DNA of 64,000 bases, from NCBI GenBank assembly GCA_030536855.1, contig JAUNPK010000008.1, positions 1 to 64,000 on the forward strand, written 5' to 3'. Numbering within the stretch: the first letter of the stretch is position 1; every line of letters begins with the position of its first letter. The position numbers and the translations under genes are program-made. Shown in pieces: positions 1-64,000 of this stretch. This DNA comes from Eubacteriales bacterium. Lineage in GTDB: Bacteria; Bacillota; Clostridia; Lachnospirales; Lachnospiraceae. The notes beneath the pieces are model-generated. The model saw nothing but the letters and a program-made list of their open reading frames with translations, had not been told where the DNA came from and made no database searches.

Positions 1-15
1 TTTAGGAGGTGCCAT

Positions 16-324
16 ATGTACGCAATTATAGCAACAGGTGGTAAACAGTACACAGTTTCTGAAGGCGATGTAATCAATGTTGAAAAGCTTGATGTCAATG
101 CTGGTGACACTGTTACATTTGACCAGGTTCTTTTCGTAAATAACGGAGAGGCTAAGGTTGGTGACCCTACAGTAGCAGGAGCAACAGTTACAGCTAGTGT
201 TGTTGACGAAGTTAAAGGCAAAAAGGTCATCGTTTACAAGTATAAGAGAAAAACTGGATATCACAAGAAGAACGGTCATAGACAGTTATTCACTCAGGTT
301 AAGATTGAAAAGATCAATGCTTAA
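16..324 (+). CDS. rplU: 50S ribosomal protein L21
   Basis: Ribosomal protein L21, which binds 23S rRNA in the large subunit. The 102-residue product has the usual family length, opens with the typical [11 protein letters not shown] segment and ends in the basic [14 protein letters not shown] stretch that contacts RNA. A strong AGGAGG ribosome binding site lies a few bases before the ATG. It is the first gene of the classic rplU-prp-rpmA operon. Any promoter or leader lies left of the window edge, so its regulation cannot be seen here. Confidence 0.98.
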
Positions 325-348
325 TATTAAATGTGAGGTGTGTTATCC

Positions 349-678
349 ATGACTCATATAACTATCTACAAATCCTCAGATACAAAGAGGAATGTAGGGT
401 TTATGTCTGCAGGACATTCAGGTTATGCAGACGAGGGCAGTGACATTATATGTTCTGCAATTTCATTGCTGACTTTCAATACAGTAAATTCTGTAGAAAA
501 GTTTACTGATGATAAATTTGAAGTGTCAGTTAACGAAGATGAAGCCAGTCTTTATTTTCTGGTAACATCTGAGATTAGTGAAAAAACACAGGTATTGCTT
601 GATGCTTTGGAACTTGGTTTAGTTACATTAGCTAAAGGCAATCCCGATTACTTATTGATTATAGTCAAGGAGGTGTAA
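349..678 (+). CDS. prp: Ribosomal-processing cysteine protease Prp (YsxB)
   Basis: Small cysteine protease that in Firmicutes removes the N-terminal extension of ribosomal protein L27. The family's His-Cys pair is visible: GHSGYA near residue 22 and ICSAIS near residue 35. The frame is open from a GTG at 340, but an AGGTG ribosome binding site sits 8 bases before the ATG at 349, and that start gives a conventional N-terminus (MTHITIY), so I use 349. It sits between its presumed substrate gene rpmA and rplU. The L27 next door carries a matching cleavage motif, which supports the assignment. Confidence 0.93.
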
Positions 679-682
679 TGTT

Positions 683-973
683 ATGTTAAATTTGAACCTT
701 CAGTTTTTCGCTCATAAAAAGGGTGTTGGTTCTACAAAGAATGGTAGAGATTCAGAGTCTAAGAGATTAGGCGCAAAGAGAGCTGATGGACAGTTCGTTT
801 TAGCTGGTAATATCCTTTACAGACAGCGTGGAACAAAGATTCATCCAGGTGTTAACGTTGGTCGCGGTGGCGATGATACATTATTCGCACTTGTTGATGG
901 AACTGTTAAGTTTGAGAGAAAAGGCAGAGATAAGAAGCAGGTATCTGTTTATCCTGTTGCCTCAGAGAACTAA
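683..973 (+). CDS. rpmA: 50S ribosomal protein L27, with Prp-cleavable N-terminal extension
   Basis: Ribosomal protein L27, whose N-terminus reaches toward the peptidyl transferase centre. The 96-residue product begins [17 protein letters not shown]. The LNLQFF-A motif is the known Firmicute cleavage site for Prp, so mature L27 would begin at Ala10. The conserved body ([23 protein letters not shown]) is complete. A strong AGGAGGTG ribosome binding site overlaps the end of prp. A clear rho-independent terminator follows 12 bases after the stop codon and closes the operon. Confidence 0.98.
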
Positions 974-984
974 TTAGTTTTTTT

Positions 985-1018
985 AAGCTCCAAATCTAAG
1001 GATTTGGAGCTTTTTTAC
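985..1018 (+). terminator. Terminator of rplU-prp-rpmA
   Basis: A perfect 12-bp stem (985-996 with 1001-1012) and a 4-base loop (TAAG), followed by a run of T. It lies 12 bases after the rpmA stop and separates the ribosomal protein operon from obgE. Confidence 0.93.
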
Positions 1019-1081
1019 CATATAAAATAAATATGAAATAAAAAACATTATTCTCATAGTGACAAAGAAATGAGGTAAATT

Positions 1082-2380
1082 ATGTTTTCAGATAGAGTTA
1101 GAATTTATATTAAATCCGGTAAAGGTGGCGATGGTCATGTCAGCTTCCGAAGAGAATTATACGTTCCTGCCGGCGGTCCTGACGGAGGAAACGGCGGACA
1201 TGGTGGAGATATTATTTTTCAGGTAGATAAAGGTTTAAATACCCTTGGGGATTTCAGACACAACAGTAAGTATATTGCCCAAAGCGGTGAAGAGGGTGGT
1301 AAAAAACGTTGTACCGGAAAAAATGGGGAAGACCTTATAATAAAGGTTCCTGAAGGAACTGTTATATACGATGATGAATCAGGAAAAGTAATAGCCGATA
1401 TGTCCGGAGATAATATGCAGGAAACTATCCTTAAAGGTGGACGTGGTGGTAAAGGTAATATGAATTATGCTACAGCAACCATGCAGGCGCCACAGTATGC
1501 CCAACCCGGTCAGGAAGCTCAGGAATTATGGGTAAGACTGGAACTTAAATGTATTGCTGATGTAGGTCTTGTAGGTTTTCCTAATGTAGGTAAATCAACA
1601 TTTCTTTCAAGAGTAACAAATGCCAGACCAAAAATTGCTAATTATCACTTTACTACATTGAATCCTAATCTTGGAGTAGTTGATATTGATGGAGGAAAGG
1701 GATTTGTTATAGCTGATATTCCGGGGCTTATTGAAGGGGCTTCCGAGGGAGTTGGTCTTGGTCACCAGTTCTTAAGACATATTGAAAGAACCAAGGTAAT
1801 CATCCATATTGTTGATGCTGCATCAACAGAAGGACGAGACCCAATTGCAGATATTAAAGCTATTAATGCAGAGCTTGAAGCCTATAACCCTGAATTATTA
1901 AGAAGGCCTCAGGTTATCGCTGCAAATAAGATTGATGCCATTTATGATGATGGAACAGGAAATAATCCTATTGAAGCTATTAAAAATGCTTTTGAACCGG
2001 AAGGTATCAAAGTTTATCCAATTTCAGCCGTTACAGGCCAGGGGGTTAAGGAATTATTATATGCTGTAAGAGAACTTTTAGATAATTTCCCTGACGATAT
2101 AGTAATATTTGAAAAAGAATTTGATATGGATAATCTCCTTGATAATCCTAACGAAAGTTATGAAGTTACAATAGACGACGAAGGTGTATTTGTTGTTTCA
2201 GGACCACGTATTGACAGAATGCTTGGTTACACAAATCTTGAGTCAGAAAAGGGATTTGATTTCTTCCAGAAATTCATGAAATCTTCCGGTGTAATTGATA
2301 AACTTGAAGAACTTGACATACAGGAAGGTGACACTGTAAGAGTGGGAGAATATCTTGAATTTGATTACTATAAAGCTTAG
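1082..2380 (+). CDS. obgE: GTPase Obg/CgtA
   Basis: Essential ribosome-associated GTPase involved in 50S assembly and stress or sporulation signalling. Visible domains in order: a glycine-rich Obg fold (about residues 1-158, many GG motifs), a G domain with P-loop GFPNVGKST and switch region DIPGLIEGA, the NKID guanine-specificity motif, and the C-terminal OCT domain found in Gram-positive homologues. The length of 432 residues is normal. It starts a new unit after the rpmA terminator and is followed by yhbY, nadD, yqeK and rsfS, a common Firmicute order of ribosome and NAD genes. I saw no convincing promoter in the 60 bases before it. Confidence 0.97.
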   Translation: MFSDRVRIYIKSGKGGDGHVSFRRELYVPAGGPDGGNGGHGGDIIFQVDKGLNTLGDFRHNSKYIAQSGEEGGKKRCTGKNGEDLIIKVPEGTVIYDDESGKVIADMSGDNMQETILKGGRGGKGNMNYATATMQAPQYAQPGQEAQELWVRLELKCIADVGLVGFPNVGKSTFLSRVTNARPKIANYHFTTLNPNLGVVDIDGGKGFVIADIPGLIEGASEGVGLGHQFLRHIERTKVIIHIVDAASTEGRDPIADIKAINAELEAYNPELLRRPQVIAANKIDAIYDDGTGNNPIEAIKNAFEPEGIKVYPISAVTGQGVKELLYAVRELLDNFPDDIVIFEKEFDMDNLLDNPNESYEVTIDDEGVFVVSGPRIDRMLGYTNLESEKGFDFFQKFMKSSGVIDKLEELDIQEGDTVRVGEYLEFDYYKA

Positions 2381-2432
2381 AATTAATATTTTTTGAAAGG
2401 AAATACGACATTTCTGTCGTGTAAAGTTAAGT

Positions 2433-2729
2433 ATGACGAGCAAACAAAGAGCATATTTAAAGAGTCTTGCAATGACTATGGACCCAATATTCCAGTTTGG
2501 CAAAAACAGCCTCACTCCTGAAAATACCCAGGCAATTGCTGAGGCCTTGGAAAAAAGAGAACTAATTAAAATTCATGTGTTACAAAACTGTGCCGATGAT
2601 CCTAAAGAAATAGCACAGATAGTTGCAGAAAGAACTCATTCAGAAGTAGTACAGGTAATAGGCAAGAAAATTGTTCTCTATAAAGAATCAAAAAATAATA
2701 AAAAAATTGAACTTCCAAAGGGGAAATAA
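2433..2729 (+). CDS. yhbY: YhbY family CRM-domain RNA-binding protein
   Basis: Small single-domain CRM (KH-like) RNA-binding protein, associated in other bacteria with pre-50S particles. The N-terminal MTSKQRAYLKSLA and the following FQFGKNSLTPE segment are typical, as is the region around KIHVLQN. The length of 98 residues is typical. Its last base overlaps the nadD start codon (ATAATG junction), indicating translational coupling. A short inverted repeat (ACGACA...TGTCGT) sits just upstream in the gap after obgE. Confidence 0.93.
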   Translation: MTSKQRAYLKSLAMTMDPIFQFGKNSLTPENTQAIAEALEKRELIKIHVLQNCADDPKEIAQIVAERTHSEVVQVIGKKIVLYKESKNNKKIELPKGK

Positions 2730-3328
2730 TGAAAGTTGTAGGTATCATGGGTGGTACATTTAATCCCATTCATCTGGGACATATAGCTATAGCCAGGGCT
2801 GCGCGCGAACAGTTTAACATACCTGAAATTCTTGTTATGCCCTCATATAGCCCTGCATATAAAGATAATTTATGCATTGCGTCTCCTGAACATAGAATTA
2901 ATATGATTAGTCTTGCAATTAAAGACTATGATTATATGCATATTTCTACTATTGAAACAGACAGGAGAGGCAAAACCTATACAGCTGATACTCTTGCTGA
3001 AATTAAAGAAGATTATGACCTTATTTATTTTATAATCGGAGGAGATTCTTTGTTTGCATTGCAAAACTGGTATAAACCGGATTACATTTGTAAACATTGT
3101 CATCTCCTGGCTGCGAACAGGGATAATCATAACAGTACTGAACTTATGAAACAGAAAGCTTTTCTTGAAGATAATTACGGTGCAAATATTGATTTTATAA
3201 AATGTGATGACTACCCATTCAGTTCTACATTAATACGGGATTGCGTTAAACAAGGCCAATCCATAAGTAAATATGTTGGAGAAGATGTGGCAGACTACAT
3301 TATCAGCAATAAATTATACATTGACTGA
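2729..3328 (+). CDS. nadD: Nicotinate-nucleotide adenylyltransferase
   Basis: Transfers AMP from ATP to nicotinate mononucleotide to make deamido-NAD, a late step of NAD synthesis. The nucleotidyltransferase signature GGTFNPIHLGH is at residues 9-19, and the C-terminal SSTLIRD motif (the ISSTxxR-type phosphate-binding element) is present. The length of 199 residues is usual. It overlaps the end of yhbY by one base and precedes yqeK by 14 bases. The nadD-yqeK-rsfS order is standard in Firmicutes. Confidence 0.96.
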   Translation: MKVVGIMGGTFNPIHLGHIAIARAAREQFNIPEILVMPSYSPAYKDNLCIASPEHRINMISLAIKDYDYMHISTIETDRRGKTYTADTLAEIKEDYDLIYFIIGGDSLFALQNWYKPDYICKHCHLLAANRDNHNSTELMKQKAFLEDNYGANIDFIKCDDYPFSSTLIRDCVKQGQSISKYVGEDVADYIISNKLYID

Positions 3329-3342
3329 TAAGAGGGAAAATT

Positions 3343-3954
3343 ATGGATAACAATAATATTGAAAAACTTAGAAAACAAGTTAAAAAAGCTCTAAAAAAAG
3401 ATAAGATGCGTTTCAGACATACAATTGGAGTTGCCGATACATCTGCATGTTTAGCCATGAGATACGGATATGATATGGAAAAAGCTTATATAGCCGGCTT
3501 ATTACATGACTGCGCTAAATGTATTCCTGATGAGATAAAGATTCAGGAGTGTAATGACAATAATATTGAAATCAGCGATATTGAATATAACAGTCCATAT
3601 CTTTTACACTCAAAATTAGGTGCATTTTATGCAAAGACAAAATATGGAATTACAGATGATGATATATGCAGTGCAATAACCTATCATACAACTGGCAAGC
3701 CCGATATGAGCCTCTTAGACAAGATTATATTTATTGCGGATTACATTGAGCCTTACAGAAATAAAGCCGGCAATTTAAGCGAAATACGCAGTCTGACATT
3801 TATTGATATAGATAAAGCAATAAAAGTTGTTCTTCATGATACAATTGAGTATCTAAAAGAATCCGGAAAGCCAATTGATCAAACAACAGTAGACACTTAT
3901 AACTTTTATAAGGATTTATACTTGTATTACTTATGTAAAGATATTTTTGAGTAA
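3343..3954 (+). CDS. yqeK: HD-domain nucleotide hydrolase YqeK
   Basis: HD-superfamily metal-dependent hydrolase. Characterised YqeK members symmetrically cleave diadenosine tetraphosphate (Ap4A) to ADP. Metal-ligand motifs are visible: RHTIGVAD near residue 24, the HD pair in GLLHDCAK near residue 60, and YHTTG further on, with IIFIADYIEP near residue 130. The product is 203 residues, normal for the family. It lies between nadD and rsfS in the conserved gene order. The Ap4A substrate is inferred from the family, not from anything specific in this sequence. Confidence 0.92.
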   Translation: MDNNNIEKLRKQVKKALKKDKMRFRHTIGVADTSACLAMRYGYDMEKAYIAGLLHDCAKCIPDEIKIQECNDNNIEISDIEYNSPYLLHSKLGAFYAKTKYGITDDDICSAITYHTTGKPDMSLLDKIIFIADYIEPYRNKAGNLSEIRSLTFIDIDKAIKVVLHDTIEYLKESGKPIDQTTVDTYNFYKDLYLYYLCKDIFE

Positions 3955-3991
3955 CATATAAATTAGAATTTCAGAAACGGAGAATAATAAT

Positions 3992-4351
3992 ATGCAAATT
4001 AGCGAAGAGACACTTAATTTAGTAAAGATTACCGTTAACGCTTTAAAAGATAAAAAAGGTATTGATATTAAGGTTATTGATGTAAGTGAAATTACACCTT
4101 TAGCAGATTACTTTATAATTGCCAGCGGTAGCAACGCTAACCAGGTTAAAGCACTGTGTGATAATGTAGAAGAGCAGGTATTTAAAGCCGGATATAAAGA
4201 TCCTAAAGTAGAAGGGTACAATACTGCATCTTGGATTCTATTGGATTATTCAGAAGTTGTAGTACACATATTCTCAGAAGATGACAGAGCATTCTATGGG
4301 CTTGAACGTGTATGGAAAGATGGCAAAGATATAGAAATCGATTCATTATAA
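3992..4351 (+). CDS. rsfS: Ribosomal silencing factor RsfS
   Basis: Binds ribosomal protein L14 on free 50S subunits and blocks joining with 30S when nutrients are scarce. The 119-residue product shows the family signature in order: DIKVIDVSEITPLADYFII, the SGSNANQVKAL segment, and WILLDYSEVVVHIF followed by the FYGLERVW tail. It ends the obgE-to-rsfS run. A long stem with a T run follows about 60 bases later. Confidence 0.96.
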   Translation: MQISEETLNLVKITVNALKDKKGIDIKVIDVSEITPLADYFIIASGSNANQVKALCDNVEEQVFKAGYKDPKVEGYNTASWILLDYSEVVVHIFSEDDRAFYGLERVWKDGKDIEIDSL

Positions 4352-4411
4352 TTTTCCTATTGTAATGTCCCTTAAAAACAATTGAAAAAATAAATATTAT
4401 TTTAGACACTA

Positions 4412-4471
4412 AAAAGACAGAGTATTGCAGTTTTAAGGATTACCTCATTTTCTACAAATACTCTGTCTTTT
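4412..4471. terminator. Shared terminator between convergent rsfS and lexA
   Basis: A perfect 15-bp inverted repeat (4412-4426 with 4457-4471) around a 30-base loop. A run of A starts the left arm and a run of T ends the right arm, so it could stop transcription from both sides: rsfS on the plus strand and lexA on the minus strand. Confidence 0.82.
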
Positions 4472-4496
4472 CTATCCCATATTACAATGTATTAAA

Positions 4497-5117
4497 TTAT
4501 ATTATATTAAGACGTAATAAACCAATTACTTTTCCAAGTATTTCACAATCACTAACAATAATTGGATCCATGAAATCGTTCTCGGGCTGAAGTCTTATAT
4601 GTCCATTCTCCTTATAAAACCTCTTAACAGTAGCAGAATCATCAACAAGTGCCACAATAACTTCACCATTTCTAGCTGTATTCTGCTTCTTTACCATAAT
4701 ATAGTCCCCATCATAAATTCCCATATTAACCATACTGTCACCTTTTACAGACAACATAAAGGTATCTTCATTAGGCATAAATTCTGATGGCATAGGGAAG
4801 TAGTTAGTGATATTCTCAACAGCCAACAATGGTTGTCCCGCAGCAACCTGTCCAAGTAACGGAACATTGACAACCTCTCGTCTTGTAAGATTAAAATTAT
4901 CATCAATTATTTCTATGGTTCTTGGTTTTGTTGGATCTCTTCTTATATATCCATTCTTTTCCAACGTTTCCAAATGTGCATGAACAGAAGATGTAGACTT
5001 TAAATTAACTGCGCTGCATATATCCCTTACTGAAGGTGGATATCCCTTATTAATAATCTGTGACTTAATATATTCAAGAATTTCCGACTGTTTTTTTGTA
5101 ATTCTGCCGTACGCCAT
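4497..5117 (-). CDS. lexA: SOS repressor LexA
   Basis: Repressor of the DNA-damage response; it cleaves itself when stimulated by RecA filaments. It has an N-terminal winged helix (residues 1-70) with YPPSVRDI, and a C-terminal S24 peptidase domain. The scissile Ala93-Gly94 bond, catalytic Ser128 (in VKGDSMV) and Lys165 (in SATVKRF) are all present. The length of 206 residues is normal. A GGAGG ribosome binding site precedes the ATG. Its promoter region carries LexA-box-like sites, so autoregulation is expected. It is divergent from a YneA-like division inhibitor, the same arrangement as in Bacillus. Confidence 0.97.
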   Translation of the reverse strand: MAYGRITKKQSEILEYIKSQIINKGYPPSVRDICSAVNLKSTSSVHAHLETLEKNGYIRRDPTKPRTIEIIDDNFNLTRREVVNVPLLGQVAAGQPLLAVENITNYFPMPSEFMPNEDTFMLSVKGDSMVNMGIYDGDYIMVKKQNTARNGEVIVALVDDSATVKRFYKENGHIRLQPENDFMDPIIVSDCEILGKVIGLLRLNII

Positions 5118-5180
5118 AAAAAACCTCCGTATTATTTATAATTATAATAATTATCACGACTAATAATTATCTCTTATACA

Positions 5181-5209
5181 ATGATAACACACATATTTTT
5201 AATAAGCAA
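5181..5209 (-). promoter_or_regulatory. Predicted lexA promoter
   Basis: Reading leftward: a -35 of TTGCTT (5204-5209), a 17-base spacer, and a -10 of TATCAT (5181-5186), placed about 65 bases before the lexA start. A LexA-box-like 14-mer (5207-5220) overlaps the -35, which fits autorepression. Confidence 0.6.
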
Positions 5210-5303
5210 ACATATTTTCCGAAAAATTGTTCTGAAAATATGTTCGATTTTTATTGACAAACATTTGTTTGGAATGTAATATAATTGCAAGAACATTTGT
5301 TTG
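5207..5303. promoter_or_regulatory. Cluster of LexA-box-like operators between lexA and yneA-like gene
   Basis: Five 14-mers resemble the Gram-positive SOS box CGAAC-N4-GTTCG: 5207-5220 (CAAACATATTTTCC), 5220-5233 (CGAAAAATTGTTCT), 5233-5246 (TGAAAATATGTTCG), 5258-5271 (CAAACATTTGTTTG) and 5290-5303 (AGAACATTTGTTTG). The first three begin exactly 13 bp apart, each sharing one base with its neighbour. The fourth overlaps the -35 of the rightward promoter and the fifth lies just after its -10. The last two are the strongest by symmetry. The sites explain coordinated repression of both divergent genes; individual occupancy is inference. Confidence 0.75.
5254..5282 (+). promoter_or_regulatory. 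Predicted SOS-controlled promoter of the yneA-like gene
   Basis: A consensus -35 of TTGACA (5254-5259), a 17-base spacer, and a -10 of TAATAT (5277-5282). A LexA-box-like site overlaps the -35 and spacer and a second lies 8 bases after the -10, so LexA would block this promoter directly. Confidence 0.78.
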
Positions 5304-5382
5304 TTTTATTCAAAGTTACTATAAATGTTTATAGCAATACATTTTCACAAATGCTAACGGTTGATTAAAAGGGAGGATTATT

Positions 5383-5697
5383 ATGAAGGGTAAGAATTCA
5401 ATTAATTTGGTTAAAGTTTTAATTATAACATTCTCAATTGCAGCAATAATTTCCTTGGGAAGTATTATTGTTAAAGCATCTGATAACAGTCATAAGAAAG
5501 AAGAATACAGATATTATACCAGTATAACTATTGAAGATAGCGATACACTCTGGTCTATAGAAGATAAATATAATAACGGAAATGAAGATAAGAATACCTA
5601 CATCAATAATATAATTCAACTTAACAATATGAACTCTGATGTTATTAAAAAAGGCTCCAATATCCTTGTTTATTATTATTCAGATCAGATAAAGTAA
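5383..5697 (+). CDS. YneA-like SOS cell-division inhibitor (membrane-anchored LysM protein)
   Basis: A 104-residue protein with one N-terminal membrane segment (about residues 8-28) and an extracellular LysM-like domain (about residues 46-98, including SDTLWSIEDKY and the ending KKGSNILVYY). This is the architecture and size of Bacillus YneA, which halts septation during the SOS response. It is divergent from lexA and its promoter is covered by LexA-box-like sites, as for yneA. A GGAGG ribosome binding site precedes the ATG. YneA-type proteins diverge strongly in sequence, so the assignment rests on architecture, position and operators together. Confidence 0.8.
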   Translation: MKGKNSINLVKVLIITFSIAAIISLGSIIVKASDNSHKKEEYRYYTSITIEDSDTLWSIEDKYNNGNEDKNTYINNIIQLNNMNSDVIKKGSNILVYYYSDQIK

Positions 5698-5829
5698 TAC
5701 TTTTTTTAATTTGCTAGGTGTTAGAAATGGTGAGAAAGATTGAACTTATTTGTCTCATCTGATATATTTTTAATAAAGAAATACAAGAATATTATCAGAG
5801 ATAAATATTTTCGAGATTGGAGTACACCT

Positions 5830-6978
5830 ATGTTATATAATGAAATTTTAGATCTTAATCCTGAATTAATAAATATTCTTAAGAATAATAATATTTCAGA
5901 AATGACTCCTATACAGGCTCAGACCTTTAAACATATCAACAATAACAGAGATCTCATTGCCTGTTCCGGAACCGGTACTGGTAAGACATTTTCTTACCTT
6001 GTTCCTCTTATTAATAATCTTTCTGAGAATAGCAGTAATGTACAGATTTTAATACTTGTTCCAACTGGAGAATTAGCTGCTCAAGTTAATTCTCAGGCAG
6101 AACTTCTTTTATCATACAAAGATTCTAAATTCCACTCGATCTTTGTAACCGGAGATGGTAATTTAAACCGTCAGATTGAAAAGATTAAATCAAAGCCATC
6201 AGTTCTTGTAGGGACACCATCAAGAGTTTTACAATTAATTAAATCCAATAAATTAAAAGTTCATGAAGTAAAATCTCTTGTACTGGATGAGGCTGATAAA
6301 CTTATTAATACAACATATATAGAACAAGTTAGCTTAATTCGTAAATCTCTTATGAAATATACCCAGGTTTTATTGTTCTCTGCAAGTATAGATAAAAAAA
6401 CAAGAAAAGCGGCCAATTCTTTGACATTCAAAGCAATAGATATTGATTTGAATAATATGAATCAATCTAAAAGCCTTATTCCCACAAATATTAAACATTT
6501 ATATGTTGTTACTGACAGACGTGAACGCGTGGAGACATTAAGAAAGCTTATAAAAGCAACCGGAACAAACAAAGCAATTGTTTTCATTAACACTAAGTAT
6601 GATTTAGAAGAATCATACCAAAAGCTTGAATATCATAATTACAAAGTTGGACAATTATCAAGCAATCAGAATAATATTCAGAAGAAAACAACTCTTGATA
6701 GATTCAAAAATAATAATATACAGATTCTTTTAACAACAGATATTGCATCAAGAGGTTTGCAGCTTGATAATGTTGATACAGTAATTAATTTAAATCTTCC
6801 GGAGGAATCTAAAGATTATATTCACAGAGCAGGAAGATGTGGTCGTAATGGTAATAAAGGCGTGTGTATATCAATTATTACTGAAAACGAATTAAATAAA
6901 ATAAAGAAATACCAAAAAGATCTTCATATCAATGTAATACAAAAGAAACTATATCAAGGCAAACTTGTGGCAAAATAA
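5830..6978 (+). CDS. Divergent DEAD-box RNA helicase
   Basis: ATP-dependent RNA helicase core with two RecA-like domains. Motifs in order: Q motif (MTPIQAQ), motif I (SGTGTGKT), Ia (PTGELAAQ), Ib (TPSRV), II (DEAD), III (SAS), V (TTDIASRGLQ) and VI (HRAGRCGR). Several depart from consensus: PTRELA to PTGELA, TPGR to TPSR, SAT to SAS, HRIGRTGR to HRAGRCGR. The frame is open from a TTG at 5740, but a GGAG ribosome binding site sits 7 bases before the ATG at 5830, and that start places the Q motif at the usual distance. There is no long C-terminal tail. It lies downstream of the yneA-like gene and may share its SOS promoter; no terminator is visible between them. Confidence 0.9.
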   Translation: MLYNEILDLNPELINILKNNNISEMTPIQAQTFKHINNNRDLIACSGTGTGKTFSYLVPLINNLSENSSNVQILILVPTGELAAQVNSQAELLLSYKDSKFHSIFVTGDGNLNRQIEKIKSKPSVLVGTPSRVLQLIKSNKLKVHEVKSLVLDEADKLINTTYIEQVSLIRKSLMKYTQVLLFSASIDKKTRKAANSLTFKAIDIDLNNMNQSKSLIPTNIKHLYVVTDRRERVETLRKLIKATGTNKAIVFINTKYDLEESYQKLEYHNYKVGQLSSNQNNIQKKTTLDRFKNNNIQILLTTDIASRGLQLDNVDTVINLNLPEESKDYIHRAGRCGRNGNKGVCISIITENELNKIKKYQKDLHINVIQKKLYQGKLVAK

Positions 6979-7005
6979 CAATTGCCACTGTAAATGCAAA
7001 TCATC

Positions 7006-7033
7006 ACTTCGTTAAACTCGGCTTTAGCGAAAT
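7006..7033. other. dif-like inverted repeat upstream of the recombinase gene
   Basis: Two 11-bp arms separated by 6 bp: ACTTCGTTAAA (7006-7016), CTCGGC, TTTAGCGAAAT (7023-7033). The right arm, read on the other strand, is ATTTCGCTAAA and matches the left arm at 9 of 11 positions. The 11-6-11 layout and the ACTTC...AA start resemble Xer recombination sites. In streptococci the dif site lies just upstream of xerS, as here. No T run follows, so a terminator is less likely. Functional assignment is inference. Confidence 0.4.
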
Positions 7034-7073
7034 TATATATGTAACTATCATTCATTAAGGAGGGTTACTACTA

Positions 7074-8135
7074 ATGGCCACCAATAAGAACACCTACACT
7101 GAACAACAAAATAAAAAATATGTAAGACAAATAAATGATATTTTATCTTATTTGCCTGATTTTTGTACAGAATATTTTAACAGTCTTGAGTTTACTAAAC
7201 AGCCACGTACAAGAGTTGCCTATGCACTGGATGTAAAATCTTTTTTTGAATATCTTTTAGATAAATTACCTCAATTTAAAAATTATACAATGAAGGATTT
7301 CACATTAAGAGATTTAGAAAAACTTAAAGGTCAGGATATATCTAATTACCTAAGATATATAAGAGTGTATGAACGTAACGGACAGGAAGTAACCAATTCA
7401 GAAGCCGCCATCAAGCGTAAACTGTGTTCTTTAAGACGTTTTTATGGCTACTACTACCGCTACGAATTTATATCTGCAGATCCAACACGTCAGGTTGAGA
7501 TGCCTAAGCTTCATGAGAAGGCAATAATTCGAATGGATCCAAATGAAGTATCTGAATTTCTTGATAATGTTGAATCCGGAAATAAATTAACTAAAAAACA
7601 ATTAGACAGCCATACAAAGCTTAAGAAAAGAGATTTAGCATTGTTAACATTAATGCTTGGTACCGGTATCCGTGTTTCCGAATGTGTAGGTTTAGATGTT
7701 ACAGATATAGATTTTGATAACGAACGTATAAGAGTTATTCGTAAAGGTGGTGCTGAAAGTTTTGTATACTTTGGTGATGAAGTACGTAAAGCACTATTGG
7801 ACTACCTTGAGGAGCGCAAATCTCTTAATCCTGAGCCCGGACATGAAAACGCATTATTTATATCTAATAAGAACAAAAGGCTCTGTGTGCGCTCTGTAGA
7901 GCTTCTGGTGAAAAAATATGCTCAGACCGTAACTACAGTAAAACATATTACTCCACATAAATTAAGAAGTACTTATGGTACTAACTTATACCAGGAAAGT
8001 AAAGATATATACCTTGTTGCTAATGTACTTGGTCATAAGGATGTCAACACTACCCGTAAACACTATGCAGAAATTGAGGAAGAAAACAAACGTGATGCCA
8101 GAAATATTGTAAAACTCAGATCTGAAAATATATAA
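7074..8135 (+). CDS. XerS-like tyrosine recombinase
   Basis: Site-specific tyrosine recombinase of 353 residues, close in length and layout to streptococcal XerS, the single-protein resolver of chromosome dimers. It has an N-terminal SAM-like core-binding domain (about residues 25-145) and a C-terminal catalytic domain. All catalytic residues are visible: Arg200 (TGIRVSE), Lys224 (RKGG), His295 and Arg298 (HKLR), His321 (LGHKD) and nucleophile Tyr331. An AAGGAGGGTT ribosome binding site precedes the ATG. No phage or transposon genes surround it, so a housekeeping Xer role is likelier than a mobile integrase. A dif-like inverted repeat lies 40 bases upstream. Confidence 0.88.
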   Translation: MATNKNTYTEQQNKKYVRQINDILSYLPDFCTEYFNSLEFTKQPRTRVAYALDVKSFFEYLLDKLPQFKNYTMKDFTLRDLEKLKGQDISNYLRYIRVYERNGQEVTNSEAAIKRKLCSLRRFYGYYYRYEFISADPTRQVEMPKLHEKAIIRMDPNEVSEFLDNVESGNKLTKKQLDSHTKLKKRDLALLTLMLGTGIRVSECVGLDVTDIDFDNERIRVIRKGGAESFVYFGDEVRKALLDYLEERKSLNPEPGHENALFISNKNKRLCVRSVELLVKKYAQTVTTVKHITPHKLRSTYGTNLYQESKDIYLVANVLGHKDVNTTRKHYAEIEEENKRDARNIVKLRSENI

Positions 8136-8140
8136 AAATC

Positions 8141-8200
8141 CTGGGATAAATATTGTATAAACCATTAAATTTTGTCTGATTTATACAATATTTATCCCAG
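8141..8200. terminator. Bidirectional terminator, perfect 21-bp inverted repeat
   Basis: 8141-8161 and 8180-8200 are exact reverse complements with an 18-base loop. The stem begins with CTGGGA and is otherwise AT-rich. It lies between the recombinase gene (plus) and the converging minus-strand unit whose last gene ends at 8215. It marks the switch from mostly plus-strand to entirely minus-strand genes. Confidence 0.85.
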
Positions 8201-8214
8201 TCTTTAAAAAAATT

Positions 8215-8928
8215 CTACTCTTCTATCTTGGTCTTATAATCATACTTAACGAATACAGGTATCTGAATATCTGTAGGTAGTTCAAAATCTGACGATATTT
8301 CAACAACTGTATTAACACCGCAATTGTTATATATCCATTTGGCATCTATCGGTGCCATATAAATAGAACCTGATGTTGAAGGATTGCTTAAGTTATTGTA
8401 AGCTATCACATTAAGATTTCCTACCTGCTTATAATAATATGGAGTTGAACAAATATATTCTCCATTGTCCAGTCTGCAATTATAATGGCCGTAATCATTT
8501 TCTGTTATTTTCTTCCACTCGTTCTTCTCCCCAATAAATGTTGTTCCTGTTTTTACTGAAGGATTAACTGATATATTAAATGCCTTTAACGCTTTTTTAT
8601 TGTTGTCATTATCAGTATATTCATATATTACTGCAACATTTTTTGAGACACTGATTCTGATATAATAAGATTGATTTTTGGCCACATAGGAACTTTCATC
8701 TTTCTTTGTATCTTCATCTGATGATGATTCACTTTCATCAATACTGTTCTGTTCAAGATTTTGATTTTCTTTATGCATACCTATCACGGTTTTAAGTGCA
8801 AAAAGTAAAACCAGTAACAGAACACCAAGTATAACAAGATAAAACTTGGAATTATTTCCCGTTAACCATTTTTTTATATCAGTCTTTTTCTTTCTTTTAT
8901 ATCCATGAATCTCCATATCTTTTTTCAT
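8215..8928 (-). CDS. Membrane-anchored L,D-transpeptidase-like protein, active site lost
   Basis: A 237-residue protein: basic cytoplasmic N-terminus, one membrane segment (residues 28-47), an acidic Ser-rich linker (60-80), then a domain that follows the YkuD L,D-transpeptidase pattern typical of Clostridia. Landmarks align in order: GTTF near 128, W138, YGHYN near 146, TPY near 162, YNNL at 177 and DAKWIYNNC at 195-203. The catalytic positions are changed. Where active enzymes have FHS this has ICS (159-161), and where they have SHGCIR it has TSGSIY (185-190). The nucleophilic Cys, both His and the Arg are therefore gone. It is probably a cell-wall-binding or regulatory pseudoenzyme. It is the last gene before the convergent terminator. 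Confidence 0.75.
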   Translation of the reverse strand: MKKDMEIHGYKRKKKTDIKKWLTGNNSKFYLVILGVLLLVLLFALKTVIGMHKENQNLEQNSIDESESSSDEDTKKDESSYVAKNQSYYIRISVSKNVAVIYEYTDNDNNKKALKAFNISVNPSVKTGTTFIGEKNEWKKITENDYGHYNCRLDNGEYICSTPYYYKQVGNLNVIAYNNLSNPSTSGSIYMAPIDAKWIYNNCGVNTVVEISSDFELPTDIQIPVFVKYDYKTKIEE

Positions 8929-8945
8929 CCATTAAATAGATAATT

Positions 8946-9575
8946 TTATTTTTGGTTCTTTTCCTTCAGCTCAATAAACTTCAATATCAGTTCAATTGCT
9001 CCATCAATTCCTACAAGACCACTGTCTATACAAAGATCATAGCTCTTTGCCTCGCCCCATTTCTTGCTTGAATAATAATTGTAGTAGCTGGCCCTTCTCT
9101 TATCTGTTTTCTGAATCAAGTCAGCAGCTTTCGAATCATTAAGTTCATATATTTTCTTAATTCTTGCGATTCTGTCTTCCATACTTGCCTTAATCCATAC
9201 ACTAATGGCAAATGGATTATCCTCTAAGGCATAATCAGCACATCTACCAACAATTACACAAGACTCTTTTGCTGCCAGTTTCTTAATAGTGTCAAACTGA
9301 GCCAAAAAAACTTTGTGATTAATTGGCATATCCACATAAGAATTAGTATATCCTAATGAATATGTATCCATAACCAGAGAATATAAGAAACTGTTTGTTG
9401 GCTTCTCATCTTGTGATGCAAAAAGTTCTTCGCAAAGTCCACTTTCTTTAGCTGCTAATTCCAACAATTCCTTATCATAGCATTTGATGCCAAGTCTTTC
9501 TGCTAGTTTCATACCAACTTCATGTCCACCGCTTCCAAATTCACGTCCTATTGTAATTACTGTTCTTTCATCCAT
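8946..9575 (-). CDS. Cytidylate kinase-like family protein
   Basis: P-loop kinase of the cytidylate kinase-like family common in Clostridia, distinct from the main Cmk. The N-terminus ITIGREFGSGGHEVG (about residues 7-21) holds a P-loop variant. A VIVGRCADYAL segment follows mid-protein, and an Arg-rich lid region around TDKRRASYYNYYS is visible. The length is 209 residues. An AGGAGG ribosome binding site precedes the ATG. The true substrate is not established for this family; a nucleoside monophosphate is inferred. It lies 17 bases before the L,D-transpeptidase-like gene, probably as an operon. Confidence 0.8.
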   Translation of the reverse strand: MDERTVITIGREFGSGGHEVGMKLAERLGIKCYDKELLELAAKESGLCEELFASQDEKPTNSFLYSLVMDTYSLGYTNSYVDMPINHKVFLAQFDTIKKLAAKESCVIVGRCADYALEDNPFAISVWIKASMEDRIARIKKIYELNDSKAADLIQKTDKRRASYYNYYSSKKWGEAKSYDLCIDSGLVGIDGAIELILKFIELKEKNQK

Positions 9576-9674
9576 AATGCTACCTCCTGGTTACAACCGT
9601 CCACAATTTTTTGATATCACCATTATACATTAAATTGTTTGATAACGCTATACATTTTATAATATATTCACACT

Positions 9675-10217
9675 TTAATCTTCAAAATGGTCAATGTGTA
9701 ACATCATTTCCATCAAAAATTCAGATATGTTGTCACCATACTTATTAGAAATAACGCTATATTGTCTTGGAGTAACGCATACCAGCCTTATATGACAATA
9801 CCCTCTGGCTCCAAACAGATAGTTCTTACCAGGATTACAGTTTTTCAATTTTGCAATCACATCTTCCGATGGCATATTTCTGGTTATAATAATAAATGAA
9901 ATATATGAATACATGTGGTTTTTACAGGGAAGTTTTTTATCATTTCTGACAAAATGTGGTTCAATCTTATTAACAGCAAAATCTACCAGGTCATCAAATT
10001 CCTCCATTCCCAGATTATCGCTGTTTATAAAAAATAAATGTTCAAAACATCTGGAATCCCATAATTTAGCATCCCCTGTTGTTTCAAATTTATTTTTATT
10101 TTTATAATTATAGGCATAGATAACAAATTTTCTCTCTTCGAACCAGTAATTATGATATATGTCAAATGTATCTGAAATACTGTTCAATATTATATCAATA
10201 AATTCTTTACGTCTCAT
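9675..10217 (-). CDS. Uncharacterised protein, about 180 residues
   Basis: I do not recognise this protein. It is a soluble alpha/beta sequence without signal peptide or membrane segment, rich in aromatic residues (YHNYWFEERKF near the N-terminus) and with a Cys-containing middle (KLPCKNHMYSYISF). The frame opens at a TTG (10223), but a GGGAGG site lies 6 bases before the ATG at 10217, which I take as the start. It follows rluD by about 70 bases in the same direction and precedes the cytidylate-kinase-like gene by about 100 bases. The neighbours do not suggest a function. Confidence 0.72.
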   Translation of the reverse strand: MRRKEFIDIILNSISDTFDIYHNYWFEERKFVIYAYNYKNKNKFETTGDAKLWDSRCFEHLFFINSDNLGMEEFDDLVDFAVNKIEPHFVRNDKKLPCKNHMYSYISFIIITRNMPSEDVIAKLKNCNPGKNYLFGARGYCHIRLVCVTPRQYSVISNKYGDNISEFLMEMMLHIDHFED

Positions 10218-10286
10218 ATCCAACCTCCCATAAAAATAAAAAGTGATCTAAACCATCCTTTTTCTTATGCAAAAACACCTGGTTTC

Positions 10287-11231
10287 TTATTTTCTCAATG
10301 TCTTTAAAACATTATTAAAATAATCTGGAAGTGGCGCACTATATTCCACATATTCTTTGCTTCCAGGATGTATAAAGCCCAAAACACCGGCATGGAGTGT
10401 CTGTCCCTGTAAATTAAACTGAGATTTTCCACTTCCGTACACGCTGTCTCCCAAAAGTGGATGGCCTATTGAAGACATATGAACCCTTATCTGATGAGTT
10501 CTTCCTGTTTCTAACTGGCACTCAATGAAACTAAATTTATCAAAGTTTTCTAAAACCTTATATCTTGTTACAGCTCTTCTTCCATTTTTATCAATGCACA
10601 TCTTTTTTCTGTCTGTTTTATTTCTTCCAATAGGTGCATCAACAATTCCCTCTTCATCCTTAAATCTGTTCATAACTATAGCATAATATTTTCTTGTAAT
10701 AGAATGAACACTCAGTTGTTCCGCAATAAAATTATGTGCAGAATCATTTTTACAGGCAACTATGACACCAGTGGTATCCATATCAATTCTATGGACAATT
10801 CCGGGTCTCATGACGCCGTTTATTCCTGACAGATTATCTTTACAGTGAAACATAAGTGCATTTACAAGAGTTCCGGTATAGTGTCCGGCTGCAGGATGAA
10901 CAACCATACCTTTTGGCTTATTCACTACTATTATATCCTCATCTTCATGTATAATATCCAAATGAATATCCTCAGGTTCAATATCAGGAACCACCAGTTC
11001 TGGAATTGTAACAGTTATCTTGTCCTCACAATTTACTTTATAATTAGATTTTGTTACAGTACCGTTAACTGTCACCAATCCATCATCAATAAGCTTCTGC
11101 ACTCTGGATCTTGAAATATCATTAATTTCATCAGATATATATTTATCAATTCTTGTTCCTTTATCCTCAATATCAACAACAAATTCCTGAAAATCTAAAT
11201 TATTGTCCAATTTTAGAATCTCCATTTTCAT
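10287..11231 (-). CDS. RluA/RluD-family 23S rRNA pseudouridine synthase
   Basis: Converts uridine to pseudouridine in rRNA; the closest functional class is RluD. An N-terminal S4 RNA-binding domain (about residues 20-80, RIDKYISDEI and SRSRVQKLIDDG) is followed by the catalytic domain with HRIDMDTTGV, the motif containing the catalytic Asp, and the GRTHQIRVH motif. The length is 314 residues. Its first 30 bases overlap the end of lspA, a very common pairing in Firmicutes. The exact target uridines cannot be read from the sequence. Confidence 0.93.
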   Translation of the reverse strand: MKMEILKLDNNLDFQEFVVDIEDKGTRIDKYISDEINDISRSRVQKLIDDGLVTVNGTVTKSNYKVNCEDKITVTIPELVVPDIEPEDIHLDIIHEDEDIIVVNKPKGMVVHPAAGHYTGTLVNALMFHCKDNLSGINGVMRPGIVHRIDMDTTGVIVACKNDSAHNFIAEQLSVHSITRKYYAIVMNRFKDEEGIVDAPIGRNKTDRKKMCIDKNGRRAVTRYKVLENFDKFSFIECQLETGRTHQIRVHMSSIGHPLLGDSVYGSGKSQFNLQGQTLHAGVLGFIHPGSKEYVEYSAPLPDYFNNVLKTLRK

Positions 11232-11793
11232 CTATAATATCCTTCTCAACACTTTCTTGAGCATCTTCAGTATCATTTATCTTCTTGCTGGAAAGGAATT
11301 TAAAATCCTCTTCATCATATACGAATAAGATAGATATTATCAGAAGAATAACTGAAACAGTTACATAGCAATCAGCCACATTAAACACCGGAAAGTCTAT
11401 GAGTTTAAAATATATAAAATCCCTGACATATCCAAATCTGATTCTATCTATAAAATTTCCTAAAGCACCGGATACAAGAAGCGTGCACATAAGGTAAACC
11501 GGATAGTACTTCTTTGTCATTGGCATTCTTATAATTATATACGTAATAAATGCAACAACAATCACAGTAAGGACTAAAAACAAATTAATTTTTCCGCTGA
11601 ACATTCCAAATGCGCTTCCGTCATTACGAAGATATGAAAATTCCAGAACTCCCTTTATAACAGGAATATCATCATTCTTATATAAAATATTTTCTGCTAT
11701 AATCTTAGTTATCTGATCCAATTCAGTAAGTATAGTAACAAGCACTAAATATAGCACCAATCCCACTGTTTTCCTTTTTTTTAAATCACTCAT
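11200..11793 (-). CDS. lspA: Lipoprotein signal peptidase (SPase II)
   Basis: Membrane aspartic protease that removes signal peptides from prolipoproteins. It has four hydrophobic segments. The conserved catalytic blocks GALGNFIDRIRFGYVRDFI and FNVADCYVT supply the two Asp residues. The frame extends to a TTG at 11811, but the ATG at 11793 (MSDLKKRK) gives a normal N-terminus. There is a charged C-terminal tail of about 45 residues (acidic, ending NGDSKIGQ), longer than in most homologues. It overlaps the pseudouridine synthase gene by about 30 bases. Confidence 0.95.
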   Translation of the reverse strand: MSDLKKRKTVGLVLYLVLVTILTELDQITKIIAENILYKNDDIPVIKGVLEFSYLRNDGSAFGMFSGKINLFLVLTVIVVAFITYIIIRMPMTKKYYPVYLMCTLLVSGALGNFIDRIRFGYVRDFIYFKLIDFPVFNVADCYVTVSVILLIISILFVYDEEDFKFLSSKKINDTEDAQESVEKDIIDENGDSKIGQ

Positions 11794-11873
11794 CTTAAAC
11801 TCTACTTTCAATTTCTTTAATTATGTAAAAATCTTTATCCAAACCATTCACATCAATTATGTAAATACTTTAA

Positions 11874-12962
11874 TCACTTTATAATATCTAAAAGAGCATC
11901 CTTCATCTCTTCATCAGTAACATTCATGTCAATATATGCATCTCCTACTGAATTTAAAAGTATGAACTTAATCTTTCCTGCATCCATTTTCTTGTCATTT
12001 TTTGATACCTTAACCACATCCTCAGATGTTATGCCTGTTACAGTTGTAGGGAATTCGTATAATTTAAGCATTTCAACAGCATCATTATACTCAGCCTCGG
12101 ATATAGCACCTCTCTTTTTACAGATACTAAGGGCTGCTATCATTCCCAAAGCAACACATTCTCCGTGATACAAAGTGAAATTCATAAGTTTTTCTATTGA
12201 ATGTCCTAATGTGTGACCAAAATTCAATAATGCTCTGTCACCCTTTTCCTTAGGATCCTTTTCAACAACTTCCCTCTTAATATTGCAACTTATATAAATC
12301 ATCTCTTCAATATATTCCGGCTCAAGTTTTTTAATATTATCTACATTGTCTCTAAGCCAGTTATAATAATTTGAGTCCTTTATAAGACCATGCTTGATAA
12401 TTTCTCCAAATCCGGAATTAAACAATCTTGTACTTAATGTTTTAAGAACAGAAATATTCATATACACAAGCTTAGGCTGATGAAAGGCTCCAACCATATT
12501 TTTATAAGCTCTGAAATCAACTCCGGTTTTACCACCAATACTTGAATCCACCTGGGCAAGTAAAGATGTTGGTACCTGTATAAAATCAATACCTCTAAGG
12601 TAAGTTGCAGCAGTAAATCCAGTAAGATCGCCTACGACTCCTCCTCCCAGCGCTACCAGCATATCCTTTCTGTCAAAATGTTCCTTTATAAGAAATTCGT
12701 ATACATCTTCAACAGTATCCAGATTCTTATTTTCCTCTCCTGCTTCAAATGTATAAACAAACACTTTATTACCTGTCTTTTTGAGTTCTTCCTCAACTAA
12801 AGATGCATATATAGGACCTACATTAGAGTCTGTAACAATGCATAATTTTCTTCCTGATATTCCAAGTTTTGAAAATGCATCTGCTAACAGGCTGAAGTCA
12901 TTTTCAATAACAATATCATAAATTGGTTTATTTTCATATTTCACATTAATACATTTTGACAT
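11874..12962 (-). CDS. aroB: 3-Dehydroquinate synthase
   Basis: Second enzyme of the shikimate pathway, converting DAHP to 3-dehydroquinate with NAD and a divalent metal. The 362-residue product shows the NAD-binding GGGVVGDLTGF block (near residue 105), the QVPTSLLAQVDSSIGGKTGV segment, and metal-ligand regions FGEIIKHG and FGHTLGHSIE. No other aro genes are beside it. It begins 60 bases after the sepF terminator and leads into lspA and the pseudouridine synthase gene. Confidence 0.97.
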   Translation of the reverse strand: MSKCINVKYENKPIYDIVIENDFSLLADAFSKLGISGRKLCIVTDSNVGPIYASLVEEELKKTGNKVFVYTFEAGEENKNLDTVEDVYEFLIKEHFDRKDMLVALGGGVVGDLTGFTAATYLRGIDFIQVPTSLLAQVDSSIGGKTGVDFRAYKNMVGAFHQPKLVYMNISVLKTLSTRLFNSGFGEIIKHGLIKDSNYYNWLRDNVDNIKKLEPEYIEEMIYISCNIKREVVEKDPKEKGDRALLNFGHTLGHSIEKLMNFTLYHGECVALGMIAALSICKKRGAISEAEYNDAVEMLKLYEFPTTVTGITSEDVVKVSKNDKKMDAGKIKFILLNSVGDAYIDMNVTDEEMKDALLDIIK

Positions 12963-13021
12963 AATTATTATCTCCTATCACATTAATTGTATATCATCAA
13001 AATTTTTTGTTTTTTAATAAC

Positions 13022-13052
13022 AAAAAGCCACTCAGGAATGTCCTTGAGTGGC
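13022..13052 (-). terminator. Terminator of the shape/division cluster ending with sepF
   Basis: An 8-bp GC-rich stem (13027-13034 with 13045-13052). On the minus strand it is followed by a T run (complement of 13022-13026). It lies 30 bases after the sepF stop. Confidence 0.85.
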
Positions 13053-13081
13053 AAAATATTAAATACAACAACTAAAAAAAA

Positions 13082-13636
13082 CTAAAAGCTTGTATCACTT
13101 TTAAAAGAGGTCAAATCAATGCCACCTGCAACTATCTCAGGAATATCTCCGGATATGTCAACATTAGGTGGTGTAACAAGAAATATGTAATTAGTAATCT
13201 TCTGTAAGTTACCACTTATTGCATAACATGAACCTGCAGAATAATCTATAATTCTCTGTGCAACCTCCACATGAATACCTTCAAGATTCAGCACAACAGC
13301 CTTTCCGCTCAACAGTGTGTCTGTAATTTCACTGGCATCTTCAATTGACTTAGGTCTGATAACAACGACCTCTAATCCTCTTCCTGTCTGCTGTTTCATT
13401 GGTACCACCTTACTCTTGGTTGAAAATTTAGGTTTATCATTGAGCGTAAATGAAGTTGATGCATCCTCTTCATAGTCATCTGACTTCTTAGAACCGGAAA
13501 ATAACTTCTTTCTCATTGAAGGCTTTTCGTCTTCATAATCATCAAATTCTTCATCATCCTCATCATAATCGTAATCGTCATCAAGGTCATCACCCTGAAC
13601 TTTAAAAAATCCTAAGATTGAATCTGTAAATCCCAT
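13082..13636 (-). CDS. sepF: Cell division protein SepF
   Basis: FtsZ-binding protein that aligns and anchors the Z ring in Gram-positive bacteria. It has a short N-terminal amphipathic membrane-binding segment (MGFTDSILGFFK), a very acidic linker (about residues 17-50, mostly D and E with Y), and a C-terminal SepF domain (about residues 85-175) with VVIRPKSIEDA and LEGIHVEVAQRIIDYSAG. The length is 184 residues. It follows yggS, as in the ylm cluster of Bacillus. A terminator follows 30 bases later. Confidence 0.95.
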   Translation of the reverse strand: MGFTDSILGFFKVQGDDLDDDYDYDEDDEEFDDYEDEKPSMRKKLFSGSKKSDDYEEDASTSFTLNDKPKFSTKSKVVPMKQQTGRGLEVVVIRPKSIEDASEITDTLLSGKAVVLNLEGIHVEVAQRIIDYSAGSCYAISGNLQKITNYIFLVTPPNVDISGDIPEIVAGGIDLTSFKSDTSF

Positions 13637-13684
13637 TATAATTCTCCTAATTTTAATATTATGAACTAACTCATAATAATTATT

Positions 13685-14383
13685 TTACTGTCTGTTAGAA
13701 TAATCTCTTGCTCCAAAAATTGCTGTTCCTACTCTTATATGAGTAGCACCCTCCTCAACGGCAACACAATAATCATTAGTCATTCCCATTGACAGTACAT
13801 CCATATTGATATTATCAATGTTTTTCCGGTTAATGTCAACACATAATTGCTTTAATTGTCTGAAATATGTGCGATTTTTCTCTGGATTTAATACGTAAGG
13901 GGCGCTGGTCATTAATCCTCTAACACGAATATTCTTTAATTTAGAAATCTGTTTTACAAAATCCTCAACTTCTTCTAATTTAAATCCAAACTTATTCTCT
14001 TCTTCAGCCACATTAACTTCCACAAGAATATCCTGAACAATATCCTTTTTCTCGGCCTCAGTGTTTATAGCTTCTGCCAGTCTTACAGAATCAACCGAAT
14101 GAATCATACATGCTCTTCCAACTACATATTTCACTTTATTTCTCTGTAAATGCCCAATCATGTGCCAATTAATATCTTTAGGAAGAGAATCCACCTTATC
14201 TACCATTTCCTGTACATAATTTTCTCCAAACTCCCTAATATTGCAATTATAAACTTCCATCAGCATATCATTTGGTTTTGTTTTACTTACTGCAATGAGA
14301 CACACCTCATTAATATCTCTTCCACTTTTTTCACATGATTTTTTTATATTATTTTCAACTTCTAAAAGATTATCTTTTAACAT
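13685..14383 (-). CDS. yggS: YggS-family pyridoxal phosphate homeostasis protein
   Basis: PLP-binding TIM-barrel protein (YlmE in Bacillus) that buffers vitamin B6 and amino-acid pools; it has no proven enzymatic activity. The PLP lysine lies in LIAVSKTKP near residue 32. WHMIGHLQRNKVKY and LSMGMTNDY are family landmarks. The frame opens at a GTG (14395), but an AAAGGTG site is 9 bases before the ATG at 14383, which I prefer. It sits directly before sepF, as in many Gram-positive division clusters. Confidence 0.94.
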   Translation of the reverse strand: MLKDNLLEVENNIKKSCEKSGRDINEVCLIAVSKTKPNDMLMEVYNCNIREFGENYVQEMVDKVDSLPKDINWHMIGHLQRNKVKYVVGRACMIHSVDSVRLAEAINTEAEKKDIVQDILVEVNVAEEENKFGFKLEEVEDFVKQISKLKNIRVRGLMTSAPYVLNPEKNRTYFRQLKQLCVDINRKNIDNINMDVLSMGMTNDYCVAVEEGATHIRVGTAIFGARDYSNRQ

Positions 14384-14399
14384 AAAATCCAACACCTTT

Positions 14400-15788
14400 C
14401 TAGTATATCATTTCATTAGGCGAAAAATTAGCTGCATCAAGCACTATTCTGTCATAAACAGAAATACCATGTGATACATTTTGCTTAATTATGTAATACT
14501 CATTATTTTCATCTATAATCTCAACCACATTAAATACAGTATATCCCGTATTGACACAATAAACGCCCTTAAGATTTTTAGTTGACCCTATTACATAACG
14601 GGAACCGGCATCAGTCTTAATTATACTTGTACCTTGAGTAAAATCATCTTTACTGACATATATTTCATCCTGGGTAGTTTTATATATGTCCACTTCCTTA
14701 AATGATGTGATTAATTTATTATTTGAATCATAACTTTCAACTATAACACCAATATCATTGCTATTGCCACCTGTAGTAAGATACTCTTTTGGAATAACAT
14801 AAAATTCATTCTCAGTTATAGCCGACACCGGAATTTTCATTCCTGTTTTTCCGGAAGAAACAATCTCAATATCTAAAAATCTGTCAGTAACATATCTAAT
14901 CATATACTTATTCAAAGTAAGTTTACCATAGTAATTTCCGTCCTTATTTATTATGGAAAATCCACAGGAAGTTGTAATACTATCTTTTTTAAATTTGATT
15001 GTTATTGATGTTTTAGCTGATAATCCATAGTCGTCAATATCATCTTTGGTAAGCTTTATAAGCATGTACCAACTTTCATCTGTTACAAGTTTATAAGCAG
15101 GATTATTATTAACAATAATGTCACCTGAATTCAGATTGGTACGGTTATAATTACTTTTGTCAAAATCTGAATTCTGAATATTTTCTTCATTAATTCCCTC
15201 GTAACCATCAATGGAATATACAACAATACCATTTCCTTTTGAACCAATTGTTCTGAATAAATTTTGACTACCTGTACTTTCCACAATAGAATCCAGATTT
15301 GACATAATATTATCATTAATAGATTGAAGTACAGTAGTATTTAAATCCGATTTCAAATCATATAATTCAAAAAAATTACTTCCATCATAATCAGACTTAT
15401 AATTATTCAGTGCTATTTTTATTTCGGATAAATTCTCCGACGACAGGGAATTTTCTCCACCAATAGTGTAATTTTTCAAAATTTCTGATACACGACCTGT
15501 CTCATCAACAGTATATACCGTATCTCCAGCTTTAACTCTTGTCCCTTCTCTCTGATAGTAATTAATATTACCAGCATATTCAGAATTATATACGTCTTCA
15601 CTTCTCACCGCAATTGCAGTAAATGTTGCATTATTGGTAAGCGATCCAATGTTAACCTCGTATGTCTGAACCTTTGATTTGAGTGAATACATCACTACAA
15701 AACATATTATATAAGCAAGGACAAGTGCAAATATAATTACGGCAGCTTTAGGTTTTCTTTTGTATCTAACAACCTTATTGTCCGACAT
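14400..15788 (-). CDS. HlyD-family membrane protein (adaptor-like)
   Basis: A protein of about 460 residues with a basic cytoplasmic N-terminus, one membrane segment (about residues 15-37), and a long extracellular part. A biotinyl-lipoyl-like half-motif (YYQREGTRVKAGDTVYTVDETGRV) and a later beta-barrel domain give it the look of an HlyD or membrane-fusion adaptor. No ABC transporter is encoded nearby. The start at 15788 (MSDNKVV) is favoured because GGGAG sits 9 bases upstream, while the upstream ATG at 15812 has no site. It lies between mgsA and yggS in the division cluster, so an envelope role is likelier than toxin export; this is inference. Confidence 0.78.
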   Translation of the reverse strand: MSDNKVVRYKRKPKAAVIIFALVLAYIICFVVMYSLKSKVQTYEVNIGSLTNNATFTAIAVRSEDVYNSEYAGNINYYQREGTRVKAGDTVYTVDETGRVSEILKNYTIGGENSLSSENLSEIKIALNNYKSDYDGSNFFELYDLKSDLNTTVLQSINDNIMSNLDSIVESTGSQNLFRTIGSKGNGIVVYSIDGYEGINEENIQNSDFDKSNYNRTNLNSGDIIVNNNPAYKLVTDESWYMLIKLTKDDIDDYGLSAKTSITIKFKKDSITTSCGFSIINKDGNYYGKLTLNKYMIRYVTDRFLDIEIVSSGKTGMKIPVSAITENEFYVIPKEYLTTGGNSNDIGVIVESYDSNNKLITSFKEVDIYKTTQDEIYVSKDDFTQGTSIIKTDAGSRYVIGSTKNLKGVYCVNTGYTVFNVVEIIDENNEYYIIKQNVSHGISVYDRIVLDAANFSPNEMIY

Positions 15789-15875
15789 TATCTCTTTCTC
15801 CCAAAATTCCATTTAAAAATAAATCCAATTAAAAATATAACACAAGCAGAAATAATTCCACTTGTGTCACTTATA

Positions 15876-16271
15876 CTACTGATATATCTCTCTCCATTCC
15901 ATATCACCACGTTCAAGAGACTTAATCAATAACTCTGCAGTCGCAAGATTAGTAGCAAGAGGAATATTATACATATCACACAACTTGCATATATTATCCG
16001 AATCCGGCTCATGAATATTAGGATTTTCTGCCTCTCTTAAGAATATAACCAAATCTAACTGATTATGCTCTATCTGAGCACACAACTGCTGATCTCCTCC
16101 CAGGTGTCCTGCAAGAAACTTGTGAATTGAAAGATTAGTAACCTCCTCCACAAGACGTCCTGTAGTACCTGTAGCAAACAACTGATTCTTATTAAGAATA
16201 CCCTTATATGCTATACAGAAATTCTGCATCAGCTTCTTTTTCGAATTATGTGCTATTAAACCTATATTCAT
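15876..16271 (-). CDS. mgsA: Methylglyoxal synthase
   Basis: Converts dihydroxyacetone phosphate to methylglyoxal and phosphate, a bypass of lower glycolysis under phosphate limitation. The 131-residue product has the signature phosphate-binding ATGTTGRLVEE and the GGDQQ block with the catalytic Asp. It is shorter than the E. coli enzyme at both ends, as is usual in Clostridia. A clear AAGGAG ribosome binding site precedes the ATG. It follows rodA in the cluster. Confidence 0.94.
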   Translation of the reverse strand: MNIGLIAHNSKKKLMQNFCIAYKGILNKNQLFATGTTGRLVEEVTNLSIHKFLAGHLGGDQQLCAQIEHNQLDLVIFLREAENPNIHEPDSDNICKLCDMYNIPLATNLATAELLIKSLERGDMEWREIYQ

Positions 16272-16306
16272 AAGTATCTCCTTAAAACATACTAGTTTTC
16301 CCTATG

Positions 16307-17467
16307 TTATCCCCTAAAATCTTCTGCGAACATATCATCATCTGAATCCACTTTTCGCTGAAGGCTAATATTAAGAACCAATCCCATAGCGATAAATAAC
16401 GCCATAATTGATGCTAAACCACAGCTAAAAAAAGGAAGTGGTAAACCTGTATTAGGTAACAGCTTAGTTACAACCCCGATATTGATAAACATCTGAAAAC
16501 CAATATACGCTGCAATACCACAACAAATCAGCCGTCCTTCAAAATTAACAGCCCTTACAGCTGTAATTATACACTCAATTACGATTGTAAACAACAAAAT
16601 TATGGTAAATATACATCCAACAAATCCAAGTTCCTCACCTATAACAGCAAATATAAAGTCATTCTGTGCCTCAGCAATATATCCCGCATTTTTCAGAGAT
16701 GAAGAATCCGCGTTATTGAGACCTTTCCCTGACAGTTGTCCAGAACCTACAGCCTGAACAGCATAATCCTGCTGATAGTTACCTGAATCCGTTGCATCTG
16801 TATCAGTATTATTCCTGCCGTTAATGAAATCCACTATTCTGTTTCTCTGATATTTCTCAATAATTATAGGATCAGGTACATTTATAATATAAATAAGGAA
16901 CCCTGCCACAAGAGGCACAATTACAAGAAGTGATACTCCAATTATCTTATAACTTAATCCCGCACAAAATATCACAGTCAAAACAATAAGTACAATCAGC
17001 AATGTTGTTGACATATCAGGCTCTTTAAAAATCAAAAAAATAGGTATCATAAGTACTATACCCAAAGTAACCAGAAACTTCCATGTATTAAGCCTGTTTT
17101 TATTCATGGCAATTACCTTAGCTGTAAATATAATTAAAATTATCTTCACAAATTCCGAAGGCTGTACCTGGACAGGACCAATTTTTATCCATCTCTGGGC
17201 TCCATGACTTGATACGCCAAAGAAAAGTACCGCCAATAGCATTAACACACCCAGAAGATACCACACCCAATAATACTTTGTTATAAAATTAAAATCTATA
17301 AAAGATACAGCTATCATTACTATAAAAGCTGCTGCAATACCAACTCCCTGCTTTAAGGTATAAGATGAATTAGCACTGTTAACTATCGATAATGCATATA
17401 CAGAAGTAATCAGTAGTATCGCAACTAATCTGAAATTGTAAGAACGCAGCTGATATTTTTTTAACAT
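16307..17467 (-). CDS. rodA: RodA/FtsW-family SEDS peptidoglycan glycosyltransferase
   Basis: Polytopic membrane enzyme that polymerises lipid II during cell elongation. It has about ten hydrophobic segments. SEDS landmarks are RWIKIGPVQVQPSEFVKI (near residue 90), the periplasmic loop with QDYAVQAVGSGQLSGKG, the EELGFVG block, and the C-terminal LPNTGLPLPFFSCG. The cluster context (mreBCD, PBP2, min genes) favours RodA over FtsW. The start at 17467 has a GGAGAG site 7 bases upstream; the frame is open further to 17482. Confidence 0.94.
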   Translation of the reverse strand: MLKKYQLRSYNFRLVAILLITSVYALSIVNSANSSYTLKQGVGIAAAFIVMIAVSFIDFNFITKYYWVWYLLGVLMLLAVLFFGVSSHGAQRWIKIGPVQVQPSEFVKIILIIFTAKVIAMNKNRLNTWKFLVTLGIVLMIPIFLIFKEPDMSTTLLIVLIVLTVIFCAGLSYKIIGVSLLVIVPLVAGFLIYIINVPDPIIIEKYQRNRIVDFINGRNNTDTDATDSGNYQQDYAVQAVGSGQLSGKGLNNADSSSLKNAGYIAEAQNDFIFAVIGEELGFVGCIFTIILLFTIVIECIITAVRAVNFEGRLICCGIAAYIGFQMFINIGVVTKLLPNTGLPLPFFSCGLASIMALFIAMGLVLNISLQRKVDSDDDMFAEDFRG

Positions 17468-17523
17468 TTTGACTCTCCACAATTAAATCTGTATTACGAT
17501 GTAATATATAAAAAAATCATATA

Positions 17524-17799
17524 TTATTTATCACTGTTACGCATATCCTTAATAGGAATATTAGCATAAATTGCAGGTACAGAACCATTATTTCCATCTG
17601 ATTCTGTAGATGTAATCTGAATATCAAGTCCCTCTGCATCTATTACCATATACTTTGATATAACCTTAATAATATCATTCTTTATCATTTCCATGACCTC
17701 AGGAGAACAGTTAGCTCTATCTGAGACAAGTAATAACTTAAGTCTGTCTTTGGCAACGTCACTGGACCCTTTTTTCTTAAATAAATCAAGTAAACTCAT
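17524..17799 (-). CDS. minE: Cell division topological specificity factor MinE
   Basis: Stimulates MinD ATPase and drives Min oscillation, keeping MinCD away from midcell. The N-terminal MSLLDLFKKK membrane-targeting segment and the following AKDRLKLLLVSDR contact helix are typical, with the anti-MinCD and dimer region after them. The open frame extends to 17829, but MSLL at 17799 is the family start and has a GGAAG site just upstream. It follows minD by about 60 bases. Confidence 0.92.
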   Translation of the reverse strand: MSLLDLFKKKGSSDVAKDRLKLLLVSDRANCSPEVMEMIKNDIIKVISKYMVIDAEGLDIQITSTESDGNNGSVPAIYANIPIKDMRNSDK

Positions 17800-17857
17800 A
17801 TCTTCTTCCATTCTGCCACATGGGCTCACAATATATACTATGAATCAAGATAAATTC

Positions 17858-18670
17858 TTAATTCTTTTTATCACTCTTAAATATTGATGACAATTTCTTA
17901 AAGAATCCACCCTTCCCATTAAGATCAAGGAAAGGTACTTCTTCACCTATTATTCTTCTGCATATATTCATATATGCCTGTCCTGCAAGACTATCATCTC
18001 CAACTAAAGGCTGACCTTTGTTAGTTGCTACAACAATATTCTCATCATCCGGAACAGCACCGATTACATTTAACTGTAAAATATCGTTAACATCATTTAT
18101 AGACATCATTTCACCTCTGTTAACCATATCCATTCTGATTCTGTTAACAATAAGGTCTTCATGATCCTTAAGTCCATGAGCATCCAGAAGTCCAACAATT
18201 CTATCAGCATCACGTATAGCTGAAACCTCAGGTGTTGTTACTACCAAAGCTCTGTCAGCAGCAGCAATGGCATTCTGAAATCCCTGCTCAATACCTGCAG
18301 GACAATCAAGAATTATGTAATCAAATCCTTCAGGTGATTCCTTGATTTCTTCAACCACTTTAATCATCTGTTCTGGTGTAACTGCAGACTTATCTCTTGT
18401 CTGTGCAGTTGGTAAAAGATACAGAGATGGACATCTCTTATCAGTAATCATAGCCTGCTTAAGACGACAGTTTCCCTCTACAACATCAACCAGATTATAT
18501 ACAATTCTATTTTCTAATCCTAAAACCACATCAAGATTTCTAAGGCCTGTATCAGTATCTATCATAACTACCTTCTTGCCAAGTTTAGCAAGACCTGTAC
18601 CTATATTGGCAGTTGTAGTAGTCTTACCAACGCCACCTTTTCCTGAAGTAACAACAATAACTTCGCTCAT
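17858..18670 (-). CDS. minD: Septum site-determining ATPase MinD
   Basis: Membrane-binding ParA-like ATPase that recruits MinC. The deviant Walker A GKGGVGKTT lies near residue 10. The switch regions DTDTGLRNLD and DCPAGIE are present, and a C-terminal amphipathic segment (GFFKKLSSIFKSDKKN) is the membrane-targeting helix. The frame extends to 18697, but MSEVIVV at 18670 has GGAGG 7 bases upstream and is the standard start. A long leader separates it from minC. Confidence 0.97.
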   Translation of the reverse strand: MSEVIVVTSGKGGVGKTTTTANIGTGLAKLGKKVVMIDTDTGLRNLDVVLGLENRIVYNLVDVVEGNCRLKQAMITDKRCPSLYLLPTAQTRDKSAVTPEQMIKVVEEIKESPEGFDYIILDCPAGIEQGFQNAIAAADRALVVTTPEVSAIRDADRIVGLLDAHGLKDHEDLIVNRIRMDMVNRGEMMSINDVNDILQLNVIGAVPDDENIVVATNKGQPLVGDDSLAGQAYMNICRRIIGEEVPFLDLNGKGGFFKKLSSIFKSDKKN

Positions 18671-18790
18671 TTTCTTTCCTCCAATCCATACTTTCAAATC
18701 CCGCTCGTAAGATCTGGGCGGTACTATTTGTCTGCTATTGCGGACATATCACCCATAAAGGCGCAAATTTCTCAAAACTAAGACAGCAGA
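18671..18790 (-). ncRNA. Candidate structured 5' leader of minD-minE-rodA
   Basis: About 115 bases between the predicted transcription start and minD. On the minus strand it contains a two-part nested stem: TCTGCT (18785-18790) with AGCAGA (18731-18736), and inside it TTGCG (18762-18766) with CGCAA (18738-18742). A small CCGC...GCGG hairpin follows nearer the ribosome binding site. It matches no riboswitch class I can name. It is unusual to have such a leader inside a min operon. The structure is proposed by eye only. Confidence 0.35.
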
Positions 18791-18793
18791 TTA

Positions 18794-18822
18794 ATTATGC
18801 GTAATTTCACAAATTAAATCAA
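18794..18822 (-). promoter_or_regulatory. Predicted internal promoter upstream of minD
   Basis: A -35 of TTGATT (18817-18822), a 17-base spacer, and a -10 of CATAAT (18794-18799) on the minus strand, between minC and minD. It would allow minD-minE-rodA to be transcribed apart from minC. Confidence 0.5.
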
Positions 18823-18859
18823 TAGTTTTTTTATAATTTATGTTAATAAAATGCAACTA

Positions 18860-19555
18860 CTAATCAATTCTGATATCTTCAAGAACACTCTGCGTCAATT
18901 CTTCAATGTAAATATTTCCATCATATACATAAGCTATCTTTGGCTGAATATTTTTAGATTTATTTTTCTTAAAAGTTGCCGAATCTGCGCTTCTTGCAAT
19001 TACATTACCAATCTTTATCTGCATCGGATCCATTTCCAAAGCTACAACAAAAGCATTTTCATCCCCATTAGCACCGGCGAATATATTTCCCCTTAAACTT
19101 CCAAGAACAATAACATTACCTTTTGCAACGACTTTGCCTCCGGGATTAACATCTCCTAAAATAACAACGCTGCTCTCTGATTCAAACACCTGTCCTGAAC
19201 GTAACGTTCCCTTGTAAAAATAACACGATGGAGCCTTTTCCTCCTGTGGAAATTCTGTTGCTAATGCTGATTTAACGGCATTTTCAAAAACCCTATTCTT
19301 ATTCTCATCATTATCTACAATGCAGACAATTCTCAAATTTGAAATTTCTGTTATTGTTTCCACAATCTCTGTTTCTTCTTCATCTGTAAGTACCCTTCCT
19401 TCGATACATAAAGCCAAATCAGCGTTTTCAAAGAATTTACCTGAAGATTGGAACTTTTCTTTAACCTTCTCTTTTAATGTTTCAAAATCAATATCCTTGT
19501 CAAGCACAACAGTGATACCATTTTTACTGCTTTTTATAATTACCGAGTTATCCAA
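18860..19555 (-). CDS. minC: Septum site-determining protein MinC
   Basis: FtsZ polymerisation inhibitor activated by MinD. It has an N-terminal domain (about residues 1-105, starting with the VIIKSSKNGITVVL strand) and a C-terminal beta-helix domain with the glycine-rich RSGQVFESESSVVILGDVNPGGKVVAKGN pattern that binds MinD. The length is 231 residues. Unlike in compact min operons, it is separated from minD by about 190 bases. It follows the PBP2 gene by about 30 bases. Confidence 0.94.
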   Translation of the reverse strand: MDNSVIIKSSKNGITVVLDKDIDFETLKEKVKEKFQSSGKFFENADLALCIEGRVLTDEEETEIVETITEISNLRIVCIVDNDENKNRVFENAVKSALATEFPQEEKAPSCYFYKGTLRSGQVFESESSVVILGDVNPGGKVVAKGNVIVLGSLRGNIFAGANGDENAFVVALEMDPMQIKIGNVIARSADSATFKKNKSKNIQPKIAYVYDGNIYIEELTQSVLEDIRID

Positions 19556-19583
19556 TTAATCTCACCTCTTTTTTTTATTAAAA

Positions 19584-22418
19584 TTACTGTATTCCATAAT
19601 AAATCTTATAGATGTCTCCTGTCAATTCAGCTGCTGTTGTAGCAGAATAACCATTTTGAATACGTACCGCACTACATAGCTGTGGATCATCATAAGGTGC
19701 ATAACTTATAAATAATGCGTGATCGGGTTCTGTGGTCTTTTCCTGAGCTGTTCCTGACTTTGCAGCAATTTTTAATTTAAGTTTTGAAACGCTTGAATAC
19801 GTATCTGTTGCCATTAGCATTCCTTCATGAACCGTATTCCATATATTGCTGCTTAACTGAACCTGATTATTTATCGCAGCACTATTATCTCTCACAAGAT
19901 TACCTTCCGAATCGGTTATCTTATCTATAAGTGTCAGATTATAACATGTTCCTGACGTGGCTATAGTCGTTACATATCTTGCCAGATTAAGAGTGCTGTA
20001 TTTGTGGTTACCCTGTCCGATAGCTGAGGCAATTGCATTAGTGTTTGACGCCTGAGGCTCATTTTCTTCAATCTCCACTCCAACCTTTGTTGAAAGACCT
20101 AACATATCCGAATATTTTTGTAAGATACTTGTACCATAGGTACTGTTATACATACCATTCTTGCTACAGGCAAGATTATATCCAACATTGAAAAAGTATA
20201 CATTACACGAATCCCTTATAGCTGTTGCAGCAGTTTCTGTCCCATGCCCACTAAGTCTCCAGCATTTCGGAGAAGGTGTAACCTTATCAAAAACACCTGA
20301 ACAGTAGAATGATGTTCCCGATGAAACTATCCCCATATCCATTCCTGTTATGGTGGTACATATCTTATAAGTAGAACCGGGAGCTGTAAATGACTGGGTT
20401 GCTCTGTTAAGCATTGGTGAAGACTTATCGTTAATAAGACTACTAAAATACTTTGAATCAACATTTCCCGACAGCCTGTTGTTATCATAGCTTGGATAAG
20501 AAACCATTGCCACAATATCACCATTTTTAGGATTAGTAAGAACACAAGATGCGGAACATGGTTCAAGAGCTAACTGCGCAGGAGTTATAATCCTATTGGT
20601 TATTGCATAAACTATAAACTCATAAGCGCTCATACTTCTTGCAGCAAGACTGTTATATCTTGAATTTTCGCTATCAGGATTAAGAACTCCCTGTTCGTAT
20701 AACAGCATGCATACTTCGCGTCCTGTTACCTCTCCGGAATATACCATATATTTGTACATTTTCTTATAAAACTCTGTGTCCGTTTCAAGGAAAGACATAA
20801 TATAATCAACCAGTGCCTCGTATGATTCCTGTAAACTTGTATACTGTTCTATTGAGAAAAGACTTAAATCAATCCAATTCTGTGAAATTCCATAAGTAAG
20901 AAGTTCTTTAAGACTTGTCCCATTATCATCCATCCAGTTTCTATATACACTATCATTAGAATTAACATTATCTAAATTAAATACATTGTTAGACTTTAAT
21001 TCCTGAAAGATATACCATATATATAACTGTTCTTCTTCGCTGAGTTTTCCATAAGCAGTATCTCCGCTTTCCAGCTCGTATCTTACCCAGTTCATTGTTT
21101 CAGCCTGTTTTTTAAGGAATGAGTTATATACATCTGTCTCCGTATCAGTGCTTTGGGTAGCTATATGAGAAATGCTCACAACATTATTATCTATTAAAGC
21201 AAAATATACTTCTTTCGCCAAAATATAAACTACATCCACAGTACCACTTGAGGTGTATTTATATTTTGTATCACTATCTGTGAGGTATGTCAGAATTATC
21301 TCCACAATTTTATCTTCAATCGCTTTGTATATTTCCTTTTGAAGTTTAATATCAATTGTCAGATAAACATCGTTTCCCGGACTCGGTTCTGTCTCATCAA
21401 TGATCTCAGTTATTCTTCCCACAGTATCAACATACACTGTCTTAGAACCTTTGGTACCCGAGAGTTCTTTTTCCATACTTTTTTCAATCCCTGACTTACC
21501 AATTACATCATTACTTTCATACAGTTCTCCTAATGTTTCCAGCTCACTATTGGAAATTACACCTGTATATCCTAATATCTGGGAACAGTAAATACTATCC
21601 ACATATTTTCTTATGTACTGTTCGTCTACTGTTACTCCTGTTAAATCATCGGAATTTTCCATAATTGCAGCAACAGTCTTTTCTGAAACTTCATTTGCGA
21701 TAGTAAACGACATATATCTGTTGTAAGAATTGGCTGACATATATCTTCGAAGATTTACAATCATAAGACTGTGTTCCACTGAAAAGCCTTCACTTTCAAC
21801 AGTAAGTCCCATACTTCTTATGAAATTTATTGTCTCAGCAAAAACCGTGCCATTATGGGATGATGTATCTGATGACACTACAACCCCATATCTGTCACAC
21901 AAATGAGCAAATAAATCCTTAGCCGAAACATTTTTTTCTTCATCTGTCAGAGCACTCACAGATTGTTTTCCATATATATCTCTTAAAAATCTTAAAAGTT
22001 CATTACCGCTTATATTAAAATAAAAATTGCCTTCCTCATAAATGATAGGTAAATCATTTGAATATTTATCACCACATTCTTCAATGATTGTAAGTGTCTT
22101 ATCTATAGATTTGTTAAGTTTTTCATTCTTAGTATTTGTATCTGAATATTTTCCACTGTCACTTATTTTAACAGCATAAGCAAGATCATTATAGGCAAGC
22201 AATACTCCATTCTTATCGAATATTCTTCCTCTGGTTGCCTGCACACTCATTTCTTTCTGAATTGAGCTTGATAAATCCTGCACATAAGACTCACCATTTA
22301 TAATCTGTAAATTAAACAGTCTGTTAACAAGAATAGAAACTAATATTACAAATACCAATATCAGCGGAAATATTCTTGACTTCAATAAACTAAGAATATA
22401 ATCAAATACTTCCTTCAT
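19584..22418 (-). CDS. mrdA: Penicillin-binding protein 2 (elongation transpeptidase), with large insert
   Basis: Class B transpeptidase partner of RodA. It has one N-terminal membrane segment (about residues 14-34), a dimerisation domain, and a transpeptidase domain with the SxxK motif STYK (Ser682), the SxN motif SCN, and KSG. At 944 residues it is much longer than usual. About 280 residues separate the YLTIDIKLQ segment (near 348) from the VAMVSYPSYD segment (near 634), which are normally close together. The intervening part is helical and acidic. It overlaps the end of mreD by 17 bases and lies before minC. Confidence 0.95.
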   Translation of the reverse strand: MKEVFDYILSLLKSRIFPLILVFVILVSILVNRLFNLQIINGESYVQDLSSSIQKEMSVQATRGRIFDKNGVLLAYNDLAYAVKISDSGKYSDTNTKNEKLNKSIDKTLTIIEECGDKYSNDLPIIYEEGNFYFNISGNELLRFLRDIYGKQSVSALTDEEKNVSAKDLFAHLCDRYGVVVSSDTSSHNGTVFAETINFIRSMGLTVESEGFSVEHSLMIVNLRRYMSANSYNRYMSFTIANEVSEKTVAAIMENSDDLTGVTVDEQYIRKYVDSIYCSQILGYTGVISNSELETLGELYESNDVIGKSGIEKSMEKELSGTKGSKTVYVDTVGRITEIIDETEPSPGNDVYLTIDIKLQKEIYKAIEDKIVEIILTYLTDSDTKYKYTSSGTVDVVYILAKEVYFALIDNNVVSISHIATQSTDTETDVYNSFLKKQAETMNWVRYELESGDTAYGKLSEEEQLYIWYIFQELKSNNVFNLDNVNSNDSVYRNWMDDNGTSLKELLTYGISQNWIDLSLFSIEQYTSLQESYEALVDYIMSFLETDTEFYKKMYKYMVYSGEVTGREVCMLLYEQGVLNPDSENSRYNSLAARSMSAYEFIVYAITNRIITPAQLALEPCSASCVLTNPKNGDIVAMVSYPSYDNNRLSGNVDSKYFSSLINDKSSPMLNRATQSFTAPGSTYKICTTITGMDMGIVSSGTSFYCSGVFDKVTPSPKCWRLSGHGTETAATAIRDSCNVYFFNVGYNLACSKNGMYNSTYGTSILQKYSDMLGLSTKVGVEIEENEPQASNTNAIASAIGQGNHKYSTLNLARYVTTIATSGTCYNLTLIDKITDSEGNLVRDNSAAINNQVQLSSNIWNTVHEGMLMATDTYSSVSKLKLKIAAKSGTAQEKTTEPDHALFISYAPYDDPQLCSAVRIQNGYSATTAAELTGDIYKIYYGIQ

Positions 22419-22935
22419 CTAACATTCCTTTTCTTTTCTTACCCCACTCTTTATTAAGCCATAAATCCAAGTACATGGACGGATAATAAATAACCAGAGT
22501 CACAATCGCTGTATAAACTACCTCAGGCATAATAAATCTGGAAATAAAATACCCCATATTCAATCTTCCATGAAGCAGAAACATTCCTATACACATCATA
22601 AACTCATAAGCAAAATCTGATATTATCACAATTGCCAAAGGAATAAGAATTTCAACCTTCTCATACTCTTTATAAAACATTCCTGATAAATATCCTACGT
22701 ACACAAAAATCAATGCAGAAAATCCAAACAGACTTGATGAAAATAAATCATAAAACATGCCTGAAACAAATCCCAGGTACATACCTTCATTTTTTCCGTT
22801 AAAAAATCCAAACAATACTGGCAAAATTATAAGCAAATTAGGTGCTATATTACCTATACTTATAGCATTTCCGAAAGTTATCTGAATAAGATAAAATAAC
22901 AAGATTAATAAAAATTCAACTATCTTTCTCTTCAT
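22402..22935 (-). CDS. mreD: Rod shape-determining protein MreD
   Basis: Small polytopic membrane component of the elongasome. It is a 177-residue, strongly hydrophobic protein with about five membrane segments. The IAPNLLIILPVLFGFFNGKNEGMYLGFVSGMFYD region is the recognisable part. Sequence conservation is low in this family, so position directly after mreC and before the PBP2 gene is important evidence. It overlaps the PBP2 gene by 17 bases. Confidence 0.9.
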   Translation of the reverse strand: MKRKIVEFLLILLFYLIQITFGNAISIGNIAPNLLIILPVLFGFFNGKNEGMYLGFVSGMFYDLFSSSLFGFSALIFVYVGYLSGMFYKEYEKVEILIPLAIVIISDFAYEFMMCIGMFLLHGRLNMGYFISRFIMPEVVYTAIVTLVIYYPSMYLDLWLNKEWGKKRKGMLDEGSI

Positions 22936-22956
22936 GATTCTCTGCCTTAAAATTTA

Positions 22957-23796
22957 TTATTTTTTAGTCTCTGTAATAATAAGTACTTCCTGAAGATTAT
23001 TGAAATCAACCGCGGGTACAAGATAACCTGACTGAGTAAGATTATTAGAGTCCAAAGTCACATCCTTTGCATAACCTATAAGGATTCCTTGGAGATACTT
23101 ATCACTAATATTAGATGTTACTATCTTATCTCCGTTACGCACAGTGATTCCACTTTTAAAATGTGACAAATGGATAACTCCACTCTCCATAAGCTCAATA
23201 TCTCCCTGTACAATACAGTTATCATTAGTATCTATAAGCATACCGCTCACAGCATTATTATCTTCTGTAATTGTTTTGACAACAGAATAATTAGTACCAA
23301 CTTCTGATATAATGCCTACAAGACCACCACTTGCTATAACATTCATATCAACTCTTATTCCGTCATCACTTCCTTTGTCTATTCTAAAAGATGATGACCA
23401 ATTATCTGAAGTAGTTCCAATAACTCTTGCTCCAACCTTAGTATATCCAGGGTACATTTCATCCAACTTATACAGTTCTCTCAATCTTGATAATTCATAA
23501 GATTCCTGCTTTAACTGATTGTTCTCTTCTGTAAGATTGTCAACCTGATTTTTCAGATTCTTATTTTCATCCAACACAACAGAAATTTCCTGTAAAGTAC
23601 TTACCTCATCATATACCCATAATCCCATATTGTTCATCCCCTTTTGGAGAGGTACAACAATCATTGACACGGCATTTCTCAAAGGTGCTACAAGTCTATC
23701 CGTAAAGAAACTTATTCCTATAAACAAAATACACACAACGGTGAGAATGATAAGAATATATTTAGATGTCAAAAAAGAAGATACTTTTTTCCTCAT
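22957..23796 (-). CDS. mreC: Rod shape-determining protein MreC
   Basis: Extracellular scaffold linking MreB to the wall-synthesis enzymes. It has an N-terminal membrane segment (about residues 12-30), a coiled coil (about residues 66-105, with LKNQVDNLTEENNQLKQE), then a beta-rich domain with SGGLVGIISEVG and the IASG turn. The length is 279 residues. It lies 15 bases downstream of mreB. Confidence 0.95.
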   Translation of the reverse strand: MRKKVSSFLTSKYILIILTVVCILFIGISFFTDRLVAPLRNAVSMIVVPLQKGMNNMGLWVYDEVSTLQEISVVLDENKNLKNQVDNLTEENNQLKQESYELSRLRELYKLDEMYPGYTKVGARVIGTTSDNWSSSFRIDKGSDDGIRVDMNVIASGGLVGIISEVGTNYSVVKTITEDNNAVSGMLIDTNDNCIVQGDIELMESGVIHLSHFKSGITVRNGDKIVTSNISDKYLQGILIGYAKDVTLDSNNLTQSGYLVPAVDFNNLQEVLIITETKK

Positions 23797-23810
23797 TATT
23801 CAATCAATCC

Positions 23811-24830
23811 TTAATCATAATTTTTTTCCTGTGGAGTATACGCAATCTTTGAAAAATCAGGATTACTAACAACTCCCATAAGTCCACGCACAACACTCTC
23901 TGATGGTTCTTCAACTATATTAACATTAAGGTTTGTTTCCTGTTTTATAAAGTTTTCAAGATTTCTTATCTGTGAAGTTCCTCCTGAAAAATAAACACCA
24001 TTTTTAATAATATCCGCTGCAAGTTCAGGTGGAGTTCTCTCAAGAATCATCTTAATGGCATCCATAATTGAATGAAGAGGATCAATTATGGCATTGTAAA
24101 TAACATCTGATGATATTTCAACACTGACAGGAAGCCCTGAAAGAACATTACGTCCAAATCCCGGAGCAAAGCTCTCTTCTACCTTCACTGCACTTCCTAG
24201 TTCTTTCTTAAGAGCCTCTGCCGTTTTGCTTCCAATAACAAGATTATAAACTTTCCTTATATTGCTTATAATACAGTCATCAAGCTTATTGCCACCTATC
24301 TTGATTGATTTACTTATAACAATACCCCCAAGAGAAAGAACTGAAATTTCTGTAGTTTCAGCACCGATGTTAACCATCATGATTCCCCTTGATTTTGTAA
24401 CATCAAGACCTGCTCCTATTGCATCTGCAACCGGCTTATCAACTATATAAACATTCTTAGCCTTAATCTTTGAATCCTGGATAAGCTCGTAAAATGCTCT
24501 TTTTTCAACTTCAGTTACATCTGTGGGCACAGCGATATAAAAATCAGCATTACCGGCAACTTTCTTATCTTCATTAATCTTATTATAAAAATTAAGAAGA
24601 AGTGTCTGCATATTTTCAATATCCGCAATAACACCAAATTTTACCGGGAATGTTACCTCAATATTTTCCGGTGCTTTTTCATACATTTCATAAGCTTCGT
24701 CACCAAATGCCAGAAGCTGATTCTTATTCTGGATTGCAATAATATTTTTTTCATTAAGGATTTTATCCTTTTCTCTTGAGCACATTTTGAAATTACTTGT
24801 GCCAATATCAACTCCGTATACGTTAGACAT
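23811..24830 (-). CDS. mreB: Rod shape-determining actin-like protein MreB
   Basis: Bacterial actin that organises lateral wall synthesis. The 339-residue form starts MSNVYGVDIGTSNFKM (phosphate 1 motif). Further landmarks are the phosphate 2 region MVNIGAETTEI and the adenosine motif YFSGGTSQIRN. The open frame extends to 24872 into radC, but 24830 has a GGAAG site and the family N-terminus. Some positions are more divergent than canonical MreB (for example NIGAETT for the usual DIGGGTT), so an Mbl-like paralogue is possible. Position beside mreC supports MreB. Confidence 0.92.
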   Translation of the reverse strand: MSNVYGVDIGTSNFKMCSREKDKILNEKNIIAIQNKNQLLAFGDEAYEMYEKAPENIEVTFPVKFGVIADIENMQTLLLNFYNKINEDKKVAGNADFYIAVPTDVTEVEKRAFYELIQDSKIKAKNVYIVDKPVADAIGAGLDVTKSRGIMMVNIGAETTEISVLSLGGIVISKSIKIGGNKLDDCIISNIRKVYNLVIGSKTAEALKKELGSAVKVEESFAPGFGRNVLSGLPVSVEISSDVIYNAIIDPLHSIMDAIKMILERTPPELAADIIKNGVYFSGGTSQIRNLENFIKQETNLNVNIVEEPSESVVRGLMGVVSNPDFSKIAYTPQEKNYD

Positions 24831-24859
24831 AAACTCTTCCTTTCTTATATCGGATGCTT

Positions 24860-25555
24860 TTAATAAACGCATCCGTATTCTTTAAGACTAGTATAATTAT
24901 TATCTCCAATTATGATATGATCAATTAGTTGAATACCTAAAAGTCTTCCTGCTTCACATACCTTTTTTGTTGTTTCAATATCACATCCGCTGGGAGTTGA
25001 ATCCCCGCTTGGGTGATTGTGAAGAAGAACAATGTAAACAGCCCTGTTCTTCAATGCTTCAATAAAAATCTCCCTTGTGGAAAGCAAAGAACCGTTAACT
25101 GTACCTACAGACAGTGTTACATCTCTGATAAGCTTTAACTTGGTATCCAGCATAGATAATATAAGATGTTCTTTATCAAGATGTCTCAAATCTTCCATAT
25201 AGTACCCTGCAATAGATTCAGGTGAAGAAAAATTTATATTACTGAATGCACTTTGTTTGGATATCCTTCTGGACAGCTCACATATACATTTAATCTGAAC
25301 AGCCTTAGCAGTACCTATACCTTTAATTTGTTTTAACTCATCAATAGAAGCATCTATAAGAGACAGCAGTTTATTCCCATTTCTCATAGATAATAATTCT
25401 TTCGACAAATCAACAGCAGATTTCCCTGAAGTTCCACTCCTTATTATAGTTGCAAGCAATTCTGTATCCGTAAGAAATTCAGGACCATATTCCACACATT
25501 TTTCGTATGGGCGTAAATCTGATATTTCACCATTGTTACATATTAAATTGTTCAT
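24860..25555 (-). CDS. radC: RadC family (JAB/MPN domain) protein
   Basis: An N-terminal helix-hairpin-helix region (about residues 60-85, SIDELKQIKGIGTAKAVQIK) and a C-terminal JAB metalloprotease-like domain with the metal motif HNHPSGDSTPSGCD (about residues 180-193). The length is 231 residues. It was historically tied to DNA repair, but the family's role remains unclear. It is consistently found just upstream of mreB in Firmicutes, as here. Confidence 0.94.
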   Translation of the reverse strand: MNNLICNNGEISDLRPYEKCVEYGPEFLTDTELLATIIRSGTSGKSAVDLSKELLSMRNGNKLLSLIDASIDELKQIKGIGTAKAVQIKCICELSRRISKQSAFSNINFSSPESIAGYYMEDLRHLDKEHLILSMLDTKLKLIRDVTLSVGTVNGSLLSTREIFIEALKNRAVYIVLLHNHPSGDSTPSGCDIETTKKVCEAGRLLGIQLIDHIIIGDNNYTSLKEYGCVY

Positions 25556-25576
25556 ACCTTATAACAGACAGATATA

Positions 25577-25849
25577 TTAAATAAACTTGTAAGCAATAAT
25601 AGCCAGTATAACACCAATAACACTAGCTATTGTTATCTTAATCTGAAGTGAAAATGTAAGCACAATCAGCCCCAAGTTAAGAATAACGGGACTGTCTGAC
25701 AAACCAACACCAAAAGTCTGTCCGTATCCCAACCAGCTTAATGCAGAAACATTACTTGAAACCTCAGCAATAAGCCCTCCGACAACCACTCCTATAAGAA
25801 CAAACAGAAGAAGCATCCATCCATTCTTATATTTGGAAATATTACTCAT
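25577..25849 (-). CDS. DUF4321-type small membrane protein
   Basis: About 90 residues with two or three hydrophobic segments (WMLLLFVLIGVVVGGLIAEV near the N-terminus, ILNLGLIVLTFSLQIKI and a C-terminal segment). It resembles the DUF4321 family that precedes radC-mreB in Clostridia. The start at 25849 (MSNISKYKNG) has a GGAGG site 6 bases upstream; the frame is open to 25879. It is the first gene of the long shape and division cluster. Its function is unknown. Confidence 0.75.
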   Translation of the reverse strand: MSNISKYKNGWMLLLFVLIGVVVGGLIAEVSSNVSALSWLGYGQTFGVGLSDSPVILNLGLIVLTFSLQIKITIASVIGVILAIIAYKFI

Positions 25850-25946
25850 ATTACCTCCAGCTCCCGTGTGTTCGTACATTCTTATGTACCTTCACCGTCT
25901 ACATAATATTACCAACTTTATTATCTCAATACAACAATAATAAAGT

Positions 25947-25999
25947 GAGGATAATCATAACCTTTCAACACGCTAATGCGAAGGTTACAAATTATCCCC
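25947..25999 (-). terminator. Terminator of the miaB-mutS-mutL-miaA-ynbB unit
   Basis: On the minus strand, GGGGATAAT pairs with ATTATCCTC and TAACCTT pairs with AAGGTTA across a 17-base loop, followed by a T-rich stretch. It lies 18 bases after the ynbB stop and before the DUF4321 gene. Confidence 0.75.
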
Positions 26000-26017
26000 A
26001 ATAGTATATCACAAGAA

Positions 26018-27298
26018 TTAAATCTTAAGAAGTCCTTTTTCATACATTTTCTGCATACTCATCATAATTCCCAGTTTAGCATGATACCATGTAAGTCCTC
26101 CTTGGAAATATACAGCATAAGGTTCCCTTATAGGACCATCAGCACTAAGTTCAATTGAAGATCCTGAAATAAAGGCACCTGCAGCCATTATTACATCAGA
26201 ATCATATCCCGGCATAGCCCATGGCTCCGGCGTTACAAAACTATCAACAGGCGATGCCTGCTGAATTCCTTTACAAAAGGCAATCAGACCCTCTTTCGTT
26301 CCTAGTTCAACTGCCTGTATAATGTCAAATCTCTCCTCTGTGGCATTTGGAATACATCTAAATCCTGCTTTTTCATAGGCATTTGCTGCAAATATGGCTC
26401 CTTTAAGTGCTCCAGCAACAACGGTAGGCGCCAGGAATAATCCCTGATAAAAATCTCTATTAACTCCAAGAGTTGCCCCCACTTCCTTGCCTAAGCCCGG
26501 AGAGGTAAGTCTATATGCACATTGTTCAATGCAATCCTTTCTTCCTGCAATATATCCACCACAAGGTGCAAGTCCGCCTCCCGGATTTTTTATAAGTGAA
26601 CCCACCACCATATCAGCTCCAACTTGTGAAGGTTCGATTTTCTCAACAAATTCACCATAGCAGTTATCTACCATACATATAACATCCGGCTTAACACTTT
26701 TAATAAAAGTTATGAGTTCTCCGATTCTTTCAACAGATAATGTTGGCCTTGTAGCATAACCTTTTGACCTCTGGATTGTAACAAGCTTAGTTCTTTCGTT
26801 AATCGCATTTTTAATTCCATTGTAGTCAAAAGAACCATCTTCAAGAAGATCAACCTGACTGTAAGTGATGCCATACTCAGCAAGACTTCCCTTTGAAGGT
26901 CGTATTCCAATTATTTCATCCATAGTATCATAAGGTTTTCCCACCGGAGACAAAAGCTCATCCCCCGGTCTTAAATTAGCAGCCAGTGCCACATTTAACG
27001 CATGGGTACCACAAGTAATCTGCGGTCTGACAAGGGCATCTTCCGTTTCAAATATATCTGCATATATATGTTCAAGTGTTTCCCTTCCATCATCATTATA
27101 TCCATAACCCGTAGTGCCGGATAAATGCATCTCAGCCACTTTATTTTTCTGCATTGCAGCAATAACCTTAAGCTGGTTATATTCTGCCACTTCGTCAATT
27201 ACCTTAAATCTCTCTTCTAGATTATTCAACATTCTATCACTGTAATTGCAAACAGCCTCACTGATACCAAGCTGATTATACATGTTCTTCATTGTCAC
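26018..27298 (-). CDS. ynbB: YnbB-family PLP protein (methionine gamma-lyase family, 'aluminium resistance')
   Basis: Fold-type I PLP-dependent protein of the Cys/Met metabolism superfamily, historically labelled aluminium resistance protein. The PLP-lysine region is VVGSLIKNPGGGLAPCGGY (about residues 225-243). The N-terminal GYGYNDDGRETLEHIYADIF segment is typical. The length is 426 residues. The start is a GTG at 27298, chosen because GGGAG sits 6 bases upstream; the gene overlaps the end of miaA by 23 bases. The miaA-ynbB (and hfq) neighbourhood is classic in Firmicutes. No hfq is visible here. The substrate is unknown. Confidence 0.9.
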   Translation of the reverse strand: MTMKNMYNQLGISEAVCNYSDRMLNNLEERFKVIDEVAEYNQLKVIAAMQKNKVAEMHLSGTTGYGYNDDGRETLEHIYADIFETEDALVRPQITCGTHALNVALAANLRPGDELLSPVGKPYDTMDEIIGIRPSKGSLAEYGITYSQVDLLEDGSFDYNGIKNAINERTKLVTIQRSKGYATRPTLSVERIGELITFIKSVKPDVICMVDNCYGEFVEKIEPSQVGADMVVGSLIKNPGGGLAPCGGYIAGRKDCIEQCAYRLTSPGLGKEVGATLGVNRDFYQGLFLAPTVVAGALKGAIFAANAYEKAGFRCIPNATEERFDIIQAVELGTKEGLIAFCKGIQQASPVDSFVTPEPWAMPGYDSDVIMAAGAFISGSSIELSADGPIREPYAVYFQGGLTWYHAKLGIMMSMQKMYEKGLLKI

Positions 27299-28250
27299 TT
27301 ATGACTCCCTTCTTCCTCAATATATCAAGCATATAATCCAGTATTTTTCCGGAATCATATGATAATTCATCTACATTCACCCAGTTAACAGATTTTTCAC
27401 GTCTAAACCATGTAAGCTGTCTCTTAGCCAAATGTCTTGTATCTTTTTTAATTACATTTCTTAGTTCTTCCAGGTCGTACATTCCATCGAAATAATCCAG
27501 GACCTCTTTATATCCAATCCCCTGCATTGACACCATATCACAGGTATACCCTTTTTCTTTCAGAACTTTAACTTCATTAATCAGCCCACTGTCAAACATT
27601 TCATCCACCCGCTGATTAATTCTGTTATACAAATGCTCTCTCTCATCATTCAGTACGAAATAAGCATAATTATATGGAGAGTCATTTTCTCTTTGTTCTT
27701 TATTATGTTCCGATATTTTTCTTCCTGTCTGCCTGTAGTATTCTAATGCTCTCACAACACGCTTGACATTATTTGCATGAATATCCCGTGCAGACTCCGG
27801 GTCCGTGGTTTTCAGCATATCGTGCAAATATTCTGCTCCTTTTGTATTGGCAATTTCATATAGTTCCTGCCTGTAGGATGTATCATTGTTATTATCTTCA
27901 AATTCAATATCATATAAAACAGACTGAATATAAAATCCGGTACCGCCTGTAATAATAGGGATATAACCTGATTTTCTAATCTCCTGCATTGCTCTCACCG
28001 CCATTTCCTTAAAAACAGTAACATTAAAAGGCTGGTCAGGCTCAAGCTCATCAATAAGATAATGTTTAATTCCATTCATTTCTTCAGGTTTAATCTTGGC
28101 AGTTCCAATATCCATGTATTTATATATCTGCATACTGTCAGCACTGATTATCTGTCCTTTTACTCTTCGTGCAAGCTCTATGGAAAGTGCTGTTTTTCCT
28201 ACAGCTGTAGGGCCTGTGAGAACAATCAGTGGTAATTTATCACTATTCAT
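27276..28250 (-). CDS. miaA: tRNA dimethylallyltransferase
   Basis: Adds a dimethylallyl group to A37 of tRNAs reading UNN codons; the next step is made by MiaB, also encoded in this unit. The P-loop GPTAVGKTALS is at about residues 12-22. DSMQIYKYMDIGTAK and the RQLTWFRRE segment are family landmarks. The length is 324 residues. Its ATG follows the mutL stop codon directly, with no gap. Confidence 0.97.
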   Translation of the reverse strand: MNSDKLPLIVLTGPTAVGKTALSIELARRVKGQIISADSMQIYKYMDIGTAKIKPEEMNGIKHYLIDELEPDQPFNVTVFKEMAVRAMQEIRKSGYIPIITGGTGFYIQSVLYDIEFEDNNNDTSYRQELYEIANTKGAEYLHDMLKTTDPESARDIHANNVKRVVRALEYYRQTGRKISEHNKEQRENDSPYNYAYFVLNDEREHLYNRINQRVDEMFDSGLINEVKVLKEKGYTCDMVSMQGIGYKEVLDYFDGMYDLEELRNVIKKDTRHLAKRQLTWFRREKSVNWVNVDELSYDSGKILDYMLDILRKKGVISDNEEHV

Positions 28251-30131
28251 TTACACAATTCTCTTAAACTTTCTTTCAATATCATATTTACTCATAACAA
28301 TAAGGGTAGGTCTTCCATGAGGACAATTATACGGATTCTTTGCTTTCATAAGTTTCTTTATAAGTTCCTCTGCTTCTTGAAAAGAAATCCTGTTATTTCC
28401 CTTTATTGCTGCTTTGCAGGACATAGACGCAACCTTTTCGGTGATTATATCCAAATCACCTTTTTTGCCTTCTTTCATAAGTCCGTCAAGAACGTCGAAA
28501 AGCAATTGTTTATAATCCATCTTGGGAAATCCGGCAGGTACTCCCGTAACCTTATACTCATTTCCTCCAAAAGATTCTATCTCGTATCCCATCTTCCTGA
28601 ATGCGTCCATATTGTTAAGAAGCGTTTCTTCTTCCATCATGTTAAGAGTAAGGATAACCGGAACCATTATCATCTGGGTATCTATCTGTCTGTTATTAAG
28701 TCTTTCCATTGTCTCTTCAAAAAGGATTTTTTCATGGGCTGCGTGCTGATCCATCATATAGAATTTATCTTCAAATTCTATAAGCCAGTATGTTTCAAAC
28801 AACTGTCCTATTATCCTGTATTTCTGCTCATTTTCAGGATCAAGAAGCTTATCTTGAAACAAAGACATCTGTTCATTATTAGACTCTGATTCTTTTATCT
28901 TATAAGTTGCAGTTTCTTCTGCCACCATAGCCTCGGAACGCTTAATTTCAAATGGTTCCGGAAGTCTGAACTCTGTACTCTGTTTCTTAGGAATTTCTGC
29001 CAGTTTTTTTATTTCTGCAGTTTTTATTTCTACCGTTTTTTCTTCTGCATTTTTTTCTTCTATAACCGGCTCAGCTGCATCCTTCTTTACTGCATTCTCA
29101 ATTTTTGTCTGCAAGGAAGAATCCGGTGTCACATTAGTTGCCAGTTCCTTTTCCTTAAGTGTAGACAATACTGAATCATATACAAAATTATATACATACT
29201 CATTATTGGAAAACCTTAATTCCATCTTAGTCGGATGCACATTAACATCCATAATTTCAGGATTAATATTAAAATGTATAACTGTAAATGGATAATTATG
29301 AGGCATAATAAACCCCTTATAAGCCTCCTCTATAGCACTGCTTATAATATTACTTCTGATATATCTTCCATTAATAAAATAATTCTCATAAGTCCTGTTG
29401 CCACGGTTAATAAAAGGTTTTCCAATAAACCCTGTAATCTCTATATCCTGAGTTTTGCAATTAATATTATACAAATTGGATGTTATATCCCTGCCATACA
29501 CATTATATATTATATCCTTAAGATTCATATTCCCGGATGTATGGAGCTTATTCTGGTTATTGCTTATAAATCTGAATGATATATCAGGATGGGACAACGC
29601 TAATTCCTGCATAAGATTGTTAATATATCCTGCTTCGGTAATGCTTGATTTCAGGAACTTTCTTCTTACCGGTGTGTTAAAGAAAAGGTTTCGTACAATA
29701 AATGTTGTTCCGTCAGGAGCTCCAATTTCTTCTATCACTCCATCACTACCGCCTTCACAAACATACCTTGCAGCAGTGATTTCACTAACAGTCTTGGTAA
29801 TTAATTCCACCTGGGAAACTGCAGAAATACTGGCTAACGCTTCTCCTCTGAACCCCAAAGATGATACGCTCATTAAATCTTCAATAGATTTAATTTTGCT
29901 TGTGGCATGTCTTTTAAATGCAACTTCAATTTCATCTTTATTAATTCCACATCCGTTATCAGTAACTCTTATAAAAGAAATTCCACCTTCTTTTATTTCC
30001 ACCGTTATTGCTGTAGCCCCTGCATCAATTGCATTTTCCACAAGTTCTTTCACCACTGAGGATGGCCGTTCAATCACTTCTCCTGCAGCAATCTTATTTA
30101 TTGTATTCTGATCTAATAATTCAATTCCCAT
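28251..30131 (-). CDS. mutL: DNA mismatch repair protein MutL
   Basis: GHKL-ATPase mismatch repair factor. The N-terminal half has the ATP motifs ELVENAIDAGAT, DNGCGI and GFRGEALASI (about residues 30-105). The linker (about 335-430) is low-complexity and rich in K and E. The C-terminal dimer domain has the DQHAAHEKILFEE motif of the endonuclease site and a SCKAAIKGN segment near the end, consistent with the nicking MutL class. The length is 626 residues. It is directly downstream of mutS. Confidence 0.96.
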   Translation of the reverse strand: MGIELLDQNTINKIAAGEVIERPSSVVKELVENAIDAGATAITVEIKEGGISFIRVTDNGCGINKDEIEVAFKRHATSKIKSIEDLMSVSSLGFRGEALASISAVSQVELITKTVSEITAARYVCEGGSDGVIEEIGAPDGTTFIVRNLFFNTPVRRKFLKSSITEAGYINNLMQELALSHPDISFRFISNNQNKLHTSGNMNLKDIIYNVYGRDITSNLYNINCKTQDIEITGFIGKPFINRGNRTYENYFINGRYIRSNIISSAIEEAYKGFIMPHNYPFTVIHFNINPEIMDVNVHPTKMELRFSNNEYVYNFVYDSVLSTLKEKELATNVTPDSSLQTKIENAVKKDAAEPVIEEKNAEEKTVEIKTAEIKKLAEIPKKQSTEFRLPEPFEIKRSEAMVAEETATYKIKESESNNEQMSLFQDKLLDPENEQKYRIIGQLFETYWLIEFEDKFYMMDQHAAHEKILFEETMERLNNRQIDTQMIMVPVILTLNMMEEETLLNNMDAFRKMGYEIESFGGNEYKVTGVPAGFPKMDYKQLLFDVLDGLMKEGKKGDLDIITEKVASMSCKAAIKGNNRISFQEAEELIKKLMKAKNPYNCPHGRPTLIVMSKYDIERKFKRIV

Positions 30132-30182
30132 GATTTTTTACCATTCCTTGCATTACAGATATAAACACATTTATTTACACAT

Positions 30183-32837
30183 TTACCATCTGTTTTTAGC
30201 TTTTCCCTGAAGCTTATACAATACGTTAAGTGCATCAATAGGTGTCATATTACTTATATCCAGGTTGACAATATCTGAAATTATATCATCATCCTTAACA
30301 GTATCAAACAGAGACATCTGCTTAATTTCAAGATCATCCACTTTCTTGTAACTGTTATTTATCTTTTCTACTTTCTTTGAATACTGGGCAATATCTTTGG
30401 CTTTCTGTGATATATCAGCATCCGAAAGTTCCAGCACAAGCTGTTTTGCCCTCTCAATTACATTATCCGGAACCCCTGCAAGCTTGGCTACCTGGATACC
30501 ATAACTCTTATCAGCTCCACCCTTTACAATCTTACGAAGGAATACTATATCATCGCCTTTTTCCTTAACTGCAATACAGTAATTATTAACGCCATCCATA
30601 GTGCCCTCAAGTTCCGTAAGTTCATGATAATGAGTGGCAAAAAGAGTTTTTGCCCCAAGAATTTTAGTGTTTGCAATATATTCCACAACAGCCCAGGCAA
30701 TACTTAATCCGTCAAATGTACTTGTTCCTCTTCCAATCTCATCAAGAATAATAAGGCTCTTGGATGTAGCATTTCTTAAAATATTAGCCACTTCCGTCAT
30801 TTCCACCATAAATGTTGACTGTCCTGATGACAAATCATCAGAGGCTCCCACTCTTGTAAATATCCTGTCAACAATACATATATTGGCTGAATCAGCAGGC
30901 ACAAACGAACCCACCTGAGCCATAAGCACAATAAGGGCAGTCTGCCTCATATAAGTTGACTTACCTGCCATATTAGGACCTGTGATTATGGCAATTCTGT
31001 TTGTATTGTTATCAAGATAGGTATCATTATCAATAAACATATTGTTAATTATCATTTTTTCAACAACAGGGTGTCTACCACCCTTAATATCAATAATACC
31101 CTTATCATTAATTTTCGGTCTTACATAATTATTAGACGTTGCAACAACAGACAGAGATGTATAAGCATCTACATTAGCAACAGCTTTTGCTGTAGACTGT
31201 ATTCTTACAACCTCACCTGCTATGGTATCCCTTACTTGGCAGAATAAATCATACTCAATAGAACAAAGTCTATCCTCTGCTCCTAGAATCACATCCTCTA
31301 AATGCTTAAGTTCATCTGTAGTATATCTTTCAGCATTGGTAAGAGTCTGTTTCCTTACCCATTCAGGCGGCACCTTATCTTTAAATGAATTAGTAACTTC
31401 CAGATAATATCCGAAAACCTTATTATACTTAACTTTAAGATTTTTAATTCCTGTACGTTCTTTTTCTCTTGCCTCAAGTTCAGAAAGCCATTCTTTTCCT
31501 TTAATCTTGGCATCTCTTAACTCATCCGCCTCTTTTGAATAACCCTCTTTTATAATCCCACCATCTCTTAACGCAATAGGCGGCTCATCAACTATAGAAA
31601 TATTTACCAGATTATATAAATCTTTAAGATCATCCATAATGTTATAGCAATCTTTAAACATTTCACACTGGAAGGTTCCAATAATTTTTTTAATATAAGG
31701 AATCATTTCAAGAGTATTCTTAAAAGCTATCAAATCTCTTGGATTAGCCGATTTACAGCTAATCTTTGTCATTATTCTTTCAAGATCATACACTGGGTTA
31801 AGATATTCTCTCAATTCTTCTCTATCTATTGCATGCTCATTAAGTTCCTGAATTGCATCCTGACGTCTTATAATCTCATCTTTATTAATCAAAGGCTGCT
31901 CAATAAATGTTCTTAATGTTCTGGCACCCATAGCTGTCTTAGTCTTATCAAGTACCCAAAGTAAAGAACCGTTCTTTTTCTTCTCCCTCATGGTTTCCAC
32001 GAGTTCAAGATTCCTTCTTGAAGAACTGTCAATTAACATATACTTTCCGGCTGAATAAGGACGAAGTGTTGTTATATGAGGCATATTACTCTTTTGGGTT
32101 TCATATAAATATGATAAAAGGGCACCTGAAGCTATAATTCCTACGGAATAATCACTAAGTCCCAATCCATCCAGTCTCTCAAGATGAAAATGTTCCAAAA
32201 GCCTCATAATACAGGTATCTTCATTAAAGTACCAACTGTCAAGTGTTGATAAAGATATTCCAAGCTTTTCAATAACCGGACCTATGTCCATTCCGCTTAT
32301 TGCAAAATACTCATTAACAATAATTTCCGATGGTGTGAATTTATTAATCTCATCAATAAGTTCATTTCCTGTATCAAGCTCAGTAACGAAAAAATCTCCG
32401 GTAGAATAATCTGCTATTGAAACTCCCAGATTATCCCCCAGATATACTATGCTCATCATGTAGTTATTTTTTGATTCATCAAGGCTCATAGTACTTAAAT
32501 TAGTACCCGGTGTGACCACCTTTATAACCTCTCTCTTTACAATCCCCTTAGCTTTCTTAGGATCTTCTACCTGCTCACATATAGCAACTTTATGTCCATT
32601 TGACACAAGTTTATTTATATATGTGTCGGCAGCGTGAAAAGGAACGCCACACATAGGTGCGCGTTCTTCCTGTCCACAATCTTTTCCTGTTAATGTAAGT
32701 TCAAGTTCTTTTGATACTACTACCGCGTCATCAAAGAACATTTCATAAAAATCGCCTAATCTGTAAAATAGAATACAGTCTTTATACTCTTCCTTGGTGG
32801 AAAGATAATGCTGCATCATTGGTGAAAATTCTGCCAT
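30183..32837 (-). CDS. mutS: DNA mismatch repair protein MutS
   Basis: Mismatch recognition ATPase. The N-terminal mismatch-binding domain has the Phe-x-Glu motif in LGDFYEMFFDDA (about residues 26-37). The ATPase has the P-loop GPNMAGKSTYMRQ (near residue 620), Walker B ILDEIGRGTSTFDG and the ATHYHELTELE motif. The length of 884 residues is full. It is followed by mutL with a 51-base gap. Confidence 0.98.
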   Translation of the reverse strand: MAEFSPMMQHYLSTKEEYKDCILFYRLGDFYEMFFDDAVVVSKELELTLTGKDCGQEERAPMCGVPFHAADTYINKLVSNGHKVAICEQVEDPKKAKGIVKREVIKVVTPGTNLSTMSLDESKNNYMMSIVYLGDNLGVSIADYSTGDFFVTELDTGNELIDEINKFTPSEIIVNEYFAISGMDIGPVIEKLGISLSTLDSWYFNEDTCIMRLLEHFHLERLDGLGLSDYSVGIIASGALLSYLYETQKSNMPHITTLRPYSAGKYMLIDSSSRRNLELVETMREKKKNGSLLWVLDKTKTAMGARTLRTFIEQPLINKDEIIRRQDAIQELNEHAIDREELREYLNPVYDLERIMTKISCKSANPRDLIAFKNTLEMIPYIKKIIGTFQCEMFKDCYNIMDDLKDLYNLVNISIVDEPPIALRDGGIIKEGYSKEADELRDAKIKGKEWLSELEAREKERTGIKNLKVKYNKVFGYYLEVTNSFKDKVPPEWVRKQTLTNAERYTTDELKHLEDVILGAEDRLCSIEYDLFCQVRDTIAGEVVRIQSTAKAVANVDAYTSLSVVATSNNYVRPKINDKGIIDIKGGRHPVVEKMIINNMFIDNDTYLDNNTNRIAIITGPNMAGKSTYMRQTALIVLMAQVGSFVPADSANICIVDRIFTRVGASDDLSSGQSTFMVEMTEVANILRNATSKSLIILDEIGRGTSTFDGLSIAWAVVEYIANTKILGAKTLFATHYHELTELEGTMDGVNNYCIAVKEKGDDIVFLRKIVKGGADKSYGIQVAKLAGVPDNVIERAKQLVLELSDADISQKAKDIAQYSKKVEKINNSYKKVDDLEIKQMSLFDTVKDDDIISDIVNLDISNMTPIDALNVLYKLQGKAKNRW

Positions 32838-32853
32838 CTGATAATTCCCCGCC

Positions 32854-34287
32854 TTAAACTATTGTACCCATATAATAAAATCCTTTACACTCGTCAAGAT
32901 GTACCTTAACAACTTTTCCAATAACACTTCTATCTGCCTTAAAGTGCACAAGGATATTATTGGTCATTCTTCCCGTAACATAAGATGCATCATGATCGTC
33001 CACATCTTCAACCAGTACATCAAGTTCTTTACCTTCATATCTTTTTATATGAGAGTGACTCACCTGGGAAACAGTCTCTAAAAGCCTGTTAAATCTATCT
33101 TTCACAATGTCTTCAGGTACCTGGTTTTCCATTTTGGCAGCAGGTGTACCTGTTCTTTTTGAATAAATAAAAGTATATGCACTATCATACTTAGCCGTTC
33201 TTACAACATCAAGTGTATCCTGAAAATCCTCTTCAGTTTCTCCGGGAAAACCAACAATAATATCTGTTGTAATTGAAATATCGGGAATTTCCTTTCTAAT
33301 CTTATCCACAAGTGAAAGATACTGTTCCTTTGTGTAATTACGATTCATAAGTTTTAACAGTCTTGAACTTCCTGACTGCAAAGGAAGATGGATATGATTA
33401 CACACCTTACTGTTATCCCTTATGGCATATATTAATTCATCTGAAAGGTCCTTAGGATGAGGTGTCATAAACCGTATTCTCTCCAAGCCCTCTATCTTAG
33501 CTATCTCACCTAATAACTGTGCAAATGTAAACTCATAATCAAGTGTCTTTCCATAGGAATTAACATTTTGTCCAAGAAGCATAACCTCTTTGACACCGTC
33601 AGATACAAGTTTTTCTATTTCTCTTACAATTTCTTTCGGTTCTCTTGATTTTTCTCTTCCTCTTACATACGGAACAATACAGTAAGTACAGAAATTATTA
33701 CAGCCGTACATTATATTGACACCTGACTTAAAAGGATACTTACGGGATGTAGGCAATTCCTCCACCACTTCCTTTGTATTGTCCCAGATATCAATAACCT
33801 GACTGCCTGATGTGAATCTGTTATACATAAGCTCAGCAAGCTGGAATATGTTAAATGTACCAAAAATAACATCAACAAATTTATAAGATTTTCTAATCTT
33901 TTCAACAACATCAGGTTCCTGCATCATACATCCACACATTGCAATAAGCATATATGGATTCTTTTTCTTAACATTACGCAACTGTCCCAATCTTCCATAA
34001 ACACGAAGATTTGCATTCTCTCTCACTGTACATGTATTGTACAATACAAAATCAGCTTCCTCTTCTTTATCTGTCTCCTGATATCCTATTTCTTTTAATA
34101 TTCCTAAAAGTTTTTCGGAATCTCTGGCATTCATTTGACACCCAAAAGTCTGTACGCAGGCATAAAGAGGTCTTCCGATTTCTTCCGTAATATTTTTAAT
34201 ATATTCACGGCATTTTTCTATAAAGTATAGCTGTCTTTCTAATGCTCCCTTGGACTCTCCCACCTTGTTGTCTTTATTAATATCCAC
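32854..34287 (-). CDS. miaB: tRNA-2-methylthio-N6-dimethylallyladenosine synthase MiaB
   Basis: Radical SAM methylthiotransferase acting on i6A37 of tRNA. Order: N-terminal UPF0004 domain with three cluster Cys (TFGCQMNARDSE, NTCTVRENA, MCGCMMQ), radical SAM motif CNNFCTYCIVPY (near residue 197), and a C-terminal TRAM domain. The length is 477 residues. It starts with a GTG whose G is the last base of the stop codon of the EAL gene upstream, with GGGAG 8 bases before. It leads the mutS-mutL-miaA block. Confidence 0.97.
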   Translation of the reverse strand: MDINKDNKVGESKGALERQLYFIEKCREYIKNITEEIGRPLYACVQTFGCQMNARDSEKLLGILKEIGYQETDKEEEADFVLYNTCTVRENANLRVYGRLGQLRNVKKKNPYMLIAMCGCMMQEPDVVEKIRKSYKFVDVIFGTFNIFQLAELMYNRFTSGSQVIDIWDNTKEVVEELPTSRKYPFKSGVNIMYGCNNFCTYCIVPYVRGREKSREPKEIVREIEKLVSDGVKEVMLLGQNVNSYGKTLDYEFTFAQLLGEIAKIEGLERIRFMTPHPKDLSDELIYAIRDNSKVCNHIHLPLQSGSSRLLKLMNRNYTKEQYLSLVDKIRKEIPDISITTDIIVGFPGETEEDFQDTLDVVRTAKYDSAYTFIYSKRTGTPAAKMENQVPEDIVKDRFNRLLETVSQVSHSHIKRYEGKELDVLVEDVDDHDASYVTGRMTNNILVHFKADRSVIGKVVKVHLDECKGFYYMGTIV

Positions 34288-35966
34288 TATATCTCTCCCA
34301 TTCCTAAATGCTTTGATTCAAATTCTTTTATATTGACAGGACGTCCGTAATAGTAACCCTGAATATAATCTGCTCCCAATGCTTTTACAACATCAAGTTC
34401 TTCTTTTGTCTCCACACCTTCTATACATATTTTGATATCCATCTCATGAACCATTTTAATGATAAAACCTACCAGAAGATAATTATTCTTTTTCTTATCA
34501 ATATCTGTAATAAAGGATCTGTCTACTTTTACAATACTAAATAGTTTGTCCTTCATATAACCAAAATTAGAATATCCTGTTCCGAAATCGTCAATAGCAA
34601 GAGAATAATTATTATCGTTCAATTCCATGAGAACCCTTTTTACTGAATCATTGGAATCCATATGTATACTCTCTGTTATTTCAAATACAATATGATTGTT
34701 AATATTATTATACTTGCATGTCTTCTCAATTGTATCTTTGATAATATTACTCTTTATTATCTGAACAAATGACAGATTTATATGCATAATAAAACCCGGA
34801 ACATATTCCATCCATTTGTTACAAGTTGCAGTTGCTGTCTCGATTATCCACTTTCCGAGAGGTATAATAAGACCGCTTTCCTCAAGAATCGGAATAAAAT
34901 CCACAGGAGACATAAATCCGTATACCTTGTTATTCCATCTGATGAGCGCTTCAGCTCCTGTTAATTCAGCAGTCTTTGCGTCAATAATAGGCTGATAAAA
35001 CAACTCAAATCCCTCAAAATTATTATTAACACATTTTCTGAGTTCATCTTGAATCTGCAGTCTTCTAAGATACTGAGAATACTTCTCCTGAGAGAAATAC
35101 TCAAATCTGTTCTTTCCGTTAAGCTTAGCTGAATGTAATGCAAATCTCACATTTTTAAGAAGATCATTGTATGAATCCTGTGAAGAATCAAATCCCACTG
35201 CTCCAGCTGATATATTAAAAAATACATCATATCCTCTGCTGTCTATCTGTACATCAATTTCTTTTCTAATATTTTTATACAGCTGTTTTGCATTATCTAC
35301 TATATCGCCGGATTCGTCATAACATATAACAGAACATTCATCACCCTTCATTCTGAAGATATTCTTGGTATCAGGGACATATTTTCTCATTGCATCTGCA
35401 AGAATTGACAGAACTTCATCACCACCGGATATTCCAAATTTCTCGTTTATTTCCTTGAAATTATCTATGCCTAAAAACATGACAAATCCCACATGTGATA
35501 CGCCCTTGTCCTCAACAAGCTCCTGATATCTTTCTTCAAGAATTGCTTCTGTAAAAAGCCCTGTTACATTATCAATCTTATTTTTTTTGCCGATTTCAGT
35601 TATTCTGCCAATCATATAATTAATACCACGGCTTCTTACAAGCTCACCCCTGCAGCTTATCCATACGTAACCTCTTTTTCTTGTCTTCCATCTATACTCG
35701 AGATTATGGCAGGGAACCAAACCATTTTGAAGACTGCTTATATTGTTAATTACCATATCATAATCATCAGGATGTATTACACCTTTAAGAACCATGCTTG
35801 CGTCATCAAAATCTTCATTATCAAGTTCAAAAACTTCTGTAATCGCTTTACTGTATACAGCATAATCATTGGTTAGATCATACACATACATATAATCGTC
35901 AGTACATTTATCAATCACTGATAAAAAATATTCCCAATCTTCAAGATTATATTTTGATTCTACCAT
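34287..35966 (-). CDS. PAS-GGDEF(degenerate)-EAL protein, likely c-di-GMP phosphodiesterase
   Basis: A 559-residue cytoplasmic signalling protein: PAS-like sensor (about residues 15-125), GGDEF domain (about 140-295) and EAL domain (about 305-555). The cyclase site reads KGDEC instead of GGDEF, so synthesis is probably lost. The EAL site keeps EALIRW, NLSF, FEITES, DDFGTGYSN, KVDRSF and EGVET, so hydrolysis of cyclic di-GMP is expected. There is no membrane segment. It sits between proA and miaB with tight spacing, which says little about its input signal. Confidence 0.9.
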   Translation of the reverse strand: MVESKYNLEDWEYFLSVIDKCTDDYMYVYDLTNDYAVYSKAITEVFELDNEDFDDASMVLKGVIHPDDYDMVINNISSLQNGLVPCHNLEYRWKTRKRGYVWISCRGELVRSRGINYMIGRITEIGKKNKIDNVTGLFTEAILEERYQELVEDKGVSHVGFVMFLGIDNFKEINEKFGISGGDEVLSILADAMRKYVPDTKNIFRMKGDECSVICYDESGDIVDNAKQLYKNIRKEIDVQIDSRGYDVFFNISAGAVGFDSSQDSYNDLLKNVRFALHSAKLNGKNRFEYFSQEKYSQYLRRLQIQDELRKCVNNNFEGFELFYQPIIDAKTAELTGAEALIRWNNKVYGFMSPVDFIPILEESGLIIPLGKWIIETATATCNKWMEYVPGFIMHINLSFVQIIKSNIIKDTIEKTCKYNNINNHIVFEITESIHMDSNDSVKRVLMELNDNNYSLAIDDFGTGYSNFGYMKDKLFSIVKVDRSFITDIDKKKNNYLLVGFIIKMVHEMDIKICIEGVETKEELDVVKALGADYIQGYYYGRPVNIKEFESKHLGMGEI

Positions 35967-35994
35967 TAGAATACTCCTTTCTTCTTTATGTAAC

Positions 35995-37242
35995 TTACTC
36001 CCGTATCTGTCCGTCTCCGTAAATAACGTACTTTATTGTTGTTAATGCCTTAAGTCCCATAGGTCCTCTTGCATGAATTTTCTGTGTACTTATCCCAATT
36101 TCGGCACCAAATCCAAATTCGAATCCGTCAGTAAATCTTGTGGATGCATTAACATAAACGCATGCAGCATCAATCTCATTAAGGAACTTACGGGAATTAT
36201 CATAATCCTTCGTTATTATTGATTCCGAATGTCCTGTATTATATCTGTTAATATGATCAATAGCTTCATCAATGGAATCAACCGTCTTAACTGAAATAAT
36301 ATAATCCAGATATTCCGTTCCCCAATCCTCTTGTGTTGCAGGAACTATCCTGTCATCACAGGAAATAGAATACTCATCTCCCTTTACCAGTACATTTTTT
36401 GTTTTCAATGCATCTACTATCTTAGGGATTGCCTGTTTTGCAATATCTTTGTGAATAACTAAAGATTCGCACGCATTGCAGACCCCAATTCTTTGCGTCT
36501 TTGCATTGAAAATAACCTTTACAGCCATATCTATATCTGCAAATTCATCAACATATATGTGACAGTTCCCTGTTCCTGTCTCAATAACCGGAACAGTACT
36601 GTTATTGACAACATTCTTAATGAGGCCTGCTCCGCCTCTTGGAATAATAACATCTACATATTCATTAAGATGCATAAGCTCTGTAACATATTTTCTATCA
36701 GGATCTGTGATATAGGATATTACATTTGTATCGATACCACACTCAGACAATGAATCTGTTATAACCTTTACAATAGCAACATTAGAATTGATAGAATCGC
36801 TTCCACCCCGCAATATACATGCATTTCCGGACTTAAAACACAATCCGAATGCATCTGCGGTAACATTAGGACGAGATTCGTATATAATTGCCACAACGCC
36901 TAAAGGAACTGTCTTTGCTCCAATCATTAATCCGTTAGGACGTGGCTTCATAGATGTGATTTCACCAATAGGATCATCCAACTTAGCAAGTACCCTAAGT
37001 CCCTCAGCCATCCCGTTAATTCTTTCATCTGTAAGGGTAAGCCTGTCAAGAAGGGATGGTTTCATATTATTCTTCTTAGCCTCTTCAATATCCAAAGCAT
37101 TGGCTTTTTTAATATAATCACTATTATTTACAATATCGTCTGCCACCTTAAGAAGGGCATTATTCCTTGAATTAATATCAAGTACAGCTAAATATTTAGA
37201 TGCTTTGCGTGCATCTGCTCCCATTTGTTCTAATGATTTCAT
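35995..37242 (-). CDS. proA: Gamma-glutamyl phosphate reductase
   Basis: Second step of proline synthesis, reducing glutamyl 5-phosphate to the semialdehyde with NADPH. The catalytic Cys lies in IGVCNACESLV (about residue 255). The aldehyde dehydrogenase fold landmarks VIYESRPNVTADA and CILRGGSDS are clear. The length is 415 residues. It overlaps the 5-formyl-THF cyclo-ligase gene by four bases (ATGA). Its partner proB is about 2 kb upstream, separated by three other genes. Confidence 0.97.
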   Translation of the reverse strand: MKSLEQMGADARKASKYLAVLDINSRNNALLKVADDIVNNSDYIKKANALDIEEAKKNNMKPSLLDRLTLTDERINGMAEGLRVLAKLDDPIGEITSMKPRPNGLMIGAKTVPLGVVAIIYESRPNVTADAFGLCFKSGNACILRGGSDSINSNVAIVKVITDSLSECGIDTNVISYITDPDRKYVTELMHLNEYVDVIIPRGGAGLIKNVVNNSTVPVIETGTGNCHIYVDEFADIDMAVKVIFNAKTQRIGVCNACESLVIHKDIAKQAIPKIVDALKTKNVLVKGDEYSISCDDRIVPATQEDWGTEYLDYIISVKTVDSIDEAIDHINRYNTGHSESIITKDYDNSRKFLNEIDAACVYVNASTRFTDGFEFGFGAEIGISTQKIHARGPMGLKALTTIKYVIYGDGQIRE

Positions 37243-37811
37243 AGTTCTCTCCCATCTAATACTTCATTTTGTGTAACTACAATATCAGGTTTTAAATCAT
37301 GTTCTTCGCAGGGTATGCTGTCAAACAACTGAAAATCAAAGCACACTCCGATTTTTAATATATTTTTATGTTCTTCCAGGTATCTGTCATAAAATCCACC
37401 GCCGTATCCGATTCTGTTAAACTCCCTGTCAAATGCCAGTCCCGGCATTATCATAAGCCCCTTATCCACCAGGCTCTCCTCATCAGAAACAGGCTCCGAG
37501 ATTCCCATATATCCCTTCTGTAAATCGTCAAATGATTTTATCCTGACAAAAATCATTGTTTTCCCATAATCATTCTTAATAACTTTAGGGACATAAACAT
37601 TCTTGCCATCTTCAATGCAGCGAAGAATAAATTTCTTTGTATCCACTTCCTGATTATAACTCACATATGTAAGTATTTCACAATTTTCTTTATATTCCAA
37701 AGAATTAAAAATATTGTCAAATACTGCTTTGCTGTTATCTACTATATATCCTTCTGAAAGCTGTGATTTCTTTTGTGCTATTAATGTTCTGATTTCTTTT
37801 TTTGAATTCAT
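37239..37811 (-). CDS. 5-Formyltetrahydrofolate cyclo-ligase
   Basis: ATP-dependent conversion of 5-formyl-THF to 5,10-methenyl-THF. Landmarks are YVSYNQEVDTKKFI near residue 45, the MIMPGLAFDREFNRIGYGGGFYDRYL block (about 120-145) and a KIGVCFDFQ strand. The length is 190 residues. It sits between the DUF896 gene and proA and overlaps proA by four bases. Confidence 0.95.
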   Translation of the reverse strand: MNSKKEIRTLIAQKKSQLSEGYIVDNSKAVFDNIFNSLEYKENCEILTYVSYNQEVDTKKFILRCIEDGKNVYVPKVIKNDYGKTMIFVRIKSFDDLQKGYMGISEPVSDEESLVDKGLMIMPGLAFDREFNRIGYGGGFYDRYLEEHKNILKIGVCFDFQLFDSIPCEEHDLKPDIVVTQNEVLDGREL

Positions 37812-37832
37812 TCAAAATACACCCCGGCAGAT

Positions 37833-38087
37833 TTAATTGCCTTTTTTATATTGTTCCTGTGCTTCTCTTGCCATTTTTTCATCATGACGTTTTTTGACAT
37901 CTATAATTGAGCCATCCGGATTTTGAATCTTAATGGTATCCAGTGTTCCCCTAAGATTTTCCCGAAACGCTGCAATATACTCTTTCCTGAGTCTGTCCTG
38001 TTCCTCAAATTCTGCTTTTGTCAGCCCCTCAGCTTTAGATTTGTGGTACAGTTCATTTATTCTATTCAAAGTTTCCTGTGTTACCAT
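37833..38087 (-). CDS. DUF896 family small protein
   Basis: An 84-residue, highly charged helical protein of the DUF896 (YnzC-like) family: RINELYHKSKAEGLTKAEFEEQ and LRKEYIAAFRENLRGTLDTI are the family core. In Bacillus, ynzC lies in the SOS operon with yneA; here it lies far from lexA. The function is unknown. It precedes the cyclo-ligase gene by 21 bases. Confidence 0.9.
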   Translation of the reverse strand: MVTQETLNRINELYHKSKAEGLTKAEFEEQDRLRKEYIAAFRENLRGTLDTIKIQNPDGSIIDVKKRHDEKMAREAQEQYKKGN

Positions 38088-38149
38088 AAAGTCTCCTAAT
38101 CAACAACATTTTAAATTAAAGTAATAAATCTGTTTATGCTTTCCCGCAA

Positions 38150-39313
38150 TCAAAACGTGAAAATCAATAAATCCTCTCCATTAATGATACATTCATTGTA
38201 AGTCGCTTTCTTCTTAAACAAAGCGTGATGAATATCCGGAAGTTTATAAACCTCAATATAATCAGAACCCTTCTTAAAAAGAGGAATTTTATGTCTCAAC
38301 CGGGTAATTACAACAAAATCATTTTTTATAAACTTAATATCACATTCATTAGGAAATTTAAATTCTACCTTCTGTGTATTGAGATTAACAATATATATAT
38401 GTTTATCCGTCTTTTTAAGGGAATACGGATTATCATTAATAATATATGTATAGCTTATGTCTGCTTTTTCCAACACATCCGTATTGATTCTTACCTGTTT
38501 AACTTTATTTTCAAAATCGTAAAGAACTATTTCTTCACTCATTGTTTCCATATTGAATTTAGAATATATTATTCTGTTCTCAGATCTTTTGATATAAGGA
38601 AATGTTATTACATCATCGGATGATTCAAGTTCCTCCATGGTAATCTCTCTTGGATTTAACATCATTTCAGATACAAACTGATTAGTATTAATAATACCGA
38701 TTATCTCTTTTTTATTCCGTATTTCCTGACTGTTTTCTTTAAATTCCCTACTGGCTCCATACTTTATAACACAGTTGTTTCCTTCAAGAGATACAATTTT
38801 ATATATACCATATTTCTCAGCCAAAGAACCTTCCAAATTTATATTCTTACCCGCAGTAATATCATACAGAAGAATATTTTTAAACACACCATCTTGTCCG
38901 ATTTCTTCAATTATGAAGAAGTTTTTATCAAAAGTGAATATTTTAATAATATCATCACCTGTTATACTTCCTTCATTAACATCTTTTTCAAATCGATAAA
39001 CAATATCACATGAGTTATCGTCAATAAGAAAACGGTAAATTATTATTTCCGCTTTATGTTCAGTCAAAAGTTCTGCTGACGTAAAAAATAAATAATCATG
39101 ATTTCTGTGAGCATAAGAAATATCTGCAATAAGATATTTCTTAACTCCGGGAGCTATTTCGTACTTTTCATTTGTTGAAGAATTCAAAACATATAATCTT
39201 TTACCGTTAAAATCCAAAAACTTGTAATTATCGTCAACCATCTGTAAAACGAGGCCATTATCAATTGATGAAAACACACTATTTTCAGAATTCCTGATAA
39301 GCTTAATATTCAT
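38150..39313 (-). CDS. Uncharacterised beta-rich protein between proB and DUF896 gene
   Basis: I do not recognise this 387-residue protein. It is predicted soluble with no signal peptide, and alternates short hydrophobic strands with charged turns in a repeating way (HDYLFFTSAE, AEIIIYRFLI, NRIIYSKFN, KHIYIVNLN), which resembles a beta-propeller. The ending KKATYNECIINGEDLLIFTF is also strand-like. It lies 25 bases after proB in the same direction, so it is probably co-transcribed with proline genes. A propeller fold is inference from pattern only. Confidence 0.75.
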   Translation of the reverse strand: MNIKLIRNSENSVFSSIDNGLVLQMVDDNYKFLDFNGKRLYVLNSSTNEKYEIAPGVKKYLIADISYAHRNHDYLFFTSAELLTEHKAEIIIYRFLIDDNSCDIVYRFEKDVNEGSITGDDIIKIFTFDKNFFIIEEIGQDGVFKNILLYDITAGKNINLEGSLAEKYGIYKIVSLEGNNCVIKYGASREFKENSQEIRNKKEIIGIINTNQFVSEMMLNPREITMEELESSDDVITFPYIKRSENRIIYSKFNMETMSEEIVLYDFENKVKQVRINTDVLEKADISYTYIINDNPYSLKKTDKHIYIVNLNTQKVEFKFPNECDIKFIKNDFVVITRLRHKIPLFKKGSDYIEVYKLPDIHHALFKKKATYNECIINGEDLLIFTF

Positions 39314-39338
39314 GGAAGCCTCCCCAAATTCTTAAATA

Positions 39339-40190
39339 CTAATCGATAAGTTCAATCGGATTAATTTCCTGATTTTTATTATTTAAAAATAACGTACCTG
39401 TATTTTCTCCCGAAACAACTCTGACAATGTTATAAACATCATTCCCATTGGTTATAACCATATCAGCTCCTGACAATGTTGCGATCTTGGCTGCAACAAC
39501 CTTAGCAGCCATTCCGCCTGTTCCGTAATTACTTCCGGAAGAATTCTTTCCCATACCCTCAAGTTCTTCATCAATATGCTCTACCACATCAATAAAGCGG
39601 GCATCTTTGTTAACATTAGGATCATCTGTGTACATACCATCAATATCAGATAATAAAATAAGCAAATCAGCTCCAATAATTGAGGCAACAATAGCCGACA
39701 AACGATCGTTATCACCAAATGTCTGCAACTGTTCAATTTCATACAATGAAACTGTATCGTTCTCATTAACTATAGGCACAGCTCCGAGCTTTAAAAGTTC
39801 ATTAAATGTATTCTGTGCATTACGTCTGCTGGTCTCATTAAGTATAGTATTCTTTGTCATAAGAATCTGTGCTGCAATAGCATTATATTCAGAAAATATC
39901 TTCTGATACACCATCATAAGTTTAGCCTGTCCAATTGCCGCACAAGCCTGTTTTGCCGGAAGTTCTCCCGGCTTATCCTTAAGTCCTACGGTATTACGTC
40001 CTACCGCTATAGCTCCTGACGAAACAAGAACAACATCCTTGCCAGAGTTTCTAAGATCTACTATAATTCTCACCAGTTTCTCAATTTTCAAAAGATCAAT
40101 TTTCTCAGTTTCTTTGTGCATAAGAGAAGATGAGCCAATCTTAATTACTATCCTATGCTTATCTTTTAATGATTCTCTAAAGTTATTCAT
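39339..40190 (-). CDS. proB: Glutamate 5-kinase (short form, no PUA domain)
   Basis: First step of proline synthesis, phosphorylating glutamate. The amino-acid kinase fold is clear: VIKIGSSSLMHKE near residue 15, VLVSSGAIAVGRN near residue 55, the NENDTVS motif, and YGTGGMAAKVVAA. At 283 residues it lacks the C-terminal PUA domain of the E. coli enzyme. It is separated from proA by three genes on the same strand. Confidence 0.96.
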   Translation of the reverse strand: MNNFRESLKDKHRIVIKIGSSSLMHKETEKIDLLKIEKLVRIIVDLRNSGKDVVLVSSGAIAVGRNTVGLKDKPGELPAKQACAAIGQAKLMMVYQKIFSEYNAIAAQILMTKNTILNETSRRNAQNTFNELLKLGAVPIVNENDTVSLYEIEQLQTFGDNDRLSAIVASIIGADLLILLSDIDGMYTDDPNVNKDARFIDVVEHIDEELEGMGKNSSGSNYGTGGMAAKVVAAKIATLSGADMVITNGNDVYNIVRVVSGENTGTLFLNNKNQEINPIELID

Positions 40191-40252
40191 TACAGTTCCC
40201 CAATGTTAAATTCATATATGGTTAAAGATATGACACCATAACAGGTATTTTA

Positions 40253-41914
40253 CTACAAAGTAGCCATAAAGTCTATATTTTGTGCTATTTTCTCAGCCAC
40301 TTTGATACCATCAACCGCCGCTGATGTTATGCCTCCGGCATACCCGGCACCTTCACCGCAAGGATATAATCCTTTACAGTTAACAGACTCAAGATTATCA
40401 TTCCTTAATATTCTTACAGGACTGGAAGTTCTGCTTTCAACGCCTGCAAGCACCGCTTCTTCATTATCAAAGTCCTTTATCAATCTTGAACATCCGTGAA
40501 TTCCTTCCTTTAATGACTTGCTTAGTTCTTCCGGAAGTATGCTGTTAAGATTAGACAGTGTGTATTCACCTTTTATGCACGGCTTTACGCCACCTAATGA
40601 TGAAGATGATACATTCCTGTCAAAATCACCAAACAGCTGAATAGGAACTTTACCTTTTCCCAAATTAAATGCTTCTTTTTCCAGCCTTCTCTGAAACTTA
40701 ACCCCGTCAAGTATTCCAAAGCCAAAATCCTCAGGTTCTACCGTAACAATCATAGCACTGTTGGCATTATTGGAGTTTCTTCCGGAATAGCTCATACCGT
40801 TAACAGCTGTATATCCCTTTTCTGAGCTGGCATTAACAACATATCCTCCCGGGCACATACAAAATGAATACACTCCTCTTGGCTTCTTCTGATTTTTCGT
40901 TGTATAGGTAACCTTATAATCCGCAGCTCCAAGGTTATATGTACAATTCCCATAAGCATTTTCATTAATAACAGCCTGATTATGCATAATTCTAAATCCC
41001 ACAGCAAAGGCCTTTGGTTCCATAACAATACCTTTATTATCGAGCATTTCAAAGGTATCTCTTGCACTGTGTCCTATAGCTGCACAAAGAAATTTACATT
41101 TTCTTGTGTAACTCTTTCCCAATGCAGTGTCTGAAACTTCAATTTCTTTCAAGGCACTGCCTTCTGTAATAATCTTATCTACTCTGCAGTTAAAATAAAT
41201 TTCCGCACCTTGTTGGATGCAATACTCTCTGATATTTTTCACCACATCACAAAGCACATCAGTTCCTACATGCGGCTTATTCGCATATAGTATATCCGGA
41301 CCGGCTCCAAATTTTACAAATGTATTAAGCACTTCCCTGATTCTTCCTGTTGGGTCTTTAATAACAGTATTTAGCTTTCCATCAGAAAATGTACCTGCTC
41401 CGCCTTCTCCAAACTGAACATTTGATTCTGTATCAAGCATAGACCCCTTCCAGAAATCATCTACCTTCTTTCTTCGCCTGTCTACATTGTCTCCTCTTTC
41501 ATATATAATCGGTCTGTATCCGGCTTCGGACAATTTCAAAGCAGCAAACATCCCCGCAGGACCAAAACCTATTATCACCGGTCTCTCCTCTTCCGTAAGT
41601 TCTCTTTCACAAATACCAGGAAACTCATAAATATATTTTTCCGTATACTTAATATTGCCATTTTTAGAACCTGAAACAAGTTTATCTAAATTCAGCTTCT
41701 TTCCCTTACGCTTTACCGAAAGCACATCTATGCTGTACACATACAAAATATCCGGCTTATGTCTTGCATCAATAGCTCTTTTTGCTATTTCATATTCTAT
41801 AACATCATCTTTTTTTAATCTCAGCTCTTTCTTTATACGTTCAACCAGCATATCCGCAGTATGGTCAGGTTTCAGTTTTAAATTATTTACTCTTAAAACT
41901 TTTTTACTTTTCAT
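40253..41914 (-). CDS. FAD-dependent dehydrogenase (COG2509-like)
   Basis: A 553-residue flavoprotein. An N-terminal region of about 100 residues (with KSKKVLRVNNLKL and RKGKKL) precedes the Rossmann FAD-binding motif GFGPAGMFAALKL (near residue 113). Mid-protein FGEGGAGTFSDGKL and the C-terminal GLYPCGEGAGYAGG are typical of this uncharacterised dehydrogenase family. It overlaps the next flavoprotein gene by 11 bases, so the two are co-translated. The substrate is unknown. Confidence 0.9.
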   Translation of the reverse strand: MKSKKVLRVNNLKLKPDHTADMLVERIKKELRLKKDDVIEYEIAKRAIDARHKPDILYVYSIDVLSVKRKGKKLNLDKLVSGSKNGNIKYTEKYIYEFPGICERELTEEERPVIIGFGPAGMFAALKLSEAGYRPIIYERGDNVDRRRKKVDDFWKGSMLDTESNVQFGEGGAGTFSDGKLNTVIKDPTGRIREVLNTFVKFGAGPDILYANKPHVGTDVLCDVVKNIREYCIQQGAEIYFNCRVDKIITEGSALKEIEVSDTALGKSYTRKCKFLCAAIGHSARDTFEMLDNKGIVMEPKAFAVGFRIMHNQAVINENAYGNCTYNLGAADYKVTYTTKNQKKPRGVYSFCMCPGGYVVNASSEKGYTAVNGMSYSGRNSNNANSAMIVTVEPEDFGFGILDGVKFQRRLEKEAFNLGKGKVPIQLFGDFDRNVSSSSLGGVKPCIKGEYTLSNLNSILPEELSKSLKEGIHGCSRLIKDFDNEEAVLAGVESRTSSPVRILRNDNLESVNCKGLYPCGEGAGYAGGITSAAVDGIKVAEKIAQNIDFMATL

Positions 41915-43187
41915 AATATCCTCCGTTCCAAGAACGAGCAGATTTGACTCTTGATGCTACTGAAACTCCTGCAACATATCCGGAACTCCATGCCCATTGA
42001 AGGTTGTATCCTCCACATTTCCCATCTACATCCAGTACCTCACCGCACAGGTATATGCCGGGATTCCTAACCGACTGAAGATTAACATCAACCTCATCTA
42101 AAGCTATTCCGCCCTGACATATTTGTCCCCATTCAAAATCCTTAAAACCCGTCACATTATATTTATAACATTTCATATTTTCAACAATTCTTTTTATGCA
42201 TTTAACGCCAGCATTATCCAGAGTCTGGTTTATATCTGTCTTTAAATTTCTGCAAACCATATTAACCAGTTTTTTATTTATAATACCCTCAAAAAACTGT
42301 TCAACAGTTTTATGTCTGTTTTTTTCAAAAATCGTATTAAGAAGATAATTAACATCTTCATCACTAAAATCAGGAAGCATATCAATTACAGCCTGTACCT
42401 TCTTTCCGCTATCCACTGCTTTCACTGCGAATCTACTCACCTGAAATACAGGAATCCCCGATATACCATAATCCGTATACTGGATTTCCCCATAATCTTT
42501 AGCAATTAATTCACCATCACAAAATACAGAAACCGTTCCTGTGCTTCTTACACCTGAACTGACTTTTGCATATTTTTCATCGCACACTAACTGAACAAGA
42601 GCAGGCAATGGTTTTACTATCTTCATACCAAGTTTCTTTGCAATTTTATAGCCGGAACCGTCAGATCCGGTTTTAGGTGAAGCTTTGGAGCCGGTAGCAA
42701 TTATAATGCATTTTGTATTAATAACTTTATGTATATTATTGGCAAAATGTAATTTATAGTGCAGTTTCCCTTCTTCAGAAACATTTTTTTCAATTGTCTC
42801 ACATTCAATTCCTGTCAAAAGATCGATACCAAGCCTTTCCACTTCAATTCTTAAGGCATTTTGCAAAGATGCAGCAGTTTCTGAATGAGGGTAAACATAT
42901 CCGTTTTTATCTTTATGATATATACCAAGTCTTTTAAAAAACGCAATAGTTTCAGACACATTAAACCTGTCTATGATTTCCATAACAAATTCTTTATTAT
43001 CATTCTGGTACATGGAAGAATCCATACTCATATTGGTAAAATTACATTTTCCATTTCCGGTCTTAAGTATCTTGGTTCCAATTCTATCAGTATGCTCCAC
43101 AATACATGTATTAATATTATTGGAGGCAGCAGTTATTGCCGCCATCATGCCCGAGGCTCCGCCTCCTATTACCACGCAATCGTACAC
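41904..43187 (-). CDS. HI0933/YhiN-family flavoprotein
   Basis: A 427-residue NAD(P)/FAD-dependent oxidoreductase of the HI0933 family. The FAD motif GGGASGMMAAI is at about residues 8-18. NGKCNFTN and TGSKASPKTGSDGSGY are family hallmarks, and the C-terminal CGEVLDVDGKCGGYNLQWAWSSGY is diagnostic. It is the first gene of a two-flavoprotein unit with its own promoter-like element upstream. The biochemical role is not known for the family. Confidence 0.92.
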   Translation of the reverse strand: MYDCVVIGGGASGMMAAITAASNNINTCIVEHTDRIGTKILKTGNGKCNFTNMSMDSSMYQNDNKEFVMEIIDRFNVSETIAFFKRLGIYHKDKNGYVYPHSETAASLQNALRIEVERLGIDLLTGIECETIEKNVSEEGKLHYKLHFANNIHKVINTKCIIIATGSKASPKTGSDGSGYKIAKKLGMKIVKPLPALVQLVCDEKYAKVSSGVRSTGTVSVFCDGELIAKDYGEIQYTDYGISGIPVFQVSRFAVKAVDSGKKVQAVIDMLPDFSDEDVNYLLNTIFEKNRHKTVEQFFEGIINKKLVNMVCRNLKTDINQTLDNAGVKCIKRIVENMKCYKYNVTGFKDFEWGQICQGGIALDEVDVNLQSVRNPGIYLCGEVLDVDGKCGGYNLQWAWSSGYVAGVSVASRVKSARSWNGGYYEK

Positions 43188-43220
43188 TGTTACATTTATC
43201 TCCCTTGATTATTATCACAC

Positions 43221-43249
43221 ATTTTATCACTACAAATTCATTGTCACAA
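43221..43249 (-). promoter_or_regulatory. Predicted promoter of the two-flavoprotein unit
   Basis: A -35 of TTGTGA (43244-43249), a 17-base spacer, and a -10 of TAAAAT (43221-43226) on the minus strand, about 35 bases before the YhiN-type gene. A 7-bp inverted repeat (43246-43252 with 43263-43269) overlaps the -35. It could be a weak terminator of the gene at 43281 or an operator. Confidence 0.55.
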
Positions 43250-43280
43250 GCCACTCAATGCAGGCTTGTACCTTTCCAGC

Positions 43281-43676
43281 TTAACTACTGTAAGCCTGAA
43301 GAAAATCATAAAGCTGTTCTTCATCCTTAAATCCAATACCAATCTCCAAATCACCCAAAAGATTATCATCACACATTTCAGGATTAATCATTGCATAGTC
43401 ATAAAAATCCCTGTAAATCTCTCCATCTTTAATCACATATTTATATATAACAAAATAATCTTCTTGACGCACCAGCATATACTTATATGTCAGTTCAGGA
43501 ACAGCATCAACATTTTCATTATTCTGCCTTTCATCATAGATATCCTTATCATCCCTGTTAATTCCAACATATTTTCCGTATAAGACAGCAAAATAACATA
43601 TAACCAAAGCAGTAATCACTGCCATAACTACCACAGTCCATATCATAATCGCCCGTTTGTCATTATTCTTATCCAT
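43281..43676 (-). CDS. Small membrane-anchored protein with BofC C-terminal-like domain
   Basis: A 131-residue protein with one membrane segment (about residues 10-30) and a short extracellular domain. The pattern YMLVRQEDYFVIYKYVIKDGEIY followed by an acidic stretch and the ending EEQLYDFLQAYSS resembles the BofC C-terminal-type domain found in many Lachnospiraceae membrane proteins. I recall this from the family and cannot verify it here. It is close to cdd and the yqf genes. A sporulation or envelope role is inference. Confidence 0.65.
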   Translation of the reverse strand: MDKNNDKRAIMIWTVVVMAVITALVICYFAVLYGKYVGINRDDKDIYDERQNNENVDAVPELTYKYMLVRQEDYFVIYKYVIKDGEIYRDFYDYAMINPEMCDDNLLGDLEIGIGFKDEEQLYDFLQAYSS

Positions 43677-43764
43677 ATATCCCCCTACTTATCAGCAATC
43701 TTTAGTATGATTATTGCCAATAAAAGGGAGGATATACATATCAAAATAATACAAATCTTTGCAA

Positions 43765-44151
43765 CTATAGGTTGAATTGATGAGGAAGAAAATCAGCAAG
43801 CTTATATGTGCTTATTCCTTCCGGCGACTCCAGATAAATCTCCTCATTTCCCTCAAAAAATTCGCTCAGTACCTGACAGCATATTCCGCAAGGAAACGTA
43901 AGTCCACCACTTTTTGATACTATTGCAATGCTTACAAATTCATGACATCCTTCACTCACAGCCTTAAACAAAGCAGTTCTTTCTGCACAATTGGTTGCAC
44001 CGAAAGAGGCATTTTCTATATTACACCCTTTATATACTTGTCCGTTCTTTCCAAGCAATGCTGCGCCAACAGCAAAATGTGAATAAGGTGAATATGACAT
44101 TTGCATAGCTTCACGAGCACAACCTATAAGTTTTTCCTTAGTTATTTCCAT
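43765..44151 (-). CDS. cdd: Cytidine deaminase
   Basis: Deaminates cytidine and deoxycytidine in pyrimidine salvage. The zinc site is complete: NIENASFGATNCAERTAL (Cys and catalytic Glu) and PCGICCQVLSEF (the two further Cys). The length of 128 residues is normal for the tetrameric class. It follows ybeY by about 90 bases, as in many Firmicutes where the order phoH-ybeY-(dgkA)-cdd-era is common. dgkA and era are absent here. Confidence 0.96.
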   Translation of the reverse strand: MEITKEKLIGCAREAMQMSYSPYSHFAVGAALLGKNGQVYKGCNIENASFGATNCAERTALFKAVSEGCHEFVSIAIVSKSGGLTFPCGICCQVLSEFFEGNEEIYLESPEGISTYKLADFLPHQFNL

Positions 44152-44239
44152 ACATCTCTCCTTCTCACATCTTAAACAAACACTTTAAACCGGAAATAGT
44201 TTTTACAAGCTTATCCGTACATAACAAATGTGAACAATT

Positions 44240-44749
44240 TCATCTGGTGATGCCCAGATTGTTAAGCACCTCCTTCTGCTTATCCTCCATAACAGCTCTT
44301 TCTTCATCTTCCATATGATCATAACCAAATAAATGCATCATACTGTGGGCAACAAGAAATGCCAGTTCTCTCTTAGGTGTGTGTCCGTATAGTTCAGCCT
44401 GCTCCAATATCTTTTCCACGGATATTACTATATCTCCCAGCATTAATTCTCCTGTATCAGGATTAAAATAATCTTCTGTATTATTTTCAAACTCTTCACT
44501 CAAAGCATCAAAATCCGATGGGTTTTCATAATCAATCATAGGAAATGAAAGCACATCTGTAGGTGCATCCACATCTCTGTACTCTTTATTAATTTCATGT
44601 ATTGAAGTATTATCTGTAAGAGTTACATTAACTTCCACTTCATAGGGACATTTTTCGTAATCCACCGCTTCATTTACAACATCATTAATTATACTTTCAT
44701 AGTCTAAATCAAGCGTTTTTTCTGTTTCATACTCTATATTAATTGTCAA
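44240..44749 (-). CDS. ybeY: Endoribonuclease YbeY
   Basis: Metal-dependent endoribonuclease for 16S rRNA 3'-end maturation and ribosome quality control. The zinc motif HxxxHxxxxxH is seen as HSMMHLFGYDH near residue 135. The upstream DAPTDVLSFPM block is also diagnostic. The length is 169 residues. A slightly extended acidic loop lies around residues 82-97. It is 25 bases downstream of phoH. Confidence 0.96.
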   Translation of the reverse strand: MTINIEYETEKTLDLDYESIINDVVNEAVDYEKCPYEVEVNVTLTDNTSIHEINKEYRDVDAPTDVLSFPMIDYENPSDFDALSEEFENNTEDYFNPDTGELMLGDIVISVEKILEQAELYGHTPKRELAFLVAHSMMHLFGYDHMEDEERAVMEDKQKEVLNNLGITR

Positions 44750-44773
44750 AATATTTTCCTCCGTTTATACCAA

Positions 44774-45790
44774 TTAATTATAATGTCTGTTCTTTCTATT
44801 TCTGTCATTATTTCTGCCATTCATCATATCCGGATGTTTATTTTCATAATCCTCATAAGCCTTTACAATCTTCTGTACAAGGGGATGTCTTACAACATCC
44901 TTATTGGTGAGCTTGCAGAAAGCAATCTCATCCACCCTGGATAATACTTTCATTGCAATATCAAGACCGGATGTTACATCTCTTGGCAAATCCTTCTGGG
45001 TCTGGTCTCCCGTAACAACAACCTTTGAGCCAAATCCAATTCTTGTAAGAAACATTTTCATCTGGGCCGGAGTGGTGTTTTGTGCCTCATCCAGTATAAT
45101 AAAGGCATTATCAAGAGTTCTTCCTCTCATATATGCAAGAGGCGCAACTTCAATAAGTCCTTTTTCCATATTAGCATTGAAACTTTCAGCTCCCATTATC
45201 TGAAACAACGCATCATATAAAGGTCTAAGATATGGGTCTACCTTGCTTTGAAGATCTCCCGGAAGAAAGCCTAATTTCTCTCCCGCTTCAATAGCCGGTC
45301 TTGTGAGTATTATTTTATTAACCTCATTATTCTTGAAAGCCTGGATAGCCATAGCCATGGCAAGGTATGTTTTACCTGTACCCGCAGGTCCAATGCCAAA
45401 CACAATCATCTTATCCCTGATACTATCTACATATTGCTTCTGTCCCAATGTTTTAGGCTTGATTGGTTTTCCCGCTATAGTTCTGCATACAGTATCAGAA
45501 TCTATTTCAAGCAAGGCTTCTTCTTTATCTTCAAAGGACAAGGATAACGCATAATCCACATTCTGACGGGTCACCTGGTTATTTCTCTTAGCAAGCTCAC
45601 AAAGATCTTTTAAAACCCCTGCAGCTCTTTTTACACCGGATTCGCTTCCAATAACCTTAACAACTCCATCCCTGACTATAATATCCACCTTTAATGTTCT
45701 CTCAATTTCTTTTGCATATTCATCAAACTGTCCAAATATCATCCCACAATATTCAGCCGGTAAGTCAATTATAGATTCAACAACGCTCAT
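44774..45790 (-). CDS. phoH: PhoH-like ATPase
   Basis: Cytoplasmic P-loop ATPase of the PhoH/YbeZ family, linked to RNA metabolism with YbeY. It has an N-terminal KH-like region, then P-loop GPAGTGKTYLAMA (near residue 135), ILTRPAIEAGEKLGFLPG, and Walker B IILDEAQNTTPAQMK. The length is 338 residues. It begins three bases after the yqfD stop. The yqfC-yqfD-phoH-ybeY order is standard in spore-forming Firmicutes. Confidence 0.96.
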   Translation of the reverse strand: MSVVESIIDLPAEYCGMIFGQFDEYAKEIERTLKVDIIVRDGVVKVIGSESGVKRAAGVLKDLCELAKRNNQVTRQNVDYALSLSFEDKEEALLEIDSDTVCRTIAGKPIKPKTLGQKQYVDSIRDKMIVFGIGPAGTGKTYLAMAMAIQAFKNNEVNKIILTRPAIEAGEKLGFLPGDLQSKVDPYLRPLYDALFQIMGAESFNANMEKGLIEVAPLAYMRGRTLDNAFIILDEAQNTTPAQMKMFLTRIGFGSKVVVTGDQTQKDLPRDVTSGLDIAMKVLSRVDEIAFCKLTNKDVVRHPLVQKIVKAYEDYENKHPDMMNGRNNDRNRKNRHYN

Positions 45791-45793
45791 TCT

Positions 45794-46996
45794 TTATTCT
45801 CCATAAGTATAATTTCTTAAACCGGATACTGCATTAGGTGTTATCACATCTATCTGTCCACTACAGACGGCGCCATTTTCCGATATTTCTATATTAACAC
45901 GAGTATTCAGTATTTGCATACCATTTTCAGCATAATTTCTTAAGGTGCGGGAAAGATTTTGGTTGAGAATTTCTCTCATTTCATCTTCAGTATAAAACTC
46001 TTCCTTTACCACCACCTCTTTTATCTTTTTATATGTTATGTAATTATCTGTATTGAAAACCCCAAAAATCTTCACAGGATAGTATTCCATAATCACATCA
46101 TAGTCCGAATATTTTCTCCCGGGAATACCTATATCAATTCTTTTTGAACTTGTATCCAATATATATCTTTTCTTCTTTTTCCCCGAATATTCACGCTTTT
46201 CGTAATTTGATAATATCTCATCACTATATGGTATTGATGTTTTTATATAAATATCTGCATCTGCCGTAACCTCATATTCATAAACAACAGTTTCTGAATC
46301 ATCAGTTACGCTCACAGTTCCATCAATTAATAAATCATCTTTTTTAACAACTGAGCCTATTGTAACCAAAGGAGTTCCTCTTCTTGTAATAATACTGTAA
46401 ATTTCTCCATCCCATTTCGAAGTAACATCCCCTGAATCCAATGTATTTTCTTCCATTTCCTTGTCGTAATTTTCTTTAATATGCACAATCCCCTTTGAAC
46501 CATCAATTTCAAAGCAAGCCCAGCTTATGTTAAATGAATTTCTGAGATTTTCTTCAATTAATTCACAGTCTATATCACTAATCAATGTTCCTGCTTTTAT
46601 GTTATTTCTTATAAGAAATTTTGACAAAAGTTCGTCAGTATATAGGTAATTTCCATCAAAAGAAACTGTCCATAAAAACAAACTTAAAACCTTAATTATT
46701 ATAGCTCCCATACATATTCCAATGGCAAAGGATATATGTTTCCGATAACGAAAAAGCTTATATCTCAAATAATGTTTTTTCAACACCTTTATGTATACCC
46801 TGCATTTCCTGACATATGACTTAGATGAAAGAAAATGTTTTCTTGATATTCTGGCAATGCAGCAATCTTCATCTATATACTTAATTTCCCCCAGAACAAT
46901 CCCGTTATTTTTACACAGATTAATAAATCTTTCTATCTCCAATCCTGATATCTTCACAACAAGAAAACCGGAATTTCTAATCATATTGGATCTCAT
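45794..46996 (-). CDS. yqfD: Sporulation protein YqfD
   Basis: SigE-dependent sporulation membrane protein in Bacillus; its molecular role is unclear. The 400-residue product has a hydrophobic segment (about residues 90-112) and a long extracellular part including NSFNISWACFEIDGSKGIVHI and SVVKKDDLLIDGTV, typical of the family. It overlaps yqfC by about 20 bases. A GGGGG ribosome binding site lies 7 bases before the chosen ATG. Confidence 0.92.
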   Translation of the reverse strand: MRSNMIRNSGFLVVKISGLEIERFINLCKNNGIVLGEIKYIDEDCCIARISRKHFLSSKSYVRKCRVYIKVLKKHYLRYKLFRYRKHISFAIGICMGAIIIKVLSLFLWTVSFDGNYLYTDELLSKFLIRNNIKAGTLISDIDCELIEENLRNSFNISWACFEIDGSKGIVHIKENYDKEMEENTLDSGDVTSKWDGEIYSIITRRGTPLVTIGSVVKKDDLLIDGTVSVTDDSETVVYEYEVTADADIYIKTSIPYSDEILSNYEKREYSGKKKKRYILDTSSKRIDIGIPGRKYSDYDVIMEYYPVKIFGVFNTDNYITYKKIKEVVVKEEFYTEDEMREILNQNLSRTLRNYAENGMQILNTRVNIEISENGAVCSGQIDVITPNAVSGLRNYTYGE

Positions 46997-47273
46997 GAAT
47001 ATCCCCCTTTACAGACACTTCATCAGAATCAATATAAGCTATATCAAGTTTATTTCCTTTAATTATAAGGACCCCTTTCTTTGTAAGAATCTTAACCAAC
47101 TCCTTGTCTATACTCATTACAGAACTGTAATTTTCTACAAACAATTCATTCCTTCCTACAATAGTAATAACAGGTGTATTAACTGACACATCAACAAAGA
47201 GTTCATTGCTAATTTTCTTTGCATTTGATGTAAAATATTCATAATTCGATAATTTTCGACCTAACAAATTCAT
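46977..47273 (-). CDS. yqfC: Sporulation protein YqfC
   Basis: Small YabP/YqfC-fold protein expressed during sporulation. It is 98 residues with a beta-rich pattern ending in KKGVLIIKGNKLDIAYIDSDEVSVKG, the recognisable part of the family. It is directly coupled to yqfD by overlap. No clear SigE promoter could be read in the 60 bases upstream. Only a GCATATT -35-like element is visible, without a convincing -10. Confidence 0.9.
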   Translation of the reverse strand: MNLLGRKLSNYEYFTSNAKKISNELFVDVSVNTPVITIVGRNELFVENYSSVMSIDKELVKILTKKGVLIIKGNKLDIAYIDSDEVSVKGDIHEIQYD

Positions 47274-47330
47274 TCCAGTTATATCAGCCTTAACCCAGAA
47301 TGTTTATATTAAAATATGCTTAAAAAAGCA

Positions 47331-47364
47331 AAAAAATAACCGATATATATAAATATACCGGTTA
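47331..47364 (-). terminator. Terminator of rpsU
   Basis: On the minus strand AACCGGTATAT pairs with the following ATATATCGGTT (one wobble or mismatch) and a T run follows (complement of 47331-47336). It lies 25 bases after the rpsU stop. Confidence 0.82.
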
Positions 47365-47388
47365 CTCAATAATTAAATTAGCATTTTA

Positions 47389-47565
47389 TTAATTGAACTT
47401 ACGTTTTCTAGCAGCTTCTGACTTCTTCTTACGTCTTACGCTTGGCTTTTCGTAATGTTCTCTTTTACGAATTTCCTGCTGAATGCCTGCTTTTGCGCAG
47501 TTTCTTTTAAATCTGCGTAATGCGCTATCTAAAGACTCGTTTTCTTTAACGATGACATTTGACAT
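47389..47565 (-). CDS. rpsU: 30S ribosomal protein S21
   Basis: A 58-residue, very basic ribosomal protein. Translating 47565-47389 on the minus strand gives [19 protein letters not shown] at the start and an ending of ARKRKFN, with KREHYEKPS in the middle, as expected for S21. It has its own consensus promoter and a terminator, so it is a single-gene unit. The promoter is preceded by an array of helically phased repeats. Confidence 0.96.
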
Positions 47566-47643
47566 ACTATTTCCTGACCACCCTTCTGTCGCTAAATTGT
47601 GCTGGGCAATACATATAGGGTTTTACCTAATCGCACAAAAGAT

Positions 47644-47671
47644 ATTATATCATATAATCCGCATTCGTCAA
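47644..47671 (-). promoter_or_regulatory. rpsU promoter
   Basis: A -35 of TTGACG (47666-47671), a 16-base spacer, and a consensus -10 of TATAAT (47644-47649) on the minus strand, about 80 bases before the rpsU start. Confidence 0.8.
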
Positions 47672-47677
47672 CCAAAA

Positions 47678-47736
47678 TTTACATAATTTCTTGCATAATC
47701 CTTACATAAGCCCTTACATATTACTGCTTCACATAA
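47678..47736 (-). repeat. Phased short direct repeats upstream of the rpsU promoter
   Basis: Copies of a TTATGTAAG-like 9-mer on the minus strand. On the plus strand they read TTTACATAA (47678), CTTGCATAA (47690), CTTACATAA (47701), CTTACATAT (47713) and a weaker TTCACATAA (47728). Start-to-start spacing is 12, 11, 12 and 15 bases, close to one helical turn. The array ends 7 bases from the -35, a position typical of activator binding or a phased A-tract-like upstream element. Confidence 0.6.
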
Positions 47737-47737
47737 A

Positions 47738-50377
47738 TTATAACTGACTCTCAAGAACTTCTTTTGATTTAACAAGAAGCTCATCAATACCGGCAGGGTT
47801 CTTTCCTCCAGCCTGTGCCATATTAGGACGTCCACCACCGCCACCGCCTACAAGACCTGCAACGGCCTTAATAAGATTTCCGGCATGAGCTCCCTTAGCT
47901 ACTGCATCATCCGTTGCCATAGCAATCATATTAACTTTATCAGAACCTACAGCACTTACAACTAATACAACCCCGGAACTAATTTCTGTCTTTAACTTAT
48001 CTCCAAGATTTCTTAGTTCATTCATATCCACATTATCAACCTTTGTAGCAATGAACTTAACACCTTTAATTTCAACAACGCTGTCAGAAGCATCTCCTAA
48101 TGCATTATTTGCAATTTCAGCCTTTAACTTCTCATTTTCTGATGACAAGTTCTTTATTTCATCATTCAAAGCATGAATTCTTCTCACAAGCTGGCTGCTT
48201 TCTGTCTTTGCAGCCTTAGATGCTTCCTCTATAAGTTTCTCAAGTTCTGCATAATATTTAATAACACCTGTATCAGTTAAAGCTTCAATTCTTCTAACGC
48301 CTGCAGCAACACCTGATTCAGATATAATTTTGAAAAGTCTGATGTTCGCTGTATTTGATACATGAGTACCTCCACAGAATTCTTTTGAGAAATCACCCAT
48401 AGAAACAACTCTTACAGTATCACCATATTTTTCACCAAATAATGCCATAGCACCAGTCTTTTTTGCATCCTCTATTGACATTACATCAGTAATTACAGGG
48501 ATAGCCTCAGCAATCTTCTCATTTACAATATTTTCAACTTCTTTAATTTCCTCAGAAGTCATACTCTGGAAATGAGTGAAGTCAAATCTTAATCTTTCAG
48601 GGTTAACAAATGATCCCTTCTGCTCTACATGATTTCCAAGAACAGTTCTTAAAGCCTTCTGGAGAAGATGTGTTGCACTGTGATTCTTGCAAGTATCAGC
48701 TCTGCCATTAACATCAACGTAAAGAGATACTTTATCTCCAACTCTAACCATTCCCTTAGTCATGCAACCTACATGTCCAACTTTGCCACCTTTAAGCTTG
48801 ATTGTAGTCTCAACTTTGAACTCACCTTCATTTGTTTTGATGATACCTGTATCACCTTCCTGTCCACCCATTGTTGCATAAAATACAGTCTCATTAACAA
48901 TAATTGTACCTCTGTCACCTTCTGACAACGCCTGAACCACTTCATTTTCAGTTGTAAGCACTGTAATTTCAGACTCATTAACAAGCTTGTCATATCCCAC
49001 AAATACACTTGTAATCTCAGGATTAATCTCGTCATAAACAGTAGCGTCAGCTCCCATATAATTGGTTGTCTTTCTGGCTTTTCTTGCCATTTCCCGCTGC
49101 TCATTCATAGCCTTGTTAAAGCCATCTTCATCTATAACGATATTCTTTTCCTCAAGAATTTCTTTTGTAAGATCTATTGGAAATCCATAAGTATCATACA
49201 ATTTAAATGCATCTGCTCCGGAAAGTGTCTTAGAATTAGCAGACTCTAAGTCTTTTTCCATATCTGCAAGAATGCTTAATCCCTGATCAATAGTCTTATT
49301 AAACTTATCTTCCTCTTCTGAGATAACTTTTATAATAAATTCTTTCTTCTCTTCAAGTTCAGGATATCCATCCTTTGAGCCTTCAATTACTGTTTCACAA
49401 AGCTTAGAAAGAAAACGCCCCTGAATACCAAGTAATCTTCCGTGTCTTGCAGCACGACGAAGAAGTCTTCTAAGAACATAACCTCTACCCTCATTAGAAG
49501 GCATAATTCCGTCACTTACCATAAATGTAACAGAACGTATATGGTCTGTAATAACACGAATAGATACATCTTTCTTCTCGTCTTCCTTATAAGCAATTCC
49601 TGCCATTTCACATACCTTATTGCGAAGAGCCTGTAATGTATCAACATCAAAAATAGAATCCACATCCTGAACAACTACAGCAAGTCTTTCAAGCCCCATA
49701 CCTGTATCAATATTCTTCTGAACAAGATCTGAATAATTTCCCTTGCCATCATTATTAAACTGAGAGAAAACATTATTCCATACTTCCATGTATCTGTCGC
49801 AATCGCAGCCTACAGTACATCCCGGCTTTCCGCAGCCATACTTTTCGCCGCGGTCATAATATATTTCAGAGCATGGACCACATGGGCCTGCGCCATGTTC
49901 CCAGAAATTATCTTCCTTACCAAAACGGAAAATTCTCTCAGGTGCAATACCGATTTCTTTATTCCATATTTCAAAGGCTTCATCATCATCCTCATATACA
50001 GATGGATATAATCTGTCAGGGTCAAGCCCTACTACCTCTGTCAAGAATTCCCATGACCAGTGAATAGCCTCTGTCTTAAAATAATCTCCAAAAGAGAAAT
50101 TACCCAGCATTTCAAAAAATGTACCATGTCTTGCTGTCTTACCAACATTTTCAATATCACCTGTACGAATACATTTCTGACATGTAGTTACTCTTCTCTT
50201 AGGTGGAATCTCCTGACCTGTGAAATATGGCTTTAATGGCGCCATTCCTGAATTAATTATAAGAAGACTGTTATCATTGTGTGGAACCAATGAGAAACTC
50301 TTCATTTTCAAATGTTCCTTGCTTTCAAAAAAATCAAGGTATAATCTTCTTAATTCATTAACACCTCTGTACTGCAC
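47738..50377 (-). CDS. alaS: Alanyl-tRNA synthetase
   Basis: Charges tRNA-Ala. Class II motifs lie in the N-terminal domain (NSGMAPLKPYFTGQEIPP, the RHGTFFEMLGNFSFGDYFK block). The editing domain has the zinc motifs HSATHLL and CGGTHVSNT, and the C-terminal C-Ala domain has glycine-rich GLVGGGGGGRPNMAQAGG. The length of 879 residues is full. Only about 40 bases separate it from the small gene upstream, so no T-box leader is present directly before it. Confidence 0.98.
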   Translation of the reverse strand: MQYRGVNELRRLYLDFFESKEHLKMKSFSLVPHNDNSLLIINSGMAPLKPYFTGQEIPPKRRVTTCQKCIRTGDIENVGKTARHGTFFEMLGNFSFGDYFKTEAIHWSWEFLTEVVGLDPDRLYPSVYEDDDEAFEIWNKEIGIAPERIFRFGKEDNFWEHGAGPCGPCSEIYYDRGEKYGCGKPGCTVGCDCDRYMEVWNNVFSQFNNDGKGNYSDLVQKNIDTGMGLERLAVVVQDVDSIFDVDTLQALRNKVCEMAGIAYKEDEKKDVSIRVITDHIRSVTFMVSDGIMPSNEGRGYVLRRLLRRAARHGRLLGIQGRFLSKLCETVIEGSKDGYPELEEKKEFIIKVISEEEDKFNKTIDQGLSILADMEKDLESANSKTLSGADAFKLYDTYGFPIDLTKEILEEKNIVIDEDGFNKAMNEQREMARKARKTTNYMGADATVYDEINPEITSVFVGYDKLVNESEITVLTTENEVVQALSEGDRGTIIVNETVFYATMGGQEGDTGIIKTNEGEFKVETTIKLKGGKVGHVGCMTKGMVRVGDKVSLYVDVNGRADTCKNHSATHLLQKALRTVLGNHVEQKGSFVNPERLRFDFTHFQSMTSEEIKEVENIVNEKIAEAIPVITDVMSIEDAKKTGAMALFGEKYGDTVRVVSMGDFSKEFCGGTHVSNTANIRLFKIISESGVAAGVRRIEALTDTGVIKYYAELEKLIEEASKAAKTESSQLVRRIHALNDEIKNLSSENEKLKAEIANNALGDASDSVVEIKGVKFIATKVDNVDMNELRNLGDKLKTEISSGVVLVVSAVGSDKVNMIAMATDDAVAKGAHAGNLIKAVAGLVGGGGGGRPNMAQAGGKNPAGIDELLVKSKEVLESQL

Positions 50378-50416
50378 TTTTTATTCCTCCAAATTAAAAC
50401 TCTTTTAGTTAATTGT

Positions 50417-50596
50417 TTATTCCGTTATATCAGTCTCTGATTCTTCTACGGCTAATTTTGATGCTTTTCTTGCATCCAAGACTTTTCTTATCTTGCCGCC
50501 CACAAACACAGCCAAAACAAGAAGAAGAAGCATAATTACAAATCTTATAGCTTCAAAAGCAATCTCACCGCCTAAAGATAATGCTAACCCTACCAT
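50417..50596 (-). CDS. Small single-pass membrane protein
   Basis: A protein of about 59 residues with one long hydrophobic segment (about residues 14-36, IRFVIMLLLLVLAVFVGG) followed by a basic then acidic tail (KIRKVLDARKASK, VEESETDITE). The start at 50596 has a GGAGG site 6 bases upstream; the ATG at 50608 does not. It has a good promoter upstream and leads into alaS. Its function is unknown. Confidence 0.75.
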   Translation of the reverse strand: MVGLALSLGGEIAFEAIRFVIMLLLLVLAVFVGGKIRKVLDARKASKLAVEESETDITE

Positions 50597-50651
50597 AAAA
50601 ACCTCCATTCCACTGTATCAAAATATACAATACAGCTATAAACAACAGTAA

Positions 50652-50680
50652 ATATTACCATAAAAATGTTCAATTATCAA
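50652..50680 (-). promoter_or_regulatory. Predicted promoter of the small membrane protein-alaS unit
   Basis: A -35 of TTGATA (50675-50680), a 17-base spacer, and a -10 of TAATAT (50652-50657) on the minus strand. The -35 lies within the last codons of the MutS-like gene. Confidence 0.65.
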
Positions 50681-52361
50681 CATTCCACATTCCTTTATCA
50701 AGGAAATACGAAGCCTGTCTCTGGGCTGCCGCAATAATGCTATAATCATACCCCACTGTTTTAAGCAATTTAATTGCATTTCTGGTTGTTGCCGGACCCT
50801 TATAAAGTATGAAATTAAACAAAACTTCATCCTCCGTAACTTCCTCCTGAAAATGATAATTTTCATACCCCGGCATAAGAAGTGTGGTTAACTCAACATC
50901 ATGAGTTGCAGCAAAACACACCGCCTTTTTATTGTCAATACTCTTTAATATTTCTGATGATGCTGCAATTCTCTCAACCGTATTGGTACCTCTAAGCACC
51001 TCATCAACAAAGCATAACACAGGCATACCATCTGAACTGATTGCATCAAGAATTCTCTTAAGTGACTTGATTTCCACAATATAATAACTGCTTGAACTAC
51101 CTAAATCATCTCTCAACGCCATTGATGAATATATCCTGTACCGTGGTGCCACATACTTCTTGGAAACGCTGGTATATATAGTCTGGGAAAGAATTGCATT
51201 TACAGCTATGGTCTTTAAAAATGTGGACTTTCCCGAGGCATTAGATCCTGTCAAAAGTATATGCTTCCTAACCGCAATAGAATTAGCTACAGGTTTTTCT
51301 ATAAGAGGATGATATACATCCTCAACCTCAAAAGTTGTATTACCTCTATCTTTAAACTTAGGTTTACACCAGTTTTCAAGCATGACACGGAAAGATGCAA
51401 CAGCAATAGAAGATTCAATAAAACCAAGTATATCTATTAACCTGTATACCAGCTCATCCTTATTTTTTAACTTAGATGCCATATTATTAAATTTAATCAA
51501 ATCAATATGAGTGAGCATCCTTACATAATCAAGAAGCATTTCTCCGATGGAGCCATCAATATTTCCGGATTCTATAACACCTGCATTTTTTGATATTTCA
51601 GAAAATGCATCATTAATCCTGTCAAGTTCCGATGAATAATCCTTTAAAAATTCATATTTTAATTTAGAAATTTTCTTTGCTCCCGATAAAAGCTTTATAA
51701 GATAGTTTACACATACAAAATACTTCTCCACAGCCGCTTTATATCTATAATAGGTTATAACCGAAAAAGCAACCGAAGCAATACATAACCATATGCCTAT
51801 CACGGGATTAATCAATGCTGTAAAAAGAATAGAAGAAACAAGAAAAAGCAAAGCTAAATAGTGAACTAAATTTCCACGTTTATCCATATCTACAACGATG
51901 TCCATATAATCACTTACAGATATATGTTTAACCCGACCAATCCAGTTATACACTTTCTGTACTTCTATTCTTTCTTTTTCATTAGCTGTAAATTCTTCAG
52001 CAAGAACATCCATTTTCTTTAACTTGTCCATATCAGAATCAGGCTGTCTAAGCGTTCTATAAAGATATTCCTGCCCCACTGAAGAATAAGTGTTATTCAC
52101 AAGCTTAAAAATCTCATCCATGCCTAAATCATTCCATGTAATATCATCTATGGAATGGCCATTACATGTTCGTCTGAAATAATGAGATATATTTTCAAAT
52201 TCTTCAGAAGAATATTTATTTTGAGGATGTCTGCCCCATCCCTTTGTAATTTTATTTAAAATCTTTTTCTTTTGTCTATTGTTACTGCTAACAGCAACAT
52301 ATACGCATACCGAAAGCGTAGCTACAATAAAAAAAAGTATTTTAACATCCAATCCCATCAT
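50670..52361 (-). CDS. Membrane MutS-like ATPase (MutS domain V type)
   Basis: About 563 residues. It has an N-terminal membrane segment (VKILFFIVATLSVCVYVAV), a second hydrophobic pair near residues 190-230, a helical lever-like region, and a C-terminal MutS-type ATPase with P-loop LLTGSNASGKSTFLKT and Walker B VLCFVDEVLRGTN. The MutS mismatch-binding Phe-x-Glu domain is absent, so it is not a mismatch sensor. The start at 52361 has AGGA 7 bases upstream, 7 bases after the deoD stop. Substrate and process are unknown. Its pairing with deoD is the only context. Confidence 0.88.
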   Translation of the reverse strand: MMGLDVKILFFIVATLSVCVYVAVSSNNRQKKKILNKITKGWGRHPQNKYSSEEFENISHYFRRTCNGHSIDDITWNDLGMDEIFKLVNNTYSSVGQEYLYRTLRQPDSDMDKLKKMDVLAEEFTANEKERIEVQKVYNWIGRVKHISVSDYMDIVVDMDKRGNLVHYLALLFLVSSILFTALINPVIGIWLCIASVAFSVITYYRYKAAVEKYFVCVNYLIKLLSGAKKISKLKYEFLKDYSSELDRINDAFSEISKNAGVIESGNIDGSIGEMLLDYVRMLTHIDLIKFNNMASKLKNKDELVYRLIDILGFIESSIAVASFRVMLENWCKPKFKDRGNTTFEVEDVYHPLIEKPVANSIAVRKHILLTGSNASGKSTFLKTIAVNAILSQTIYTSVSKKYVAPRYRIYSSMALRDDLGSSSSYYIVEIKSLKRILDAISSDGMPVLCFVDEVLRGTNTVERIAASSEILKSIDNKKAVCFAATHDVELTTLLMPGYENYHFQEEVTEDEVLFNFILYKGPATTRNAIKLLKTVGYDYSIIAAAQRQASYFLDKGMWNVDN

Positions 52362-52368
52362 AATTTCC

Positions 52369-53076
52369 TCATTTCCCGGCTGTTTCAAGTGCAATACTTA
52401 TCATATTGGAAAAACCTGTCTGTCTTTCCTGGGAACTCAGGCTTTCATTTCTGTATAAATGATCGCTGATTGTAAGCATACATAAGGCACGCTTGCCGCA
52501 TCTGGCCGCATTAAGATAAAGAGCCGCTGCCTCCATATCTATGGCAAGAATATTCATTTTCTTCCATTTGTCATTGTAACCGGGGTCATCATTATAAAAT
52601 ACATCTGTAGACAATATATTCCCTACAACAGGAGTAATTCCCAATTCCAAAGATGATTCATAAGCATTCATCAACAGTTGAAAATCAGCTAAAGGCGCAA
52701 AAGTTCCCGGAAGATTATACTGATTTGCATAAGATGAATCTGTGCTTGCTCCCATTCCCATAACAACGTCCATAAGCTTCAAATCATCAGATAATGCTCC
52801 TGCTGATCCTATTCTGATAATATTTTCAACATCATATTTTGTATAAAGCTCATAACTGTATATTCCTATGGAAGGCATACCCATTCCGCTTCCCATAACG
52901 GAAACTTCAATATCATTGTATTTTCCTGTATATCCATACATATTTCTTACTGAATTAAACATTTTTACATCCGTAAGATAATTGTCTGCAATATGTTTTG
53001 CCCTTAAAGGATCTCCGGGCATTAAAACAGTTTTTGCAATATCGCCCTTTTGGGCACTGTTATGTGGTGTCGCCAT
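52369..53076 (-). CDS. deoD: Purine-nucleoside phosphorylase (DeoD type)
   Basis: Phosphorolysis of purine nucleosides in salvage. A 235-residue hexameric-class enzyme: MATPHNSAQKGDIAKTVLMPGDPLRAK at the start, GSGMGMPSIGIYSYEL, RIGSAGAL, and the DMEAAALY substrate motif. It follows the apt gene with a terminator between them and precedes the MutS-like gene closely. Confidence 0.97.
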   Translation of the reverse strand: MATPHNSAQKGDIAKTVLMPGDPLRAKHIADNYLTDVKMFNSVRNMYGYTGKYNDIEVSVMGSGMGMPSIGIYSYELYTKYDVENIIRIGSAGALSDDLKLMDVVMGMGASTDSSYANQYNLPGTFAPLADFQLLMNAYESSLELGITPVVGNILSTDVFYNDDPGYNDKWKKMNILAIDMEAAALYLNAARCGKRALCMLTISDHLYRNESLSSQERQTGFSNMISIALETAGK

Positions 53077-53088
53077 AATTTAACCTCC

Positions 53089-53117
53089 AAAAAAAGCTGC
53101 CATATACCAGGCAGCTT
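53089..53117 (-). terminator. Terminator of apt, abutting the deoD ribosome binding site
   Basis: An 8-bp stem AAGCTGCC/GGCAGCTT (53094-53101 with 53110-53117) and an 8-base loop, followed on the minus strand by a T run. The T run runs straight into GGAGG, the deoD ribosome binding site. Either deoD depends on readthrough or a promoter lies further upstream. Confidence 0.85.
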
Positions 53118-53135
53118 ACTTAACCAAGCATTTTA

Positions 53136-53660
53136 TTATTTACCGGGATAGACAATAACGGAATCAACATCATACCCGGTGAGTTTCTCTTTGCCCTTTA
53201 ATCCCGCCAGTTCCATAAGAAATACTATCTTTACAACTTCGCCACCAAGCTCTTCAACAAGTTTAATTATAGCCTCTGTGGTTCCCCCTGTTGCAATAAG
53301 ATCATCCACAATGACAACTTTCTGCCCAGGTCTGATAGCATCTTTGTGCATTTCTATTGTTGCTGTACCATACTCTAATGTATACTCAGTTGATATTGTT
53401 TCGCAAGGAAGCTTTCCTTTCTTTCTTACAGGTATAAAGCCTTTACCATTAAGATAAGCTATAGGTACCCCAAAAATAAAACCTCTTGATTCAGGTCCTA
53501 CAATCATATCATACTCAACGCCTTCAAGCAGCCCGTTAATTCCATCAATGGCAAGTTTTAAACCTTCAGGGTCCTGAATAACACTGGTTACATCCCTGAA
53601 TATAATGCCCTTCTCCGGAAAATCAGGTATACTTCTTACATAATCCTCGACTTTTTTCAT
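53136..53660 (-). CDS. apt: Adenine phosphoribosyltransferase
   Basis: Salvages adenine to AMP with PRPP. The 174-residue form starts MKKVEDYVRSIPDFPEKG. The PRPP motif VVIVDDLIATGGT is at about residues 118-130. An upstream in-frame start at 53696 overlaps the GGDEF gene, but the family start at 53660 has GGATGG upstream and gives standard length. It follows the diguanylate cyclase gene and is closed by a terminator. Confidence 0.96.
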   Translation of the reverse strand: MKKVEDYVRSIPDFPEKGIIFRDVTSVIQDPEGLKLAIDGINGLLEGVEYDMIVGPESRGFIFGVPIAYLNGKGFIPVRKKGKLPCETISTEYTLEYGTATIEMHKDAIRPGQKVVIVDDLIATGGTTEAIIKLVEELGGEVVKIVFLMELAGLKGKEKLTGYDVDSVIVYPGK

Positions 53661-53692
53661 CTCTTCATACCATCCTTTTATCAAATTGTTAA

Positions 53693-54820
53693 TCATTTCA
53701 AATTATCAAAACATGTAATACAGTTTCTTCCATGTTCCTTGGAATAATACAACGCCTTATCAGCACATTTAATAAAACGCTCCGGTGTTATATCATAATC
53801 ATGCAACATACAATATCCTACACTAAATGTAATTATATCACCTTCAGGCAGAAAATCATACCTTTGATTACGGAAATTATTCAACATTCCATTTAGTATT
53901 CTGTCACATTCTCTCTTAGAGTTATTGGTTATGACTACAAGAAATTCTTCTCCTCCGTACCTTCCGGCGTAACAATCGTCATCCATGTACTGGCTTATAA
54001 CAGAAGATAATCTTCTAAGAACCTCATCACCCTTATCATGCCCATAAGTATCATTTATCTTCTTGAAATAATCAATATCCAGCATGGCAACAGCGATTTC
54101 ACTTTTAGAAAAATATGCTTCATGCATGGCGACTTTTAATTTTTCAAAAATTGCCAGTCTTGAATAAAGTCCGGTGAGATACTCTTTTTCCAGCTTTTCC
54201 TTAAGTTCCTGCTCTCCGTCATAATATTTAATCATATCATCACTTTGTATTTCATTGAACTTAAACAACAGCATTGACATAGCAAACAAAAGGATAATAA
54301 AGCAGGCTGCAGCAATAGCTTCGTTAATTCGAAGCCCACTAAGAGACATATCATCTGAAAAGCACATAAATACCGATAATGCCTCAGAAGCCAAAGCTCC
54401 AAAGAGCATAAGGATTGTTGTAATTCTATCAACAAGAAATGTACTAAAAATCATTGCAACTGCCGGTGCTATCCAAAGAGGCGAGCAGCCGTAATGCAAC
54501 ACCTCGAATGCTGCAAGAATACCATACATTGACAGACAGCAAACTCTGTTCTTGGTTTCATCTCCGGCTTTTTCGGAAAGATTTATATATCTGTATATGA
54601 TAACGCAAAATATTTCAATTATCATTATCACAACAACCCTCAGAATGTAATCCTCACCTGTAAATGTATTATCCCCGGACACCTTACTGATAACCAGATA
54701 CAGAATATTAAAAACAAAAAATAAAGAAACAAGCACATACTCAAGCTTTAATAGATTTTTTCTAAAAGACATCTGCCTATAGCTTATATGCTGTACTCCT
54801 GTAGTTTTATTTTTTCCCAT
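53693..54820 (-). CDS. Membrane diguanylate cyclase
   Basis: A 375-residue protein with about six membrane segments (residues 20-200) acting as a membrane sensor, then a GGDEF domain (about residues 210-372). The active site motif is RYGGEEF, intact, so cyclic di-GMP synthesis is expected. An inhibitory RxxD site is not obvious. It overlaps the apt open frame slightly. With the EAL protein at 34287 it gives the window one maker and one breaker of the messenger, which fits motile or surface-switching cells. Confidence 0.92.
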   Translation of the reverse strand: MGKNKTTGVQHISYRQMSFRKNLLKLEYVLVSLFFVFNILYLVISKVSGDNTFTGEDYILRVVVIMIIEIFCVIIYRYINLSEKAGDETKNRVCCLSMYGILAAFEVLHYGCSPLWIAPAVAMIFSTFLVDRITTILMLFGALASEALSVFMCFSDDMSLSGLRINEAIAAACFIILLFAMSMLLFKFNEIQSDDMIKYYDGEQELKEKLEKEYLTGLYSRLAIFEKLKVAMHEAYFSKSEIAVAMLDIDYFKKINDTYGHDKGDEVLRRLSSVISQYMDDDCYAGRYGGEEFLVVITNNSKRECDRILNGMLNNFRNQRYDFLPEGDIITFSVGYCMLHDYDITPERFIKCADKALYYSKEHGRNCITCFDNLK

Positions 54821-54891
54821 ATATTCTCACTCCTATAACAGCGACATATGTCATCACGTAACGAATTAATCAGTATTTTACCAAAATATAT

Positions 54892-56388
54892 CTATACAAT
54901 CAAGCACACTAAACCAGAATTTTCATTCATAACTTTTTCCAAAGTCTCACTTATTTTATTCATATTTTCCTTCGTTATATTGTGAGTTTTTTCGTATATT
55001 CCGTCCTCAACTATCTGCTCAATGGTTTTTCCGAAAATATTTGTCTCCCAGATTCCTTCAGGATTATCCTTAGTATTGTCTTTAATATAATTTATCAGGT
55101 CTTCAGCCTGATTTTTTGTTCCTACAATAGGGGCAATTTCCACGTTTATCTGTGTTTTCAAAAGGTTAATGGACGGAACCTGAGCCTTTATCTTAACCCC
55201 ATATTTATTACCATTCTTTATAACAACAGGTTCATCAAGTATAATCTCATCCCGAACAGGTGTAACTATCCCATATCCTGACAAATTCACTTCCGATATT
55301 GCTCCGGATACATTTTCATATTCCTTTTTGTTAACAGCAAGATCTCGTATCGTGCTGATAAGTTCATATTCATTAAGTATCCTTGTTCCCGTAAGTTCAC
55401 TTAAAATGTCGTAATATATTCCTGTTGCAATAGAAAATCCTGCATCTACAACTCCATCACTCATCCTGATTGATGAAAATTTAAGATTGTCTATGTATTC
55501 ATTATCATTATCGAATTTATATTTTTCCGCATCCCCTATTGAATTTATTTCCTCCAGTACTGACATAGCCTCCTCTAAAAGTTCTTTTTTCAACCAATGG
55601 TCGTCAGGAAGCACATCCATCCATGACGGGGCAAAAAAGTCTATCTCTGTTACAGGAAATTCTTTAAGAACAGACGCAAATATTTTGTTTATGTCTTCAT
55701 TCTTTAACTGGTCACAATTAACAGGAATAACATTAATACCATATTCCTCACTCATCTTTTTGGATAATTCCAAAGTTTCTTTGGAATATGGCTTTATGCA
55801 GTTTAAAATAACCACAAACGGCTTAGATAAAGCTTTCAATTCACTAATAGTTTTCTTTTCGGCATCAACATAACTTGATCTGTCAATCTCTGTAAAGGAA
55901 CCGTCTGTTGTAACCACAATCCCTATGGTAGAATGTTCTTCAATAACCTTTTTGGTGCCTATTGTTGAGGCTTTACTAAAAGGCATCTCACTTTCTGACC
56001 ATGGAGTCTTTACCATTCTCTCTTTTCCATTTTCCATATGTCCATTGGCTCCGTCCACCATATATCCTACGCAGTCAATAAGTCTCACCTTCATGGAAAC
56101 TCCCTCATAGGGATATATTAAAGCCGCTTCACTTGGAATAAACTTTGGTTCTATAGTCATTACCGTTGTGCCTGCAGCCGACTGGGGAAGTTCATCCGTT
56201 GCCCGCTTTCTTTCATGTTCATCCCTCATGTTTCCAAGCACGGCAAGCTCCATAAATCTCTTAATAAATGTTGATTTCCCCGTTCTTACCGGTCCCACAA
56301 CCCCAAGGTATATTTCACCGTTCGTTCTCTTTCTTATATCACTGTAAATATCAAATCCCGGATTAGATATTTCTTTTTCAGCTCCCAT
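54892..56388 (-). CDS. spoIVA: Stage IV sporulation protein A (spore coat morphogenetic ATPase)
   Basis: Polymerising ATPase that forms the basement layer of the spore coat around the forespore. The P-loop GPVRTGKST is at about residues 33-41. The N-terminal DIYSDIRKRTNGEIYLGVVG and the C-terminal amphipathic ending (MNENSGLVCLIV) are diagnostic. The length is 498 residues. It is a firm marker of endospore formation. The ribosome binding site AGGAGG is partly inside an 11-bp hairpin just upstream. Confidence 0.97.
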   Translation of the reverse strand: MGAEKEISNPGFDIYSDIRKRTNGEIYLGVVGPVRTGKSTFIKRFMELAVLGNMRDEHERKRATDELPQSAAGTTVMTIEPKFIPSEAALIYPYEGVSMKVRLIDCVGYMVDGANGHMENGKERMVKTPWSESEMPFSKASTIGTKKVIEEHSTIGIVVTTDGSFTEIDRSSYVDAEKKTISELKALSKPFVVILNCIKPYSKETLELSKKMSEEYGINVIPVNCDQLKNEDINKIFASVLKEFPVTEIDFFAPSWMDVLPDDHWLKKELLEEAMSVLEEINSIGDAEKYKFDNDNEYIDNLKFSSIRMSDGVVDAGFSIATGIYYDILSELTGTRILNEYELISTIRDLAVNKKEYENVSGAISEVNLSGYGIVTPVRDEIILDEPVVIKNGNKYGVKIKAQVPSINLLKTQINVEIAPIVGTKNQAEDLINYIKDNTKDNPEGIWETNIFGKTIEQIVEDGIYEKTHNITKENMNKISETLEKVMNENSGLVCLIV

Positions 56389-56394
56389 AAAAAA

Positions 56395-56427
56395 CCTCCT
56401 GAATATACTTATAAATGTATATTCAGG
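56395..56427 (-). promoter_or_regulatory. Hairpin overlapping the spoIVA ribosome binding site
   Basis: A perfect 11-bp inverted repeat (56398-56408 with 56417-56427) and an 8-base loop. On the minus strand it reads CCTGAATATAC...GTATATTCAGG followed at once by AGG TTTTTT ATG. The last three bases of the stem are also part of the AGGAGG ribosome binding site of spoIVA. It could hide the site until melted, or act as a terminator of the upstream gene since a T run follows. Confidence 0.6.
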
Positions 56428-56438
56428 TTGTATATCAA

Positions 56439-56669
56439 CTATTCATCAAATTCTGCCAAAACATAATATCCTCTGCTGGTTTCACCAACTTCCTTAACCA
56501 CACCTTTTCTGGATTTCAGTCTGTCAGGCGTGGAATAATTACCCGACATAGCAACTGCCGGCTCTATTGTGTAATAATAGCTGCTGGGAAGTTTTCCTTC
56601 CGTAACTTCCACCTCATCTCCCGGTTCAACAAGTCCGGGTCTGCTCATAGTAAATTCCATTTGTCTCAT
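56439..56669 (-). CDS. Small beta-rich hypothetical protein
   Basis: About 76 residues (MRQMEFTMSRPGLVEPGDEV at the start). It has a small beta-barrel or SH3-like look: short strands with VEPGDEVEVTEG, a SYYYTIEPAV segment, and a final KGVVKEVGETSRGYYVLAEFDE. The start at 56669 has GGAGAA 6 bases upstream; longer starts lack a site. It lies between recG and spoIVA, both on the same strand. Its function is unknown. It may bind RNA or a protein partner by its fold, but that is a guess. Confidence 0.72.
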   Translation of the reverse strand: MRQMEFTMSRPGLVEPGDEVEVTEGKLPSSYYYTIEPAVAMSGNYSTPDRLKSRKGVVKEVGETSRGYYVLAEFDE

Positions 56670-56700
56670 ACTTTTCTCCATTCTGATAATGATGCTCCTA

Positions 56701-58761
56701 TTAAAGATTAATCTTCTCAAGGCATTTTACCGTATATTCTTCAACTTTTTTCTTACACAGCTTATGTTCCTCCATTTCAAGTTCCGGATCAACAGAATGC
56801 AATTTCTTTGCAGCATCTGAAGCCTCCTTCAGTGTCATGGAATCTGTGAATATATCAGCAAGTCCAAAATCGAAATCACCGCTTTGTCTTATTCCAAAGA
56901 AATCTCCCGGTCCTCTGAGTTTAAGATCTTCCTCTGCAATTTTAAAGCCATCGTTAGTTTTATTAAGTATTTCCAACCGGTCTTTTATTTTTTTAGACTT
57001 CTTACCCGCCACAAATATACAGTAAGATTGAAAGCCTCCTCTTCCAACACGTCCACGAAGCTGATGCAGCTGAGCCAACCCGAACCTTTCCGCATTTTCA
57101 ACCATCATAACAGTGCTGTTAGGGACATTAACACCTACTTCTATTACCGTTGTGGATACTAAAACATCTATTTCATGATTGGCATACTTCTCCATAACCT
57201 GATTTTTATCCTGGGATTTCATCTTTCCATGAAGATATTCTATTCTTACCCCCGGAATTTCACTTCTTAATTTCAAGGTATAATCCAGGACGTTTTCGGT
57301 GTCAATATTTTCACTGTCTTCAACCATTGGACATATTATATAACACTGTCTTCCCTGTTTTACCTGATTTTCTATAAATCTGTAAGCATTGGGTCTATAG
57401 GATGTATCAACGACACAATTTTTTATGGGTAACCTGTCCTTAGGCATCTCATCAATAATTGAAATATCCAAATCTCCATACAATATAATTGCAAGTGTCC
57501 TTGGAATAGGCGTTGCACTCATAACAATAATATGTGGGTTATCACCTTTTTCAGATAATCTTTTTCTTTGATTAACTCCAAATCTATGCTGTTCATCCGT
57601 TATAACAAGAGCGAGATTTTTATACTCTACCTTATCCTGAATCAAGGCATGGGTACCGATAACAATATCTACATTTCCTGAAGCAATATCTTCATATGCC
57701 TGCCTTTTTTCTTTCGCTGTCATTGATCCTGTAAGAAGACCCACCTTAAGATTTACATTATATCTGGAAAACATTTCACTTATAGATTCATACTGTTGCT
57801 TTGCCAGCACTTCCGTGGGTACCATCATTGAGCCCTGATATCCTGCAAATGCCGTATTCATAAGAGCCAGAACTGCAATGATAGTTTTTCCCGATCCTAC
57901 ATCCCCTTGAATCAGTCTGCTGGTAAGATGTTCTGATGACATATTATCCTTTATCTCATTCCACGTCCTTAGTTGGGCATTGGTAAGGCTGTAAGGCAGA
58001 TTTAGTATAAACTCATCTGTTCTTTTATCATTATTAATTACATAGGTATTAGGAATCTTCTCCTTTGAGGATTTAAGATTCAAAGTTGCAAGAACAAAGA
58101 GAAAGAATTCCTCAAAAGTAATTCTGTGGCGAGCCTGGACGTACTCTTCCATAGTTTTTGGAAAATGTATGTTAACAACTGCAAAATTATGTTCTGCAAG
58201 ATTATATTTTTCCCTTATATCCTTGGGTATATATTCTTTTTCCAATCCAACAGCATATTTTTCAAGAGCCTGTGAGACAGCCTTCACTATTGTTTTATTA
58301 GATAATCCCTTAGTCAAAGGATATATAGGCATAAGCTTTCCTGCCTGTGCATTATAATCTGCCACAGTAAATATCTGGGGTTGTTCTAACATGATAGCAT
58401 TCCGTTTTTTTACAAACCTTCCCCTGAACACATAATGCATACCCATTCTAAGTCTTGTTTTAAGGTATATCATATTATACCAGCAACACTTTATTGCATC
58501 CCCATTTTCGTCCTTAACGGTTACAGAAAGGACTTTAATCCGTCCATTTCCGTATATATCCGGAGATTTAGCTACAGTTCCTTCAATTGCAACTATAGAC
58601 CCTTCATAATCTTCATTTAGCATATTAATAAAAACAGGCTTCTCATATACGTCGTAATCCCGTGGGTATAAACCCACGAGATCCTCCACCGTATATACAG
58701 AAAGCCTGTTTAAACTCTCAGCAGTCTTAGCACCAATACCCTTAAGTTCGGTAATATCCAT
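56701..58761 (-). CDS. recG: ATP-dependent DNA helicase RecG
   Basis: Branch-migration helicase for stalled forks. It has an N-terminal wedge domain with OB fold (about residues 1-220), helicase motifs I (GDVGSGKTIIA), II (DEQH), III (MSATPIPRTLA), V (STTVIEVGVNVPNS) and VI (QLRGRVGRG). The start at 58761 (MDITELKGIG) has GGAG 7 bases upstream; the open frame reaches 58773. The length is 686 residues. It follows the dak2 gene, the usual Firmicute context. Confidence 0.97.
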   Translation of the reverse strand: MDITELKGIGAKTAESLNRLSVYTVEDLVGLYPRDYDVYEKPVFINMLNEDYEGSIVAIEGTVAKSPDIYGNGRIKVLSVTVKDENGDAIKCCWYNMIYLKTRLRMGMHYVFRGRFVKKRNAIMLEQPQIFTVADYNAQAGKLMPIYPLTKGLSNKTIVKAVSQALEKYAVGLEKEYIPKDIREKYNLAEHNFAVVNIHFPKTMEEYVQARHRITFEEFFLFVLATLNLKSSKEKIPNTYVINNDKRTDEFILNLPYSLTNAQLRTWNEIKDNMSSEHLTSRLIQGDVGSGKTIIAVLALMNTAFAGYQGSMMVPTEVLAKQQYESISEMFSRYNVNLKVGLLTGSMTAKEKRQAYEDIASGNVDIVIGTHALIQDKVEYKNLALVITDEQHRFGVNQRKRLSEKGDNPHIIVMSATPIPRTLAIILYGDLDISIIDEMPKDRLPIKNCVVDTSYRPNAYRFIENQVKQGRQCYIICPMVEDSENIDTENVLDYTLKLRSEIPGVRIEYLHGKMKSQDKNQVMEKYANHEIDVLVSTTVIEVGVNVPNSTVMMVENAERFGLAQLHQLRGRVGRGGFQSYCIFVAGKKSKKIKDRLEILNKTNDGFKIAEEDLKLRGPGDFFGIRQSGDFDFGLADIFTDSMTLKEASDAAKKLHSVDPELEMEEHKLCKKKVEEYTVKCLEKINL

Positions 58762-58790
58762 ATAAATCTCCATGCTGACAAATAATTTAA

Positions 58791-60503
58791 CTACTCAACA
58801 GATACGATATAGAAGTATACCGGCTGTCCGCCAAACTGTACCTCAACATCTACTCCATCAAATCTCTCTTCAATCTTAGATGCCAATTCATCAGCATCCT
58901 CCTCTTTAACATCAGATCCATAGTATAAACTGATAAGCTCTGATTCTTCATTAACGAAAGTATCCAACATCTCAAGAAGAGTGTCATCCATATCTGTTCC
59001 AACTGATGCAAGTCCCTTATCACCAAGTCCAAGATAATTATCCTTCTTGATTTCCTTTCCGTCAATGGAGGTATCTCTTACAGCATAAGTCAACTGTCCT
59101 GACTGAACCATTGAAAGAGATTCTACCATAGCCTCCTCATTCTCCTGAGCACTTCTGGTCATCTCAAAATTAATCATAGCTGTGATTCCCTGTGGAATCG
59201 TTTTTGTAGGAATAACTACCAGTTTCTTATCTTCAATAATTGACGCTGCCTGATTAGAAGCAAGAATAATATTACTATTGTTAGGCAGTACAAATATTGT
59301 CTCAGCATTAATCTTATCAGCAGCATTAAGAATATCCTCAGTTGAAGGATTCATTGTCTGTCCACCTTCAATAACCTGATCAACACCAAGCCCTCTGAAG
59401 ATATCTGCAAGTCCTGCACCTGCAGCAATTGTAATAAATCCAAAATCTTTCTTAGGCTCTTCTTTTTTATCTTCAGCATCCTTCTTTTTCATAGCATCAG
59501 CTGCAACTGCCGCCTGAAGTTCAGATTGAGCAACAACCTTCTGGTTATGCTCCTCTCTCATATTGTCTACCTTCATCTTAGTTAACTGTCCATACTCAAG
59601 ACCCTTTTCAAAAGCCTGTCCGGGATGATTAGTATGTACATGAACTTTAACAATATCATCAAGATTAACGCAGACAATAGAATCACCTATAGATGAAAGA
59701 AATGCCTTAAATTCAGCTTCTGTCTTTTCATTAAACTCTTTATCAAGCATTATAATGAACTCAGTGCAATAGCCAAACTTAATGTCTGCATTATCAATTG
59801 CAGCTCCCTTACCCGGCATCGTTGAACCCGCCTTAAACTCTGCGCTAGGTTCTGTAATTGTAAAATCAGTAACCTTACCTGTCAGTGCGTCATACATACC
59901 GCGAAGAACCACAACAAGTCCCTGTCCACCCGAATCGACAACTCCGGCTTCCTTTAAGACAGGAAGCATTTCAGGAGTCTTTGCGAGAACTTCTTCTGCA
60001 TAATCTATAATTGTAGAAACCGCTTCTTCTATATCTGTTGTCTGAAGCGCAACCTCTGATGCTTTATCAGATATACCCTTAGCAACTGTGAGAATAGTAC
60101 CTTCCTTCGGTTTCATAACAGCTTTATATGCTGTCTCTGTTGCCTTCTGGGTAGCTGCAGCAAGAGTCTCAACTGTAATCTCTGAAGTTGTAGACATCTC
60201 CTTTGTAAATCCTCTTAAAAGCTGTGAAAGAATAACACCGGAATTACCTCTGGCTCCTCTTAAAGAACCTGTAGATATAGCTTTAGCAAGGCTTTCCATT
60301 GTAGGATTTGCTATTGCGCTTACCTCTTTAGCCGCCGACATAATAGTAAGTGTCATATTAGTACCTGTATCCCCATCAGGAACAGGAAATACATTAAGAT
60401 CATTAATCCATTCTTTCTTTGATTCAAGATTCTTTGCGCCTGCAAGAAACATCTTCTGAACAAGTGCTGCATCTATTGTAGTTGTTGCCACAATTTCCTC
60501 CAT
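58791..60503 (-). CDS. DAK2/DhaL-domain protein (FakA/YloV-like)
   Basis: A 570-residue protein of the YloV/FakA family. The N-terminal DhaL nucleotide-binding domain (about residues 1-210) has NVFPVPDGDTGTNM and RGARGNSGVILSQLL. The middle and C-terminal parts have GGQTMNPSTEDI and VLPNNSNI of the FakA type. It is followed by recG and preceded by the Asp23-family gene, as in other Gram-positives. By family it would phosphorylate fatty acids bound to a FakB (DegV) protein; no fakB is in the window. Confidence 0.9.
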   Translation of the reverse strand: MEEIVATTTIDAALVQKMFLAGAKNLESKKEWINDLNVFPVPDGDTGTNMTLTIMSAAKEVSAIANPTMESLAKAISTGSLRGARGNSGVILSQLLRGFTKEMSTTSEITVETLAAATQKATETAYKAVMKPKEGTILTVAKGISDKASEVALQTTDIEEAVSTIIDYAEEVLAKTPEMLPVLKEAGVVDSGGQGLVVVLRGMYDALTGKVTDFTITEPSAEFKAGSTMPGKGAAIDNADIKFGYCTEFIIMLDKEFNEKTEAEFKAFLSSIGDSIVCVNLDDIVKVHVHTNHPGQAFEKGLEYGQLTKMKVDNMREEHNQKVVAQSELQAAVAADAMKKKDAEDKKEEPKKDFGFITIAAGAGLADIFRGLGVDQVIEGGQTMNPSTEDILNAADKINAETIFVLPNNSNIILASNQAASIIEDKKLVVIPTKTIPQGITAMINFEMTRSAQENEEAMVESLSMVQSGQLTYAVRDTSIDGKEIKKDNYLGLGDKGLASVGTDMDDTLLEMLDTFVNEESELISLYYGSDVKEEDADELASKIEERFDGVDVEVQFGGQPVYFYIVSVE

Positions 60504-60556
60504 TCTGCCATAAAAAGGCTCATCAATAATCTAATATATAATCATAAAATCAGAAA

Positions 60557-60916
60557 TTAATCAATAACTCTGACACCTTCTACATAAATATTAATCTTTT
60601 TAATTTCCAATCCGGTGAACTCTGAAACCTTATACTTTACACTATCAATAAGATTATCCGCAACGGTTTTTATGCTGACTCCATAAGACACAATAACATG
60701 AAAGTCTATCTCAATCATATTATTTTCATCAATCTCAACTTTAATACCTCTTGTAAGGCTGTCTCCTTTAAGAAGTTTAACAAGACCATCTTTCATGCTA
60801 ACTGCAGCCATTCCAACAATACCAACACACTCTACTGCTGTTGAGCCTGCATACTGAGCAATAACTTCGCTTGAAACCGAAATTGTTCCTAATTTACTAC
60901 TAATTAATCCGTTCAT
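60557..60916 (-). CDS. Asp23/Gls24 family envelope stress protein (YloU)
   Basis: A 119-residue Asp23/Gls24 family protein, often membrane-associated and linked to cell-envelope stress. Family signature: GTISVSSEVIAQYAGSTAVECVGIVGM at the start and VSYGVSIKTVADNLIDSVKYKVSEFTG near the end. It precedes the dak2 gene by about 50 bases, matching the yloU-yloV arrangement. A TATAAT element at 61001-61006 on the minus strand may be its promoter, without a clear -35. Confidence 0.92.
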   Translation of the reverse strand: MNGLISSKLGTISVSSEVIAQYAGSTAVECVGIVGMAAVSMKDGLVKLLKGDSLTRGIKVEIDENNMIEIDFHVIVSYGVSIKTVADNLIDSVKYKVSEFTGLEIKKINIYVEGVRVID

Positions 60917-61017
60917 ATTAATCTCCGTTCTCGCGCAAGGCGCATTTTAATTACAAATTTATGTTTAAAACTATATTTGCAGTCATCTTTTAATGTGACC
61001 ATTATACTATCTTAGTC

Positions 61018-61068
61018 AAAAAAAATAAAGTGAATCACACAATTTTATTAAATTGAGCAATTCACCTT
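61018..61068 (-). terminator. Terminator of rpmB
   Basis: On the minus strand, AGGTGAAT pairs with ATTCACTT, with a small inner CAATTT/AAATTG stem, followed by a run of eight T. It lies about 60 bases after the rpmB stop. Confidence 0.75.
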
Positions 61069-61125
61069 AACACTGATATAAATTTTCGAAAATTAATAGC
61101 AGAAATAAATCAAAAAGACTTATTC

Positions 61126-61311
61126 TTAGGCACGTTCAACTTTACCAGAACGTAAGCATGATGTACAAACATACATCTTCTTTGAAGCTCCGTCAACCTT
61201 AACTCTTACAGACTTAACGTTAGGATTCCAAATCTTATTTGATCTTCTATGAGAATGACTCACTGCGTTACCAAAGTGAGCACTTTTTTCACAAATTGCA
61301 CATTTTGCCAT
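61126..61311 (-). CDS. rpmB: 50S ribosomal protein L28
   Basis: A 61-residue ribosomal protein with the zinc-ribbon pattern: CAICEKSAHFGN at the start and CTSCLRSGKVER at the end (a CxxC type), plus the SHRRSNKIWNPN core. It has an AGGAGG ribosome binding site and its own promoter, and is a single-gene unit divided from the Asp23 gene by a terminator. Gene position beside asp23/dak2 is the common Firmicute arrangement. Confidence 0.97.
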   Translation of the reverse strand: MAKCAICEKSAHFGNAVSHSHRRSNKIWNPNVKSVRVKVDGASKKMYVCTSCLRSGKVERA

Positions 61312-61362
61312 TACAATAACACCTCCTTACCGGTATTGGGTAATTTACCCACAACAGGACAT

Positions 61363-61391
61363 ATTGTATCAGATAGAATTATATTTTGCAA
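61363..61391 (-). promoter_or_regulatory. rpmB promoter
   Basis: A -35 of TTGCAA (61386-61391), a 17-base spacer, and a -10 of TACAAT (61363-61368) on the minus strand, about 50 bases before the rpmB start. Confidence 0.7.
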
Positions 61392-61398
61392 CATATTT

Positions 61399-61456
61399 TT
61401 CATTAATTGGTAAAATTATTTTTTATTAATTTTTATTCTTCATTAATTGGTAAAAA
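61399..61456. repeat. Imperfect tandem duplication at the 3' end of the 391-residue gene
   Basis: TTCATTAATTGGTAAAA occurs at about 61399-61416 and again at 61439-61456, a 40-base period. The second copy encodes the last residues of the 391-residue protein (QLMKNKN), while the first lies after the stop. The period is not a multiple of three, so the duplication shifts frame and probably fixed the present C-terminus. Confidence 0.6.
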
Positions 61457-62601
61457 ATTTGCAAATTTTCAAGTGCTAGTCTTGATTGCTCTGTTGCACT
61501 TGTACCTGTAATTGTATCGCCGGTTAAGAGAATCTCCTGACTTTTTGAAAGTGCATCCTTAGCCACCTCATTAGCTTGCTTTGCCTTAGCTAATACTGCC
61601 TGGTCATCTGTCTGCATATCATATGTCCAGCTATTTTCTTCAATCCACTTTGAATCATCCACGCTTACTTCTTCTGAAACAAATCCACTAGTTGCCGCAT
61701 GTAAAGCTGCATTTGAAGCTGCTAATGCTTTCTGTCCTGATGGAGCTCCACTAGCTGCCATATTAGCAGCCTTTTCCTGCAATTCCTTTAACTTTTCAAG
61801 ATTTTCCTTAATATCATCAATGTACTTATCAATATCCTCTATAAGCTTTTCCCATTCTTCATCCGACATATCACGCCAGTCTTTTTCCTCTAAATCCTCA
61901 GCAGAAAGCTTACTTTTTTCTATAACAGTATCCTTTAGCATCTGTATTACTTCTGATGCTGTCATAGACTTACCTGTGTGTTGATTTTCTAAAGTTAATG
62001 TTGATTTAGCCAATAAATCATTCCAATTTGTTTTCTTGCTTATGGCCTCTTCATATGATGCATACTCCATTTTCTTACCGAAACCTGATGAAAATGTTTT
62101 TAATGCGTGCCAGCTTCCCCATTTATCATCTACTCCTGTGCCATTAGCATCCGCATACTGACAAAATGCAAACATTTCCACTGCAGTAGCATTATTGGTA
62201 TCAACCTCTGATAGGTTAACATCAATAGTTTCATTCTTGTTATCGCCTAAGCTAATCTTCACTCTCACAATAACGTCATCAGTATCTTTACTGATAATCT
62301 GTGTAGCACTCATTCCATATCCCATATCACCAACCAACAAGAATCCCACACCCAAACTTTTCATCTGAGGTTCATTGGTTTCTCTAATCTCATTAGTGTG
62401 AGCAGAATCCACCTGCCTGTAATACAATTCTTTTGACGATACAGTTTCTTTCTTAGAATAATTACTTTCATAACTATTTATAGAATTACTATCATCATTT
62501 TTTCCATAGCAGTATTCACTAAAACTTTCAGTAGAGCTGCTTGTAGTCTGTTTGTAGTACTTATACCGGATTCCAGTATTGATATGGTTATTTACCTCCA
62601 T
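61426..62601 (-). CDS. Unrecognised charged protein, second of a tandem pair under a SigD-type promoter
   Basis: I do not recognise this 391-residue protein. No signal peptide or membrane segment. The N-terminal 80 residues are rich in Ser, Tyr, Asn and Lys (low complexity). A folded region follows (about 80-200) with KSLGVGFLLVGDMGYGMSA, ATAVEMFAFCQYADANGTG and KWGSWHALKTF. Next come a charged helical segment with likely coiled coil (about 235-290, DEEWEKLIEDIDKYI) and an Ala-rich helical end. The EMFAFCQYADANG block reminds me of a multi-copy family in Lachnospiraceae, which I cannot verify. AAGGAG precedes the ATG. Confidence 0.75.
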   Translation of the reverse strand: MEVNNHINTGIRYKYYKQTTSSSTESFSEYCYGKNDDSNSINSYESNYSKKETVSSKELYYRQVDSAHTNEIRETNEPQMKSLGVGFLLVGDMGYGMSATQIISKDTDDVIVRVKISLGDNKNETIDVNLSEVDTNNATAVEMFAFCQYADANGTGVDDKWGSWHALKTFSSGFGKKMEYASYEEAISKKTNWNDLLAKSTLTLENQHTGKSMTASEVIQMLKDTVIEKSKLSAEDLEEKDWRDMSDEEWEKLIEDIDKYIDDIKENLEKLKELQEKAANMAASGAPSGQKALAASNAALHAATSGFVSEEVSVDDSKWIEENSWTYDMQTDDQAVLAKAKQANEVAKDALSKSQEILLTGDTITGTSATEQSRLALENLQIFYQLMKNKN

Positions 62602-62642
62602 ATTTCTCCTTTCTGTGACCTATCTGTCATTCAAGGCCGCCT

Positions 62643-62664
62643 AGCTCTCCCGAAGGTCCGAGCT
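62643..62664 (-). other. UUCG-capped hairpin in the leader of the 391-residue gene
   Basis: On the minus strand AGCTC pairs with GAGCT, enclosing GGA-CC-UUCG-GG-A, a tetraloop hairpin. A second pair of segments, TGTCATT (62675-62681) and AATGACA (62625-62631), can close an outer stem around it. That outer stem uses bases of the terminator-like stem at 62676-62717, so the two structures exclude each other. Confidence 0.55.
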
Positions 62665-62717
62665 GATAAAATAAAATGACACCTTACCTCAATCATTCCA
62701 TTGAAATAAGATGCCAT
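62665..62717 (-). terminator. Terminator or attenuator between the two tandem genes
   Basis: An 18-bp stem (62676-62693 with 62700-62717), fully paired if G-U wobbles are allowed, with a 6-base loop, followed on the minus strand by TTTTATTTTATC. It would end transcripts of the upstream 326-residue gene. It also lies just after the predicted start of the second promoter, so it is inside the leader of the 391-residue gene and may work as an attenuator. Confidence 0.75.
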
Positions 62718-62730
62718 CCATGTATTATAT

Positions 62731-62757
62731 ATATCGACAAATTTGTTTTTTACTTAA
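62731..62757 (-). promoter_or_regulatory. SigD (sigma-28)-type promoter of the 391-residue gene
   Basis: -10 GTCGATAT (62731-62738) and -35 TTAA (62754-62757) with a 15-base spacer on the minus strand. The sigma-28 consensus is TAAA-N15-GCCGATAT, so the -10 differs at one base while the -35 is imperfect. It overlaps the last bases of the upstream gene. Confidence 0.55.
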
Positions 62758-62758
62758 C

Positions 62759-63739
62759 CTAGAAGTTTAAATCAATCTCAATTCCCTTGATATCCTCGTT
62801 AATCATATGATTATCATTCATAAGTTTTGCTATACTCTTCTGAGCTTCCGCCATATGATCAACACTGCTTGTCTTAGTTGTTGTATCATATTTTAGCTGT
62901 TCAACCTCCATTTGAGCCCCTATAAGCTTTTCTCCATCTTCTTTTCTTTCTTTATTATTTTCTGTGCGTTCAGAAAGTTTTTCTTGCTCTTCTTTAAGCT
63001 TCTCAGCCTTTTCCTTTTCTTCCTCAGATACTTCGTCCAGATGTTCCTTAGCTTCATCCACAAGCATTCCGACTATATCTTTTGTAGCTGCATCAAGTAT
63101 CTGATCCGCAGCATCCTGAGCCTTTTGCATATCCTGTGACTTGATCTGTTCACTCTTTGCCATAGATATAGAAGCTGTCATAGCTATAAGCTTATTCTCC
63201 CCCTTTTCAATTTCTATATCAAGGGCATCCTTCGCGCCATTAAGTGCCAAAGCTTTCTTCTGAAAGTCAGTTAATGGTTTATTTTGAAATTCTTTTAATC
63301 TCTCAATCTCTTCTTCTGTGAATTCATCATAAGAAGCACCAGTCTTATTATCCTGATACTTTTCTAAAAGCTTGTAATCTTTATATTCCTGAGAGTCTTC
63401 ACTAACGCCATATTCCTGGCGCCACATTTCCTTTTCTTTTTCAATATTACCTTTTTTATTTTTAAGTTCTGCAACCTCTTGTGCCTTAGATGTTTTTTCA
63501 TCTTCCATTTCCTGAATACCTTTTTCCATCTTCTCATCACATCCCCACGCGTCTGTGATAAACTTCATAGCTTGTTTTCTGGCACTCATTCTTTTTTCAT
63601 CTATAGCACTCATACCAAGATTAAGATTTCTGGCATCTATAGATATTGCACTCTTATTACATTTTCCAGCCTTTTCAACATTTGTGTTAGTAAAAGGCAA
63701 TGTATTCATATCATTATTGGTATTCATATTAACTAACAT
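62759..63739 (-). CDS. Unrecognised coiled-coil protein, first of a tandem pair under a SigD-type promoter
   Basis: I do not recognise this 326-residue protein. No signal peptide or membrane segment. The N-terminal 50 residues are Asn- and Thr-rich. A long helical, highly charged part follows, with likely coiled coils at about 85-115 (KTSKAQEVAELKNKKGNIEK) and 225-275 (Glu/Lys-rich, EEEKEKAEKLKEEQEKL). The end is IEIDLNF. It contains one conserved-looking AWGCDEKME segment near residue 68. AGGAGGTG lies 7 bases before the ATG. Its promoter fits the flagellar sigma factor, so a role in motility, as regulator, chaperone or secreted structural protein, is possible but unproven. Confidence 0.78.
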   Translation of the reverse strand: MLVNMNTNNDMNTLPFTNTNVEKAGKCNKSAISIDARNLNLGMSAIDEKRMSARKQAMKFITDAWGCDEKMEKGIQEMEDEKTSKAQEVAELKNKKGNIEKEKEMWRQEYGVSEDSQEYKDYKLLEKYQDNKTGASYDEFTEEEIERLKEFQNKPLTDFQKKALALNGAKDALDIEIEKGENKLIAMTASISMAKSEQIKSQDMQKAQDAADQILDAATKDIVGMLVDEAKEHLDEVSEEEKEKAEKLKEEQEKLSERTENNKERKEDGEKLIGAQMEVEQLKYDTTTKTSSVDHMAEAQKSIAKLMNDNHMINEDIKGIEIDLNF

Positions 63740-63805
63740 CTACCAACACCTCCTAAGCCCCAGCAGGCTCCATCTTGCTTTTTAGCTATGATGAATACTT
63801 GGTAT

Positions 63806-63825
63806 GATTGAAATCCTTTTCAATC
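63806..63825 (-). other. Hairpin in the 5' leader of the 326-residue gene
   Basis: A perfect 8-bp stem GATTGAAA/TTTCAATC (63806-63813 with 63818-63825) and a 4-base loop, about 30 bases after the predicted transcription start. A second small stem (AGCC/GGCT near 63756-63769) lies next to the ribosome binding site. Confidence 0.55.
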
Positions 63826-63854
63826 AAAAATATTTGCAAGTTACCTTATCAATT

Positions 63855-63881
63855 TTATCGACAGATTTTTATAAATATTTA
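63855..63881 (-). promoter_or_regulatory. SigD (sigma-28)-type promoter of the 326-residue gene
   Basis: -35 TAAA (63878-63881), a spacer of exactly 15 bases, and -10 GTCGATAA (63855-63862) on the minus strand. The flagellar sigma-28 consensus is TAAA-N15-GCCGATAA, so only one base differs. It lies about 115 bases before the ATG, after a terminator for the preceding gene. Confidence 0.75.
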
Positions 63882-63906
63882 TAGTTTTCAAATTTATAGT
63901 TTTTAT

Positions 63907-63946
63907 AAAAAAAATGAGGTACATATCAAATTCTGTATGTACCCCA
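63907..63946 (-). terminator. Terminator of a gene entering from the right edge
   Basis: An 8-bp stem (63918-63925 with 63936-63943), extended beyond a mismatch by two further pairs, followed on the minus strand by eight T. It shows that a transcription unit coming from beyond 64000 ends here. Confidence 0.8.
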
Positions 63947-63951
63947 TATTT

Positions 63952-64000
63952 CTAATTAATAGTAATTCTTTTTACAATACCCATATATCCTTCTACCAAC
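63952..64000 (-). CDS. Possible 3' end of a gene continuing beyond the window
   Basis: On the minus strand, one frame from the window edge reads LVEGYMGIVKRITIN and stops (TAG, complement of 63952-63954), a few bases before the terminator. A second frame (ending KKNYY) is also open, so the frame choice is uncertain. The product cannot be identified from so few residues. Confidence 0.3.
   Translation of the reverse strand, partial: LVEGYMGIVKRITIN

Follow-up and report, generated by a model that had tools for sequence, protein, structure and literature searches.

A sigma-28-type promoter and a CsrA-type leader hairpin mark a coiled-coil gene that accompanies flagella in Lachnospiraceae

The window analysed here covers positions 1 to 64,000 of contig C10, which is 82,143 bases long, in a 2.4 Mb Lachnospiraceae genome of 54 contigs. 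Near its far end, on the minus strand, lies a gene for a 326-aa coiled-coil protein (62759..63739), delimited by its open reading frame (ORF), an alignment of homologues and an AF2 model. Sequence comparison indicates that the gene is real, with a homologue in 22 of the 98 nearest-relative genomes, its own included. Ahead of it on the same strand are a Shine-Dalgarno AGGAGG (63749..63754) that is itself a GGA site, a stem-loop (63805..63826) and a sigma-28 (SigD/FliA) promoter (63855..63881). Behind it, again on the minus strand, are a weaker sigma-28-like promoter (62731..62757), a 20-bp stem (62674..62719) and a gene for a 391-aa protein (61426..62601) that belongs to a second flagellum-linked family. 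Pfam finds GGDEF/EAL genes inside the window and, among the 53 of 62 ORFs of at least 90 aa that were scanned, no flagellar gene, in agreement with an initial sequence-only reading of this DNA. Outside the window, roughly 6-7 kb upstream of the 326-aa gene, are a lytic transglycosylase (SLT) gene and a PilZ-domain gene (L079 9479-11118; G000:C10:69479-71118).

The promoter reads TAAA TATTTATAAAAATCT GTCGATAA on the minus strand, with a spacer of 15 bases, and counterparts of this TAAA-N15-GTCGATAA arrangement precede homologues of the gene. The sequence-only reading had described it as one base away from the sigma-28 pattern, and the comparison of GTCGATAA with GCCGATAW confirms a single difference: the second base of the -10 box is T where that pattern has C. 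Patterns published for the clade, to the extent covered by the excerpts of the sources used here, agree with the site: TAAA-N16/17-MCGATAa in Butyrivibrio (PMC3720852) and TAAA, 15-18 bases and CG for SigD in C. difficile (PMC3865298). The string TAAA-N14..16-GTCGATAA occurs once in the whole genome. Within the 64 kb window, TAAA-N15-GYCGATAW is seen once, where shuffling leads one to expect 0.06 (a count of one is reached in 6 of 100 shuffles), and with one mismatch allowed it is seen four times against 1.95 expected (10 of 100 shuffles reach four). As a bare string, the promoter is mildly unusual and by itself not decisive. Looser sigma-28 patterns show no enrichment genome-wide, with 187 occurrences against 226 for the pattern read backwards and 27 against 38 in a second count, and string counting was dropped as evidence. 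Since the string is only mildly unusual and its loose versions are unenriched, the sigma-28 claim must rest on context.

One source of context is the placement of sites in the host genome. Thirty-three sites, consisting of the 27 from one loose-pattern count and six further exact sites, were examined; 24 fall inside ORFs and nine are intergenic, eight of the latter having a same-strand ORF start within 125 bases. The ORFs behind these eight are fliC, a FlgK-like ORF, a DUF6240 ORF, the 326-aa gene, ORFs on contigs C40 (without known family) and C20 (of 394 aa) and, behind the sites at C29:24219 and C4:34055, two ORFs with membrane-type N-termini, for which no flagellar link was seen. The expectation that TAAA-N15-GYCGATAW sites would mark flagellar genes therefore holds in part: correctly placed intergenic sites precede fliC (C20:117731), the ORF with a FlgK-like N-terminus (C20:125467) and the DUF6240 ORF (C1:56113), but most sites lie inside ORFs and loose counts are not raised. 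The proposal also depended on sigD and flagellar genes being present somewhere in the genome. FliA is encoded at C16:14824-15486 (262 bits against a curated cut-off of 189.6), there are four Flagellin_N matches, and Pfam identifies FlgM, FlaG, CsrA (C20:121567-121791) and FliW (C20:121793-122251). The genome thus carries both the cognate sigma factor and the anti-sigma factor of a sigma-28 regulon.

Stronger context comes from the homologues. A search for the coiled-coil family reached 86 genomes at E 0.001, and loci were taken from the best 30 of the 86. The set of 48 upstream sequences leaves out loci that repeat a gene from another search, and also homologues truncated at contig ends or interrupted by in-frame stops (among them G021, G022 and G057); one of the 48 (L050) comes from another family of the order, and a few are close relatives (e.g. 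L038/L040, L058/L059, L060/L061), which makes the counts partly dependent on one another. For each homologue, up to 300 upstream bases were scored at 12 positions against TAAA-N15/16-G[CT]CGATA[AT], a consensus of the published type with nothing trained. Scores of at least 11 were obtained for 21 of the 48, including the 326-aa gene, and of at least 10 for 32. The corresponding control values are 1.0% and 14.0% of 960 dinucleotide shuffles, 1/48 and 11/48 for reversed sequence, and 3/48 and 11/48 for coding sequence. Among neighbouring ORFs at 20 loci, which were chosen by length and a ribosome-binding-site rule and are not curated genes, a score of at least 11 was found in 4 of 175, and three of these four are ORFs of the same type as the 326-aa gene, without known family, one being the 391-aa gene of the window itself. 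Flagellin genes of relatives, as a positive control, reach this score in 12 of 20 cases. The sigma-28 promoter is therefore retained at homologues beyond background (21/48 versus 4/175).

In four closely related upstream sequences the -10 core GCCGATA is invariant and the preceding spacer variable, and identity among the homologous proteins is about 27 to 47%; as far as these comparisons reach, the promoter is conserved while protein and spacer diverge. Sixteen of the 48 homologues have no site scoring 10 or better. Six homologues scoring below 11 (in G013, G037, G170, G282, G436 and G448) follow immediately after a same-strand DUF6033 gene, which may suggest transcription from a shared upstream promoter. 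Upstream of those DUF6033 genes, scores are 10 in G448 and G013 and 8-9 in G037, G170 and G436, so the operon explanation holds only in part.

The distribution of the family across genomes provides a further link to flagella. A survey of 397 genomes of the bacterial family, representing 334 genera, detected the coiled-coil family in 75 of them at a cut-off of E 1e-10, and 74 of these 75 carry flagellin, compared with 213 of the 397 overall (Fisher 4e-22); the sole exception, G209, is a genome only 72% complete. At E 1e-3, flagellin accompanies the family in 81 of 86 genomes, and each of the four additional exceptions is a weak match with an internal stop (E 7e-5 to 1e-3). Although genomes count as independent in the Fisher test, most genera are represented by a single genome and shared ancestry should therefore inflate the association only in part. 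The same pattern holds among the 98 nearest relatives, where flagellin is present in 73 genomes and in all 22 that encode the coiled-coil protein. It also holds for the 391-aa family, found with weak matches included (E 0.001) in 49 of the 397 genomes, all 49 with flagellin, and for DUF6033, where 135 of 136 carrying genomes have flagellin. Named hosts of homologues at 14 loci include Lachnospira sp., Eubacterium sp., 'Lactobacillus rogosae' ATCC 27753 and Roseburia inulinivorans, and the genome analysed here is probably that of a Lachnospira-like gut commensal. Since 139 of the 213 flagellin-bearing genomes lack the coiled-coil family at E 1e-10, it is not needed for motility and is an accessory to it. 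The assignment of the 326-aa protein to the likely motility regulon, made in the sequence-only reading from the promoter string, is now supported by promoter conservation, by the linkage to flagellin and by the presence of FliA, and sigma-28 control of the gene's transcription is strongly supported on computational grounds.

The protein itself had been described as having no recognisable family, and this stands: there is no Pfam-A match, neither the DUF6033 nor the DUF6240 model recognises it, and NCBIfam returns two weak coiled-coil matches far below their cut-offs (SMC, 15.1 of 567 bits; Rad50, 12.4 of 1000). A limited literature search found no report on the family. The AF2 model (mean pLDDT 77.8) has a low-confidence N-terminus (residues 1-34), a helix at 43-109, an insert, and helices at 158-200 and 203-284; a long helical hairpin spans 43-284, and the conserved C-terminal tail is modelled with low confidence. 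Residues 1-34 are rich in Thr and Asn and, from the model, probably disordered. Conserved residues in the alignment are A53, K200 and M204, together with a C-terminal D.KG...D motif (D316, K318, G319 and D323). Foldseek gave no match at E 0.001 or better, returning only generic coiled-coil rows in which FliJ/YscO-like structures are tied with many unrelated coiled coils. A profile search against PDB sequences gave nothing at E 0.01 or better, and its best hit (E 0.013) was rejected.

For the composition of the N-terminus, 37 of the 48 homologues were used after dropping 11 near-duplicates or uncertain starts. Ser, Thr, Asn and Gln make up 41% of residues 2-20 in these homologues, compared with 23% in 207 background proteins, 40% in ten flagellar export substrates and 44% in DUF6033 proteins. 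The N-termini are also poor in charge, resembling the flagellar export substrates of the host genome and unlike background. Position 3 is I or V in 27 of 37 homologues and in 43 of 207 background proteins (3 of 18 for DUF6033). A putatively disordered, Ser/Thr/Asn/Gln-rich N-terminus is what would be expected of export cargo, although it is a compositional sign and not proof, and it serves as weak evidence for export. Cysteine accounts for 0.2% of residues in 15 homologues against 1.5% in background; a body nearly free of cysteine would fit an exported protein and would equally fit a coiled coil.

The leader of the 326-aa gene, about 110 bases long from the predicted start, adds a possible second layer of control. 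It contains the stem-loop TGATTGAAA[AGGA]TTTCAATCA (63805..63826), a perfect 9-bp stem that appears in the minimum free energy (MFE) and centroid folds alike and is predicted to be a CsrA-binding hairpin; folding of the whole leader gives only z = -1.40 against shuffles. The GGA sits in the loop, upstream of the Shine-Dalgarno, as in leaders bound by CsrA, and the genome encodes both CsrA and FliW, as control of this kind would require. In excerpted accounts, CsrA recognises glgC by a GGA that is held in the loop of a hairpin close ahead of the Shine-Dalgarno, and acts on hag through two leader sites, one of them over the Shine-Dalgarno, with relief by FliW (PMC7652899). By analogy with the hag/glgC model in that source (PMC7652899), the AGGAGG of the 326-aa gene is a possible second CsrA contact. 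CsrA-bound RNAs of C. jejuni likewise carry AAGGA in hairpin loops and are mainly flagellar mRNAs, with FliW antagonising CsrA (PMC4894983, in part). As a point against a CsrA site, the 9-bp stem is longer than is typical, since SELEX ligands of CsrA mostly have four or fewer contiguous pairs (PMC7652899, as excerpted).

Hairpins of this form recur before relatives of the gene. Leader bases -120 to -16 were scanned for uninterrupted stems, with G-U counted half and loops of 3-7 bases, for all 64 triplets. The commonest loop triplet of the 64 is GGA, both in the coiled-coil family and in DUF6033. At a score of 7 or more, GGA hairpins are found in 10 of 48 coiled-coil leaders, 7 of 18 DUF6033 leaders and none of 176 neighbour leaders, counted after removal of 25 family-like ORFs; at 6 or more, the numbers are 12/48 (three of the twelve, L038, L039 and L040, being close relatives), 12/18 and 5/176. 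The 66 family leaders together hold 24 hairpins at the lower threshold, compared with a mean of 1.65 and a maximum of 4 in shuffles, while 36 of the 48 homologue leaders lack one. The stems share no fixed sequence (e.g. ATCCCGAA/TTTGGGAT and CGGGATAA/TTATCCCG), so it is the structure rather than the sequence that is kept. In 26 of 35 hairpins scoring at least 6, drawn from the two families and the flagellin control, the loop lies immediately 5' of the Shine-Dalgarno, 34-50 bases ahead of the start codon; in the 326-aa gene it lies at -78, further away than in most relatives.

Flagellin leaders of relatives, a control of 20 hand-picked genes with one upstream cut at 199 bases, have a GGA hairpin at score 6 in 11 of 20 cases. 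In the host genome, fliC1 carries GTGGCA[AGGA]TGCCAC at -34, and no comparable hairpin was found at fliC2 (4 pairs), flgL, flgK, flgM, fliC3, the DUF6240 ORF or the C20 and C40 ORFs, where some starts are approximate. Rfam returned nothing at gathering score in 62500-64000, and an alignment of the window leader with distant leaders was uninformative. Taken from the sequence, the hairpin at 63805-63826 has the form of a CsrA site, and predicted CsrA control of the 326-aa gene is moderately supported; leader hairpins of this kind predict a CsrA regulon wider than flagellin.

With modest confidence, we favour the view that the 326-aa gene is a late gene transcribed by sigma-28 and gated by CsrA, whose product would most likely be a non-structural cargo of flagellar type III export. 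As a class 3 gene of the flagellar regulon, it would pass the same two gates as flagellin. Export of FlgM would free FliA to transcribe from 63855-63881, and CsrA bound to the GGA hairpin would hold back translation until FliW captures CsrA. The protein would then be made when flagellin is made, and a helical-hairpin rod with a disordered N-terminus would be exported alongside the filament. Flagellar type III export is the likeliest fate because the N-terminus is export-like, and from sequence features the protein probably leaves the cell by this route and would have a job outside it. The same double control would also suit a cytoplasmic protein that is not exported and serves the flagellar machine as chaperone, assembly factor or scaffold, resembling the helical hairpins of FliJ/YscO. 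We regard that alternative as unlikely, if the least so of the rivals, since the FliJ/YscO rows are no better than those of unrelated coiled coils and no Foldseek match reaches E 0.001. Also against it are the low model confidence and export-like composition of the N-terminus, and the fact that just 74 of the 213 genomes with flagellin carry the coiled-coil family.

A role in chemotaxis or surface sensing, with the promoter real and used and the protein serving neither export nor the filament, draws on one homologue (G331, L184) that directly follows ORFs named by eye as CheA-, CheW- and receptor-like, on the GGDEF/EAL genes of the window and on the PilZ gene about 7 kb upstream. Across 13 neighbourhoods in other genomes, however, the other homologues lie beside housekeeping-looking or similar family-less ORFs (also judged by eye), and such a role seems improbable. 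Least credible, and in our view very improbable, is that the promoter string matches by chance and the link to flagella reflects shared ancestry only. The loose site counts, which do not exceed their reversed controls, would be compatible with chance, but the excess of promoters at homologues over neighbour controls, the association across 397 genomes of 334 genera and the GGA hairpins all argue against it.

The nearest known arrangement to export of a sigma-28-controlled cargo is that of the Feds and CiaI of Campylobacter jejuni, which are non-flagellar proteins that depend on sigma-28 or are exported by the flagellum (PMC5223770, in part). Campylobacter belongs to another phylum, and the likeness drawn here is one of arrangement; secretion in the present case would be by analogy, and the families here are spread over many genera of one, mostly gut, bacterial family. 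The control resembles that of B. subtilis hag, which in excerpted accounts has two CsrA leader sites with relief by FliW (PMC7652899) and a SigD-dependent promoter (PMC3865298), whereas the 326-aa product is not a flagellin and its control is predicted from DNA. FliJ/YscO and other helical hairpins are alike in their predicted long antiparallel helices, with structural rows that are generic. If the 326-aa protein and its counterparts are exported, the flagellum of these Gram-positive commensals would double as a device for secretion, as it does in Campylobacter. Such proteins would then be candidates for contact with the host or competitors and a Gram-positive counterpart of the Fed/Cia group made up of so far unnamed families. 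Flagellins of motile Lachnospiraceae, common gut commensals, have been studied for their immune effects (PMC3720852, in part). The present results suggest that an overlooked set of proteins is produced, and perhaps exported, by motile gut bacteria along with the flagella. A broader and more tentative proposal, which we rate as somewhat less likely than not, is that in motile Lachnospiraceae the flagellar export apparatus acts as a general secretion route, releasing into the gut a large, fast-evolving set of non-flagellar proteins, among them the 326-aa protein, the 391-aa family and DUF6033, sometimes encoded in multi-gene clusters, under the sigma-28 and CsrA/FliW gates of flagellin.

Several uncharacterised families appear to travel with flagella and to share the controls of flagellin, and at least three such flagellum-linked families exist in motile Lachnospiraceae, namely the coiled-coil family, the 391-aa family and DUF6033. 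The 391-aa gene of the window, identified from its ORF, a family search and AF2, is preceded by the weaker site TTAA-N15-GTCGATAT, which the sequence-only reading had missed. Of the 19 promoters scored in its family, 8 reach 11 of 12 or better, the sites of L066 and L067 lying just outside the 300 bases scored. The protein (mean pLDDT 55) is modelled as a low-confidence N-terminus of about 76 residues, a small beta/alpha domain and a helical tail, with no Pfam match over cut-off and no fold match at E 0.001. The 20-bp stem between the two genes, an inverted repeat with loop GGAATG followed on the minus strand by a T-rich run, may be the terminator of the 326-aa gene, a leader hairpin gating the 391-aa gene, or both.

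DUF6033 (PF19498) is linked to flagella in the same manner as the coiled-coil family, and a promoter score of 11 or 12 out of 12 was obtained at 8 of its 19 loci (taken from 20, one without an ORF, in 136 genomes). In at least nine genomes it sits next to the coiled-coil family in the same orientation, and in another it lies 1.2 kb away. The host genome's DUF6033 gene (L190; G000:C46:14805-15431) has a TAAA-N15-GCCGATAC site and a 9-bp leader hairpin with a CGGA loop, and an 85-aa ORF just past its end matches a C-terminal part that is absent from the window's 391-aa protein. The L182 cluster of another genome (779-15823; G251:C45:4001-23000) comprises some ten ORFs whose N-termini look export-like. 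Members of the coiled-coil and 391-aa families, a DUF6033 match and ORFs without family are among them; two of the ten or so have 12-of-12 sigma-28 sites, and regulator-like ORFs are interspersed.

The DUF6240 (PF19753) ORF before the flagellin gene and two further ORFs look like these three families. A limited literature search found no naming paper for DUF6033, DUF6240 or DUF5610. The DUF6240 ORF (L078 8922-12068; G000:C1:52922-56068) is directly upstream of a flagellin gene, has its sigma-28 site at C1:56113 and, judged by eye, a C-terminus reminiscent of FliK-type hook-length domains. On contig C20, about 30 kb from the flagellin cluster, an exact sigma-28-like site (L132; G000:C20:87799) lies 71 bases before the 394-aa ORF, and a 207-aa ORF (L080 9175-9798; G000:C20:169175-169798) has TAAG-N15-GTCGATAT and appears by eye to be related to an ORF of the L182 cluster. 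Two ORFs without known family, L009 (G000:C40:10707) and L082 6964-8103, have SNVNM near the start and sigma-28-like sites, and the latter adjoins a homologue of the 326-aa gene.
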